Origin: Umbilicaria muhlenbergii
Taxonomy: Eukaryota > Ascomycota > Lecanoromycetes > Umbilicariales > Umbilicariaceae
Direction: 5' to 3'
Length of the DNA stretch: 64,000 bases
NCBI GenBank assembly: GCA_000611775.1
Contig: KK106981.1
Span: 1,793,507 to 1,857,506, forward strand
Part shown: piece after piece, positions 1 through 64,000 of the stretch
Layout: each line of letters starts with the position of its first letter
Numbering within the stretch: position 1 is the stretch's first letter
Position numbers and translations under genes: made by a program
Notes under the pieces: generated by a model
Database searches by the model: none
Told to the model about the DNA's origin: nothing
Seen by the model: the letters and a program-made list of their open reading frames with translations, nothing else

Positions 1-834
1 TTTTGAGAAGTCTGGATGCTTGATTGGATCTTATGAAAGGTGCCGATGGAGCTATTGAAGCCCTGATGGTGTTCTAAATCTTTCAGTTATAGAACAAGAG
101 TACAATTGGGATGTAGTTGTACCATTGACAATTGCTTTCAGGGCCTTCTGAAGCTGCTTGCTTGTTTGTTGAAAGTCTTCATAATCATTTCCACGTCCAA
201 GGGAGCTGAAGTCCATCAATTGCAATGCTATATGGACAGGTACACAATCATCCTTGGTCATGATGTCCCATCTGTCTTGAATATGTTCAAGGACATCTAA
301 CAACAGAACCTTGATCAGCCAGTCAATCTCCGAACGATCAGAAATACTGCATTGAATATGACTTCTTGCGAGGTACAAGCGAACCACGCCGAGTGCCTGA
401 CTTCACGGAATTATAACAGTGGAGAGGTGAAGACTCGTAAACGACTGAGCCTTACCGCATAGGTGATGCTAACCTTCGATTTCTTTACCTCCTGGACCAT
501 TGCCATAGAGGCGCGAGCCTCTCCAATTCGGCCGACTTGTTTCCCTACTCCAGCTACCAGCAATCCAATCTCGATCCCCTCTATCAGACCGTTGCCTCCT
601 GTGTAAACCCTGTGACTCTACCTCCGGGCCTCGAGTCCGCGGTAACGTCTGTGATTGATAAGGCGGATGCGCGATAGAGGCGTCGTTCGTGAAGCCGCCG
701 TACCCTCCAACTCTTGGGGCTCGAGCGCTATCCCTGAAACTTGTATCATGTAGCTCCTCCCCATATTGATCTGACGACTCTGCGACATGGTAGCCATTGG
801 TATATCCGTTGCTGCTACTATTCGCATGAGACAT
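1..834 (-). CDS. SEC8: Exocyst subunit Sec8 (5' part, runs off the window)
   Basis: Sec8 is a subunit of the exocyst, which tethers secretory vesicles to the plasma membrane at growing tips. Proposed exons on the minus strand: 834-474, 296-123 and 73 to beyond base 1; introns 473-297 (177 nt) and 122-74 (49 nt). Splicing joins a Gly/Arg/Ser-rich, probably disordered head (residues 1-120) to the conserved Sec8 N-terminal domain, seen as DVLEHIQDRWDIMTKDDCVP followed by VALQLMD-like and NEHHQGFNSSIGTFHKIQ motifs. The start at 834 (MSHANSSS) gives the usual disordered fungal Sec8 N-terminus. Only about 200 residues of a protein usually near 1000 are inside the window. Family call is firm; the first donor (GTTAGC) is unusual but the only one that avoids the following stop. 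Confidence 0.9.
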
Positions 835-1540
835 GGCCGCGAGAAGGAGTGATCTCTGGGGAGAGCCTGGCCTTCAGGGCGGCGCGATGACGACGATGCT
901 TGTCCTCATGCTCTTTCGTTGGCGCTGCTAGCCTGCTCGACCATGCTGGCAGGTGTTTCAGAAAGCGCGCAGTCACGATGCGAAAGCCGGATCAGTACAA
1001 CGCTGAAGGAGGTCGGGGACTTGACTGCCGTAGCACGCGTGGAGAGCATGGCGTGCATGGTATCGTTACCTCTTCGGGCCGTCCCGCTGCTGCTGACAGG
1101 GCTGAGGCCTTAAGCGCTGCCAAATACCTCACTGCCCCTTTCTCCTTCACGTGAAAGGAGCAAGGCAAGAAGAGCGGAGAAAACATTGAATTTGATTGGC
1201 TGATACACGGTCCTGCTTAGTGCAATCACCTTAGAGGGATATCAATTGTCAGTCTCTGGACCTTTTCTTTGCGGTCTTGCTTTTCGAAACCATTCAAAAG
1301 CAATGTGCACACCAGGCCTGAATTTCATATCCTTCTACTGTACATCACAGAGAGCCCTATGTTCACTGTGCTCAGGTTTTTGCGTGTCTTCTTTTGCTTC
1401 ATACTAATTTCGCACATTAGTATACACCTTTGGATCCTGCATGAACAGATTACATCTACTCTCTTTAATATCGAAAAGCTTAGAGCATATGTACTTTGAC
1501 TAAACCAATTTCATAACACCATACTGATAGACTCATAGTC
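835..1540. other. Intergenic, SEC8 / argJ remnant
   Basis: 706 bases between the SEC8 start and the argJ remnant. It should hold the SEC8 promoter. Short open frames occur but show no family resemblance. No repeat or RNA gene seen. Confidence 0.5.
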
Positions 1541-2880
1541 ATGATGGCGTCTCATCATCCCAATATCTCACGGACTGTCAGATCCATTTTGCAGATCCGT
1601 CATTGCTCTGCCAATGCCATCCCAACCTCGAAACGGAAATATGTCCCTACTCCCGGGACCTACCCAAAGGATTTCTAGTCTCCAGAACCCACGTCGGCGT
1701 CAAGCTAACCAACACACACTTCCCAGACCTTGCCCTGATCACTTCCAATACATCATGCTCCGGAGCCGCAGTCTTCACGAAGAACAGATTTCAAGCCGCT
1801 CCCATTACCGTAAGCAGAGAAATGCTTCACAAACGAAACGGCGAGGCATCCGAGCTATCATGACCAACTACGGCTGCGCCAACGCCGTCACCGGCAAAGG
1901 CGGGCTTCAAAGATGCGGAAAATGTGGCCAAAACCGTCGACGCCTGCTTCGCCGACCCTAGCGCCCCTGCGTCCAACACCCCTCCTTCAGCAGCACCATA
2001 GTCATGAGCACCAGCGTCATCAGACACAGCCTCCACATCCTAAAGATCCTCTCCAAAATCCCCACCGCCTACAACACCCTCGCCGCCTCCCACACCTCCT
2101 AGCTAACCGCCGCCCGCCCCATCTGCACCACCAACACCTTCCCCAAACTCCTCTCTCGCTCCTTCACCTCCCCTCTTCCCCCACCAAAACCTATCATCTA
2201 GCCGGCATGACCAAGGCGGCGCCGGCATGATCCACCCCAACATAGCCACCCTCCTCGGCATCCTCTGCACCATCTCCCCCTCCCTCATACACGCCATTCC
2301 CAACTCCTTCAACGCCGTCTCCGTCTCCGGCCGACACCAGCACCAGCACCAACGACACCGTTCACATCCTTGCCAACGGCGCCAGCGGCGGCCCCGCCAT
2401 CACCTCCACTACCACCCCCTCCGGCCTCGCCCACCCCCTCGTCCGCGAATGCGAGGGCGCCAACGAAACCCGTCCACATCCGCGTCATGACCTCCCCATC
2501 CCTCAACTCAGCCCCTCCATCGCCGCCCCGTCCCCCCTAGTGACGACGGCGTTGTACGGCAACAACGCGAACCGGGGTCGCATTCTGTGCGCGATGGGCT
2601 ACGTGCCCGCTGTCAAAAAGGTAACGGTTGTGCCGGAGAGAAACGAGCGTGAGGTTCGTGCCAGTGGGTGGGGGTAAGGAGTTGAAGGTTTTGGTGAACG
2701 AGTGGGGGAGCTGGGGGCGGTGGATGAGGAGGAGGTGGGGGCGAGGATTTTGGAGAGTGGGGGTTTGGAAGTTGGGGTTGATCGGGGAGGGGGGGGCATG
2801 AGGGAGGGGAGGAGAGTGGAGGGGAGGGAGGAGGCGAGAGGTTGGACTTGTGGGTTTAGTCGTGGGTATGTGACGTGATT
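1541..2880 (+). pseudogene. Decayed ornithine acetyltransferase (ArgJ) copy
   Basis: Mitochondrial ArgJ (ornithine acetyltransferase / N-acetylglutamate synthase) recycles acetyl groups in arginine synthesis. Family motifs appear in order over the whole length but in changing frames: [13 protein letters not shown] (from 1541, with a mitochondrial-type leader), [12 protein letters not shown] and [20 protein letters not shown] (about 1665-1830), GCANAVTGKGGL (about 1870-1905), VAKTVDACF (about 1920-1950), STIVMST and KIPTAYNTL (about 1990-2090), [10 protein letters not shown] (about 2140), [18 protein letters not shown] (about 2220-2270, keeping the Thr that follows the autocleavage bond in active enzymes), [15 protein letters not shown] (about 2350-2400), ALYGNNANRGRILCAMGY (about 2545-2600) and TVVPERN. 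I count at least six frame changes, so no full product is possible. Either a relic duplicate or a badly resolved GC-rich stretch; its near-complete length and remaining similarity favour fairly recent decay. Whether an intact copy lies elsewhere cannot be seen here. Confidence 0.85.
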
Positions 2881-3365
2881 GTTCCATCGGCGGCGTGTTT
2901 CTTTGCTAGGTTGGGCTGTTGGCGTTGTAGTACCAATGACAATTATAGGACGTGAGGGAAGGAGATGGACTTTTGGGAGACTTGAAGAGTGTGGATAGGT
3001 TTGATGGGGCATGCGGTGTTCGGTCCATCGACTCGAAGATCATACACGGCTTCGTTACTGAGGGAAACATGTCCCGCACCATACGCACGGCTGCTGAGAT
3101 ACGACTCTGGCGGCCGAATATCACCCTATACAGTTTTTACGAAGGTAGCGATATACTCTCAATCCAATCATAGACTTTTCTTTATTCTGCTCTGACATAG
3201 TTGTACAAGCCGTAGTATTTACACAGGAGTGCCCTGCCGTCCCCACAATGCCAGCACCCGTACATACCCGTTCCCCAAGATTTTATTGACGTTGACACTA
3301 TTGTGTACGCCAACGAACTTTTAAGCTGCATTCAAGGGAACCCTGAAGATGTTCTAGCGCTTTCA
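2881..3365. other. Intergenic, argJ remnant / SEC61
   Basis: About 485 bases downstream of both neighbours. It should contain the SEC61 3' untranslated region. Nothing else recognised. Confidence 0.5.
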
Positions 3366-5074
3366 CTAGCCCATGACCATTCCCTTCAACCCAGCCATAT
3401 CCCCTTCTTTGGCAGCAATCTCGAAGTAGCCGTAGATGATCCTTCCAAACGTCAGTATGATTCACAAAGATACACAGTCAAGGAAAACTCACGTGACAGC
3501 CAAGAGAATACCTGTTCCGGAGCCCAATGCTCCCAAGAGATCACTAGCTACAGAGAGTGCGCCAATACAGGCACCGCCGAATGCTGCTGCGGTAGGGATA
3601 ACTCTCTTCAGCTCCTTGTACATGCTCTGCTCCCGATGTCCCGCCATGACCAACCCCTGCTCCTTAAGTTGCTTCGCGACATCTCTTGGCGCGGATCCCG
3701 ACACCTCAATCCAAGTCTTTGAGAATACAGCGCAAGCTACTGTAATGAACACAATGTAGATGGCAGTATGGATCGGGTCGAGTAGTGCCTCCGTGAAGTT
3801 CAATGGCGGTGACATGTAGTATGAGATACCAGACGCGGCGTAGAGCTGAGCTGAGCCTTCACGGGGTTCCCAGACACCGATGAGTTTCACAAGGAGGTTT
3901 TCAGAGAACCGAGAGTAGAGCATCTGGCTGAAAAGGAAAATGTTGGACGACAAAGCAGATTGGAGCATGATGGGCATGTTCGACGTGTAGAATAGACGGA
4001 CTGGGTATGAACCGCGCATGCCTCTTTGGCGGGACGATTTGACAGGAATCTCAACGCGGAATCCCTGGAGGTAGATGACCGCGGCGAAGACAACGAGAGT
4101 GGCCAAGAGGTTCATGACGTTCGGAAGGTTCTGTCGGTAAAAGGCTTCACGTAGAGCACGTTGCTTGTCAGGCCATGTCAGAAGGAGATGGAACAAGGCG
4201 ATAACAGCTCCTTCGAACTCGGGACCACGACCGGTATTGATGGTTGTTGGTGAGAAGGCTTTCCAGATGATGGACTCGCAGATGTTTGTCGCAATAAAGA
4301 GTGAGATTCCGCTTCCCAACCCATAGCCCTTCTGGAGTAGCTCGTCGAGGAGAATGACAATTAGACCGGCGACCACTAGTTGAACGACCAAAAGTACGCA
4401 AACACCGGCGCCAAGGTCTGATGGCTGTCCGTACAGACCAGTGAGCACATAAACGCATGCTTGACCGAACGATAGTATGATAGCGAAGAGCTTCTGAGCG
4501 GTTTGGTATAGCTCGCGGTCCGCTTTCAGATCGAGGTTGACATCAATCAAATGGGTTCCGGCAAGGAGCTGCCGCTTCATCAGAACATGTCTTCCTCGAG
4601 CATTCAAACATTTAACCTACTTGAAACACCATGCCTGAGGAGATAATAGGTGATATACCCAACTCCATCAATGTTCCCCTGTTACTTGCCAACATCATCC
4701 GCAGCCAGTATAGGGGGTCGGATGTGTCGGACGAGACAATGCCGTATAATGGCATCTGACTCATGACCAAGAAGATCAGAAGCGTAAGCTTTAGAACGAC
4801 ATCAAAATCAGCGTGTTGCTTCCCATTAACCCGCGAAGGGGGCTTTCTAGTGAAGGGAGCTCCATCTCACCCCAGTCCACATCAACTTCTGATTAAATGG
4901 GATCTTTGTTTCGGGCGCCGCAACCTCAGGGAGGAGGGGAGTGAAGGGCTTGATAAGATCGAGAAACCGTACTGCAAGGTCATCACTGCATTAGCAACTG
5001 TCCACCTGGCCGAAGACAGCAATATCTGTAGACGATAGTCGCACCGCGGCAGGGGTAGACTTACGACCGCTCAT
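3366..5074 (-). CDS. SEC61: Protein translocon subunit Sec61 alpha
   Basis: Sec61 alpha forms the ER membrane pore for co- and post-translational import. Exons on the minus strand: 5074-5065, 4971-4871, 4788-4621, 4568-3493, 3441-3366 (476 residues, the family norm). The first coding exon is only 10 nt, ATG AGC GGT C, and joins to give [19 protein letters not shown]. Conserved stretches include [20 protein letters not shown] (plug region), [47 protein letters not shown], the cytosolic ribosome-binding loop [20 protein letters not shown], and a C-terminus ending [14 protein letters not shown]. About ten membrane helices are evident. Introns are 51-93 nt. It is divergent with the DRG1 gene. Identification is certain; the tiny first exon rests on the strict match to family N-termini. 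Confidence 0.96.
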
Positions 5075-5435
5075 CCTGGCGATTCTGCCGCAACGCGGAC
5101 TTCAGTATTTCTAAATATTCACGAGAAGCTAAAGATACAGGATGTATAGAAGAATCCGAAAGGCTCGTGACTGTTGCACGTTGGAATGGCTGTGCGAAAT
5201 AAGGAGCGTCTGGGGGATGCCAATTGTGTGTTTTGTGGAGATCGACGAAAGGACAGCAGACCACAGTTGTCGTCACGCTAAGTATATCTCAGCACCGAGG
5301 CTGAGCATGGAGGAGCCCTACTGACTTCCGATTATATAACTATTTCTACACTCTTTGCTTCACATTCGAGTAGTCTTACACATCTTCAACCTTTCTGATA
5401 TTGGTAGCTGTATCTGCCTTTTGCGACATTTCACG
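5075..5435. promoter_or_regulatory. Shared upstream region of SEC61 and DRG1
   Basis: 361 bases between two divergent start codons. It must contain both promoters. A TATATAA-like stretch (gattatataacta, about 5330-5342) lies about 100 bases before the DRG1 ATG. No other site could be assigned. Confidence 0.4.
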
Positions 5436-7007
5436 ATGGTGAACATTACAGAGAAGATCAAGGAGTTGGACCCCCCAATCATCACGTGTCTCCACTACTA
5501 AGACGTTGACAGGATTGAGGAGGAAATGCGAAGGACTCAGAGTGAGGTTCTTGAGTTCATTACAAGAATGAACGAATCTGATTGGACATAGAGAATAAGG
5601 CTACCGGTATTGCTATGCATGTTCCACGTAGAAGATTAATGGTAACAATTTGAAGAGTATCACCTGGGACTGCTAAAAGGGTGCGCCTACCTCTTGGCCC
5701 GTTTGCCGTTCGACGTCTGATACTTTCATCAGCAAGCTTGCGCGTTTACGAGCACAGCTGCTAGAGCCGGCGCCCGGTGCGGGCTCAGGAGGAGGCAGTG
5801 GTTTCGATGTTAGCAAAAGTGGTGATGCGCGCATAGCACTTGTTGGCTTTCCTTCAGTTGGCAAATCCACGTTCCTCTCCAAGATTACGAAAACGAAGAG
5901 CGAGGTCGCCGCATACTCGTTTACTACCCTTACCGCTATTCCTGGAGTCCTTGAATATGGAGGAGCAGAGATTCAGGTTCTGGATCTACCAGGTATTATT
6001 GAAGGTGCAGCGGAAGGGAAGGGAAGAGGGAGACAGGTCATATCCGCTGCGAAGGTCTGCTGTTCGAACCATTGAGCAGAAATAGACACTAAACATTTAC
6101 GCAGACAAGTGACCTAATCCTAATGATCCTTGACGCTACAAAGAAGGCGGAGCAGAGAGCGTTGTTAGAAGCCGAGCTTGAAGCCGTGGGAATACGGCTG
6201 AACAGAGAGCCTCCGTCAGTGACTTCCATCAACGTCTGTCTTCCGTACATGCGCTGATCCAAATTCCTTAGTAACATCTATCTCAAAGCTAAGAAAGCTG
6301 GCGGGATGAAGATAACTTTCCAGAGTCCACCCAAGTATCTTGACGAGAAGATGCTATACAACATCCTGCGAGACTACAAGATGCTCAACTGCGAAGTGCT
6401 TGTGCGTGATGAATATGGTAAGCTTACTGGAGAGAATATATCAGAGGCTTGCTAACGAGGGGCAGCAACTGTGGATGATTTCATCGATGTCATCATGAAG
6501 GATCACAGGAAGTATATCAAATGGTAAGAAATCCCTGGTATGACGCAAGAACGACGTTTGATATATTCCAGCCTATACGTATACAACAAGATCGACTCAG
6601 TCAGCCTAGACTTCCTCGACAAGCTCGCACGCGAAGACCATACTGTAGTTATGTCTTGCGAGCTCGACCTCGGCATTCAAGATGTAGTGGAGAGATGCTG
6701 GCAGGAACTGCAACTCATGCGAATATACACCAAACGGTAAGTCAGACTTTACCTGAGGTATGTACCCCCAGTGCTGCGCTGACGCCCCGACAGAAAAGGG
6801 GAAGACCCCGACTTCAGCGAAGCGCTCATCGTCCGCAACAGCTCGTCGATCGAAGATGTGTGTGATCAGATCCATCGGACGTTGAAGGAGACATTCAAAT
6901 ACGCAATGGTATGGGGTACCAGCGGAAAGTATAGTATGCAGAGCCAAAGAGTTGGTCTGAGTCACCTCGTTAGCGACGAGGACGTGGTGCAGATAGTAGC
7001 TAAATAG
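5436..7007 (+). CDS. RBG1: DRG1/Rbg1-type developmentally regulated GTPase
   Basis: DRG1/Rbg1 is a translation-associated GTPase of the Obg-HflX group that works with a DFRP partner (Tma46 in yeast) on stalled ribosomes. Ten exons: 5436-5464, 5513-5541, 5593-5607, 5656-5680, 5733-6054, 6105-6214, 6272-6417, 6466-6523, 6572-6736, 6794-7007; 370 residues, normal length. The first 98 coding bases are split over four mini-exons (29, 29, 15 and 25 nt), reading [19 protein letters not shown] then [19 protein letters not shown]. The G domain shows G1 GFPSVGKST, the switch region [13 protein letters not shown]3 DLPGIIEGA, then NKIDS (G4) and the C-terminal TGS domain ending DVVQIVAK. Introns are 48-57 nt. 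Each small exon keeps frame and matches the family, so I trust the model. Confidence 0.95.
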
Positions 7008-7605
7008 ACGATGTGATAACATCTGATCAGAATAATCCAACCTGAAGATTAGACGCCAAATTGACTTCAAACCTGTACATCTAATGTCGAATTTCTACAC
7101 TCGACGTTACAGTAATATTTGTTGGCATAGCTTGAGGCTCGAGAGACTCAAGCTGTTCATAGTGGTAGGTGGAAAGAAGCATCTCGAAGCTTCCCCTGTA
7201 AGGCTGGCATGGGTGCGGCCGAACTAAACGTCAGAGGTGACGATTTGGCCGGAGAAATAGCGAAAGGAAGAGTCAATTGAGACGCCTACCAAACTGCAGC
7301 CTGGCAAAATTCAATCACGATCTACTGCACTATTCTCCGTCCACTGGGCGACAACTGGTTCTATTATTTGCTGTCACAATCTTCACCGTTCAGGACTGCT
7401 AGTACCTCTAAGACAAAAGCATTGATCACAGGTGAATACCACGCCCTACACCAACCTGTTGCTCACAGTACCTTTGCTCATTTGTCAAGGCAGCCACATC
7501 GAACTGCGATATATCATCCAGTAGTACAGCATTTAGGAGCAATCAAGTCAGCAGTCTGACTGCTCTGCAAGCCCCGCTGCGGGCAGTCGCTTCAATCACT
7601 CCGCC
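7008..7605. other. Intergenic, DRG1 / DnaJ gene
   Basis: 598 bases between two genes on the same strand; 3' region of the GTPase gene and promoter of the DnaJ gene. No repeats or RNA gene recognised. Confidence 0.5.
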
Positions 7606-8861
7606 ATGGTTGCTGAAACCAAACTCTACGACTCCCTGAGCATCAAGCCTGAGGCCTCCCAGGATGAGATTAAGAAGGCGTACAGGTAAGTGTACATAAC
7701 TCACGGACATACGTATTGCATGGTCGATTAACGTGGTTGCAGGAAGGCGGCCTTAAAGTACCATCCAGACAAGAACAAGGGCGACCCAAAACAAGGCGAG
7801 AAATTCAAAGGTGAGGCTTACTTTGAGGTCATACTATCCCTTTAGATAATGCCAGCTAATAGAAAATTACAGAAGTATCACAAGCTTATGAGATCCTTTC
7901 TGACCCCGAGAAACGCAAAGTGTACGACCAGTATGGCCTGGAATTCCTCCTTCACGGCGGTAGAGAAGCCCCACCACCTGAAGCCGGGGGAACAGGTGGA
8001 ATGCCTTCCGGATTCGCAAACATGGGTGGGATGCCTCCAGGAGGATTCGGCATGGGCGGCATGCCTGGCGGTGGACGTTCATTCCACTTCTCAACAAATG
8101 GCGGAGGTGGATTCAACTTTAGTAATCCCGAAGACATCTTCTCTTCGTTCTTCAAACAGGGTGGAGCAAATATGGGGGATGATGACGACATCTTCGCCAG
8201 CTTTGGCGGCGGCAGTCTGGGCGGGGGTAGAAGTGGAGGGCCCAGAGCAAGGCCACGTGCACGATCGCCAGAGGTGACGACCGTGGAGAAGCCATTACCG
8301 GTCTCATTAGAGGATCTATTCAAGGGCGCACACAAGAAGATGAAAATAAAGAGAAAGACGTTCGATCCGACTACGGGAAAGAGAAGTGTCGAGGATAACA
8401 TTCTGGACATAAAGATAGAGCCTGGCTATAAGGTAGGCACCAAGATAAAATTCAAGGGCGTGGGGGACCAAGAAGAAGGGGGTACACAAGACCTGCATTT
8501 TATCATTACTGAGGTATGTTGACATGCGTATCTACTATGCTTTCTAATGGCTAATATTTGTCTGCAGAAAGAGCACCCTGTATTCAAACGTGAAGGTGAC
8601 GACCTTCGAATGGTTATCGAGCTTGATCTGAAAGAAGCTTTGACTGGCTGGCAGAGAACAGTAGGCACCATAGATGGCAGGCAATTACCTGTTTCTGGTG
8701 GCGGGCCCACACAGCCTGGCTATGAGATCAGATATCCAAACCAGGGCATGCCCAAGCGGAAGAATCCTTCGGATAGAGGAGATATGATCGTTCAGATTAA
8801 AGTCAAGTTCCCGCCGAGCCTGACTCAGGCGCAGAAGACGAAGTTGAAGGAGATCTTATAA
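7606..8861 (+). CDS. Class II DnaJ (Hsp40) co-chaperone, Sis1/Psi1 type
   Basis: Cytosolic Hsp40 that delivers unfolded clients to Hsp70 and stimulates its ATPase. Exons 7606-7685, 7743-7810, 7873-8513, 8568-8861; 360 residues. The J domain (residues 1-70) reads LYDSLSIKPEASQDEIKKAY and contains the HPD tripeptide in LKYHPDKNKGD. A Gly/Met/Phe-rich linker follows (about residues 90-180, many GGMP and GGG repeats). There is no Cys-rich zinc domain, so it is class II. The C-terminal client-binding beta-barrels start near VEKPLPVSLEDLFKGAHKKM and end with the dimer segment PPSLTQAQKTKLKEIL. Introns are 49-62 nt. Sis1-like essential function is inferred from architecture. Confidence 0.94.
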
Positions 8862-9186
8862 GACGGCGGTGAAAGGATGAGCAGGAGGCGTATGTCGTGC
8901 TTGCGTCTTTGTTGTACATATGCATGGTGTTGCAGGAAAGGCGTTGTGCATGGCTTGTGGATCGTTAAAGGACGGATATTCTTGTTACTACTTACGGTAT
9001 GGGCCACTGGCTCATCAGATAGAATATGACACAACACATCGGATAGTAATTGTGAATCTTTACACCTGGTTCTCACGGAATGAATTGGATTACTACTGGT
9101 TCTGCTCAGCCCTGCCAGCAGCACCCTAACCTCGCTTGGCGATATCAATCCCAGGCCTTCTTACCCACCGACCGCAATGCTTTCTA
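8862..9186. other. Intergenic, DnaJ gene / UreF
   Basis: 325 bases between same-strand genes. Nothing recognised. Confidence 0.4.
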
Positions 9187-10152
9187 ATGAGCGCCAGCCT
9201 CGAAGAGCTTGCTCTCAACGACGAGATAGCTCGGCTCGAAGCTCAGCTCCAAGTCGCACGAGCCCGGCGCGATCACATCGGCCGTGCCACCACAGCTCCC
9301 CCCCTCCCCACAGCATCACCCAACCCCACCAACGATAACGGTACGCCCATACCCCAGTCCCTTCTTACCCCTTCCCACACGCCTCACGTCCCAGCGCTAA
9401 CCCCCCCTCCGCCAGCCATCCACCCTCCCTCCACCCCCCACGCCCTCCTCCTCCTCTCCGACTCCGCCCTCCCCCTCGGTTCCTTCGCCTTCAGCAACGG
9501 ACTCGAATCCTACCTCGCGCACCACAAACCTCCTCAACCCCCCTCATCCTTCCCGCACTTCCTGCGCCTATCCGTCGCCTCCGTCGCCGGCACCACCATC
9601 CCCTATCTCATTGCCGCGTATCGAGACCCCGGGGCGATACAACGCTGGGACGATGAGTACGACGCCGCGACGGCGTGTACGGTGGCGAGACGGGCGAGCA
9701 TCGCGCAGGGGCGGGCGCTTTTAGGGGTGTGGGAGCGCGCATTTAGGTCGACCTTGTCGCACGAACCCGCAACCACGACAGCGGCAACAACAGCCCTCTC
9801 CGCCATCTCAGCCCTCCTCAAACCTTCCACCTCCACCCCGCCCTCCCACGGCCACCTCCCCCCCCTCTGGTCGCTCGTCAGCGCATCCCTCTCGCTCTCC
9901 CTCCCCCAAACCGTCTACATATTCCTCTTCAGCCACGCGCGAGCGGTATTGAGCGCGGCAGTGCGGGCGGGGGTCATGGGTCCGTATCAGGCGCAGGGCG
10001 TGTTGGCGAGTGCGTGGTTGAGGGCGGAGATCGAGAGGGGGGTGGCTGGGAATTGGGATGTCGAGGTGGGGGAGGCGGGGCAGAGGGTGCCGGTGCTGGA
10101 TCTTTGGGGGGGGAGGCATGAGGTGCTTTATTCGAGGATTTTTAACTCGTAG
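9187..10152 (+). CDS. ureF: Urease accessory protein UreF
   Basis: UreF works with UreD and UreG to load nickel into urease. The hallmark is LLLLSDSALPLGSFAFSNGL followed by ESYLAHH, FLRLSVASVAGTTIPYLIAA, and a C-terminal helical region containing RAVLSAAVRAGVMGPYQAQG. The ATG at 9187 (MSASLEELALNDEI) starts a short coiled-coil head; the frame is open further upstream but has no earlier ATG. A stretch at 9341-9415 (75 nt) begins GTACGC, carries GCTAAC and ends GCCAG, so it can be spliced. Because 75 is a multiple of three and holds no stop, both forms keep frame: 321 residues unspliced, 296 spliced. The encoded segment is Pro/Thr-rich and lies before the conserved domain, so splicing is likely but not provable. 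Convergent with COQ8. Confidence 0.92.
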   Translation: MSASLEELALNDEIARLEAQLQVARARRDHIGRATTAPPLPTASPNPTNDNGTPIPQSLLTPSHTPHVPALTPPPPAIHPPSTPHALLLLSDSALPLGSFAFSNGLESYLAHHKPPQPPSSFPHFLRLSVASVAGTTIPYLIAAYRDPGAIQRWDDEYDAATACTVARRASIAQGRALLGVWERAFRSTLSHEPATTTAATTALSAISALLKPSTSTPPSHGHLPPLWSLVSASLSLSLPQTVYIFLFSHARAVLSAAVRAGVMGPYQAQGVLASAWLRAEIERGVAGNWDVEVGEAGQRVPVLDLWGGRHEVLYSRIFNS

Positions 10153-10415
10153 TGGGGAAGGGTTTGGGGGATGGGTGAGCTGGGGAGTGGAGGGATGGGT
10201 AGTGGGGACTGCGGGGTTGCTGGTTGCGGCTTTGGCCCGGGGCTTCTTGGGGGTATGGTCTACGAGCGGATGTGCTAAGGATGGTTTGCGTATAACATTT
10301 TCTAAGGACATTTGGATGGCTTTGCAGTCTTCGTGGCACCAGAGATACGTTGGAGTCATACGCTAGCCCATTATGGGGCATTGTCACAACTTGAAGCTTG
10401 TGTTTATATAAATAC

Positions 10416-13204
10416 CTACAATATACCAGATTTTTCCATTGCCCTCGCAAACATCTCTCCGCAACGGACCCGGCTCCCCAATCTCGCACACAGGAGGAAA
10501 GCCCCGCTCAGTTTCCTATGAAGACTGTACGTCTCTTCCGGCGGAGGTGCTAATCTCTCCCTCACCATGACCGGGATCAGGCCCTTCACCCGGTCAGTAA
10601 TGGTCTGGTCCTGGAAATTATACACCTCCGGCGAGCTGTCTCTAAACGGTTCCGCTAGGGTCAGCACCGATGTGATGTGCGCATTGAGCATTGCTTGCGA
10701 CTCGTGACCTGTCAGGTAGCCAAGCTGGATAGAAAGGTCCCGAACAGAATCCCGATCATTGCGAGAAGCCGCAAGAAGGATACGCAGATAGGGATCGATG
10801 AATTTGCTGGGATATTCTCGGCACGCGCCAAAGTCGAGTAGCTCCAGTTTCTGGGTCTTCGAGTTGTACAGGAAATTCGTCCAGTTCGGATCTGTTTGCA
10901 TGAACTGGAACTCGGCTATTTCGCGTAGACAAAGGCGTAGGATTTGTGTCCCTATCCAGTCCTTCTGTGCTTGGGTAAAGTTCTGCACTTTGGTGACCCC
11001 GACCCCTTCCATACGCTCCATGGTAAGGACCTGGGCGCCAGATGCTTCGTCGATGATGGCAGGAACAACGAAGATATCTTGCTCGTCTTTGAGCAATTCC
11101 CTAAAACGTTTCCCGCACTCTGCTTCTCTGACATAATCGCACTCCCATGCAAGCTCTGTTCGTGCATTGGCAATAGTCTTATCAAGATACAGGCCCTTGG
11201 GCAGAAGGCGAGATGCGTTAAGTAGGATGGTTAGATTGTTGAGATCAGAGTCGATCGAATCAGCTACACCGGGATACTGAACTTTGACAGCGACCCGCTG
11301 GCCTGTAGACTTGAGGACTGCCCCGTGCACTTGGCCGATCGACGCGGCTGCCATAGGCATGTCATCAAATGATCCAAATAACTCACGCCAATCAGACCCT
11401 AGATTGCTTGCAAGTACCTTGTTCCGCTGTGATATAGGCATGTAATCCGCACTGTCCTGCACTCGCTGCAGAACTTCCTGGATTGGTGCAGGCAGCATTT
11501 TCGAATCTGGTGTCTAGATTAGCATGCGGTAGAGGAGAGAACTAAGCCTGCACGAACCTTGGAAGCTCATCATCTGGCCCAACTTAAGAGCAGCTCCTCG
11601 CATACGTGAGAGCTTAGCCACTAGCCTTTCCATGTTGCCTGCGTTAAGCATCAGAGATCCACCAGCGCCTGTGCCACCAGCAACCCGTCGAAAGCTTTCG
11701 CCAACGGCGCCAAATGCCATTGAAGTAACCAGACCACCATACTGCCAAAGCCTTCCTAAGCGAGATGACGGTACTCGAGATTCACGCATCCGATATGGAT
11801 CCTTTGGAGGTTCACGCTCTAAGTTTTCTTCAATCTACGGGTCCACTGTCAGTGGATCAGTATATTGCATACCCGCGATACGCAAATGATGCTTACCTGG
11901 GCTCCCGAGGAGGAGGACGTTTGGGCATCTTTTGCCAGGTCCGCAGCCAGCTCACGTACATCTTCTTCCCGGGCTTCCGTGGTAGACGTTCCAGTTTCCG
12001 GAAACACCGAGGGCCCTCGAGGCTTTGGTGCTTCTTGCACCGGCGTCCGCACATTGAAGGTCTCTTGGTCTTTGTTTTCCTGCAAACTCGTCCGATCTAC
12101 TGGTGTTCCTTTCGCGCCTTGCAACTCCAGAGCATCGGGAGATTCTCTTCTCTTCCCATGGCCGCCCAAAACTTTAGCTACTCTTGGGCTGTGGAAAATA
12201 TCAGCATGCATATCCTTGGAGGGTTGATCTTGTTCCAGAACAGCTTGTGAGTGCGGCACGGGCTTCTCCTGTTTATGTCTCAAAGACGAGTAGAACACGT
12301 CTTGATTGATCTGCCCATCGGGGACATGCTCGTCGCTTTCCTGAGTATCTTCCGTGAATTTGGGTACTTTTACCCTTGGTAAAGCGGAAAGGACCGGGGT
12401 TATTGTGGTCGAAGGAGAATAAAAGACGTCCTGCTCCTGACCTACTCCCAACTCTGCAGTCTCCACGTCGGTTGCAGCATGCGTCTGAAGCACAGATTTC
12501 CCTGTCAGTGAAGGTTCAGCAGCGCTGGCTGGTATCTGTGCCTCTGCTTGCCGCTGTGATGTTTTCGCTTCTTCCGCGGATAGTTGCCGTTCCATCTTGG
12601 AAGGTGTGGGTATGCTAGTTCTTCGAGACGACTCAGGTTCGAGACTCCTTTCTACGACTTCACTCTCTACGGCCAAAGGTGCCTTGATAGGTTCCGTCTG
12701 CGGCCTCGTCGAGAAGACATCTTCTTCACTCTTTGATACAGCGATATCTGATTCTGCAGGGGGTATAGAACCATCTGGTAGTGGGTGCCTCTTCGCCTTC
12801 TCTTGCTTGATCTCGAGTTCTCCATCTGGTACTGGATCACTTATGGTGTTGCTGTCTGGTCTTTCGTAGAAATGATCCTGTTCTAGGCCTTCTTTCAGCT
12901 CTGCATGGGTATTCACTCTCTTAGCGTTATGTCTCCTCGGCACAGGTCCACCTTTCGTAGCGGTTTCCTGACCGTGGGCACTGGTAGAATATGACGGGAC
13001 TTGTTCATTGAAGCGCCTTGCCAGGGCCGAGGCAGCTCCCACAGTTAGTGTGACTCTGTCGGTCTGTCCTTTGACAGCTTTCGCCAGGGAAGAGGTCTTG
13101 CTATAGACATTTAAATGCTGTGCTCGCAAGGCGACATGCTTTGTTATCACGGCGCGCGAAGCATTGTACAGCGCCGCGGCATCGAGTATTCGCCTGCCCG
13201 CCAT
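10416..13204 (-). CDS. COQ8: COQ8/ABC1 atypical kinase with long N-terminal extension
   Basis: COQ8 is a mitochondrial UbiB-family ATPase/kinase needed for the coenzyme Q complex. Exons 13204-11897, 11834-11558, 11506-10416 (891 residues). The core starts near residue 440. It shows KLGQMMSFQ (the KxGQ motif unique to UbiB), MAAASIGQVHGAVL (A-rich nucleotide loop), AVKVQYPG with the Lys, QTDPNWTNFLY and LLDFGACREYP. The first 436 residues (exon 1) begin with a mitochondrial-type leader rich in Ala, Arg and Ser, then form an acidic, Pro/Ser-rich disordered region. In this region a short motif recurs: QDHFYERP, EDVFSTRP, QDVFYSP, QDVFYSS, ADIFHSP, often after a PDG. Yeast Coq8 lacks such a long insert. 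Introns are 51 and 62 nt. Divergent with MID1. Confidence 0.95.
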
Positions 13205-13619
13205 AAGTGGCTTTGTTACGAGCTATCGCTCTCGGACAGACTTTATATCAAATAACAAGAACAATCATCACGAAACTGTGCACGAGTCATGATTGGCGTT
13301 CTGTAATCTACGACATCAAGGCACGGAACTTGCCGGGCCGAATTCCTCAACGGCGCCGCAAGCTACGAATACTCCCCCCTAAAGGAACCACGTACCCCTA
13401 GACATCGATGCAAAGGACTCCCCTATCTTTCGAAGGAGGCTAGATGCCATCCGAGACCATACTTGCGCCTTAGCAGCGGGCAGCTTCGAGTGGCTCTTGC
13501 GCAACCGCGTCAGATATCGTGCAAGCCGTCAGAGACGGCACTCCGTTGCTCATGCTTGCAGGTTGTCTCTATTCTACCCTTCGACCTCATCAGAGCAGGC
13601 TGGCCTTCTCTGTCCATCA
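13205..13619. promoter_or_regulatory. Shared upstream region of COQ8 and MID1
   Basis: 415 bases between divergent start codons. The MID1 frame is open upstream to 13497, but the ATG at 13620 is the first that leads directly into a signal-anchor sequence. No specific site identified. Confidence 0.4.
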
Positions 13620-15588
13620 ATGCACTTCCCAAAGCTGACACCTCTTCAATCACGATTTGCCATCTCTCTCGCCGCCTCCTTTATCCTCGTCGTCTTCTAC
13701 CTAAGCCTCTCAAGTCCAACTCTCGCCTATGCCATTGAAACAAACTCGATAGCACCAAAGGACCCTAGTCGTCCACGTTCGCTTGACTCGCAGGAACACC
13801 TTGAGTTTACTGAGCAGTATGTTTGGGATGACGATGATGTGGAACAGAACTATGAGCCGGATTTTGCTGGGTTAGACCGCGGAATTATCGGCCGGGCTCC
13901 TATTGAATCGCAAGACCTAAAAAACAATGCTCCAGGCAAAAGCAATATTCAAGTGGGGGGCGACCCACAGTATTGGGTGTTCCCGAATGACACATTACGA
14001 GGCCCTCGAACGCTAGTAATCTCGAGACTTCCTTCTCCGTTGGTGAACGGTACAGACTGGCTTATTTCCCAAACTTCGAAGAAACAGCAAAATGATCCCG
14101 GGGTTCCTCAAGTGGTCTATATAAGCCTCAGTGTCTGCCACCAGCCATCACCAAACCCCCCTAATTCGAACGGTGCTCCACCGCAACTTGAGCTCTACAT
14201 TTCTCTTTCACCATCCAACCAAAATCCCGGCCCAGAACATAACGACTATGCTGTCCCTGTGGATGGGGGCTTTGGCAACTGGACGCTCATCAACGCCACA
14301 GGCGCCATCTACTTCGCGGTTTATGCACCAGCCAGTTCCAACTTCGTCGGCTTGTACAGCTACGAACTCGCGGTCTCTATCGATGCGCCTTACGCATCGT
14401 ACGTAAACACTACGTTTCTAACGTTTCTTGACAGTGACACTAACGCTGCCCTACTTGAAACCAATGTTACCACCTTCGATACTGTCAATTATTCAAACTG
14501 GATGAGCGCAACGCCCCCTTTCAGCATTTTCGCGCTAAATCAGAGTAACTTGGCCCCGTGGGGTATCCATAGATCTTTTTGCGGATTGAAGAAATATACC
14601 CAAAATGCAGGAAACACTGGTGACCAACAAGCCAGCAACGTTAATATGAGCATGACAGATAGGGCTGGAGGCTTTCCAAAGCAGCAATTCTACATTCAGA
14701 ACTTGACCGGCAGCTCTGCATATTACGCAATTCCTGCTATAGATGGATACCCAGGCCAGTCTGGAGTAAACGGCGTCGGTGGAGGTGGTATGGTTTGGGC
14801 GCCCACCAATTTTCGAACCAAATCTGGTACGTACTCCAAGCCCACACAGGACTTCACTCATTCTCGTTGCAGATGGCAACTGCCGAGTTATTTTCGACCT
14901 ACACTTTTGCTCGGACGTCGCCTATGCCGTCCCTTCAAATCCAGCCAAGAATTTTACAGATCTCGTGTACTTTTACGACAAAAATGCGAGCAACCTGTAC
15001 GTCAACTTCACCAAATCTCTTCAGCAAATTCCCTGCAACACCACTTCCGACGCGCAGTATTCCCTTGCTAGGAATTGCACCTCTTGCGACAAAGCTTACC
15101 ACAAATGGCTCTGCGCCGTTGTAATTCCACGGTGCGAGGATTTCTCCTCCCCGTCGAATCTCACCTGGTTGCAGCCTCGCAATATCGCACGGCCGTTCTT
15201 TAACGGCACTAAACCAAGTATCGATAAAGATCCGATCTTCAACAAAAGCAACCTCGGTATCTCTTATCTGAAATCGTCACGGAACCCGTGGATCGACTCC
15301 TACGTGCAGCCGGGGCCTTATAAGGAAGTTTTGCCGTGCGCGGAGATGTGTTACGATCTTGTTAGGAGTTGTCCTGCTTCCCTTCAATTTGCATGTCCTC
15401 TGCAAGGAAGAGGGCTCAGCTACAGTTATGGCTGCCCAAGTGCAAATCAAAAAAAGGATCAAACTAACATCACATGCAATTATCTCGGAAACGCAACCGT
15501 TTTGAACGTGGGAGTTGCACAAGGCCGGAACCTTGTTCTTCTAACAATAGCGTGTATCGCGGCGCTGTTCGTGGGAGTTCTTGTCTAA
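13620..15588 (+). CDS. MID1: Mid1 stretch-activated calcium channel subunit
   Basis: Mid1 partners with the Cch1 channel for calcium entry during mating, stress and tip growth. Exons 13620-14827 and 14874-15588 (46-nt intron); 640 residues. An N-terminal hydrophobic stretch (SRFAISLAASFILVVFYLSL, residues about 11-30) is a signal or anchor. The ectodomain begins with an acidic DDDDVEQNYEPDF region, and QYWVFPNDT is a typical Mid1 motif. There are many N-glycosylation sequons. The C-terminal half is Cys-rich (CRVIFDLHFCSDVAYAVPSN, NCTSCDKAYHKWLCAVVIPR, VLPCAEMCYDLVRSCPASLQ), as in all fungal Mid1. It ends in a hydrophobic tail (VLLTIACIAALFVGVLV) that fits a GPI-type or membrane C-terminus. 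Identification is firm. Confidence 0.94.
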
Positions 15589-16948
15589 ATTGGACTGGAG
15601 GCGTCTTCAGGACTCGAGACTAGGCAACGCAATAACCTCTGAAATCTTGTAACGGCTGCTCGGGACACTCTGGACTGGCAAGACATGGGAGAATAGGAAA
15701 CGGTTTAGCCTTTCGTCCTTGGATCGGATTGTCAGTTCTGGCATTAGCAGTACTGCTACCCACGAAAGCCATCTTCAAGATCTTATTATCACTTATGTAC
15801 TAGTTAGTTTCAATCGATCCTCCACGTCCTTCTCAACTGATCCATTTCTAGAGCAGGTCTTCTTTCCGAGTCCTTGTTCCTTGGTACTGAAAGATCGCAA
15901 AAGCCGGACCAGAGCAGCTGCCTTCACCTGCTGCAACAGAGGCTAGTGACACCGATACCATCATCTCTATGCACCGGTGATCGAGTAACACTCTGAATAT
16001 GAGTGTCAGCTACCCAACTTCCACCTGCTTATCATGGTGGAGGTGTAGAGCACCTATGGGACGTTGGCGCTCTAGGTATTTATGGCATCGGAATGCTCAC
16101 GATATTCCGGAGCGCCATTGCGGCGGATGATGTAGCGCCAATGGCCCTGTTCTAGATTAGACAGCTAGGCTCTGCGTTTGTGGATAAGTACAACTCGGTC
16201 CACAGGATTTCGAAGATTTTGGAACAAGGTGAAAGCTTCCGTTTTGAAGGATTTCACTCTATGGTCCTTTAGTACCTGACAAGCTACTTTCACGTGTCAT
16301 GCAGCATCAGGTGTCTGGAATGGGCGACGAAGATTCGCGGAAGTGTGATGGCGTTATAATGACAGTTGTATATAGCATTAGCGGGAGTGATGTCTCGGTG
16401 TAAAGTCATGTATGACTTTCTTCACCTTAGGCGGGGGGTTGTCCGTAATCACAGCTCCATTATCATGTCTATGGAATCTGGATCAAGGACCCCTGAAAGA
16501 CCCATGTGCAATTCCCGTGTTACTCCCGGAATGTCTCCAGTGTCCCCGAGATCGAAACACTTTCACCATTCAGCGATAGCAACAATGAAAGGCTTCACCC
16601 GTAACCTAACTTCCCCACGCGCCTGCCTACAGTTACCAGCTCCACGTTCTACATACAAAGCTGCCTAGCACCGTCGCACAATCGCCCATGGACCAAATCA
16701 GGCACCACAGTCGCCATAACAGTGAAGCGCATACCATTCATTGCTGCCTAACCCTACCTGCTATATCTACATCGCTCAATCGCCTCCCCTTCCTCTCCAG
16801 CACCCTCTCCACTTCCAGTTCCACCGCCCAGTCCGAAACACTCTCGAGAGACAGTCCGAATCTCCCGCCCAATCCCACAATCATCCCCCACCCCCACCCC
16901 CACCTCCACTGCACCCATCCGCATCCCAAACCAACCACACCCCCAAAA
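15589..16948. other. Intergenic, MID1 / small ORF / ESS2
   Basis: About 1.4 kb beyond the MID1 stop. Base composition is mixed; from about 16740 it becomes C-rich. Open frames here are short and overlap on both strands without family resemblance. No repeat recognised. Confidence 0.45.
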
Positions 16949-17164
16949 ATGGGCCTCACACTCTGGCCCCTTTTCCGGCGCGATGCCTCGACAGCTACCG
17001 CTGCCCCCGCCACCACTCGCCGAACTGATGCTTCTGCTTCCGCAGAGAAAGCGCCGCAGCACAGTGAGCGGTTCGACGAAGTAATAGAGGCATGCATAGC
17101 CAACGCCCAACAGAGGCGACAAGACGAAGAATGGCAGCTCGTATCTGCCCTCATCTGCCGCTAG
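16949..17164 (+). CDS. Small hypothetical protein (71 residues)
   Basis: Begins MGLTLWPLFRRDAS and ends with an amphipathic segment containing FDEVIEACIANAQQRRQDEE. The frame is open well upstream, so the ATG choice is a guess based on the hydrophobic N-terminus. It sits between MID1 and ESS2, with its stop 88 bases from the ESS2 stop. I recognise no family. A Glu/Gln-rich helix is the only visible feature, and a C-rich frame of this length can occur by chance. Confidence 0.3.
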   Translation: MGLTLWPLFRRDASTATAAPATTRRTDASASAEKAPQHSERFDEVIEACIANAQQRRQDEEWQLVSALICR

Positions 17165-17252
17165 TCGCTGAACGAAAACCGGACGGAAGAGACCAGCCGG
17201 GGGCGATCAAAAAAGCGCCAATGGACTCGAGGTCGTCTCAACGCCCCCCCCC

Positions 17253-18666
17253 TCACTTCCCCACTTTCGGCGTCCACCCCTCCCTCAACCGCGACCGCGC
17301 CCCCTCCCCTTTCCTCGGCGTCCCCACCGGCGTCGCCACAACCCTCCCCAACAACGTCCTCCCCGCCGGCGTCAACCCGGCCATCCCCCTCCCCACCGCC
17401 GGACTACTCACGAACCGCGGCACCGGCGTCGCCTTCCCCCCTCCCTCCTTCTCCCTCTCCCCCGCCCTCCTCACAATCCGCTTGTTCCTCGCCACCCGGT
17501 CCACCATCCGATAATGCAGATCCTCGCGCCGACTCCTCTCCTTGATCTGAAACGGATTGGGCGTCGCGTCCCCGCTCCCCAGCAGAGAAGAAGAAGAGGC
17601 GGATTCGCCACTACCCCAAGTCGGCGGGGCGTCGAGTTCGGCGGGTGAAGGCGAGGGCGCCGAATCCACGAACGCGTAGCCCGCGACGCGAGGGGTGGCG
17701 GACCCGGGCACGCCCGGGTCGGAAGCTGTAGGGCGGGGACGGCCGGCTAGAGCGTCGCGGACGGCGGAGAGGGATGGGGAGGGCGGGATGCTTGGGTCGG
17801 GGGGGGAGGCGGGTGTTGTCGTAGACGACTGCTTTGGGAGGGGCGCGGGAGGTTTCTTCAGAGTGTTGTTGGACGGTGGGGTGGGAGTCTTCAATGGAGG
17901 AGGGGGCGAACATGAAGGGGTTTGCTGGGCGGGAGGGCCAGGCGTCGGGCATGGCTGGGCGGGTGTCGGGGGCGGCGATGGCGAGGAGGGGTTTGTTGGA
18001 GCCGTTGTTGTCGTCGAGCGCTTGGGCGGTTTGCTGGGCTTCGAGGAGGCGGTGCTCGCGCGCGCGGTAGGCGAGTTGCCGGGCGGAAGGGATTTTGTTG
18101 CCGCTCCACATCCAGGCGTGTTTTTCGGCTCGCTTGAGGTTTTGCTTGTCGAGAAGTTTGTAGAAGGACTCGTTGTCTTCGCTGGTGTATTTTGTTTGGA
18201 AGGCGCTGAGGCTCATGTTGGTGTCTACTTCGGGCTTTTCTGTTTGAGTGGTTGTTGTGGACGCTGTGGATAGCACGGACATAGGCGTGTCTCCGCCCCA
18301 GCCTTTGGGTGTTTCTCCGCCTCTTCCAAATAGACCTGAACTAGGTGTCATACTAGTGCCTCTTCTTCCCCGTAATCTTCTTCCGTCCGGACCGGGCGTC
18401 ATGACCTCTGTGAGCTTTCGTCCTGCCGCAGCGATCCATTCGTCATCGTGTGAGTCAAGAGCGTTCAGGTACTCTTGTTGTGACTGCGTTTCTATCAAGC
18501 CAGGGAAGAAATCCCGAGCGATGATCTGTGAGAGAGCGTCGGTGTAGGTGTCTTCGTCCAGTACTTTTGCGGGGCGTTTGATTGGTTTCGGTCGTGGAGG
18601 TGGGGGCATTAGAGCAGTGTCTGACGAGCGCTTGGCGAGTGCCTGTGGATTCGACACTGACGCCAT
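17253..18666 (-). CDS. ESS2/DGCR14 (Bis1) splicing-associated nuclear protein, one frame break
   Basis: ESS2 homologues are nuclear proteins of the spliceosome C complex. The start at 18666 reads MASVSNPQALAKRSS, followed by the diagnostic VLDEDTYTDALSQIIARDFF, PGLIETQSQQEYLNALDS and, further on, LSAFQTKYTSEDNESFYKLL and KHAWMWSGNKIPSARQLAYR. The frame reaches VVYDNTRLPP and is then lost; the expected continuation (SPSLSAVRDALAGRPRPTAS, later PNPFQIKERSRREDLHYRMV and LTPAGRTLL) lies in another frame down to the stop at 17253. The switch falls at a run of eight C on the minus strand (17799-17806), where seven would keep frame. No intron explains it. Because both halves look conserved, this is probably a homopolymer sequencing error; a true frameshift allele is the alternative. 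Confidence 0.88.
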
Positions 18667-19325
18667 ATTGGCTCGAGGTGGATGGCTCTCGCAATAGCTA
18701 TTGATGTTTCAGACAGGCCGTTGCTAAGTGATGATGGTGAGGCGTTGCCTAAAGCGCGAACGATGAAGATGAAGATGAGCAGATTCGGAAAGGAAGGCAG
18801 GCAGAAAGCACCCACGGCAGTAAGGTAAGATCTTACGTACCATGCCTGCTCAGCCTTGGCGCTACAGCGGGAGCGGGAGCACTAAGGTAGTTGCAGAGAG
18901 GCCTGCAAGCGCCGGCCGGCTTGCCTTATCAAGAGGCTGAAGGACGAGGCGAAAATCTGGAGCCAATCAATGCACGATCGCAAAAGTCCTCCTCCAAAAC
19001 CCACCCATCCTAGCCCGGAGGGGGACCAGTATGCTTGTTCAGGACAGTGTTCGGGGACAGTGTCTAATGATACAGGGCATTGATTATGATTACGAACTGT
19101 TGACTCGATCGTTCAGCCAAGTCACTACCATTTCCAACAGACTGTTGACTCGATCGTTCAGCCAAGTCACTACCATTTCCAACAGCCACCGGCAGCCGGC
19201 GAGTCGTTCCAATAGACCCTCACCCCTTCGGAGACGCCTTTCTAAAAGCCTCCAAGGAGTCTCGGGGTCAAGACAATTTACACCGAGTTCACAATCTACA
19301 CCAAGTCCTCTGAGGTTTGATTACA
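18667..19325. other. Intergenic, ESS2 / POP8 (divergent)
   Basis: 659 bases between divergent genes; promoters of both. Contains the 45-bp tandem duplication listed separately. Confidence 0.5.
19096..19185. repeat. Exact 45-bp tandem duplication
   Basis: Bases 19096-19140 are repeated without change as 19141-19185. The unit begins actgttgactcgatcgttca. It ends 140 bases before the POP8 ATG, in the promoter or 5' untranslated region. The lack of any mismatch indicates a recent event. Confidence 0.95.
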
Positions 19326-19799
19326 ATGCCTCCAGACATCCACACCACACCTCCCTCCTCACTCCACTCCCCCAAAAAGCGCCCACGTCCCTCAACCAAC
19401 CCCACCAACCTCACCACTAAGACCTTCACCATCCGTTCACCCCCCTACACCTATCTCCACCTATCCCTCCTTTCCACCTCGGCCCCTCCCATCCACAATC
19501 TCACTAATTCATCCACCAACACTCTCGACGCCATCACAGCCCGCACCCACCTCACCTCCGCCCTCTCCCAGTTCCTCGGCCTGACAGGTACGGCCATCGC
19601 CATCGATATATTACACTTACAAGATCCAGACATATGGATACGCGTGCCACGAGAAGATGGAGCAGCCGTAGCCGCGGCCTTGAGTGCCTGGGTCGGCGAC
19701 AAGACCGGGAACATGGTAGGGTGGAGGGTGAAAGGGCGGGCCGATTGGTTGGGGGCGCTCGGTGGAGGAGGGGTGCAAAGGAATCTATTTGAAGACTGA
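19326..19799 (+). CDS. POP8: RNase P/MRP subunit Pop8
   Basis: Pop8 is a small protein of the RNase P and RNase MRP ribonucleoproteins (tRNA 5' maturation, rRNA processing). Single exon, 157 residues. A Pro/Thr-rich head (MPPDIHTTPPSSLH) is followed by the conserved SPPYTYLHLSLLS, LDAITARTHLTSALSQFLGL, TGTAIAIDILHL and DIWIRVPREDGAAVAAALSA. Start at 19326 is the first ATG in frame. Convergent with PPT1, 309 bases away. Good match to fungal Pop8 by pattern. Confidence 0.86.
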   Translation: MPPDIHTTPPSSLHSPKKRPRPSTNPTNLTTKTFTIRSPPYTYLHLSLLSTSAPPIHNLTNSSTNTLDAITARTHLTSALSQFLGLTGTAIAIDILHLQDPDIWIRVPREDGAAVAAALSAWVGDKTGNMVGWRVKGRADWLGALGGGGVQRNLFED

Positions 19800-20108
19800 A
19801 AGCCGCCATATGACTCCACATGCCACGGAGCCATCCGAATTTGCTCGGGCACAATACGACGGACGAGATTACCGAACTTCATTGCTGGATGATCATCCAC
19901 CATCGGGATCGATCCAGGAAATCTACGAGTACTAGTACAGCGGATGATGTATGATGAGCACGACCCTACCACCGCCCGGCAACCCTTTTCCAAAAGTCAA
20001 ACGCAGGGGAACGCCGGTTCGGATGTGTGTATCCGCTATGCGAGTGTGGAGATCGGAAATCCGAGCTCGGCCGAAATTGACAACGTCGAAGATCCTGGTG
20101 GTGAGTAT
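19800..20108. other. Convergent 3' region, POP8 / PPT1
   Basis: 309 bases between convergent stops. No additional feature seen. Confidence 0.4.
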
Positions 20109-21750
20109 CTACATCATTGAGGACATGAGGGAATTTTGCGCATATGCCTGCGGAGGATAAGTCAGCTTGGAGGTAGTGGACACGTTGGGCGAAACACATA
20201 CCATGGGCTTGATGTCGGGATGTGGCACGGCGTCGAATTTGTGGAACTCGAGCTTGAGTTCGGGCCCGATGTTGATGTATGCGCCTTTGTTCTCCGTACT
20301 GTCACAGTACTTGGGCGCGGAGAAGACTGATTCCCAAATTAGCCAAATGTCTCTCCACGCTGGATGTTCTTACATACCGGTAATACATCGTCCATCATGC
20401 TCGACTTCATACCCTTCCATCCTGACCTCGTGACTCCGAATAACCGCCTCCAGTCCGTTCGCCTCGCAAAACCTCTTCGTGACGTCCGGCCCAAACATCA
20501 GCCCTACACCTCGCTTGCTAGGTCCTCGCCCCGGCATAGTCTGTGGGTCGGTCCAGAGCATCTCCATCATCAACCCTGCCTGTCCAGGTTGCCGTTGGCC
20601 GTGCCGATTCAGCTTCCTGATGTCGTCGAGCGTAATCTTGTCGTCCGAGAACAAGCCACCGTGTAAAGTCAGATACTTCTTCCCGATCAAGGTCGCCAGA
20701 GGTAGTGCGGAGAAAGACTCGGAGAAGAGCTTGAAGACACGCTCGTTGTACTTCGCTTTGCACTCGCCCTCGAAGCCGTACACGCGATTCATGTCGTCTG
20801 TCTCGTGGTTGCCCCGGTTGATGAAGAAGGCATTGGGCCGAAGCCATTTGTATGCGTATAACAGCAGAGCGATTTCGGTTGACCACGAACCTCGATCAAC
20901 AAAGTCGCCGTTGAAAAGATAGTAATGTGATTCCGAGGGAAAGCCGTTGAGTCTGAAAATCTCGAGGAGATCGAAGAACTGTCCGTGCGTGTCGCCGCAT
21001 ACTGTCAGCTGGTGGCCCTCCTCCACTACCATTTCTACCATGGTCGGCTCATCGTAGACAATTTTGTTGACGGCCGCGATGATCTGGAAGACATATTTCT
21101 TATGTATCTTCTTCCCATTCTTGAACCTCGTGATCATGTCGTCTATGAAGTCTTGCGTCATCTCGTAGTCTAGTTTTGCCCCGTCATAACTTGCATCTAC
21201 CGTCATCGAGTCTATATCCAATCCTTCGAATGCTGATGGGGCATCATCCACTTCTATCGCCCGCAGGAACTCCACCCGCCGTACGATCTTCTCGCATTCG
21301 GCAAGTTTGAGTTTTGCATCTTTGCTGTTTGGGTCTTTCTTAACGACGGTCTTGAAATCCTTCAGGGCTTCTTTCGAATTGAGTATGGCGGTGTTGGCGA
21401 TTCCTCGCCGGTAATATGCCTACGAACAGGGTCAACACAATCACAGGAACAGTAGAAGCAGGTCAATACTTTGACATAGTTCTGGTCTAGTTCGATAGCT
21501 TTCGTCGCGTCAGCTATTGCATATCCATACGATTCTAGTTTGATGTTTGCCTGAGTGAATGTCAGTGAAAGTGTGCCAAGGTCTTCACGCTCACATAACC
21601 CACTTGTGCTCGATTGCAGTAGAACGATGGATCCTGATCATTTGCCTCTATAGCTTGCGTGTAGAAATCCACCGCTGTAGCCCAGTCATGCTCCGCAAAC
21701 GCTTTGTTGCCCTTCTGCTTCAAGGCAGCGGCATCCGCTGCCGAAGGCAT
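20109..21750 (-). CDS. PPT1: Protein phosphatase 5 (PP5/Ppt1)
   Basis: PP5 is a Ser/Thr phosphatase that binds Hsp90 through TPRs and dephosphorylates chaperone clients. Exons 21750-21595, 21550-21470, 21419-20378, 20326-20202, 20147-20109; 480 residues, normal for the family. The TPR region (residues 1-130) reads [40 protein letters not shown] and [12 protein letters not shown]. The catalytic domain contains all metal-binding motifs: [59 protein letters not shown] and [20 protein letters not shown]. The C-terminal helix ([12 protein letters not shown]) is the regulatory tail. Introns are 44-54 nt. Divergent with SPT4 (266-bp gap). Confidence 0.96.
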
Positions 21751-22016
21751 GCCACCAATGTTAGACAGAGCAAGGAAGCTATTGGTGGAACACAGTACGA
21801 AACAGGTACACGGATATCGAAGTCGGGTTTCTGAGCAAAGATCAGCACGCGGTGGTCGATATCACTGCATCCAGAAGTCTGAGAAGGTTGCAATCCATTC
21901 GCTGTGGACCAATCAAAAAACTCCGAAGCGAAAGTGGAAGCGAAGTATCCAAGTCGGCCGTCTTCCGTCTTCTTTGGTCTTCGATTCCGACAGCACTTCT
22001 CCCCACATCACCAATC

Positions 22017-22556
22017 ATGTCGACCAACTTCGTCGCCTCCAATCAGACCCGCTCTCTCCGTGCGTGCATGGTTTGCTCCATTGTGCAAACCCAGCAACGG
22101 TTCATCCGCGACGGCTGTCCGAATTGCGAAGCTTTCCTGGACCTCACAAACCACCCGGACAGCGTTCAAGAATGCACGTCGCAGGTCTTTGAGGGGCTAA
22201 TCACGCTGGCGGATCCGGGGCAGAGCTGGGTGGCCAAGTGGCAGCGGTTGGATGGTTATGTGGCAGGGGTTTACGCCGTAAAGGTTGTGGGCATGGTGAG
22301 TGGGCTTCCAACCTGTGGTGTCTGCAATTCCACTGGGCTGGACAGAGCTGTGCATTGGAGCTACGGCAGGGGGCATGAAAGAGGATCACAGTCTAATCAG
22401 TACTGGGGTTGTAGTTGCCAGATGAAGTGCAGGATAATATCGAGGCGGCGGGGGTGAGGTATATCCCGTGAGTACCTCCCTTTACGGGCCAAAAAAAAAG
22501 GCAGTAACTGACTCGATATTAGGAGAGACGGAAGCGCTCAAGACGACGATACTTGA
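22017..22556 (+). CDS. SPT4: Transcription elongation factor Spt4
   Basis: Spt4 pairs with Spt5 (DSIF) on elongating RNA polymerase II. Exons 22017-22295, 22415-22467, 22523-22556; 121 residues. The zinc finger is seen as [20 protein letters not shown] followed by PNCEAFLDL. Next come [20 protein letters not shown] and [20 protein letters not shown]. The last two exons add [20 protein letters not shown] and an acidic end. Introns are 119 and 55 nt; the second holds an A9 tract. Complete and convincing. Confidence 0.95.
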
Positions 22557-23620
22557 GCCGAGACTAGAGTCGCACTTGTGGTATTTATCAAAGCTACATT
22601 ATGAGGCGTCAAGGGCGGTGCTTTGGGATTGAGAAAAGGAGTCAAGCGGATACCCCGGTTGTCGGCACTTCTACCACGGCGGAGAGACTCCGATTCTCAT
22701 CAAAATCAGGATTCCCTGACGAGTAGAGTAGATCCACCTTTCCTGATTGAAGTTTCACAAGAACAACACCCATGTGTCTCTTTCCCTGCGAACCTTCGAG
22801 AGTTGCTTCACTAATCGGTCGTCTTGCATCAAACCTTATATGATTCATAACTCAATGCCTGTTTTCAGCGCTGTTACCCGAAGATGGCATCTCAACATAG
22901 CCATGTCTGAATGGTTCGCCAAACAGGCGGTCCCGTGCGATTGGGCGGATATCTTGGTGTCAATAGGCTTGCCCCGATCGGCTGACACCAGAAAAGCAAC
23001 GTCTTTCAGTCTCTCTGGTCTTGTCTTTCAGCAGGCCTCTTAGGTCCGCCACAATGACTCAGAAGGAGTATCGGGAATGATCTCTCCGCTGAGTAGATTG
23101 AGGTGGATGGTGGTGAGATGTTTTTTCTTGATGCATCAATTATTCATCCATCCTGAACGCGGTTCATTCAAACGACTTTCTAGCTATGATTAATGAGGGT
23201 ACAGCCTCGTTGCTATCGAGAAGAGTATTCTACCTCCAAGCCACTTTGGGGGTCCAACAATCATGCCTTGGTCTAGTGTACGACCGAAAGAAGAATCCGA
23301 GCTAGCGTGCCGCAAAGAAGGGAGACATGAGCCGCCGAGACTAGGAAAAGGGACGACAGTTTTGGAGCATATTGATACAGACAAAGACGAAAAAATACCG
23401 CCGATGCTGCCATTCGTAGATGCGTAACCGTAAGACATTAGCAGAAATCCACGCTATGGTCGCATAGGCAAGGAAATGCAGCAGACAAACCACCACATCT
23501 ATCTGATGCATACATGCGTGATCCTCGTTACGTTACTTTTCGTCAGGATTTTCCTCCTCTGTAGTAAATCTTCTCCAAACAGCGAGCAGCGGAAACGCTT
23601 GTGTAATCATGACTTCAGAT
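22557..23620. other. Intergenic, SPT4 / AT-hook gene (convergent)
   Basis: About 1.06 kb between convergent stops. Short open frames on both strands show no family features. No repeats noted. Confidence 0.45.
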
Positions 23621-24620
23621 CTAACCAGTTGGTGGTGGCCCCGAAAGCTGCTGCAGAGTATAGCTGCTTTCGGTGGTCTCACGTTCCGTCATCTGAACAT
23701 CTCTTTCTTCTGCTTGTTCCTGCATCCCTGCTAACGTGTGGTACGGCGATGTATATTCTGGAGCTTGAGTTTCCGCGACAACTTCCTCAGATGCAGGACC
23801 AGATTCGGCCTGCATCTGTTCTACGGCATGCGCTGTAGCCTCCAGAGACAACTTGCTCGCGTCGCCCTGTACTTTTCCTGGACGCCCGCGCTTCCTCTTA
23901 TCCGCCGACGACATCCCTGGCAAAGGAGCTTCGGTTGTTGGAGGCGTTGACATTACAGCGACCGGCGCTCCACCTTCCATTGATGGTCGTGGGGTCTTGA
24001 CTTTTTTAGGCGGGGGGTAGATTTCGCCGCGTTCGGCAGCCCGAGCAGCCCGGATCTCCTGCTCTGCCTTGCTTGGGCGACCGCGCTTCTTCTTAGGTGG
24101 CTCATCAGACTCTACAGTCGTGGTGGCTTCCTGGCCATTCACAGGAGCGAAAGCTACAGGACGAGGCTGGATGGTGCGCGCTGCTGATGAGGTAGAGGCT
24201 TCGCCAGTGGGCAAAGATCTTTTCTTTTTCTTTTTCGGAACGGCAGAGGTCTGCTCAGATGCGTCGCCAACAAGGGAATGGACAAGCAGATCTGAAGATC
24301 GGGAGAAGAGGTTGGCATAGGCCTTTTGGCACGCTGACACAGAACGGCCTGCAGAATAGTTTTGTCAGTCGGCACTCTCGTCGATCTCCTTGATGAGCTT
24401 GATGATGGCTCGAGGCGTAGCCGTTGATGTCCATCAGAGTGCTATCCTCTGCTTGGGAAATAGTACAGTAGATGTACTCTGAGGGATGCGCACCGTGTGG
24501 TAAGGATATCTCAGTCCATCTGGGCTCTATCTGAGCATCCTTGATGATCCTCACTAAAGTATTCGCTGGGATGGCAGCATCCTTGAGTATTTCTGCGAGA
24601 AGGTAAAGCTGTGAAGTCAC
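23621..24620 (-). CDS. AT-hook protein of fungal type, function unknown
   Basis: Exons 24620-24494 and 24348-23621 (145-nt intron, long for this window); 284 residues. The N-terminus (about residues 1-60) reads LLAEILKDAAIPANTLVRII, EPRWTEISLPHG then RSVSACQKAYANLF, resembling a small conserved head of fungal AT-hook proteins. Two canonical AT-hooks follow: KKKRGRPSKAEQE and KRKRGRPGK, separated by about 70 disordered residues. The first is preceded by a basic KKKKKRS patch likely to be a nuclear signal. The C-terminus is Gln/Glu/Thr-rich. AT-hooks bind the minor groove of AT-rich DNA, so a chromatin role is inferred; the target is unknown. Confidence 0.8.
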
Positions 24621-26746
24621 TCTAGGTCAGTCACAAGCGCGTATTGGTGTACCAGGGGAGTGAAGAAAGTTGCTGATCAAACAGAGCGAATTCCATCTGG
24701 GTAAAAGTCATTCCAGGGAATTCAAACAGTCACACACCTTCTCGGACTCAGAAAAGGGCCGATCAGATCCGTTGGACATCATGCGGCCGAAAAGGTGTCG
24801 GAGCTGGTACGCGTACAAAGGCGAAGATGCTAATATGATGAGCCTCGCGCGAAGTTCAAACTACCACGCTACGTCTGAAAGTAACGTTCTCCGATAGTGA
24901 GCGTAGGTGCCAAGCGGAGCAATCAGAAATGCATGCCGCCAACAGTGCAGAAGCGTGGAAAGATCAAAGATGTTTAGTATTCCGATTCCGTATTCCGTAG
25001 TATTAAATCGTGGGATTAGGAAAGGCTTGGATGAAAGAGCGTGGTCGTCATGTGCTGCTGCAAGTCGGCAGCTCGAGAAGGAGCGTTGAGGTGCCAGGTG
25101 TGGATGAGTTAAAACAGTAAGTACCAGGTCGAAAGGGTGTCGTGGAAAGAAGGTCACCAGGGAAATTGCATTCAAAATAGGTGCAGTAGCTGCGAAAGAG
25201 GCATGGTCAGTGGCACTCCGTACCTAATCAAACAAAGCTTGCAGCATGCAGACGCATGAATTTCGAGTTAACCCTGGAGTGCATCCGCCGCACGAAGGTG
25301 TGCATGCAAGCTCTGCCGGTTAACTGGGAAGTCTGGAAGCGTGCTCCCTTATAGTTAGAGAGGTGCCCGGGCGGCCCCCAGGACGCGAGAGAATGGCTGC
25401 AGGCACGGATACTGGCTGCTTCTCGGTACGGGCCTCCAACCCCTTGAGCCAAGTCCCATGTCTTGACACCCTTTGTTTGCCGACGCCCCGTATACTTGGG
25501 CTGCTTCGATGCCCTAAGTACAAGTAACACTCGCGATGGTCGGTACTTCGTAAACGACTTCAGCTCCGCATGGGGCCCGACCAATGTTCGTCGATACCTG
25601 CTGGCGATCCCCTGCCCGCCGCACTTGCGCTTCGAGCCACTCAGCTCGCATATCCGGTCCAAGCTTTGCGATCCACCAGCCAAGCGAAGTCGTCACGCTG
25701 CCAATCGATAGCCCGTCGGACAATTCCTTGCTATTCCATCCTGAGCGTGTGCGACGCTGGAGGACTTCAAGATGCCAACATCACCATATATGGCGACCCG
25801 CATTCTACTCCCTGTTGGACCCTTTGGCGAAGTATCCACGTGAGGCCAGATAAGCAGTCGATGACTCGTCGTTTCCGACTGCGCGCGCTCGACCTTGTTG
25901 CTGTGACCAAGCACCGGATTGAATGGATCGATGTCTCCTTCTTTGCAAAGCCGTCAATCGCGGTTCCTACACCAGCTTATATATATTCATCCCTCGCAGA
26001 AGCCGAACAGCTATCAGACTACTGCTGCAAAGACACATCACAACGGCTTACTTAGTGCTGGCGTTGGGCCTGGCTGCATCGCCACGTCGTTCAGGTCGAG
26101 ACGTGATTTCACTGTTAGCCTCTTCTTATTTGTGATCTAGCATCAGGACTATCATTGCATGTCTACAAGGCGTTGAACCTTATATTGCTCGTGTCCACGA
26201 GGATGAGCTACAACATATGGCAGTCTCCTTCTGCTAGGCGGGAATTGTACGAACATTGGGAGCGCAGCTGGCGGCATGTTTTCTACTCGTGCTTCGACTT
26301 CGGCACTGAAGCTCACTCCCTTTCCCTATGTACGTTGAGCGACGGCAAGCAGTGGGCACAATCCTCTTCATATTTTAGATAACTCGGGCAATAGATCACA
26401 GTTTCAATGAGGCTGCTCATACTCGTACAGGATTGTGTTTTTGGTGCACGGGACTTGCCGTGATGCTGTATTCCGAAAAGCGAGGACGAAGCCGGAACAA
26501 ATTACCTGCGATGATCATGCCTCCAATGTGAAGGACTAACAACTTCGCGCAATGTCACGACCATGACATGAAGCTCACTGACTGCTTGCGCTGGCCGACA
26601 TCTGATTTAATCGCGTCCGGGAGCACACTGGAGCTGTCCTGTAACGTCTGCTGGGAGGGCCGTCGAGGGTTCTGCTTTCGATTTCACTGTGCAGCTTGTC
26701 GTTCATTCCCAACTCTTCTGCGACATAGTCAATCCTTATGACAGAT
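24621..26746. other. 2.1-kb gene-poor stretch
   Basis: Between the AT-hook gene and the small minus-strand frame upstream of SET2. Open frames up to 161 codons occur (for instance plus 25570-26055 and minus 25228-25683), but they overlap one another on both strands and show no domain or low-complexity pattern typical of protein. No transposon termini, tRNA or tandem repeat recognised. Confidence 0.45.
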
Positions 26747-26971
26747 CTACCGCGACTCCCGCATCACACCCGCCACCACCCTGCCTGCCCAAGTCTCCTT
26801 CATAAACGCGGGGCGGACCACCGAAGCATCCAAGCAGAGAGGAATACGCCGTACCGAGCCGTGGAGCGCACTTTTGATTTCTGAAATTGGGTCGTCGTTC
26901 AGGGCGTGTAATAGCCTCTGTAGCTTAGAGGAGTGTTCTTGCGCATCTTGCGTTGCTCTGGCTCCGATCAT
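26747..26971 (-). CDS. Small hypothetical protein (74 residues), divergent from SET2
   Basis: Reads MIGARATQDAQEHSSKLQRL and ends TWAGRVVAGVMRESR. An N-terminal amphipathic helix and a clean start and stop 100 bases from the SET2 ATG suggest a real small gene. Composition is protein-like (few Ser/Arg runs, balanced codons). I do not recognise a family. It could also be one exon of a longer gene. Confidence 0.4.
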   Translation of the reverse strand: MIGARATQDAQEHSSKLQRLLHALNDDPISEIKSALHGSVRRIPLCLDASVVRPAFMKETWAGRVVAGVMRESR

Positions 26972-27070
26972 CTTGGGTTGGCCACATCGCTAAAAGTCGA
27001 TCTCCGTTCCTAAACCTTCACGATCCTCACCTCACACTCTTGCCTGTACCACCGGCAAAGTGTGGGCAGC

Positions 27071-30000
27071 ATGTCTGACGACGACGAAACATCGAAGAAA
27101 CCCGAGGTCGTCGAGGAAGGGATAAAGAGTATGAAGCTCAAGAATGGGGATGCTTCAGATGGGGAGGGGCAAGGTACGATACGCGTGGGAGGAATCAAGG
27201 AGTCGTTCACCTCAAACGGCACTCTATCACCAATCAAGGCTGAGAAGGGGTCTGATACACGATCTCCGGTGAAATCTCCGGTAGCCTCACGATCCCCTGA
27301 CCTGCTGAAATCAGAGGACGAAGAAATCGTTGGTGGCGATGTCACTGTGAAGATGGAGCCAGGCCAGCCTCTGAAATTGTCTCGAACGTCCTCACAGAAA
27401 ATCGTCCCTAGAGCAGCACCTTTGTTCGACGATTACCCAGACAAGACGGCGGAAGCCAAAGACACTTTCCAGGTAATACCGGCATGCATTTACTCGAACA
27501 AGTACATAGGCTCTACGGAGCATGCAATGGAGTGCGACTGCGCGGAGGAGTGGGGTAAGATTCATCTCCGCCTTTGCAATTCAATGGACAGTATCGTCTG
27601 GCAATATGCTAAATTCATGTTACAGATGCTTCAACAGGAACCAATGCGGCGTGTGGAGAGGACTCGGATTGCATCAATCGTGCGACTAAGATGGAGTGTT
27701 TCGGCGATTGCGGCTGCGGGTCCGATTGTCAAAATCAACGTTTCCAGCGACAACAGTACGCCGAAGTCACAGTCATTAAAACCGAGAAGAAAGGCTACGG
27801 TTTACGAGCTGACACCGAACTACATGCTGGTGATTTCATATTCGAATACATTGGCGAAGTCATCAATGAAGGCCACTTTCGCCGCCGCATGGTCCAATAT
27901 GACGAAGAGGGGATCAAACACTTCTACTTCATGTCGCTTAGTAAAGGCGAGTTCGTCGATGCCACAAAGAAAGGCAACCTGGGTAGATTCTGCAATCACT
28001 CCTGCAATCCCAATTGCTACGTGGACAAGTGGGTGGTGGGCGACAAATTGCGGATGGGAATTTTTGCCGAGAGATCAATCAAAGCAGGCGAAGAGCTCGT
28101 CTTTAACTACAACGTCGATAGATACGGAGCCGATCCACAACCTTGCTACTGTGGTGAGCCAAACTGCACAGGCTTTATCGGTGGCAAGACCCAGACCGAA
28201 CGGGCAACCAAGCTCTCCAATCTTACCATCGAAGCACTTGGTATCGATGATGGCGATGGGTGGGACACGGCGGTCGCTAAGAAGCCTCGCAAGAAGAAGG
28301 CAGGCGAAGAAGATGAAGAATACGTCAACAATCTTCAGCCCAAGTCACTAGACGAGGATGGAGTTACCAAGGTCATGGCCACCCTCATGCAGTGCAAAGA
28401 AAAGTGGATTGCGGTCAAGTTGCTTGGTCGCATTCAGCGCTGCGACGATGAACGAGTCCGCAATCGAGTCGTGAAGATGCACGGGTACCAGATATTGAAT
28501 TCTGCGCTTTCGATGTGGAAGGAGGACTTCAATGTCGTTTTGCAAATTTTGGATATACTCAACCAGTTCCCTCGCCTCACCCGAAATAAGATCAGCGACT
28601 CTAAGATCGAGGCTACCGTGGAGAGTCTTAAAGGCTGTGGAGACGACCGCGTCGAATCGCAGGCTTCCGCCCTGTTAGAGGTCTGGAGCACTCTGGAAGT
28701 TGCCTACCGAATACCACGCAAAAAGCGGGATCCTAATAGCATTGCTACACCAGAAAAGCATGGTCGCCTTGACCGCCGCGAATCATCTCGTGAGGGCCGG
28801 AAAGGACGTTCGAGGTCGAGATCGAGATCGAGGTCGCGGTCTCGGTCGATCGATGCTCCCCGCGGACCTGCAGCACCGACAGGTCCGCGTAGTAGCCTTC
28901 CACAACGGAGTGGCGCCTTCTATTCCGGAGCGAGACCTCCCTTCCCTCCGCGACGTCCCTTTAATCCCCTACCGACTGGCTGGTTTACCGCCACTTCCAA
29001 TGGCAGTACCTACTATTACAGCGCCACAGGCCAGACGACGTGGAGTAGGCCCACAATGCCCGCAGCGCAACCCCCGCCACCTCCCAAACCTGTCGCAACA
29101 AACAAGGCTTTGGAAGATATTATCAACGAGATTACCAATGCGAAAGCGAACACTCCAAAAGAAAAATCTTCTGCGTCGGCCACCCCGCAAGCATCCGCAG
29201 AGGAGAAGAAGGAGAAGAAAGGGGGCAAAGAAAGGTGGCGGACATATTGCGAAGAAAAGCAGAAGACGCTATATGAGAACACCGTGAGTCTTCAGCAAGC
29301 ATGCTGTGCGTTGCGAGGCTGACTGTTACGAAGCTGTTTCCCCACATCAAGTATGTGATGGACAAGTTCAAGTCGAAGCTACCGAAAGATGATTTGAAAC
29401 GCTTCGCGAAGGAAGTAAGTGCATTTCAGTCCTAGGAATCAAGTACACCTTCTAATGTGTATTACTACTTGTAGATTTCCAAAAAGCTTGTCAATTCCGA
29501 TTTCAAGAACCACCGCGTTGAGGACCCTACACGTATTTCATCGCGCCAGGAGAAACAAGTGAAGAAATATGTCAAGGAGTTCTTTGAAAAAGCAGTTGCA
29601 AAGAGACGAGAGCACGATAAAAAGAAGGCCGAACGGCAGGCAAAGGAAGGCGGGCCGGCCGAGTCACCCGCCGCAGTTCCAGACCCCGGGGTCAAGAAAG
29701 AGGAGGAGAGTGATGGTGATCAAGGGATGGATTTGTCGGACGACGAAGGAGACAAGGAGCGCCAGGAATCTGCAACTCCTATCACACCCATGGATCAAGT
29801 GGCGAATGGAGACGGGTTGAAAAGAAAGCGAGAGGCCGAAGAGGGGCCGGACGGTGTGAAATTAGAGGACGAGGATGCAACGCCAAGCAAGAGACCTCGC
29901 TCAACGACTCCACCACCGCCACCGCCGCCACCGCCGCCAACTGAGGGCATGCCTATAGATCAGGCTACAACAGATGACATGGCCGGCTACAACGACGAAG

Positions 30001-30284
30001 TTCGCAATGGGGACAGCGTCAGCATTCTTGGCACGCCAGTCAAGGACGAGTTAATGGAGGATGTCGACCCGCCTCCGGCCCCGCCGCCACCTCCAACAGC
30101 TCATCCCGATCACCTAGATGAAGATGGTATGGAGATATTAGACGAGATACATATTCAGAGAAGGTTCGCAACATCTCCGAGGCCGGGGCCGGGGGACGGC
30201 AGTCCAGATGGCGCAGTGAACGGGGGTTACGAAGTCATGAAGACGGAACGACTACACCGGTTGGAAGTACAGAACGGCATTTGA
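27071..30284 (+). CDS. SET2: Histone H3 lysine-36 methyltransferase Set2
   Basis: Set2 travels with elongating RNA polymerase II and methylates H3K36. Exons 27071-27554, 27626-29283, 29334-29414, 29475-30284; 1010 residues. Order of domains: acidic Ser-rich head (1-150); AWS Cys cluster (about 150-200: [23 protein letters not shown]); SET domain (about 200-325: [41 protein letters not shown]); post-[16 protein letters not shown]; a helical LW/TFIIS-like domain (about 390-510); an Arg/Ser-dipeptide tract (about 545-570); a WW domain ([19 protein letters not shown], about 609-636); the SRI domain that binds phospho-CTD (about 694-785, across exons 2-4); and a proline-rich acidic tail. Introns are 50-71 nt. 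The RS tract is the only unusual part. Confidence 0.97.
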
Positions 30285-30953
30285 AAACATTTTCGACGAG
30301 CCTTAGCTTTTTGAGAAGTACTGGCCTGTCTACGGGCATGGCATGGCATGGCATGGCATGGAGGAACAACGAATTAGGGCAGGACTCAGCACGGCTTGCC
30401 CGGCATGTCTTCATGAATCGTTGCGCCTTGCTGCGCCGGAACGGTATGGTATTGCATAAGGCAGGCGCATAAGCGGATATACCCCCCCGAGGTCAGGAGC
30501 GTACCGGCCTCTTGAGTCTCGTGAAGGCTCCATTCTAGTTCTCACCCACATACATTGCGATTTGGCGATTTTGGCTCCCTGACCGTGAATGTATATTAGC
30601 CATGGCGGCCAACCGAACAGCTGCCCCAGCTGTTGTACAGATGTATTGCGCTTCACTTGAATAATCAACGAATCGTATTCCCACTGTCAGACCGTGTAGT
30701 GTTGATGGTGCGTGTGACTGGCAGCGTTTTTCGAGTGCCATGCAGTAGCAGGACCAGTAATGTAGCCGAGAACCGGACCCCGCCACAGCGAGCTTCGAGG
30801 TCATTCACCCTTCACCCCTCACCCCGCGAGCATAACCTCGTTCGTTCACGTGTGAAGTTCCGTCACAAGTGGTGGCAACCGTTTGTACTCACGAATGTGT
30901 TCGACGCCTGCTCCTCGTTCCTCGAAAGTCGCTTAATTGCCCTTGGGTGAGTC
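30285..30953. other. Intergenic, SET2 / FYV10
   Basis: 669 bases between same-strand genes. Includes the (GGCAT)n tract listed separately and the FYV10 promoter. Nothing else recognised. Confidence 0.45.
30335..30361. repeat. (GGCAT)5 microsatellite
   Basis: Five perfect GGCAT units followed by GG, 50 bases after the SET2 stop, probably in its 3' untranslated region. Confidence 0.95.
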
Positions 30954-32337
30954 ATGGCAGAGCTCACCACAACAAAGCTCAACGCCGAAAGCCATCTCTT
31001 GCTCGTATGCCTCCTCCCCCGACCTTCCAGCGTGGATCTGAGGCGGACTCCTAATATGCTACTTGATCCCACAGGACCAACCCCTTCTCCGCCTACCTCA
31101 CGAGCTCGCGCGCAAGAACTTCAAGACGGTTCAAAAACACTTCGAACGTGAGCGTGATGTCGTCCTCTCCACCCTCAAATTCACCGCCAACGCCTCCCTC
31201 TCCGGCCAAGACGTCCCGCAAACCCTGGCGTCGCTCGACAGCATGATACATCGTATGCAAGGCCTGAAGAGAAAAATGGAGACCTTGCACGAGGAGGAAA
31301 AGGTCTTACATCAGCACTCGAAGAAGCGCATCCAACATCTCCAGGATCTTTACGAGATTCCTAGTTTGGCTGACGTCAAGTACGATGACTGGTCGAGAAT
31401 CAGGCTGAACAGGCTGCTGGTGGATTACTTACTGAGGAGTGGATATGGAGAGAGTGCGAGAGCATTGGCGAGGGAAAAGGGCATTGAGGAATTGGTGGAT
31501 TTGGATGTGTTCGTGCAGTGTCATCAGATTGAGGAGAGTCTGAGAAGGAGGAACACACAGGAATGCTTGGCTTGGTGTGCGGAACATCGGCCCATGATGA
31601 GGAAGATCAGCGTAAGATATCTGAACAGCAGGAGCAAACCATGGGGAATGCTGATTGTTACGGCTACAGAATAACCTCGAGTTTGAGCTTCGATTACAGC
31701 AGTACATCGAGCTGCGTCGAAGTGGGCGCCTTCTTGAGGCCAGGCAGCATGCCCAGAAGTATATAGCGCCGCATACGGATACACATGTCACAGAGATACA
31801 CCGAGCGGCAGGGTTACTTGCATACCCGCCAGAAACACAAGCAGAACCGTACAAGGTACGTATACAGCAATTTCTAAGCCAAGTCGGGATCTATGCTAAC
31901 CTACGCAGACTATGTACTCGCAATCCCGGTGGGACTACCTGGCATCCCTCTTCGTCAAAACCCACCATGAGCTCTTCTCTCTGCCGGCAAGACCACTCCT
32001 CCACATTGCTCTTTCGGCCGGGCTCTCGGCGCTGAAGACGCCCTCTTGTCATTCGGCATTTGCCAGCAGTAGCTCCAACGCCAGCTCGGTCGCCACATCC
32101 GTCTGTCCCATCTGCTCCACGGAGCTAAACGAACTAGCACGCAACCTCCCGTACGCTCATCACACGAAGAGTTACGTCGAGAGCGATCCGGTTGTTTTGC
32201 CGAACGGCAGGATATATGGAAGAGATCGGCTGCTGCAGATGAGCACCAAGGTAGGCCTCGATGAAGGGCATGTGAAGGATCCGACCACTGGGGAGGTCTT
32301 CGAGGAGTCGAAAATCCGCAAGGTCTATATCTCTTGA
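30954..32337 (+). CDS. FYV10: Fyv10/Gid9, GID ubiquitin-ligase subunit
   Basis: Fyv10 (Gid9, MAEA in animals) is a RING-type subunit of the GID/CTLH ubiquitin ligase that degrades gluconeogenic enzymes. Exons 30954-31004, 31075-31611, 31670-31855, 31909-32337; 400 residues. Domains: helical head (HELARKNFKTVQKHFERERD); LisH (RIRLNRLLVDYLLRSGYGES, about 125-150); CTLH (VFVQCHQIEESLRRRNTQEC, about 160-215); CRA (FELRLQQYIELRRSGRLLEA); and the degenerate RING with SVCPICSTELNELARNLP at the C-terminus. Introns are 53-70 nt. Convergent with BMT5, stops 73 bases apart. Confidence 0.94.
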
Positions 32338-32410
32338 TTCTCCTTGTTTTCCGTCGTCCCCTTAGCGTATCATAGCGATGGTGTATCATGATCAGAGTAG
32401 GGTATCTCTA

Positions 32411-33340
32411 TCAGTCATCTTCATCGTCTTCCTCGCCGGTTCCCCTCTTCCTCTTCTGAGGATTCTGCGTCTCTGCCCCGTCTTTCTTCTCGAAAATATA
32501 CGTCCTGGCACTTCGATCTTCGCCCTTCCACCCGCCGCCCCCCTCGATATTGCCTAACGTCCTTGCATGCTTATACCCCGGATACGCTTTACTCTGGAAC
32601 TTGAAGCTCCTGCCGACCTTCAACCCCACATGCCGCGCCAGGTCTCGAATGTTCCACAACTCGTAAGGCTCGCCCTCGAATACCGTGACGATGATACTCC
32701 CCGCTGGAGCCAGAAGCGGGAGCGCCGCCGTGAAGAAACCGACCAGCAACTCTGCCCATCTTGTCAACCGAGCACATGACATGGTAGATAGTGAAAGGGG
32801 GCACCTACCCTGGTTATGTCTGACCTGCCGATTCACGTCCTTGGTCAACCCGCCCACATGCGGGAAGTTGAAAATTATCCGCTCCCATCCGCCGCCTCTC
32901 CGCACTTCTTTCCCCCCGCCACCGGGTGTGCCTAACTTCGTAGCATCCACGCCGTAGAGGACTTTTTGGTCTTCGGCTTCGAGTTCTGAAATGTACGAGG
33001 TGGCTTGGGGGTACCTTTCTAGGAGAGCGGGGCGGGCGTCGTAACTTGTTGCGCAGAGGGCGGTGCAGGCGTGGTGGGTGAGGAGGGAGTGGGCGAAGGA
33101 GAAGTCGCCTGCTGGGGTGGTTAGATGGGAGGGTAGGAGGGTTGGGGGGAGTTGGGGGGACATACCTTCGCCGATGAGGAGGATGCGGTCGTCGGGGTGG
33201 AAGGGAATGGTCGGAGGTGGGGGGGCGGGCTGTGATGCAGTTTTGCTGGCGGAGGGTGGGGGTTTTGCGGTTGGTTTGGGGTCCCGTGGGGGGCGTTTTA
33301 ATGAGGCTCGTTGGGGTTTGGGGCGCTTTGTTTTGGGCAT
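32411..33340 (-). CDS. BMT5: 25S rRNA uridine-N3 methyltransferase, BMT5-like
   Basis: BMT5 makes m3U in 25S rRNA in the nucleolus. Exons 33340-33166, 33108-32809, 32751-32411; 271 residues. The basic head (MPKTKRPKPQRASLKRPPRD) is typical of nucleolar targeting. Splicing creates the SAM-binding motif LLIGEGDFSFAHSLL, which is interrupted in the unspliced frame. It continues with VLYGVDATKL, IIFNFPHVGGLTKDVNRQVR, ELLVGFFTAALPLLAPAGSI and EGEPYELWNIRDLARHVGL. The C-terminus is Lys/Arg then acidic. Introns are 57 nt each. Divergent from peptidyl-tRNA hydrolase with 259 bp between starts. Confidence 0.93.
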   Translation of the reverse strand: MPKTKRPKPQRASLKRPPRDPKPTAKPPPSASKTASQPAPPPPTIPFHPDDRILLIGEGMSPQLPPTLLPSHLTTPAGDFSFAHSLLTHHACTALCATSYDARPALLERYPQATSYISELEAEDQKVLYGVDATKLGTPGGGGKEVRRGGGWERIIFNFPHVGGLTKDVNRQVRHNQGRCPLSLSTMSCARLTRWAELLVGFFTAALPLLAPAGSIIVTVFEGEPYELWNIRDLARHVGLKVGRSFKFQSKAYPGYKHARTLGNIEGGGGWKGEDRSARTYIFEKKDGAETQNPQKRKRGTGEEDDEDD

Positions 33341-33599
33341 TGTGCATGTGTATACTCTATGGTGGCTCGTGTCTACGGTGCGCTGCTGATGTTGGAGGGG
33401 ACTTGGGGGGCAGGGGGGGGTGGGTCCGCCGCTAAGGTTCACAGGCGAAATATTTTGTCAGACTGTCAGACTCGTTTGAGTCATTGTCATCCTCTTCCAA
33501 CCCTCAATAATACAAAAACTGTCAATCTCAGGACCTTTGGAGGTGCTGTCAAAGACCTGCCATATACAAGTCTCTCGATCCTCCGCCCGCTCACCAGTT

Positions 33600-34160
33600 A
33601 TGCCCCGACCGCTACTCATAGCCTCCCTAGGCAACCCGCCCCCAACCTACACCAACACCCTCCACTCCGCCGGCCACACCCTCCTCTCCGCACTGCGCGA
33701 AACCCTCGGCTACCCCCCCTTCGCACGCGACCGCTCACTTGGCAACGGCCTCGTATCCCGCGGCGGCGACTTCACGCTCTGGCAGTCACCCAGCCTGATG
33801 AACATAAGCGGCAAATCCGTCGCTGGCGCCTGGAAAGGTTTTCTCCGCGACCTCACCCCCGACGACCGTGCGAGTGCGCGACTAGTGGTCGTGCACGATG
33901 AACTGGAGAGTCCGTTGGGGAAAATCAAGGTGAAGAAGGGAGGGAGTGCTAGGGGGCATAATGGGATCAAGAGTTGTATTGGGAGTTTGGGGGGGATGGA
34001 CTTTTGGAGAGTGGGGGTGGGGATTGGGCGGCCGGAGAGTAGGGAGAGTAGGGATGTTGCGGCTTATGTGTTGAGGAAGATGACGGCTGGAGAGGTTATG
34101 AGGATTAGGGAGGGGGTGGAGGAGGTCTTGAGAGTGCTTGGTGAAATGAGGGATGGCTGA
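33600..34160 (+). CDS. PTH1: Peptidyl-tRNA hydrolase (Pth1 family)
   Basis: Cleaves peptidyl-tRNA released from stalled ribosomes; the bacterial-type family acts in fungal mitochondria. Single exon, 186 residues. Motifs: LLIASLGNPPPTYTNTLHSA (GNP and catalytic-type His region), LWQSPSLMNISGKSV (the MN..G motif), VVVHDELESPLGKIKVKKGG (catalytic Asp) and SARGHNGIKSCIGSLGG. C-terminus RVGVGIGRPES. Start at 33600 (MPRPLLIASLG) lies directly before the first strand, so no long targeting leader is present; in-frame upstream sequence without ATG could only be used through a non-ATG start. Confidence 0.93.
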   Translation: MPRPLLIASLGNPPPTYTNTLHSAGHTLLSALRETLGYPPFARDRSLGNGLVSRGGDFTLWQSPSLMNISGKSVAGAWKGFLRDLTPDDRASARLVVVHDELESPLGKIKVKKGGSARGHNGIKSCIGSLGGMDFWRVGVGIGRPESRESRDVAAYVLRKMTAGEVMRIREGVEEVLRVLGEMRDG

Positions 34161-34452
34161 GGACGCTGAGGTTGGGATCCATTGCCACCTCCTCGCGTGA
34201 AAGATGGCACAAGATCAAGACACAATAGTAGGACAATCACTGCATCGCAGGATGTAGCGGCCTCTAAGGGCCCAAGTCTGTCGGGGGCCAGGAGATCTTC
34301 TTGATCTAGGTCAGATCCGAACAACGATCAATACCGGTCAAGAGAAACCGTATGTATGAATTGATTTTCGACCCTATTATATACTAACGATGTTTTCCAG
34401 TGTTCCACTAGCCATGGTATAATATCGGCGCAAATATCGCTATACCTCAAAC

Positions 34453-35356
34453 CTAGCTGCCAGGCGACGACCGATGATCAACGTGTATAGGAATCTCTAT
34501 AGCCTTACCCTCCAGGGTCACATATCTCGGTGTGAACTCTGCAGGCTCACGCTGAGGAGTCTTCTTGGCCTTGCTGCCGATGGCAATTTCCACGCTGCAA
34601 TGCGAAGCTTTCCGTTTATGAATCCCCCTCTTCTCTGCACGCCTCTCCGCCGCTATGTGCTTGCAAGCACATATGAAGAGATGGAAATGAAGAATGCTGA
34701 GGCGGCACTTGTCAGCAACTCTTCATACACACGATGAACGATGCACCTACAGCATAAGCACCAGCCCAACAATGCCGATCGCCTGACATGCTCCCACATG
34801 TCTCATAACATGCTTGCACTCAAGCGCCCATGCTTCGATGGTTTGGTTGCAAAGGGGACCATTATGGCCCAATTGCCACATCACGGAACCGAAGATTGCA
34901 AACATGACGACGGGGCCAAGGATGGTCCATATTAATAGATTGGCTCCAAGGTCGGCAGTGGGTGGCATTGGCTGCCGAGTGATCAGGAGGTATCGAATGT
35001 CGGCCAAGGCCCAAATAACGGACAAGGTGCACTAGTCGATCGATCAACTCTGTCTACGATTTTTACGACCATTTCAGTTTCTCTGAGGTCATACTCACTG
35101 GAAGGAACGGCAACCAGTCTGCATAGTACCCCTTGAAATATCCCTTACTGCTTTGCGGGAGAGCAGCCTGCCATCCGATAGCCACGGCGAAGAAAGTCAC
35201 TGTCAGAATAGACACAAGAATGACACATAGACGGAGGTAGATATCGATCCGCCATTTGGGTTGACGGAGGTAAAATGCGCGGACGGTGACAGCAGGTGAA
35301 GATAGCATACTAGCAGAACGCCTCGACAGTGTGGACCCTGGTGCAACACTGTACAT
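34453..35356 (-). CDS. Four-helix integral membrane protein, unknown function
   Basis: Exons 35356-35099, 35031-34751, 34696-34453 (260 residues if the first ATG at 35356 is used; MLSSPAVTVR at 35308 is an alternative). Four hydrophobic segments are visible: LCVILVSILTVTFFAVAIGW, VIWALADIRYLLI, LLIWTILGPVVMFAIFGSVM and CQAIGIVGLVLMLLILHFHL with FICACKH. Conserved-looking polar motif between helices: GYFKGYYADWLPFLP. The tail (KAKKTPQREPAEFTPRYVTL) is basic and cytosolic. Layout resembles MARVEL-like fungal membrane proteins, but I cannot assign a family. Splice phases agree across all three exons, which supports a real gene. Confidence 0.75.
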
Positions 35357-35868
35357 AGCTCAATCAATCTCCGTCCAACCGGCCGAACAGACCGTGCATC
35401 TCGGGCACGCAGCTCAATATCTATCTGTAGCCCTCCTCCTTCCTACCACCAATTCCCCTCAGCCAAGGTCCGAATAGCGACATCACCACTCCCGTCTGTG
35501 GCTATGTATTCTCAGCTCCCCCCCCCTAATGAAACATGCTCATCTCGCCCATCCAGCCTTGAAACCGCCCATCCCATCACAGTCGGTGAGTGGACCCTTT
35601 GATTCACGACCGCTCGAACCGACCAGCCATATCATGCCATCCCCAAATCATACCTGCCCCAGTCCCGCCCGCAAAACCCCGACCGATCTCGACCTCGATC
35701 ATTCGCAACCCGCACCTGCGCCGTCGATCGTCCCCATCCTAAAACTACAGTGAGCACGTTTCTGTCGAATTCTCGTGATCTGCGTGCTCGTGGTGAGGCT
35801 GTGCTGTACCAATCCCAGAGGGCGGTTTGAAACATCGCCAAAGCGGCACAAGTGATCCCGATGCGCAT

Positions 35869-35903
<35 letters not shown>

Positions 35904-36362
35904 CAACCCCCGAGATGCGGATAAGTGTGCTCAGGAAAAAGGTGACTCGGCCCCAAAAGCGGCCGGTGGTTTTTGTTTGGGTCTCGTGGACTGGGGCTTG
36001 ACTCAGCCCTCAGGCCGGGGGAGGGACACGCAATGCAGTTGTCGCATGGCAAGGGAGATCACGTTTTGTCCCGTGCGGAAAGGTAGGGGCATGGTAAGAT
36101 GAAGGGCCACGTTTTGCAGATCGATCGCGTAGGAAATATGTGTGGGTATGTGCATGGTTTTGAGGGTTGGAAAAAGGTACAGAGTACAGTCAAGTGATTC
36201 GCATGCCTGAACCGAAGTTTGAGCAATGCCTGACTTAACCACTGGCCGCCATAGTAGGCCCAAATCACAAGTATTCGAAATCATCGCTATCGCTTCTGCA
36301 AAGAAAAACCACTAGTAGACAACGCTGTCCCCACCAAGAAAAAAGTTGAAAGAATATCGACC
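35357..36362. other. Intergenic, four-helix protein / GABA transaminase
   Basis: About 1 kb. Contains the (CACG)8 tract. Short frames show no family features. It should hold the promoter of the four-helix gene and the 3' region of the transaminase gene. Confidence 0.45.
35871..35902. repeat. (CACG)8 microsatellite
   Basis: Eight perfect CACG units with purine/pyrimidine alternation, 515 bases upstream of the four-helix gene start. Such tracts can adopt Z-DNA; no function is implied. Confidence 0.95.
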
Positions 36363-37952
36363 TCACGAGCTAACCAGTTTTTCCGTCGCCTCGAGCAGGA
36401 TATCAGCTAGAAAAATCACCCAGTCAGCAAAATGCAGCAGAAACTGTAAAAGGAGAGCAAACATACCATGATGCCTCTGGAAAATCAACATCGGCCTCAA
36501 CCTGACCGCCCTCTCACCACTTCCCCCAATGTTAATGCCTACAGTCTTCGCCTTCTTCAAGAACTCATCTCTTCTCGGGCTATCCCAAGCGATAAACGTG
36601 CCTTGACCTTTGCCTCTCAGATTCTGAATTTCATCCGGGTATTTCCGACTCAGTCCCTCCAACCCAGCGAACAAATAATCGCCAACCTCCGCCGTATTCT
36701 CAACTAGATTCAAGCGCTCGATTTCACGGATGATGGCGCGGAAAAGAAGAGCGCGGGCAGGATCGCCCATCCAGGTGTTGAATTGGCGGTAAGGCTTGTT
36801 GGGCCGGAGCTCCGGGTTGCCGTAGTAGTAGCCGGCTGTTTGAGCTTTCTTCGAGAAGGTGACCATGTCCGGTGGGTCGGTCAGACCCCAGTGTTCGTGG
36901 GCCCAGAACTTGCCTGTAGCGCCGACGCCAGTCTGGACCTCGTCGACGATGAGGAGGGTACCAGTGCGTTTGGTGATTTCACGCAGGCCTTTGAAGAAGT
37001 TGGCGGAGGCGTGATTGTCGCCGCCTTCGGATTGGATGGGTTCGACAATGACGGCGCAGACGGGGTGGTGGAAGGTTTTGATGAGGCTTTCTGTTTCTTC
37101 GAGACAGCGCTGTTCTTCACGGGCGTTCTCCTCGACATGTTCTTCGAGAGGGTATTTTATGTGGGGGAAGGTGGCTTGGGGCCAGTCAAATGCGGGGATG
37201 TCGAGTTTGTGGATGGGTTTGCTACGCGTTGTGGAGAGACTGCCGAAGAGACGACCGTGGAAGGCGGATTTGAAAGAAAGGATCGAGAGTTCGGGAGAGC
37301 CGGGAGCCTGGTTGTTCATAGCTGAGGAAATCTCTTCTGCCGTGAAGTCGACATCGGCACCGCCTCTTTCCTGACGGCGCTTCCACATGAATGCTGCTTT
37401 GTAGGCAAGCTCGTTGGCGTCAGAGCCAGCCTGGGCCGTGAAGACTTGATCCAACCCCTTAGGCGCAACTTTGAGTATACCAGTCTTGAGGATCGTAGCC
37501 CAGTCGTGTGAAGGGAAGTTGCCCAATGCAGGACGATTGATTATAGCACTCGCCATTTCCGGCGATGTCGCAGCCAGTAGCAAGGACGGATTGCTATATC
37601 CCACTGGGATTGAGGCGATTTGGGCATAAACATCGAGTAGGACATTGCCATCCAAATCAGCAATATAATTGCCGTAACTGTTCTGGTAATTCGCTAGCAT
37701 GTTCAAGCTCCGTGTGTCAAATATCTTATCCAGCTCCTCGATCGCCTTCTTGCTTTGCGGACCCGGGATCGCTGTCCTGACATGTGGCGCAGGGGGCTCG
37801 TCCGGGAAGAAGGGCTGCTCACCGCTGAAGGCTTCGGGCATTCTCGCAGCGGCAGCATTTGCAGCAGAACGGGACGTGGTTGTGATGGAGCGGTAGGTAG
37901 TGAGACGTGTAAGGGGTCGAATTCGAGAGGTAGTGCGAAGCAATAATGCCAT
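36363..37952 (-). CDS. UGA1: 4-aminobutyrate (GABA) transaminase
   Basis: PLP enzyme that converts GABA and 2-oxoglutarate to succinic semialdehyde and glutamate. Exons 37952-36467 and 36406-36363; 509 residues. A leader rich in Arg, Thr and Ser (MALLLRTTSRIRPLTRLTTY) suggests mitochondrial import. Motifs: AGSDANELAYKAAFMWKRRQ, LSFKSAFHGRLFGSLSTTRS, CAVIVEPIQSEGGDNHAS, LLIVDEVQTGVGATGKFWAH (PLP-binding Asp) and MVTFSKKAQTAGYYYGN (Schiff-base Lys). Spliced C-terminus: LIFQRHHADILLEATEKLVS. The 60-nt intron at 36407-36466 has no stop and keeps frame, so retention would insert about 20 mainly hydrophobic residues (see findings). Confidence 0.96.
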   Translation of the reverse strand: MALLLRTTSRIRPLTRLTTYRSITTTSRSAANAAAARMPEAFSGEQPFFPDEPPAPHVRTAIPGPQSKKAIEELDKIFDTRSLNMLANYQNSYGNYIADLDGNVLLDVYAQIASIPVGYSNPSLLLAATSPEMASAIINRPALGNFPSHDWATILKTGILKVAPKGLDQVFTAQAGSDANELAYKAAFMWKRRQERGGADVDFTAEEISSAMNNQAPGSPELSILSFKSAFHGRLFGSLSTTRSKPIHKLDIPAFDWPQATFPHIKYPLEEHVEENAREEQRCLEETESLIKTFHHPVCAVIVEPIQSEGGDNHASANFFKGLREITKRTGTLLIVDEVQTGVGATGKFWAHEHWGLTDPPDMVTFSKKAQTAGYYYGNPELRPNKPYRQFNTWMGDPARALLFRAIIREIERLNLVENTAEVGDYLFAGLEGLSRKYPDEIQNLRGKGQGTFIAWDSPRRDEFLKKAKTVGINIGGSGERAVRLRPMLIFQRHHGMFALLLQFLLHFADWVIFLADILLEATEKLVSS

Positions 37953-38735
37953 CGTGGGGGTTTGCGGAGGAATGGCTAGATGAGGTTCGGTGGAGTGGCG
38001 TGTGACCTTTGGCTTGAGTGCCAAACACGTGGGAATGTCTCAACCAGCAGCCAATAATCGAGAGATTGTGTTGAGATATGGAGGAGAACAAGAAATGGTG
38101 TCAAGGTATATGAGATGGTGAGGCTGTTGAGTGGTAGATGGTGTGCAAGGAAAGGCAGGGCGAGAGGAGTATTAATATTTACCCCATCCCGTCAATTGAG
38201 TGAGGGGCAAACGCGAAGCGCATGACATAAGAGAAATGCCGAGAAGCTTGTTCTCGGCTTGAACGCGGAAGCTTGCCCTAGATAGGCAACTCTAAGCGGA
38301 GTACTGTCTCTTGTAATATACGTCAGCTTTGGTTGGAAGCTTGTAACGGTACCTGTACCCCATGCCCTATTTCCATGCGCTCCGCTGCAAGGCGTTGGCT
38401 CACCATGACCAAGGGCAGCTTTCAGTAAGGTAATCCCCTCAAGTTTCCCGACAAACCAAAACCCCATTACTAGACATCCAGTGTGTGGTCAGTTTGAGCC
38501 AGTCACCGATTACTTGTTCTTTTCAGCGCGTCTAGAGTCCCTAAACCACGACAAAGTACTCAGAAGGGATATTCTGGTTGTTATAGGTCCGATGGAAAAG
38601 ATCTGCCTTTCGATTTGTCGACCTAAAGCTCCATATCCTATGCCACTTATGATACAAGAGCCTTCGAGTAATATCCACAGAGGAAAGGCTCTGGACAGAC
38701 CAAGCGCCGTAACTAGCAACATTATTTTCAACCCA
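37953..38735. other. Intergenic, GABA transaminase / CBF5
   Basis: 783 bases between same-strand genes: transaminase promoter and CBF5 3' region. No further feature recognised. Confidence 0.45.
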
Positions 38736-40414
38736 TTACTCGCTATCATCATCAGACTCCGCTTGTTTGGATTTTCTCTTCTCCTTCTTCTCCTTCTTCT
38801 TCCTCTTTCGCTCTGCCCTCTGCTCTGGCGTCTCATCATCATGCCTCTTGCGCTTTTTCGAATCTCCGTTTTCATGTGGCTCCGCCGCCGCTGCAACTTC
38901 TACGGCGGCTGCAGCTGTGGCGTTAGGAGGTATTGGCGGTGCGTCAAGAACGTCTTTCTTCGATGTTATCTCTGCCTTTGGTTGAGCGGCAACACCATTT
39001 TCTAGAGGTGCGTTGAAGTCGGTGTATTCATGCTGCCACTTGGCCGGTGTTGCCTCGTTTGGCCGTCCGTATTTCTATATCAAGTTAGTATCTGCGCCTT
39101 TTCAAACATTGAACAGTTCTACTGACATCAAGCTTGCCATCTGATTTCATCTTCTTCTTTTCCACTGCTACAGGACCCAATCCCCATCTTCTCGGATACA
39201 GATCTCGTTCCATAATGCACCGCTTCACCTTCGCAACAACACCATGATCGCAGGTCGAAAGCTCAACAGTGGACATTTGTGCGATACCAAGAGCGATCGC
39301 CTCCCCCTTGGTTGTCATGAGAACAACCTCCTCATGTACTTCGATACCAGCCTCTACAAGTTTGTCAGTAAAGAGCTTGTGGGCTCAGGATCATAGGATG
39401 CCATACCATATCGTAGTAACCCAGGTATCATGAGCTTGGCTCCGTAACAGACGGCATTGACGGCGCTATCCTTAACGACTATTCGCTTGTATGTGGTGAG
39501 GAGACTCTCCAACGGTCGGATTACCTTTCTCAGATATGACTCGTCCCTTGTATTATCTTGCATCCACTGCGCGTCCAGCACATCGTGTAATGTGACCATT
39601 CCGTCCTGCTCGTCCATCGCTCCACTCCTTACCCTCCTCAGTTCTTGCATGTGGGCTCCGACTCCTAGCAATAGTCCCAGATGCACGCACAATGTTCGGA
39701 TATAAGTTCCAGCCTCGCAACTGACCCAGAACACACCAAGATGTCTGTCATTATCGAACTCGTAAAGCTTGCTCTGATGGATTGTCCGGATACGCAATTG
39801 TCTCTTGACAGCTGAAATGAGAGGGGGTCGTTGGAAAAGAGCTCCAGTGAGTGTCTCCAGCGCTCGTGCAAGTTGTGCTTCGCCGCCTGGCAGTTTATCG
39901 TGTAACCGGATAACGCAAACATATTCCTTCCCAGCACCTTGTTGAGATTTTACTAGACGCGTAGCGCGGTCAAGACAGACAATGAGGCAGCCTGTAACTT
40001 TAGGGTCCAATGTTCCGCTGTGTCCGGTCTTCTCAATTCTATCCCCTTGTTAGTATCTGAACAGATAGCTGTGTCCTGCGCGATTGTCCCTACCTCAGCA
40101 TACGCTTCACCCAAGCCACTACCTCATGACTGGAAGGATTCGAGGGTTTGTCGAGATTAATTACTCCCGAACTAATGTATTGCTTAAGATCGCGCTTGAG
40201 TGGTGTACAACCGCAAGGAATAGGGGTGAAATGTCCAGTTCGGACAAGTACTACCTTGCGTCAATGAAAGTTGTATCTGTTTCGTAGCAAAGGACGACTT
40301 ACGCTTGTCGTAGCCCTTCAATAGTAACGGCCAAGTGCTTGTGTCAAGCGCTGGTGTAGCGTTCTCGGGCTTGATACTGTAGTCGGTCTCATCGTTGGCA
40401 AGAACTATCGCCAT
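38736..40414 (-). CDS. CBF5: Cbf5/dyskerin, H/ACA snoRNP pseudouridine synthase
   Basis: Catalytic subunit of H/ACA snoRNPs that converts uridine to pseudouridine in rRNA. Exons 40414-40303, 40250-40094, 40038-39407, 39353-39127, 39074-38736; 488 residues. Conserved: [60 protein letters not shown] (catalytic Asp), [40 protein letters not shown], and the PUA domain ([28 protein letters not shown]). The tail is a Lys/Glu run typical of nucleolar Cbf5 ([20 protein letters not shown]). Introns are 52-55 nt. Identification is certain. Confidence 0.96.
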
Positions 40415-40691
40415 CTTGATTACAGCTCCTCTGGGGAAATTCAATGGGAATGCAGTCAGCCCGGTGAACACATTGGAAGTGCGCTCAAGCTTGGCTTCAA
40501 AACCTCCCTCGAAATTTTGCTGTGGAGAAACATCTTGGCGAGGCTAGTCCCAAACAAGCCACAAGCATCTTAGCAACGCTATGTAGGGGATTCATTGGGT
40601 ATCACGGGCTCCATTGAACATTGGTGGCTTTTCAACGTTACTGCATCAAGAGCCCGATGATATTTTCATTTAGAGGCTAAGGATAGATCTA

Positions 40692-42018
40692 TTAATCGCC
40701 ACCAAGACGCCGACCTTGGCCCCTACTACCCCAAACGCCTGAAAAGCCACTGCCAAATCCACTCGACGATCCTCTGCTTGGTTGCTGAACGCCAGGCCGG
40801 AAAGCAGTACCGTAGCCCCTCACTGTGGCACTACGCCTGTCTGCTCCGAACCACCGTTTCACAAATTGTGGTGTCCGTATGATATTCCTACCGCCGCCAA
40901 AGGTGGGATAAAGCCGGGTAAGGAAATCATACAGGTGTGCCGCGACAACACCCATTCCTTGCTCGAGCGCTGCTTGCGGTCCTCCCAATATGAAAGTCAT
41001 GAGAAGCATAGCCCACGGCAGCCATATGACATTGAAAGTTATAATAAAGAACGTGACTTTCTTGCCCTTGTTGTCTTGTGAATACGTGTACGCCAGCGCG
41101 AGAGTCAGAGCTATTCCCATCAGCTGAACATTCCAAGTAAACAAGCGAGCTGCCATACCTGATGTGAATATCATGCCTCCCATTGCACCGCCAGCAGTCA
41201 ACTTTGGGGCATGTTAGCTAGGTTCATGCAAATCACACGATGAACGATGTGCTGCATGAGCATGCAGAGATATGCTGACAAGAAAGATATGTAGGGAGCC
41301 AAAACCACCAAACGTAAATTTCGAATGATCACGCGGGCTTTCTCAAATGGCGTTCCCACCGTGCTTGCACCGTACACGGACTCTTTTTGGATTGATTGCG
41401 AATGATGAGTCTGTGTGAGATGCAAGGGCGATCTTCCTCATCTCCAGGAACCGCTTCAGCTAGGTGTTGGCTGGGCGGGCAGATTATGTGAGGTGCTCAG
41501 AACAGAATGTAGCAAAGTGGCAAGGACTTGCTACATGACGCGGAAGAACAAGCGAAGAAGTGTGTTTTGTAAAACCATTGCATGCATACCAATATGACCA
41601 GGCCAACGAAGAAGATATAAACGAAAAAATCTCCAGGCTGGGCGGCAAAGCGGGGAGATTCTTTCTCGAGAGCGCTACCGTACGTGTACACTACGGTCGG
41701 TCAGCGGAGACGATCTTCGGTGGGCTAAGTTGTCACCCACAAAAGTACGGGTCGAAAAGGATGCTCAATCCAGGGCCGGTTAACCAAAACGAAGTGACAA
41801 TGCGCCACAGCTGAGGTGGTAATTTCTTGAATACCCATGGTAGGTAGAAGATGACATATTGTCCGCTAAGCAAACGGCCATACACAAGTAATGAAGTAAC
41901 AAGCGTGGCTGCTGTTAAAGTCCTACCCATCAGCATCAGAAATAGCTCCTCGACGTACGCAGCGATCAAGTATGAACTCATACCTTGACACAGGTGGAGC
42001 TGCCCAAAAGGCGTCCAT
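40692..42018 (-). CDS. Derlin (Der1/Dfm1-like) ERAD membrane protein
   Basis: Derlins are rhomboid-fold pseudoproteases in ER-associated degradation. Exons 42018-41984, 41922-41741, 41690-41590, 41201-40692; 275 residues. Spliced N-terminus MDAFWAAPPVSRTLTAATLV, then GQYVIFYLPWVFKKLPPQLW, WLTGPGLSILFDPYFLYTYG, ESPRFAAQPGDFFVYIFFVG, AYTYSQDNKGKKVTFFI, AHLYDFLTRLYPTFGGGRNI and TPQFVKRWFG. The C-terminal tail is Arg/Gly/Ser-rich (VWGSRGQGRRLGGD) without an obvious SHP motif for Cdc48. The last intron (41202-41589) is 388 nt, about seven times the local norm. Divergent from LYS9. Confidence 0.93.
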
Positions 42019-42324
42019 TGTAGCGATGCTGGTCCTGGTGATCACTGTTCTGCGTCAAGCAGAGCTCTCGTCAATGGACAGATTTTTGATACGAGGTAGG
42101 TTGGAACAAAAGGATCGAAGAAAGTTGCATTCGTGGCATTTCTTCGCGGTAAGGCTGACGGACAGGAATTCTCAAATAACGGCCGATGACGGTAGCACCG
42201 AAATAATAAGCGAAAAGATTATTTTGTTGCCGGCGCCTTTTAATCGCAGAAAAGCCTTGAGTCATTCTACGAGCAAGGGCTTCAACCCAGACAACTACCT
42301 ACGAATAGCTCCCTGACAATCATA
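42019..42324. promoter_or_regulatory. Shared upstream region, Derlin / LYS9
   Basis: 306 bases between divergent ATGs; should include both promoters. No specific site recognised. Confidence 0.4.
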
Positions 42325-43826
42325 ATGGCAGGATCAAAGTGAGTTTCAAATCTAATTTTTGAATGCTGGTCCAACGTCTGATACTGCAATAGAAAAGTAC
42401 TTTTGCTCGGTGCTGGCTTTGTCACGAAGCCAACAGTGCAAATTCTCAGCGATGCGGACGTCGAAGTTACTGTTGGTTTGTCAAAGACAGAGACTCCGTC
42501 GCAAATGACGTGCTGATGAATTCGCAGCCTGCCGAACGCTCGAGAGTGCAAAGAATCTATCACGTGACATCAAGAATGTCCATCCAATTTCCCTGGACGT
42601 TACAGATGCGGCCGCTTTGGACGCCGCAGTGGAGAAAGTGGATGTGGTGGTCAGTCTGATACCATATACATTCCATGCGACTGTCATCAAGTCCGCCATC
42701 AGGAAGAAGAAGAATGTCGTCACAACGAGTTATGTCTCGCCAGCCATGCTCGAGCTCGAAAGCGAGGTCAAGGAGGCAGGGATAACGGTGATGAATGAGA
42801 TAGGGTTGGATCCGGGTATTGACCATCTTTATGCTATCAAGACCATTGACGAAGTACACAAGGAGGGTGGAAAAATCACCAGCTTTCTATCCTACTGTGG
42901 AGGACTCCCGGCGCCAGAAGCCTCGGATAACCCGCTCGGATACAAGTTCTCCTGGTCCTCGAGAGGGGTTCTACTGGCTTTGACCAACACCGCAAAATAC
43001 TATAAGGATGGAAAGATCGAAGAAGTGGCTGGTCCCGAGCTTATGGGAACTGCTAAGCCATACTTCATCTACCCCGGTTTCGCTTTCGTTGCGTATCCGA
43101 ACCGAGATTCCACATCATATAGGGAAAGATACAACATCCCCGAGGCTCAAACTGTCGTGAGGGGTACCTTAAGATATCAAGGCTTTCCGGAATTCATACG
43201 CGTGCTCGTGGACATGGGTTTCCTGAGCGAAGAGAAACATGATTTCCTAGAAACTCCGATCAGCTGGAAGGAGGCCACACAGAAAGTTCTGAAAGCTTCT
43301 TCTGGAAAGGAGTCGTATGTTCATCTTATCTACAGCCTCAAATGAACTAAGCTAATTAAGCGCTAGGGATCTTGAGTGGGCGATCTCCTCCAAAACTAAG
43401 TTCGCCAACAATGACGAGAAAAACCGCATCTTGGCCGGTCTACGTTGGATTGGCATGTTCTCAGAAGATAAGATCACTCCTCGAGGAACTCCACTAGATA
43501 CCCTATGCGCCACACTTGAGCAGAAAATGCAATATGAGCCTGGTGAGCGGGACCTAGTGATGCTACAACACAAGTTTGAAATCGAGCACAAGGACGGCAA
43601 GAAAGAGACGCGGACATCGACACTTGTAGATTATGGTGATCCCAACGGATACTCGTCCATGGCCAAGCTTGTGGGAGTGCCATGTGGTATTGCAGTCAAG
43701 CAGGTTCTTGATGGCACGATCTCGGAGAAAGGGATCTTGGCACCAATGTCGCCGAAAATCAACAACCCGTTGATCGAGGAGCTGAAGAAGTACGGCATTG
43801 AATTGAAGGAGCAGACGCTCGCATGA
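42325..43826 (+). CDS. LYS9: Saccharopine dehydrogenase (NADP+, L-glutamate forming)
   Basis: Penultimate enzyme of the fungal aminoadipate lysine pathway (saccharopine reductase). Exons 42325-42338, 42393-42475, 42528-43314, 43367-43826; 447 residues. The first coding exon is 14 nt (MAGSK). The Rossmann motif VLLLGAGFVTKPTVQILSDA follows. Also present: SLIPYTFHATVIKSAI, NVVTTSYVSPAMLELE, NEIGLDPGIDHLYAIKTIDE, SYCGGLPAPEASDNPLGYKF, SWSSRGVLLAL and GYSSMAKLVGVPCGIAVKQV. C-terminus LKKYGIELKEQTLA. Introns are 52-54 nt. Convergent with KIN17. Confidence 0.96.
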
Positions 43827-44020
43827 GAGCTGAGTGTATGGTTTTGCTGGCGGTTTGCAACATGTGTCATTGTAGCTTGTAAGATGCAGTGCCTTGAAAT
43901 AGACCGTTAGATAGTGCTAAATGATAACGCCCAATCTGATGCGTGATTCACCACCTCGCCTTTGGCGCCTCCGAATGCTAGTGTTCCCCAACGCCTTACA
44001 ATCTTAAAGTCTCGCGACCC

Positions 44021-45096
44021 CTACGATACCTTTTGACGCTTTGAATTCAGCCCTGCCGCAAACCCATGCGTTTCGCGCGCCCTTTTGCGCTCGATCTCCT
44101 CCTTCATGATCCTCTCTGCTTCGCTCATCGGCTTCTTTGGCAATACCTTTGCGCCGCTCTTGGATGCACCGAGGGCGTTTTTCTTGGACATAGCAAAGAC
44201 ATTCTTAGGCTTGTTGGCCGCATCCATATTGAGGGAAACCTTCTGTGCAAGGCCGCCGAGTGTGGTTGACGAAAGTGCTTCCGACTTCGAATCCTTCTCC
44301 TCCGAATCGCCCCTTACAACGCTCTCTTCGTCTGTCCGCCCAGCAGGCGGAGATAATGAGTCCTCCGGCGGCTTCTCCGTCTTCTTCTCTGGTGTCGCCT
44401 TGGATGCGAAGTTTAATTTGATTTTTTCCCCTTCTTCCCTCTGCAGGGATCTGAGGCCTTCGTCCTCCTCGTCCTTGGCCTTCTCTTCAGCATCCAACTT
44501 AGCCCTTTCGATTTGTTCCCTTATCAGCTTTTGCTCCCTCTCCTCGTCCCCTTTGTCCTGCCTCTCCTTTTTCCTGATCGCATCCTGCCTCCTCAGCGCT
44601 TCCGGACTATTGTCGATCCACGAAACATGTAAACCCTTATCCGTCTCCTCCACTCTACAAAGCCCCTCCCTCCCCAAGTGTTTTGCATATTCGGTAAGTG
44701 AGGGCCAGCGCGTAGCGTTCATATGCACATGTTCCTTATTGGAGATGTATTCTTGGTAGAAGTGGTTGATGTTAATTTTCTTTTCGCCGTGGGAGGTCCT
44801 CAGGAGCTGCAGGAAGTCCCGCTGGAACTCATTGCTGTAGTCGGAAATGTGCTTTCGAGAGTCTTCGCCGATGAGGAGCATCTGGCGCACATGGGATTCC
44901 GACTGCGTGTGGCATTTGAAACCGTTCTCATCCCGCATTTGGCGTTCGCAGACCTGGAGAAGAAGTGAGTTCATGCGACGCAGTTGACAAGAGAAGAGTA
45001 TGGGCTTACCTGACAGTACCATCGTAGGCGCTGCAAACCTTTCGATTTTAGCTTGTTATTCAGGAACTTGGTAGACCCTACTTCGGCTTTAGGCAT
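44021..45096 (-). CDS. Kin17/Rts2 DNA- and RNA-binding protein
   Basis: KIN17 is a nuclear protein linked to DNA replication, repair and late spliceosomes. Exons 45096-45010 and 44953-44021; 339 residues. N-terminus MPKAEVGSTKFLNNKLKSKG joins LQRLRWYCQVCERQMRDENG and KCHTQSESHVRQML, completing the C2H2 zinc finger (C..C..H..H) across the intron. The winged-helix domain continues with EFQRDFLQLLRTSHGEKKIN, HFYQEYISNKEHVHMNATRW and GLCRVEETDKGLHVSWIDNS. A Lys/Glu-rich coiled region and a basic nuclear tail (EEIERKRARETHGFAAGLNS) follow. The animal C-terminal KOW domain is absent, as in other fungi. Confidence 0.94.
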
Positions 45097-46499
45097 GATG
45101 AAGAGTGTTGAGGCCTTGGGATGTGTGATGTGCGTATCTCTAGGATTATTCCTGGGTAAGTACGGCAAGAACGGTATGCAGGGGGTTGGAATTGATAGGC
45201 AGGGCTGAGAGGGCTGTGACGGCTTTGCCACAGTGAAACGCCGATATATTACCGTATCATAACTGCGACTCGTTTCTTGGCAGGCGCTTACTATTTACGG
45301 GACTCCACTGCTGTAAACGAATGCTCTTTCCTCTTTCCTCTTTCTCCAAACTCGCTTTGATTTACTTCCAATATCTGAAATAGCCCATATATTGGCCGGA
45401 GAAGCCGCTATGCCAGCCGTGCAGTCGGCAACCTTGTCTCTCGCAACGGTGTCTGCCACAACGTAGGAAGTGCTGATGCGTTGTCAAAAACCGCATGGTG
45501 AATGACGCTGTTGCCATAACCACCTGCACGATAAAAGAAAGCTCAACAGTACAAGCAATTTCTGTCTCGCTTTCTCTGCAATCCTTTGGGTGCCTCTGTT
45601 CCCTGCCAGCGTAGTTCGCAGCTTCCGGCGGTTTAACATGGTGCCTAGAAGTCGTCAGACTGTCATTCTCCGTGTTAAGCAACATCCTGCACCGACTCCA
45701 TGATGATCTGATCACGTACCTTCATGTCTTCATCCCCCCAATGCTTGGAAACCACGGACTGCTTTCTTTCTATCACTTCAGCTGTCTTGTACCTATGTAT
45801 CTGCTCGTTCTTAAGTAGATTCTTTGCCTTCTATCACACAAAGTAATGTTTTCAGAAAGCCTAAGCATTTCTTCTTTGCACCCACCAATTGAACAGTCTG
45901 TTCTGGTTTTTTTGGAGGCCCCAGTGCCATCTCCAATGACTGGTCTTTGGGAAGGTTGTCTTAAGAAGCTGCACCGTTGTTCATTATAGCAGATGTTGTC
46001 TGTGTCTCGTCTCTCTTGGGATATTTTCTCGTTGTTGGACATCTAAGTATATGTGTACAAGATCCTGACAAAGATATTGAATGCATACATGCCGTTGAGG
46101 CCTCCATTTCTTGCGAACCCAATTCGGCGCTAGTGGATAGTTGATAAGTATCTACCAACCCCTTTTAATTGGTGTTATTTTTGGTTAACCCTCCCTTCTG
46201 TATCTTCTGTCTTCAACCTCAACGATCACTGCTCGCACACAACGGCTTAGCAACAACATGACTTAAAGCTTCTGGCTAAAAAGACTACAGATTCCTTACT
46301 ACTTCTTGTCGGCATTTACAAACTCTACATTCAACTGAAAACGCTTTGCGAAGATCATCGTGAGGTTGGCGCATACTTGGTAACCCCGCGATCAAGCGCA
46401 CGACCGACAGCATCTACACAGCAGACCTTGTGCGCAGTACAGCGTCCTACTCATAGGTTAAACTGTGTCCCATCATCTCACGGTCAGTAGCTCGCAGAT
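45097..46499. other. Intergenic, KIN17 / repeat-bearing 7TM gene (divergent)
   Basis: 1.4 kb boundary between the housekeeping block and the accessory region. Open frames up to about 117 codons on the minus strand lack family features. AT content looks higher than in neighbours by eye. It should contain the 7TM gene promoter. Confidence 0.45.
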
Positions 46500-49026
46500 A
46501 TGCGTACTTTCAAGATGGTTGTCGTCGCTTTCGTGCTACTTCTCACTACGAGAGTGCTTCCGAATCCCATCAGCATCTCGAATGTTGGCAACGACGTTGG
46601 AAATATGCTACTTAGCGATCAAGATCTTGTCGGCCCGAAGACCGAGACAAACTCTGTGACCGTTGAGGAGTCATCTCGATTTATCGCCGACACCACTACC
46701 ACGAAAGTTCTGACACCAAGCGCAACCTCAAAGTGCACGCTGAGCGAGCAACACTCTATCTCAGGTCGCGAAGAATCCTACCCGGCACCTCAAGAGCGTA
46801 CTACCACGAAAGTTTTGACACCAAGCGCAACCTCAAATTGCATGCTGAGCGAGCAACACTCTATCGCAGGTCTCGAAGAATCCAACCCGGCATTTCAAGA
46901 GCGTACTACCACGAAATTTCTGACACCAAGCGCAACCTCAAACTGCATGCTGAGCGAGCAACACTTTATCTCAGGTCTCGAAGAATCCAACCCGGCACCT
47001 CAAGAGCGTACTATCACTATCACTTCCACAGTATCGCTGGCAAAGCTTATCGACTTTGAGACCAACACAGCCTGTATGACCGTTATCGAGTTATGTAAAA
47101 CCATTGTCGAGACACCAATTACGGAACCACTTCAAGGGTGCATCATGGACGTCAGTCCCGCAGCATTGCTCGCGATTCTTAACAACTTCAAGATCAATGC
47201 GCCCTGTACGACTCTTTTAGAGTTGTGCTTATCCATCATCGACACTGCTACCACTGGATCACTTCAAGAGCGCACACTGCATTTCATCCCTGAGGAATTA
47301 CTGGCAAACTGTACTGGCTGCAAGACCGACACACCGTGTGAGGCTTTTCTAGGGTTACGCCACTCCATTAGCGAAGCTGCTATCACAGAATCACAGCGAA
47401 AGTGCACCATCAACGTTCTGCCTGCGGCACCACTAGCAAACCTTACGGATCTCAAGATCAACGGAACCTATATCGCTGTATCTAAGATAGCCGGTTCGAT
47501 TGTCGACACAGCTAGTACTAAAGCACTTCAGGAGCACACCCTTGAGGTCATCCTTACCCTTCCGCTGGCTAGTTGTGACGGCTATAATATCAACGCACCT
47601 TGTACGACGGTTCTTCTGCTGCTGGAATATATTGTCAACACCACTATCCCAAAAGCACTTCAGGAGCGCAAGCTTGACATCATTTCTACAGGATCGCTAG
47701 CCCTTGTCTACACAGCAACTACAGAACCACTTCAGGAGCATACCTCCGACACCATTCCCACGGTATCGCTGTTCAATCGAGACGTCATTGTCCACACTGC
47801 CACTACAGAACCACTTCAGGAGCATACCTCCAACACCATTCCTGTGGTATCACTGTTCGATCGAGACGTCATTGTCCATACTGCCACTACAGAACCACTT
47901 CAGGAGCATACCTCCAACACCATTCCTACGGTATCACTGTTCGATCGAGACGTCATAACTTCATCATTGGAAACTTCCGGCAATGTCCTCATGGTTGAAA
48001 ATCGTTCGTCGACTGATAATCGTTCGCCTGTCTACGGTCGAGTTATTTACGCTCTTGTGTCATATATCGCTTTGTTCATCTTATTTGGAATGATAAGTGA
48101 GTCACATTCGAGTTATTGATTGAATCGATACTTACTACGTTGCAGTCACACGTCTACAAACACTCAGGATAGAAGAATGGCGCTCGATGACTCTTATCAG
48201 CATTCTCACCACGCTGGTCTATATCCTGGGGATCCTTTTCATCTTCTCCGCTGGAATGCTGATGGATGGCGCTGACCTTTCGAACGAAGCCCTGTGTCGA
48301 GGAGCAATCTATCTCTGCCTGATATTCTACCTTGGCTGCAAGGTGATAATGTATGTCTTCCTTGTAGAACGAGCTCACCTGCTGCGTCATATGAAACGCG
48401 GGAAGGATGTCGTGTTTCTGGTTGGCATTGGCATCTTGATATGCGGGTTCGGGCCCATCGCCGGCGTCGCATTCAAGGAGCCTGTCGCGGGCATATCGAC
48501 GGTGGACGGGAAATGCCGGATCGGATTGCCACTCGCCGTCACCATACCATTGCTTACCTACGATGTAACAATCAATGTGTTGATGGTGGGGATGTATGTC
48601 TTCTTGGCGTGGCCCTATATGAGGGGTCGAGGCTCTCCCGGAATCTGGCTTCGGGCCACCGGGCTTCGGAGAACCACGGGCCGCGTCTCCCAAAACGCCC
48701 TCCTCGAGCTCCTAATTTGGAGGAATTGTTACGGCGCCTGTTTGGTTGTGCTCCCGACCGTGGCCAATTTGGCCATACTGTTCAAAATCCACGGTCGGGA
48801 GCAAGGATGGCTCTGTTTTGCCGTCTGTACGATCGACGGTGAGTACCTTCGGGTTCTTGAGACATTCACATATCTTCACTTCACTGACTTGTGCATAGTG
48901 TCGTGGTCAGTGATCATAGTTCACTGGCTCACCGCCAAGCCGGAGGTGCTCGTGGAGGCCCCTCCGGGCACGGACGAGGAGAGGGTCGGGGTGGCCCCTC
49001 CGGGCACGTACGAGCAGATGGGGTGA
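46500..49026 (+). CDS. Seven-helix membrane protein with long repeat-built ectodomain
   Basis: Exons 46500-48096, 48146-48838, 48899-49026; 805 residues. A signal peptide (MVVVAFVLLLTTRVLPNP) leads to about 490 extracellular residues made of three tandem-repeat families (listed separately), then seven hydrophobic segments: VIYALVSYIALFILFGMI; LISILTTLVYILGILFIFSA; RGAIYLCLIFYLGCKVIMYV; VVFLVGIGILICGFGPIAGV; VTIPLLTYDVTINVLMVGMY; LVVLPTVANLAILFKIHG; and DVSWSVIIVHWLTAK. The helix region, with KCRIGLPL, REQGWLCF and a final VHWLT, resembles an uncharacterised fungal 7TM family that normally has a short N-terminus. A receptor or surface-sensing role is inference from topology only. The tail contains two APPGT repeats and ends at a purine tract. 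Introns are 49 and 60 nt; phases agree. Confidence 0.82.
46695..47009 (+). repeat. Coding tandem repeat, 3 x 105 bp (35 residues)
   Basis: Three adjacent units start at 46695, 46800 and 46905. Each reads TTTK.LTPSATS.C.LSEQH followed by a part ending EES.PA.QER. Differences are a few substitutions and no indels. The units keep one Cys each. This is the first and least diverged repeat family of the ectodomain. Confidence 0.95.
47013..47672 (+). repeat. Coding tandem repeat, 5 x 132 bp (44 residues), diverged
   Basis: Units begin at 47013, 47145, 47277, 47409 and 47541; the next would begin at 47673. The period is exactly 132 bp each time although sequences have drifted. Common pattern: short beta-like start with S/P.A.LA, a N/D.NAPC-like Cys motif, a hydrophobic TTLLEL/IV.T segment, then LQER/H-T. 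Most units keep two Cys. Confidence 0.9.
47712..47963 (+). repeat. Coding tandem repeat, 3 x 84 bp (28 residues), nearly identical
   Basis: Units start at 47712, 47796 and 47880, each reading TATTEPLQEHTS.TIP.VSL followed by F.RDVI. They look like the 132-bp unit with its Cys-bearing middle (16 residues, 48 bp) removed. Near identity points to recent expansion. Confidence 0.93.
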
Positions 49027-49112
49027 GGGAGGGAGGAAGGGGAGGAAGGGAGGAAGGGGGGGATGGGAGGAAGGGGATGAAGGGATGGGGGAGAGGAGAG
49101 GGGGGAAGCCAA
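49022..49112 (+). repeat. Purine-only tract, G-rich, at the 7TM stop codon
   Basis: About 90 bases of almost pure G and A (ggtgagggagggaggaaggg and on), starting at the TGA stop of the 7TM gene. Many GGG and GGGG runs on the plus strand could form a G-quadruplex or triplex. Confidence 0.85.
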
Positions 49113-49887
49113 TTTGATAGGGAGAGTGGTCTGGGCTGCATGGAGGCGTTTTTGGACTAGGCCTAGTTTGATCTAATATGATACCTTGGAGGTCCTCTCC
49201 TCCTCGCCGTTACTTCCTATGAACCCGTACCTCTATGAATGACTGGATGAATGCTACCCGGCTTCCTTGATCGTAGCAGTGAATTATGCCATGGGTACCT
49301 TATAACCTTCTCCCCAGCTCGCTCGCCGCCATCTTTCTTAATATTTTGACACAAGAAATGGCAATAGGCCACAGCTCCACCTAGAACACCATAGACAGTC
49401 TACTTATATCTCCAATCTACCTATGAAGCCATGGTCCGTCTACTGTGTACTTGTTGGATCGGCTAGTCTCACCTTGTGGTTGCATTCCACCTCGTCTTCG
49501 AAGACATGCAGAAATATAATCTGGCAAACCCTCCATTATCAGCATACACTCGGACCGCCCTGTGTAGCCTGGGCTTCCGGCCTTCATCTAAAACCCATCC
49601 AACAACTTCCTTCCGGTTTGGCTTCTCTCTACACTTTCATCTGGAAGCTAATGTTTCTTTGAAATCATATGGCGAAAGAAATGCCTATAAATTGATGGTT
49701 CTACACTATGGAAAATTAATCCTTCTCTCTTAACATAAGAGTATGACTGTTCTTAAGCTACCCGGTTCTACCGCTTGGGATACTGCTGAGATTACCATCC
49801 TTATAAGATGTTCTTAATCATAGCCTCCTTTTTTGGCCGTTGACATTCCCTAACGTGGCAGAACCTATCCCTTGGGTTCCACTCTGC
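49113..49887. other. Spacer with no clear gene
   Basis: About 775 bases between the purine tract and the first exon copy. An open frame at 49423-49662 starts near a gaagccatggtc string also seen in the last copy (51497-51508), so part may be an older copy. Otherwise nothing recognised. Confidence 0.4.
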
Positions 49888-51545
49888 TGCTCATTTGGAG
49901 AAGTTGTTACGGCACTTGCTTTGTGGTGCTCCCAATCGTGGCCAATTTGTCCACTCTCTTTAAGATACACAAGCGTGAGCAAGGTTGGCTTTGCTTCGCC
50001 ATCTGTACCATCGACGGTGGTTCTGTACGGATCAACAATGTCCCTAATCATGGCTTATCTTTTGGCATTGAAATGCCTTACCACGGCAAAATCTATCCTT
50101 AGTTGCTGCTATATATGTCAGTAAATACCTTCAACAGATGATCCGAGAGCATTTTATGGTGCCTGCTTGGTGGTGCTCCCGACCGTGGCCAATTTGGTCA
50201 TCTTCTTCAAGATCCACGGTCGAGAGCAGGGGTGGCTATCTTTTGCCCTGCGCATACACCTCGATGCTACGATACCTGCCAATTGTATTGACCTCTAGAT
50301 TGTCCAATTTTTCTTACTCTCTTCCCAGCGATGCTTCACATAGGAAGTTGTCGTCTATCTATCTTTTGTCGCATGCGTACTACGGTGACGCTACCTGGTT
50401 CATGGTCGGGAACAAGGATGGCTATTCTTTGCTCCATGCATATATAATTCGACGATACTTTAGACATCAACCGTGTTGACTTCCGAACTGTCGAAATTCT
50501 TTGCTGTTTGTCAAGGAGAGGTTGTCTAGTTATATCTTTCTTTTTATGTACTCTGGTGTCGATCTTCTGGATTCACAGTCGAGAGCAGGGCTGGCTCTGC
50601 TCCACGATGTCCACCATAACCATGATATCGAACTTCGTCTTCCATAGCATCCAGTCCATGGTCGAGAGCAAGGATGGCTATTCTTTGCTCCGTACATACA
50701 TACCTGAAGATCCTGTACGTATCAACTGTGCGGACTTCCCTTCTATTTCTTATTTCTACTCACCGTCCTGCGACGCAAGAAGAAAAGGCGGATTTACTGT
50801 CTTTGCCCTCCGCATACTCTGATGACGCTGTTCGAAGCCCACCTTCGAGAGCAAGGTTGGTTGTGCTTTACGATGTGCATACACAACGAAGATTCTCAAC
50901 AGATCAACGGAGTTGACTTCCGGGTTCGCCACCTCTTACTCTACGCATAAACACAGGTTTAGCCTACAGCGTCCGGGTCTATAAGGAAGGTGATCCTGTC
51001 GGAACCAAGTTGGAGACAAAGCAGGGCAGTACGCCTTCAGTCGAAGCGTTCATGGACTGGCCGGTAATGATCGAGGCCTTCGACTGGTCAAAGTACAAGA
51101 AGGGGAACCCGAGCACATACCCGCCGCAGCAAATACGTTTGACCGACATGCTAGCTGGTGAGATTTTAAGGAAAGAAATCCCTAGCAATGACGATGATCC
51201 CTACTTTATGCGAATACGGGAAACAGCCATGCGGATTGCTTCCGAAGTCTGGGCAATTGAAGGTTAGAGAAGTTGAAATGCTAGATGCAAAGACGCGGAT
51301 GCAGCATGAACATAGTCGGGTCGAGTTTGAAACCTGTCGGCTGCAATCCAGGAAGTCGGGACCTTGTTGGGACAGCAGAATATCAAAATATCTGAGCTAG
51401 CTAGCTACGTTGTGCTTCATACTTATACTCACAACATCTCTTCTCTCCTTGCCGTGCTTTGCACGACTCTGTACAACCCTGCTATATAACCTATTTGAAG
51501 CCATGGTCGAGGATCAGGGGTAGCTATCTTATTCTTTTACTCCAG
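49888..51545 (+). repeat. Array of diverged copies of the 7TM exon-2 end
   Basis: The stretch of the upstream 7TM gene around 48700-48838 (helix 6, the REQGWLCF motif and the donor) recurs in decayed form. The clearest copies are 49888-50025 (LLIWRSCYGTCFVVLPIVAN ... KREQGWLCFAICTIDG) and 50148-50260 (YGACLVVLP-like, FFKIHGREQGWL). Shorter copies keep only the gagagcaaggatggct-like core. Cores begin near 49977, 50222, 50408, 50581, 50664, 50847 and 51509; the parent core is at 48797. Several copies share a second block about 60-80 bases further on, gatcaac then gttgacttcc. All are on the plus strand. No helix-1 to helix-5 sequence accompanies them, so these are partial tandem copies, not whole gene duplicates. 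Confidence 0.8.
50956..51267 (+). other. Orphan open coding-like stretch
   Basis: The frame is open from about 50917 to a TAG at 51265-51267. From 50956 it reads like protein: YSVRVYKEGDPVGTKLETKQ, EAFMDWPVMIEAFDWSKYKK, TYPPQQIRLTDMLAGEILRK, then DDPYFMRIRETAMRIASEVW. It has no ATG at a sensible start and lies inside the exon-copy array. It may be a terminal exon or a fragment of an unrelated gene. I recognise no family. Confidence 0.35.
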
Positions 51546-53427
51546 TGCATACATATTCAATGTATCTATATGTCTTCACCCTTTCTGTCCTCAAATTAGC
51601 TACCTCCTGCTCGATGCATACAGGCCTTATAACTCTTAGTAGTCTCGAACCTAAGCCGCGAGTACCGCGTGCCTGCCCCATTTTTTGCCATTAAGGATTA
51701 GGATCCACGGACCGATGACTTCGTGAGGGCTCAGGTCACAGCTAAAGAGAGAATGGACTGAATGTGCTCCCGTGTCGTTCCTTTGCTGGCAGATATCGTT
51801 CTGGATTCGGAGATCGGTTCTGATGACGGCACGAACTGGATTGTCTTGAAATCTCCATGTACTATGACATCTAGGCTTTCGAATTTAACAACTTTCTATG
51901 TTGCAGGATGGACGAGAGCACAGGAACACTTCAACCTGTTGGTGCTTAATGCAAGTGCTACGCTGTTCAACCTCGTGATAATCTAGGACGAAATGGAGCT
52001 TTGAAAAACCAAGCATGGGCTCTCGAGAAACTCGCAGCAAGAGTGGAGAGATGACCAACCGGAGACTGAGGATAACCGATGTTCTTTCAGTGACTAAAGG
52101 CTCTAAAGGGTATCATCTATAGTCTGAACAGCAAATATTGAGCAAGCATCATGATCCACGATCTCCTACCAGCTGCAAGGGGGAATCGAGACGGTCTTTA
52201 AAGAGGACGACGATCACAGGACATCGAAGTCAACATATTCATCGACAGGGTACCAAAAGACCCAAAACCCGCAGGCAACCACAAACAACATTTATCCCAG
52301 AGCGCTACTTTAAAAAGACACGAAGAAAAGCGAGTGCACGAACAAAAACCAAGTAACACCTAGCAAGGACATCAGCACCTCACGATATTCATTGCATACG
52401 CTTGCCTTCTTGTTATTTGCTACTTCTAGTCTAATATCTGGCGAAGGGATCGTCTGATCACATTGCTTATGGAACGGGGGTCGTTTTTGAGTTGCTTAGG
52501 GCACCCGCATAATGAGCTCACGAGCAGGTATCATGCGAATTCACCAGCGGGGGGATCGTGTGGAGCATATTAGCGAGGAGGAGCTTTTTCGGGCTAGTTT
52601 GTCTATGGCATTGAAGTCTGCCTTTCTGCTTTTTCTTGCCTGCTTTTCCTAGTTAAGAACATAACATAAGATCTATGCCCTCAATGCCACCACCTTTCTA
52701 CTCCGACCAACCATAGGCGACATTCACCACAACAACAGAAGACACGATCTTTCTGCACTCTACCATCGATGGCGAGCCTATCTTTCCGATGAAAGCCAGC
52801 TGGCTTCCTCCTCGATTTCATCCACGAGACCATTGCACCTGGTCCAAATCCCCAGCCCAGAGCAAGGGCGTCACGTGGCTCCGCTCCTGGTCCCTAGACG
52901 TATATCGCCGCAGCTCGGTCCACTACATGTGGTCTCCGTCAACGAAAGGGGTCTACTTCGTATATCGCCACTTCCCAACCACCGATTTCCGGCAAGAAGG
53001 CAACGCCGGCGAGCACAACTGGATATATTGTGGATGGGTGAGCTGGGGAATCAGTGCTCCCGCTGCGGTAAACCATTTCGTTCTCCGTGAGAAAGCTCGT
53101 GCCGAAAAGTAATCCATCGTTATCGTCGATCCCCTTGGCTGGAGTATAGCGGACATCATTGAACAGAACAGGATGAATTGAGCGCCCAAGCTTGAGAATA
53201 AGATCGCTCGTGGCGTTCCCGCTCTTAACGGGGGTGAAATCAGTCGAGGGTGCCCCAGAGCTTGAACACTGCAAATGGTCCTGCTCCATCGAGATAGCGC
53301 CGGTGGGAAGTTCTGACCATATAAGTTAACGAATCTAATTACATTAGATCTTCAAATTCCAACGTAAAAAGTATTTGCACCTAGAGTTGCCTCCCCCAAA
53401 ATCTATACCACAAGAAGAAAGAACCCA
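51546..53427. other. 1.9-kb stretch without a secure gene
   Basis: Short frames only until about 52700. At 52789-53112 (plus) and 52939-53289 (minus) two antiparallel frames overlap. The minus frame (MEQDHLQCSSSGAPSTDFTP; later EIGGWEVAIYEVDPFR) has balanced composition and could be an exon. I cannot decide between them and see no family match. Confidence 0.35.
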
Positions 53428-55067
53428 TCAAGCGCCGCTCTGCGTCCGCTTCTTCCCCAGACTAAACCCATTCTCATCTTCTCCCTCACTAATCAAACCC
53501 TCCAATTCAAATTCCTCCGCATCTCTAACCCGTGAATCGCTCGGCCCACTCATCACACGCCCGTTCAAGCCCCCATTAGCTCTGCCATTAGTCCTTAAAG
53601 CCTCCGCGTCGAGTTTAACTGCTGCAGGGCTGGCGTTGAGGGGCCAAGCGTAGGAGGCGTAGAGATGGAGCAGCATATTGACGAAGAGGAAGAGGAGGAA
53701 GGCGATGCTGTAGAGGATGAGGATGTAGGAGACATGGGTGACGTGAGCTTCGGAGAGGAGGGCCATTTGTTCCTCCGTGGCGCCCATAAAGAGGAAGCCG
53801 GAGGCGTAGAGGAGCTGGAAGGTCATGTCAGCGGAGGATGGCTGCACTGCACGAGAAGAGATCACTTACGAACGGTGGGAGGTATTGGAAACTGTTAGTC
53901 TCTTCTCCATGTTTTGACGAGATAGAGTTGCGGTCCTTGAGAACGAATGCAATCTCCACGATTCTAGTCGCCCCCGCTGCCATCAGGGTATACCCGAATA
54001 CACTGTGCACCATAGTGCTCAGGAGCAGACTCTGCGGGTGCACACTCATCGCCCACCCCGTCATCAGGATCACAATCCCAGGTATGAGATTCCTCTTTGG
54101 CCGCCCATCTCTTTTTCGACTCAACCAAACCCCCAGTAAACCAGCACACCACCACACTATCCCCATACTTGTATGTTGTAAATCATTCTTGACCCACGGC
54201 CCACCCCACCGATGCTCCGTAAACGTGTTGACGCATCCCCAGGCCGCAATCAGTAAGCTGTCGAAGAACTCCTGGCTTCTCCCCGTACGCTTGAGCCAAT
54301 ATTGTCCGACGATGAGGAGAATGGTGAGGACAATGCCGTATCCAATAAACGCGCTCCCCATGATAAAATGCGCCAGACACTGCCCAAGATGGTCCCCTCT
54401 GCAAAATCCCAACGCCGTTATGCCTCCGAAAATCATCTGCACCCAGCTGACCACCGGCAACATCTTGCCCAAAATCCCGTGTGCCACAACAGTATACCGG
54501 CGAATCCGGGCGTGCATGCCTTTCTCGAGATGCAGTTTTAGGTAGACGCCAAAGAGGACTTGCAGGAGGAGCATGAGCATTAGGGAGGAGGCGAAGGCCG
54601 CATGGATGTTTGGTGCGAATTGGCGCCCGCCGTGAGCGTGGCCGAGGAAGTAGCCTACTATTGCGAGTATGGCGCCGGTGACTTGTAACGGGACGTGCCA
54701 GCGGGAGCGGACAATCTAGTAGAAAGAACTCAGTTCTCGAAGAGGCTGCCGGAGCTGGGGGACTGGATGAAGACATACACCAAGAACCATGCCAGTGGGG
54801 AAGATAAGGCCGAAGGAGATGATCTGGATGACAATATGGACCCATAACGTCGTGTCCTGCCATTTTCCATCAGCGGATGTTCCCAATAAAATGGGGCTTT
54901 GAGCGTACGAGTGGATCTGGCGATACAGCCTCCCCTTCTGGTATATTGTCCGCATGGTGTTCATGTGCTGCTGTTCGTCCGGCCAATAATATACATAAGC
55001 CCACCAAGCCCAGTGGACTGAGGAGGGGCCCCCCAACGAGCCTCGATGTCGCGGAAGCGGCGACCAT
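53428..55067 (-). CDS. YTP1-like multi-helix membrane protein (DUF2427 type)
   Basis: Exons 55067-54909, 54856-54779, 54715-53870, 53814-53428; 489 residues. N-terminal signal or anchor (LSPLGLVGLCILLAGRTAAH), then a His-rich HEHHADNIPEG lumenal segment. DUF2427-like cytochrome-b561 fold: TTLWVHIVIQIISFGLIFPT, VLFGVYLKLHLEKGMHARIR, VVSWVQMIFGGITALGFCRG (conserved membrane His are present). The Ytp1 half follows: QHTSMGIVWWCAGLLGVWLS, NLIPGIVILMTGWAMSVHPQ, THVSYILILYSIAFLLFLFV. The tail is acidic and soluble. About ten or more helices. Family function is unknown; a redox or metal role is inferred only from the b561-like arrangement. Introns are 55-63 nt. Confidence 0.86.
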
Positions 55068-56470
55068 TTCCACCGGTACTGTAACGCTTGTTATGCTGAC
55101 ATGGATGAGGTCGTGAACTTGGTGATAATGGGCGGTGATGGACTTGCTCAACCCGGGTGAGCTCTCCCAAGGCTGAGGTGTAATGGTCCTCACTGCTTAC
55201 TCGCAGCAAATCATGCAGGCATGTGGCGAGGTGACGCTAAGAGGCTTTGGGATCGGAGCGGAGTTTGCTCCACCCCCGGTCCCAGCCCTGCACGACTTGC
55301 CGCTCATGGGGATCTACTCGTGCTCGCTATTTGTACCTCGAGTCTAGAAACACCGTCATGTTTTCGGAGTTCAGTTTTCGCCTGTTTGGGAAGGGTTAGG
55401 AGTCTTGCTCTTGCCAGGTCGCGCTGTGCACCCATTGTCTCTTGGGGTACCGTCGTCTGCCGTAGATCATACGAGTAGTTGATCGGAGGAGAGATAGGGC
55501 AAGTGCTATTCCTCTCATCTTCGCTCCATACAATCAGTGGCGGCTTGGTGGGCTATGTCTTATCATTTACATCGCACTCTCCACCGTTGATCTCAATGAT
55601 GCCTTTATATTCTCCATAGCGTCCAGCAAAGCCCTTTTCTCAAGGCATCTGAACGCTTGGTAGCAACAGCTCCGCTGCATGTTCGCTTCGATTGCCACTT
55701 TGCGGCTGCCTACGGTAGGTGTCTTATTCCCCCGGGTGCACACCCAGCCCTGCGGCACTGCTGGTCTGAAGCGATGGTCGTCTACAGTCTACGCCTCGTC
55801 GTAACGGGAAAATCGACCTACCGCCTGGATGCACAACATGCTGTTTAATTTCTAGGGTAACTGTGCCTTTTCACTGCTCACAGCTGGTCTCACAACTTTC
55901 ATTTCCAGCCGTTCTTATCAGCTGTACAACGTCAACTGTAACTGCTGCTGGTGTGGTAAAGGCTATTTTTGGCTGAACATGCCTGACTGATCTGCAGACT
56001 GCCCGGGAACTTTTCATTCTCTGTATGTGTGAAGCCATCTACTCTACACTTGCAACGTCAGAACATTTGTGCTGTGATTCCCTCTATGCCTCTGAACTGC
56101 TTACCTCGTGCTAAAAGTCTTGTAGGTCATCACTTTATTGCCTTTCGGCTATGCCGCCTGCAACCCTATAAGTCTGCTACCTCTATGCAGCACCACCCTG
56201 ATCCACAACCGTCGAGGGTGTGTGGTTAACGCCGTAGGATTCCCGCACCACTTTCGAACCTGCATGGTTCTCTCTCTCAGTCAGCCGCACACGGGATATA
56301 CCCTCCCATCCAATATGAAACGAAGGCCGCTGCTCCAGCAATACAAGTATGTTCATGCTGGACGTTAGTGAACATTTTCCCATGCTCAGGATCTTCCTGC
56401 AGAAGGAAAAATATCCGCCGATTCATCTCAGAGACCTACAGGATAATCAGTTTATCTCTGTCCTGCGAGC
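55068..56470. other. Intergenic, YTP1-like / rhodopsin-fold gene (divergent)
   Basis: 1.4 kb containing two promoters. Open frames are short and unconvincing. No repeats recognised. Confidence 0.45.
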
Positions 56471-57749
56471 ATGGCCGGAACTATGGAGGATGATAGAGGT
56501 CCACAAATCGAGGCCGTCACCTATGCCATGCTTATTCTGGCAACAATGGCAGTTGCTCTCCGGTTATGGGCCAGATATATCACGCCTCAAGTTGGCTTCT
56601 GGTGGGATGATTGGTTATCACTGGCCGCTCTTGTAAGTCCAAGCTTATTGCCAGACCACTGAACATATCCTCACCACTTGCATCGCAGCCTTTTGTATGG
56701 GCAAGCTGTGCACTATCCATATACTGGGTGCACATTGGCTTAGGCAGACACATCAGTGAAATCCGCGGAACGTATTCGCAGATGGCGTTAATCCTCTTCG
56801 TCGAGAACTTTGTGTATAACGCAGGCCTCTCTCTGGTCAAGATGTCTGTTCTTCTATTTTACATGCGCCTCTTCGGGACTGTGCGAGTGTATCGCTGTCT
56901 CTTCTGGATTGCTGGGTTTCTGGTGGTCGCTTTGTTCATCGCTATCACCTTCGTCGCCTTGTTCATGTGCGCCCCAATACACAAGCATTGGCAGCCAACG
57001 GTCCCCGGCCATTGCCTTGACTCACAGGCATGCTTTCTAGGAGCGACCATCTCAAACGTTGTTATAGACTTCATTCTACTGGTTTTGCCGGTACCTATCC
57101 TATGGCGAATCAATGTAAAAGTCTCACGCAAAGCCGGTTTGGTAGGAGTGTTTGCGGCAGGATACTGGTAAGCTCGCAACTGAAACAAGTCGCCCACCAT
57201 GGCTAAATTAGAGAACAGTGTGATTATTTTATCTATCTTGAGGCTGATATCCATTACGAACTTGAAAGATGAGTTGCAATACGATATATCATGTAGGTGA
57301 TCATCTTTGAAGCAAAGCTCCCGGACATTCTTCTAACAACACAGATAGGGAACCTTACAACCCCTCAGATTCTAGTGACGTGTGAAGTCCCTGTCGCGCT
57401 AATTAGCAGCTGTCTTCCTCTCATCTTCACCCTAATTAAGCACGGCGCTCAAAGGCTCCCGACCACATTCAAATGGAATGCTTCAAAGCGTATGAGGGGT
57501 CTCAGGGCTCCTTACGTCGATCCTACCGGGAGTCTTCTTGATCAACGCAATACAAAAGGCTTTGTACACCTGTCCCAGGAAAGGTTGTTCGACAATACAA
57601 CTCAGACGGAGGCTGATTGCACTATGAAATCTTCTCCTCGGCTGGTCCGAGAAAACCAACGCCGGGATGCGGAAATGGGGATTCCGCTGCATCAATTTCG
57701 TGTGACAGAAGACAGTGACAGTAAAAAGAAAGGAGTCGAGGAGGGGTGA
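56471..57749 (+). CDS. Fungal rhodopsin-fold (SAT4/PTH11-like) membrane protein
   Basis: Exons 56471-56632, 56689-57167, 57219-57292, 57349-57749; 371 residues. Typical motifs: ALRLWARYITPQVGFWWDDW (helix 1 with WWDD), SLVKMSVLLFYMRLFGTVRV, ALFMCAPIHKHWQPTVPGHC, ISNVVIDFILLVLPVPILWR, VIILSILRLISITNLKDELQ and, across the last intron, YDISWNLTTPQILVTCEVPV. Seven helices precede a cytosolic tail with Ser/Thr and Arg. The extracellular CFEM domain of true Pth11 is absent. The family is large in filamentous fungi and mostly uncharacterised. The last acceptor is read as CAGATAG rather than ACAG because only that keeps frame. Confidence 0.88.
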
Positions 57750-58707
57750 GTGGTTGAAGTAGCGTTATGCAGGACTGTGAACCTTGATTGCGGTTAAAAG
57801 TCACGTTTTGATTCTATAGGATTGAGAGATTTGTATAGCGAAGACGTATACACATATGCCATCGATAGAGCAAGACTCTCAACTTTGTGACACAGCAAAG
57901 ATAGCATGAAGTGGGCATTTTCCACCTAAACAATTTCCTACTAGATCGTAATGCCAGAAAACACAATAGAAAGACAGATGAGCAGGTAAATACCCCTTGA
58001 CGACCACGAAAAGCCCACGATCGTAGTAAACCTCCCCCCTCCTGACCCCTCTCAGAAAGCCCAAAAGGAATCGACGCCAAAGAAGAACGGTATCAAATAA
58101 CGAACGCCAAGCGCCTGTATCGCCGCTACTATCAACAACAGGCACAACCCGAGCGTCGGCGCCACAACCCGAGCGTCGGCGCCACAACCCGCCTGCATCC
58201 TAATCTGCCCGGCACTGACATCAGCAGCGGAGAGGTCCTCCGATGACTTCGAACAGCTCCTGGCGTCGCCTCGATGGAAAAAACCAAATACGAGAAGTAA
58301 TCCATGCGCAACGACATCTTGTGGACTAAGACGCAGGACCACACGAGGTCAACGTATAGGCAGTACTCCGACACAGCATGTTTGGGGTGACAAGGAGCAG
58401 ACAGCAATCGACGACGACGAGGTATTCCCGAGCCTCCAAAAGGCGTTCGTTGGCGGCGGAGAGGGTGGACATGGGGCATCCAGAGAGGTGGGGGCTCTTC
58501 AAGGGTAATTATGCCCATAGATCATTATCATAGCTATTACGATTACACCCATCTTTGACATATCCGTCCGCTCTACAAAACATCCTCCACTCCCAAAAAA
58601 ACCCGCGGGCCATGCAACGCAAGAGGAAACTGCCTCCATATCCTGTTCGTTTCCTCAACCACACCCCAACCCCCAACCCCCACCCCGCGGGCCCTCGTAT
58701 ATGTAGT
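57750..58707. other. Intergenic, rhodopsin-fold gene / chitin deacetylase (convergent)
   Basis: About 960 bases between convergent stops. It contains the 20-bp tandem repeat listed separately. Minus-strand frames of up to 128 codons lack recognisable features. Confidence 0.45.
58144..58191. repeat. 20-bp tandem repeat, 2.4 copies
   Basis: The unit acaacccgagcgtcggcgcc starts at 58144 and 58164 without change; a third partial copy (acaacccg) starts at 58184. Confidence 0.93.
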
Positions 58708-60680
58708 TTAGTACGTGAACTGCGTACTCGAGCACACAAACCCACAAGTAGCGCAATATGTCGAAAGCTTCTGGCAAATCTGCCTGAACGTGGTACAACT
58801 GGCGCTATTCTTCGCCCCAGCCTCCGACAAGCAGCTCGTCCCCAAGAGATAGCAATTCGCCGCGCCCCTCAAGCAGCCGGCCTTGTCGCCAAAGGCGTTG
58901 ATCTTGCCGCAGAACTTGCCGGCTTGGACGGCGCAGGTGGTGATGGGGGGGACGGCGATGGAGGTTGATGGTTTGGGGCTGGTGCTCGGGGTCGGGGACG
59001 GGGTGCTGCTGGTTGATGAAGCGACCGGAGCGGTTGTGCTTAAGGAGTTGGTCTTGGGACTGGCTGCAGGGGTGGACACGGAGGAGGAAGCGGGCATTGG
59101 TGGAGGGTTGGCGATGGGGCCCCCACTTTGTGGAACACGGTACCAGTTAGCCGGAGGGTCGCCCAGACATTCGCCCACAGTGACTCCTGTCAAACTCGTC
59201 AACTTCATGTCAATTCCCCATAAGCATGAGGTAACCTCTGCACTCACCCTTCCAACCTTTTGCTTTGATGAGGCCAAGGTAGTACGAAGTTAGGTTCGTG
59301 ACGGACTGCTCGATAACGTCATGTTGAATGGAGAGATAATCTGTGATCGGTGGATTGGCAGTCTGGGCCAGCGCAGCCGCAACGAGATCCTTGGCACCCT
59401 GGATTTGCGTTGGCAGAGGGTTCAGATAGTCCTGGGTGTCGAGATCGAAATATATACGATGGTAACCGAGCGCCAGCAAATCTGCCTGGCAACCGGAGGC
59501 TGCGTCGCACTGGGAGTAAGGTGGGCGCATATACGTCGGATACTTGCCGATGATGTTGGCCAGCGCACGCTCGTTCTTTCCCATCTGATCGTACCGCATC
59601 GCTGAAGAAAGGTTCTGCAGGCTGTAGTGAGACCAAGTGTGGGAAGCAACTTGGTGGCCATCGGCAATCATGCGCTGAATGATTGTTGGGTACGGAGGAG
59701 TGATGTCAATTGGACCTTTGCCAAGATTGTTGCCTGTGATGAAAAATGTGGCATGGAAGCCGAAAGACGCCAAGGTATCTAGGAGCTCGTTGGTGAAGTT
59801 CCATGGACCGTCGTCAAATGTCAATGCCACTACGTTCTGTTCCACACAATCGATGATGTCCTGGGTATATGTGACACTTCCGAGTAATGGCCGTGGGTCC
59901 GTCAACGTGGAGGGTCCAGCCGGAGTTGTGTTCGAATCGCAGATACCGTATTCATATTGACACCAGGGATCCGCGCAGTAGGCTTCTGTTTTGCCGCAGT
60001 AGCCCTGTCACTGTTGTCAGTCGTTAAAGGGCTTGGTCCAAAGGGCAAAGCCTACTGTGAATGAGCAGCATTGCCCAGCAGGACAGTCGGCGTTTCCAAA
60101 GGCCGGCCCACATGTTTCTGCGCCGTCGCCGTCAGCTACATTGGTGGTGCAGTTACCGTAGCCAGTTTGACACCCAATAGTGCAATAAGCTGTTGTGTTG
60201 CCACAAAATCTATCACCGTCAACTGAATGGGCATTTGAAATGGCAAAAGCTGACTCACCCAGCTGCGGAACAGCAAAGACCACCCGAGCAGCTGTTGTTG
60301 TCATTTTTGACACCACACAGGTTGGGATCCACAGTTAGAACTTCTGAGCCAGAGCACGTTCCATATGCTGGCTGACAGCCAGTACCACAATAATCCGATG
60401 TATTCCCTGTCGAGATATTAGATTAACGGAGCCGCTCGTTTGTCTTGATTTGCTACTAACCGCAATATCCGAACGCCGAGCAGCACCCTCCGCCTGCTGC
60501 TATTCTCGGATCACAGGTATAACCATTATTATTGCCATTAAACACGTTTCCACACGTATTGTCCGGAGTCAGCATGCGCTCGCTCAAAATATTGAGCGAG
60601 CCTGCGTCTTCGGCGGGCAATGCAGAGCTGATGCCTGCAAAAGCAAGCCCCACTGCGACCTGTAGATAGTTATAGTGCAT
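58708..60680 (-). CDS. Secreted chitin deacetylase with three CBM18 modules
   Basis: Removes acetyl groups from chitin in the wall or environment. Exons 60680-60461, 60406-60259, 60209-60056, 60004-59248, 59186-58708; 585 residues. Signal peptide MHYNYLQVAVGLAFAGISSA. Three chitin-recognition (CBM18) modules are each split by an intron near GGxCCS-GYCG: TCGNVFNGNNNGYTC, LCGVKNDNNSCSGGLCCSAA and TCGPAFGNADCPAGQCCS. The NodB domain has VVALTFDDGPWNFTNELLDT (motif 1, catalytic Asp), SHTWSHYSL (H..H metal site), RPPYSQCD (motif 3) and YFDLDTQDYLN (motif 4). A Ser/Thr/Pro linker (about residues 450-510) leads to a Cys-rich C-terminal domain (TTCAVQAGKFCGKINAFGDK and on). Such proteins can shield hyphae from host chitin sensing; that is family knowledge, not shown here. 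Confidence 0.94.
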
Positions 60681-62348
60681 TGTTACAGTGCGGTGGGGGT
60701 ACGAAGCAATATGTGCAGCAAGAGAATTCAAGTAGCGGGCGACGAGAACGCTATCAAAGAAGCTGAGGGCTTCCTAGTGGAAGCTCCAAAAGAGCTGAAG
60801 TAGCGAACGTCCAAACAATATTCAAAGAAACAAAGGGCGTCCTGGTGGAAGCCGCAAAGAAAGTAAAAGCGAAAAACGACACTGCACAGGAAGAAAAACG
60901 AAGTTGCCCATGTACTTATGGTACATGGCGGCGTATGTGAGATACGAGACACGTAGATGCCGATGGTTCCTTTCGAGGCAACGGAATGCTTGTTCGAGCG
61001 GTATCGTGCAGCCAATGCGGTTCCATGCGTGTTCTGCATGGTAGTGTGGATAGCATGTTCCGTCCGTACAATCACTGTGGGTAGATATTGTTCATAGGGG
61101 AAGTCTGAAATTGGACACTTCATAAGGACGAGATGATTGAAGACATGGGTGGTTCGGAGGCAGAAGCGCGCAAGTCAAACCTGCATAGTGCATGATGTAG
61201 TTCCAGTAAGGTACGAGGTGCACCTGAAAGGAACAGGGCCAGCACGTTGGAATTTGGCAGTTGGCAAAGCAAATAGCAGGGTTTAACGCCGAGCATTTAC
61301 CGGGCGATCTTCATGCTCCAAGGAGGGGCCCCTTACCTTGGTCCCAGTGATCCTCAATGGCCACTCCACGCAATTCTCTTGCCTTTGTCCAGTGGTAAAG
61401 TCATCCCCGGAGGACCCTAGGCCATTCCCTGAATAGTAGTCAGTCTAATGAAGACGATGAGGTATTGAGAAAGGCCGTCCCGAATGGCGCCGAGTAAATT
61501 ATCGACATGCAGCAAAACGTCAGTGCTATCATACTTTGTTCCTGTATCGGCATCAACCACCGACGGCGTTTTTGATGAAGACCCGGTCTGCCATCTTGCT
61601 CTATGACCTCGACAGCAAGGGTCTTGAACACCGCATTCGTTGTCAACGGGTTCTGGAGGTCGCGCCCGCCAATCATGCGACCCTGCATTTGCCCTGACAT
61701 CGGGAGTCAGGCCAGTTCGGGACCTAATGTACGTATGTGCAACGTCGACCGACCTCGTATAAGTGGTAGCCCTGCAGGGTGACAGCTGCGAGTGATCTGT
61801 ACTCCTCAACCGTCCTTCCCGTCGCGAATCTGCCCCTCATCTCGTGTTCTGTTCCTGATCCATTGAGTGCTACGGATCACGCTTCAGTTTCACCCAAGGA
61901 TCTGAATGAGCTAGATCTTTGCCCACGATATCGTTGTCCTTGGAGCGCTAGCAAAGGCCTTGGGATTTGATGCTGAAGCACGCTGTGAGCGGCGCCATAA
62001 CTCGAAATCTAGAGCACCCCGCAGACTCTGTCCGATGTGAAAGTGATGATGTGAAGAAATGCCATTCTCAGACCGGGAATTGCAACGATGGACATGCGCA
62101 ATCAAGGGAACCTTCATTTAAAGGTCATCCTTGTATCGAGACGTTCGTAGTGTTCGCCGTAACGTCAACGAGCCACCAAATTGTCCGCCGTGCTCCGTCC
62201 CTTACTCTTGTCCTCGTGCCCGTCCGGCATGAACCCTGCGTAGACTGAGGTATTCTTAAGATCGGCAGTCGATATTGACCAGGGATCATCATCCCCCCTT
62301 TCCACGTGCAACCCTCAAGGCCTCAACCCCCAAGATCGCGACGCGATC
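60681..62348. other. Intergenic, chitin deacetylase / SWI5 (divergent)
   Basis: 1.67 kb. The part next to the deacetylase holds an imperfect 68-bp direct repeat. At 61440-61710 on the minus strand two adjoining frames look protein-like (MIGGRDLQNPLTTNAVFKTL; then TKYDSTDVLLHVDNLLGAI in another frame). This could be a broken gene or an unspliced one; no family recognised. Confidence 0.4.
60756..60891. repeat. Imperfect 68-bp direct repeat upstream of chitin deacetylase
   Basis: aaagaagctgagggcttcct at 60756 and aaagaaacaaagggcgtcct at 60824 start two related units, both continuing (a/g)gtggaagc. The second unit is A-rich. It begins 75 bases from the start codon, within the promoter or leader. 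Confidence 0.7.
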
Positions 62349-63073
62349 ATGACATCCTCACCTCCTCCTGCAGAAGGAAATCCTCAGCCCACCGGCCAGG
62401 ATGCTCAAGCGATAGCCCTCAAAGCCAAGAAAATCGTACGTACCCACAACCTGACCCTATGTTGGTCCAGCAACTCCCGCTCGTATCCCAGACTAGGGCT
62501 GATGGAGTACCTTTTAATAGGCGCAGTTGGAAGCTAAGATTGCCGCGGTGCAGGCGCAGATCGACGAAGTCAGCGTGAAGAAAGAAGAGGTTTGTGGGCA
62601 ATTGAAGTAAGTCATTGCAATCGGGGTTTTTTCTGCTTGCGTGTACCGGCGGCGTTGAACGATTTCTATTACTGTGTGTACTATTCCGTTACGGTTGCGT
62701 CTATGTCGAACCTGGCGGTCCAATGCCCAGATCGCCCAATGTTTCTCTTACCCTCCTACTTCCTTTGTCGTGATGCCTCTACTTTAATCAATACATCCGC
62801 ATTCCACACCCCCTCCACCAACTCATATCCTAATTCTCAAGTTCCTCCTCCACACCCCAGTTGCAGCCATCCCACACAACCTCCAACCACACTTTCACTC
62901 CATCCGTCTCCCCCACCCCCCCGTTCACCCTCGTCCACCCCCCCGTTCACCTCCTGCACACCTACAACCAGATCCGCGACATCGGCACGGGGCTATTCGG
63001 CATGATAGCCGATAATCGAGGCGTGCGGGTCAAGGATGTGTATGCGGAGTTTGGGCTGAGTGTGGATGATTAG
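62349..63073 (+). CDS. SWI5: Swi5/Sae3-type recombination mediator
   Basis: Swi5 with Sfr1 assists Rad51/Dmc1 strand exchange. Exons 62349-62435, 62521-62606, 62842-63073; 134 residues. Coiled coil in exons 1-2 (LEAKIAAVQAQIDEVSVKKE), then a Ser/Thr/Pro-rich link, then the conserved C-terminus VHLLHTYNQIRDIGTGLFGM followed by IADNRGVRVKDVYAEFGLS. The second intron (62607-62841, 235 nt) is long for this genome. I chose its acceptor (CTCAAG, exon from 62842) because it is the only nearby AG that brings the coiled coil and the conserved tail into one frame; a missed small exon remains possible. Confidence 0.84.
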
Positions 63074-63661
63074 GCATCGGAGCGGGAAAGAACAGGGGAA
63101 GGGAAGCGAAACAGTTGCTTTGATTTGAAGAGAGCAGCAGGACTGGAGCAAGGAGAGGTGCCTAAGACGCCGGCTTGGTGGATGAGAAAGTCATCGAAAC
63201 GAAGAGCACGAGCACTTTTGCCGGCGCTATGGAACAATATCCAAGACTTGAGATGGGTTCGATTAATAATATAGACGCTGTTGTAGATGCCTTGATCGCA
63301 ACCTGAGTAGAGTGAAGACACAAGTAGACAGCTGACCCGACCCTGTGTGATAATATCTATACCCCATGCGCCACCGCATTGCTGTCTGTCACCACCCAGC
63401 CCAGCCCAGATCCCCGTCTGGACGATTATGCGCCACCCATTAGGATCACCCCGATCGGCTGGCCGACCACCAAACCCATTTGGTGCTCCTTTGGAAACTT
63501 AGAGACAGAGAGGAATATATCTCAGCACCAAAGCAACAAATGAAAGCAATATTTAGCAACACATAGGAGTGGAAATTCCCAAAGCTCAGCATTAGATCTT
63601 TCATGTTTATTTAATATGAGCTTTCGCTGACCAAAAGATCAACGCATCTCCCATGTCCTAC
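63074..63661. other. Convergent 3' region, SWI5 / ABC transporter
   Basis: 588 bases between convergent stops. No additional feature recognised. Confidence 0.4.
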
Positions 63662-64000
63662 CTACCCCATCTTCCCCAAACTCTGCAAACTAACCAACTC
63701 AGAATACTTGCCCCTCAGCTTCAACAACTCATTGTGCGTCCCACTCTCCACGATACGTCCCTGATCAAACACATAGATCATATCCGCCCTCTGGATCGTA
63801 CTGAGACGATGTGCGACCGCGATTGTCGTTCTGCCTTGCGTGGCAGCATCCAATGCCGCCTGGACCACTTTTTCCGATTCCGAGTCCAAGGCCGAAGTGG
63901 CTTCGTCGAGAAGGAGGATCTTAGGGTCGCGGAGGAGGGCACGGGCGATGGCGATGCGTTGCTTTTGGCCGCCTGAGAGCATGCTGCCTTTTGAGCCGAC
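63662..64000 (-). CDS. ABCB-type multidrug transporter, 3' end (partial)
   Basis: C-terminal part of the second nucleotide-binding domain of a full ABCB exporter (Ste6/Mdr1/Pmd1 type); the gene continues past base 64000. Visible: signature [20 protein letters not shown], Walker B and D-loop [17 protein letters not shown], the H-loop [12 protein letters not shown], and the usual end [20 protein letters not shown]. The frame is open to the window edge ([11 protein letters not shown]). Substrate cannot be inferred. Confidence 0.93.

Follow-up and report, generated by a model that had tools for sequence, protein, structure and literature searches.

In a stretch of 64,000 nucleotides from contig KK106981.1 of Umbilicaria muhlenbergii (hereafter the window), the segment 46500-49026 raises the question whether a signal peptide, a long repeat-built outer part and seven membrane helices belong to one and the same protein and, if so, what such a protein might do. 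A preliminary description of the locus had proposed exactly this fusion.

Gene model and reading frame

The segment was modelled from the letters as one three-exon gene on the forward strand with a product of 805 aa (Table 1). There are two candidate starts, the ATG at 46500 and an in-frame ATG at 46515 (Met6), which has the better context (AAG-ATG-G). The signal peptide was called from hydropathy; the run of residues 3-24 resembles a signal peptide with a mean hydropathy of about 1.8, and the length of about 22 residues is given with an approximate cleavage point.

Table 1. Features of the gene and of the related pieces downstream (positions in the window)
Feature	Position	Strand	Details
Exon 1	46500-48096	+	signal peptide, repeat ectodomain, helix 1; 532-codon open frame
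Predicted signal peptide	46500-46565	+	start M1 or M6; hydrophobic run residues 3-24
A array	46695-47009	+	3 units x 35 residues; TRF
A units	46695-46799, 46800-46904, 46905-47009	+	35 residues each
B array	47016-47672	+	5 diverged units, 42-45 residues; 11 cysteines
B units	47016-47141, 47142-47276, 47277-47405, 47406-47540, 47541-47672	+	pairwise alignment vs shuffles
C array	47673-47957	+	C0 24, C1 and C2 28, C3 15 residues
Helix 1	48042-48096 (approximate)	+	residues 515-533; hydropathy peak 2.61; last codon completed in exon 2
Intron 1	48097-48145	+	49 bp, GTGAGT..TTGCAG
Exon 2	48146-48838	+	helices 2 to 6, helix 7 start; Cys583, Glu607-Arg608, Cys656
Intron 2	48839-48898	+	60 bp, GTGAGT..CATAG; in phase, stop-free
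Exon 3	48899-49026	+	helix 7 remainder, cytosolic tail with 1.9 x 36 bp repeat, stop
Cytosolic-tail repeat	48950-49018	+	1.9 x 36 bp, TRF
Decayed copy 1 of exon 2 end	49886-50019	+	79% DNA
Decayed copy 2	50154-50247	+	85% DNA
Four short copies of IHGREQGWLCFA segment	50392-50439, 50523-50618, 50654-50689, 50819-50878	+	tblastn E 1e-4 to 0.06
IHGREQGWLCFA short copies and shared flanking repeats	50392-50922	+	repeat search

Both introns have canonical-looking splice sites. The unspliced frame runs into a stop at 48119, so the removal of intron 1 is required. The phase of intron 2 and its lack of stops mean that the reading frame by itself cannot settle this intron. Only with this intron removed does helix 7 (LCFAVCTID-VSWSVIIVHWL) form, across the joined exons, and the similarity of the decayed copy at 49886-50019 stops 3 bases beyond the intron 2 donor.

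The open frame of exon 1 is long, with 532 codons against 258 for the longest run among 2000 samples drawn from a first-order Markov model of this stretch, a comparison to be read with the non-independence of the repeat units in mind. A codon-type score was also applied, with 14 other open frames from the window as its training set. It places the gene's frame on top of the three forward frames in six of six segments and on top of all six frames in five; the exception is exon 2, where an antisense frame reaches 0.010 versus 0.006 but contains two stops. Two of the six segments, namely A (-0.018) and the region following C, helix 1 included (-0.061), fall under all 14 training frames (range -0.001 to 0.186), a yardstick that is somewhat generous because the model that scored these frames had been trained on them. 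The score reflects amino-acid make-up, its synonymous component being uninformative here.

Taken together, the sequence supports the assignment of the signal peptide, the repeat ectodomain and the seven helices to one gene. The fusion described earlier stands, since the open exon that codes for the repeats also codes for helix 1, and helix 7 spans the junction at intron 2. The earlier figure of about 490 residues for the ectodomain agrees with the model as well: 514 residues precede helix 1, and about 492 are left after the signal peptide is subtracted.

Kinship and age of the repeat arrays

Three arrays (A, B and C) make up the repeats. TRF reported A as 3.1 x 105 bp at 46695-47017 and C as 3.0 x 84 bp at 47704-47956, both with 92% matches; the 44-residue B family is not among the repeats reported by TRF. 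At the protein level, all 10 pairs of B units exceeded all 300 shuffles. When B was compared with C in the same way, 10 of the 20 pairs reached p <= 0.01 and 11 reached 0.05, and the nine misses comprise all four B3 pairs, the other four pairs of the short C3, and B5-C0. The best DNA match of C1 is located in B4, with a score of 27 against a null mean of 9.6, which none of 1000 samples reached. Judged by these alignments, C goes back to a B unit that lacks about 17 inner residues, and B4 is its nearest counterpart. With C derived from B, the three arrays represent two families.

Regarding A, the result was different. None of its 27 protein pairs with B or C had a shuffle p < 0.2, and four tests of A against B and C at the DNA level gave p between 0.16 and 0.33. 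The QERT stretch that A shares is a 16-base match with a score attained by chance in about one case in six. Neither the protein shuffles nor the DNA tests thus support descent of A from the same ancestor as B and C.

The preliminary description had counted three repeat families and derived all of them from one ancestral unit. The repeats are real and form three arrays, but C is a B derivative and the number of families drops to two; a single ancestral unit can be kept for B and C, not for A. The LQE(R/H)T motif said to end all repeat types was recovered in part. LQER or LQEH, followed by one residue, closes three of the five B units (B2, B4 and B5), whereas the closing letters are LQGC in B1 and SQRKC in B3; A continues into PQERT or FQERT. 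Whether the motif counts as an end at all depends on where the tandem unit is cut.

The arrays differ in their internal likeness. The A copies are 93-94% and the C copies 91-93% alike in DNA, versus 53-64% in DNA and 26-44% in protein for the B units. By this measure B is old and A and C multiplied recently, and the proposal that the repeats were re-expanded at different times is supported.

The nonsynonymous to synonymous changes between the A copies number 7:1, 6:0 and 5:2, and pN exceeds pS in two of the three pairs, so no constraint is visible in this array; our reading of A is that it is young and either free or diversifying. Among the B units pS exceeds pN in 10 of 10 pairs, in protein-guided alignments that favour this outcome, and in all four ungapped B pairs likeness is lowest at the third codon position, though only slightly so in two. 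To judge from these comparisons, B has been kept and looks protein-constrained. The C copies show ratios of 7:4, 5:5 and 2:1 with pS above pN in all three pairs (in a shifted register), and in a second comparison pS was higher in six of six pairs, few changes being involved. C appears younger than B and is perhaps kept.

These observations bear on an alternative in which the main product is an ordinary short seven-helix protein, made from Met498 (47991) under an internal promoter, and the repeat exon is a neutral or minor upstream extension. The in-frame ATG of Met498 is indeed placed 17 residues ahead of helix 1, the A copies lack constraint, and the yeast signalling mucin Hkr1 is reported to have a cryptic exon promoter giving a truncated form (PMC11581313). 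We nevertheless consider a short main product unlikely. Position -3 is C at Met498 but A at Met6, which also has G at +4, a poor context for the former and a good one for the latter; moreover, the repeat frame is open throughout, the B units look constrained as protein, and a signal-peptide-like run is present at the far end.

Repeats were also seen outside the ectodomain. A purine-rich repeat of 8-17 bp is found at 49025-49108, directly after the tail repeat (48950-49018). Elsewhere in the window, TRF reported a perfect 2 x 45 bp tandem repeat at 19096-19185 and a perfect 2.5 x 20 bp repeat at 58143-58191, the latter about 1 kb from a gene region on the reverse strand (59213-60007) with a polysaccharide deacetylase domain (PF01522, E 1e-31). 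Among other genes of the window, Sec61 alpha scores 743 bits with PDB 7kak and 689 bits with 9i78, and the saccharopine reductase 459 bits with 1e5l, matches that point no further than to a filamentous-ascomycete-like source.

Decayed pieces downstream of the gene

Using tblastn within the window, we found six pieces of the helix 6-7 segment at 49887-50878 (E 1e-18 to 0.06). The matches found in the genome other than the gene itself are located within about 2 kb downstream of it. At least six decayed forward-strand pieces are centred on the segment given in Table 1 and occupy 49886-50922 and 51501-51530, with flanking repeats that they share, spaced about 180-360 bp.

Between copy 1 and the gene, 28 of 134 bases differ, and 20 of these 28 differences fall on third codon positions (p 4e-5); for copy 2 the differences are 14 of 94, with 11 of the 14 at third positions (p 7e-4). 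This excess in the two longest pieces indicates that they descended from translated relatives, and that the helix 6-7 frame of the gene and its former relatives evolved as translated protein. Within the sequence data to hand, the third-position bias is the best evidence for the helices as real protein; it concerns the helix 6-7 segment only and reflects past constraint, not present use.

RIP was considered as the cause of the decay but is not supported. Of the differences, 10 of 28 and 5 of 14 are C-to-T or G-to-A changes when read from gene to copy and 6 of 28 and 4 of 14 are the reverse, and the dinucleotide ratios of the pieces are close to the values of the whole window.

A second intact copy was not found in the 34.8 Mb genome of the organism itself, in which only the gene and its local pieces were recovered (counts being lower bounds). 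The overall pattern suggests a local tandem family that decayed around a single survivor. One could go further and regard the gene itself as dying, i.e. as the last open member of a family otherwise reduced to fragments, with repeats drifting without function. The six decayed pieces within 2 kb downstream, the unconstrained A copies and the failure to find a second intact copy would fit such a scenario. However, all three exons are open and their splice sites look canonical, the B and C arrays hold one frame, and the damage seen in the neighbouring pieces is absent from the gene, and we regard a dying gene as quite unlikely.

The seven-helix part and its possible role

Hydropathy predicts seven hydrophobic helices after the repeats (residues 515-774), the ends of which were placed by hand. 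Inner loops 1-3 contain 3, 5 and 7 Lys and Arg residues (15 in total), the outer loops 1, 3 and 1 (5 in total), and together with the signal-peptide-like run these charges lead to a predicted N-terminus outside. Seven helices with an N-out/C-in orientation are expected of a GPCR, and the product has both according to hydropathy and charge prediction, but this topology does not prove a GPCR. Class A GPCRs are further marked by a cysteine pair between helix 3 and outer loop 2, by E/D-R at the inner end of helix 3 and by NPxxY in helix 7, and their positions 3.25 and 3.50 are 25 residues apart. In the product, outer loop 1 contains Cys583 before helix 3, loop 2 contains Cys656 and loop 3 has no cysteine. 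Glu607-Arg608 follows helix 3, Arg608 sitting 25 residues past Cys583, and no NPxxY-like motif was seen by eye in helix 7.

Ser+Thr account for 24.5% of the outer part (residues 23-507), in which five N-glycosylation sequons are present. In raw fractions, Ser+Thr make up 30% of A, 19% of B and 27% of C; A is hydrophilic (-0.71) and B hydrophobic (0.39), and B holds most of the 14 cysteines of the whole N-terminal part. In fungal adhesins, repeats that are rich in Ser/Thr and recently re-expanded are common, and the repeats found here would suit a surface adhesin or wall-anchored protein whose helices serve only as a membrane anchor. We find this very improbable, as one helix or a GPI anchor would suffice for anchoring, against the seven helices with GPCR-like inner-loop charges and cysteines found here, and as the B array is hydrophobic and cysteine-bearing.

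The Pfam search returned no family for the protein at E up to 10, where HMMER filters can lose weak matches. The same library recognised, as a positive control, the Pth11-type domain PF20684 at E 7e-40 in a receptor exon on the forward strand, 7.6 kb from the gene (56611-57168). The 17 published fungal GPCR classes are defined by Pfam domains (listed in Table 1 of PMC13308352). At this threshold the product matched none of them, PF20684 and CFEM of the class XIV Pth11-like receptors included, and the gene is therefore not filed under a fungal GPCR class. A GAIN/GPS domain was likewise not matched in Pfam, and NCBIfam gave a single match at chance level (E 3.2). Sequence searches of PDB yielded no match for exon 1 and two weak matches for exon 2, the better of which (E 0.1, a CRISPR-associated protein) is not credible. 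Pattern matches of exon 2 in collections of viral and genome contigs numbered 7 and 12, none of which was confirmed; both collections are non-fungal and hence uninformative about fungi. The seven-helix part may belong to a widespread, unannotated family of Pezizomycotina with a normally short outer part, in line with the preliminary description, a possibility that serves as a lead only. The seven helices could also be those of an enzyme or a transporter that carries an outer extension unrelated to them. The absence of a GPCR family match in Pfam and the known fungal seven-transmembrane methyltransferase (PMC10349129) could be cited for this, but it is the least probable of the alternatives, as enzyme and transporter families were unmatched too, in both Pfam and NCBIfam.

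The reading that we favour, with moderate confidence, is that of an orphan GPCR-like surface sensor, a predicted plasma-membrane protein with seven helices and N-out topology, which would be mounted on a wall-spanning repeat stalk. A variable surface receptor or adhesin-like sensor, as suggested in the preliminary description, is plausible, and the seven-helix protein may still work like a GPCR. The helices would form a receptor of a class outside the published fungal scheme, with a putative disulfide from helix 3 to outer loop 2 and with E-R as a motif where helix 3 ends on the inner side. The repeats would serve as a glycosylated stalk that carries the sensor through the cell wall or anchors it there, in analogy with the outer parts of Wsc1 and the signalling mucins, which are thought to work likewise. 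For Wsc1, a Ser/Thr-rich stretch of 200 residues has been proposed to penetrate the wall as a nanospring (PMC7915640). Differences between strains or ligands could act via the length of the stalk and the make-up of the B units, and pulling or binding might be passed on to the helices and from there to a G protein or another inner partner. Points that weigh against this reading are the lack of visible constraint in A, the low codon-type scores of A and of the region with helix 1, and the missing NPxxY-like motif.

Several known systems share parts of this layout. The Pth11-like receptors of class XIV (PF20684; CFEM, PF05730) also have seven helices with the N-terminus outside, and some members are described with an outer CFEM domain; the product lacks a match to either domain, although PF20684 was recognised in the neighbouring exon. 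Wsc1-type sensors and the signalling mucins Msb2 and Hkr1 of yeast resemble the product in the signal peptide and in the length of the outer part, which in them is Ser/Thr-rich (to be set beside the raw 24.5% here) and in some of them contains repeats; both kinds are presumed to act across the wall. However, Wsc1 is reported to have one membrane helix and a WSC domain (PMC7915640) and the signalling mucins one transmembrane domain (PMC3491010), in contrast to the seven helices and no Pfam domain here. The Izh3-type PAQR proteins of class VIII are fungal seven-helix proteins with a likewise long N-terminal part, and in Trichoderma about 280 residues are reported for the outer N-terminal extension of Izh3-like proteins (PMC3664084). 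PAQR proteins have the domain PF03006, unmatched in our product, and the accessible text of PMC3664084 makes no mention of repeats in them. With the Izh3-like proteins and CFEM on Pth11, there is some precedent for long outer parts on fungal seven-helix proteins. The adhesion GPCRs of animals also have a long outer part on seven helices, a comparison of the way of working only, but theirs includes a GAIN/GPS domain and the product has no Pfam match of any kind. Krishnan et al. 2012 reportedly name adhesion GPCRs in fungi in the title of their paper. In another source this class is reported absent from fungi (PMC12842992).

No fungal seven-helix protein with a repeat ectodomain was found in the titles and abstract openings of the literature searched, in which few subscription journals are covered, and as far as these searches show the layout of the gene is undescribed. 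The published fungal GPCR scheme names each of its 17 classes by a Pfam domain (PMC13308352), so a seven-helix protein without any such domain would escape searches based on these domains. Only tentatively do we propose that the gene represents an undescribed fungal GPCR class which gained a fast-evolving, repeat-built and wall-spanning ectodomain, a seven-helix counterpart of the signalling mucins in which sensing would be tuned by repeat number. The old B array and the shortened, re-expanded C array show clearly, within the same surface protein, how a single repeat family was rebuilt on separate occasions. If the protein signals, it would add a receptor class and would show that a fungal seven-helix receptor can gain a long outer part tunable by repeats.
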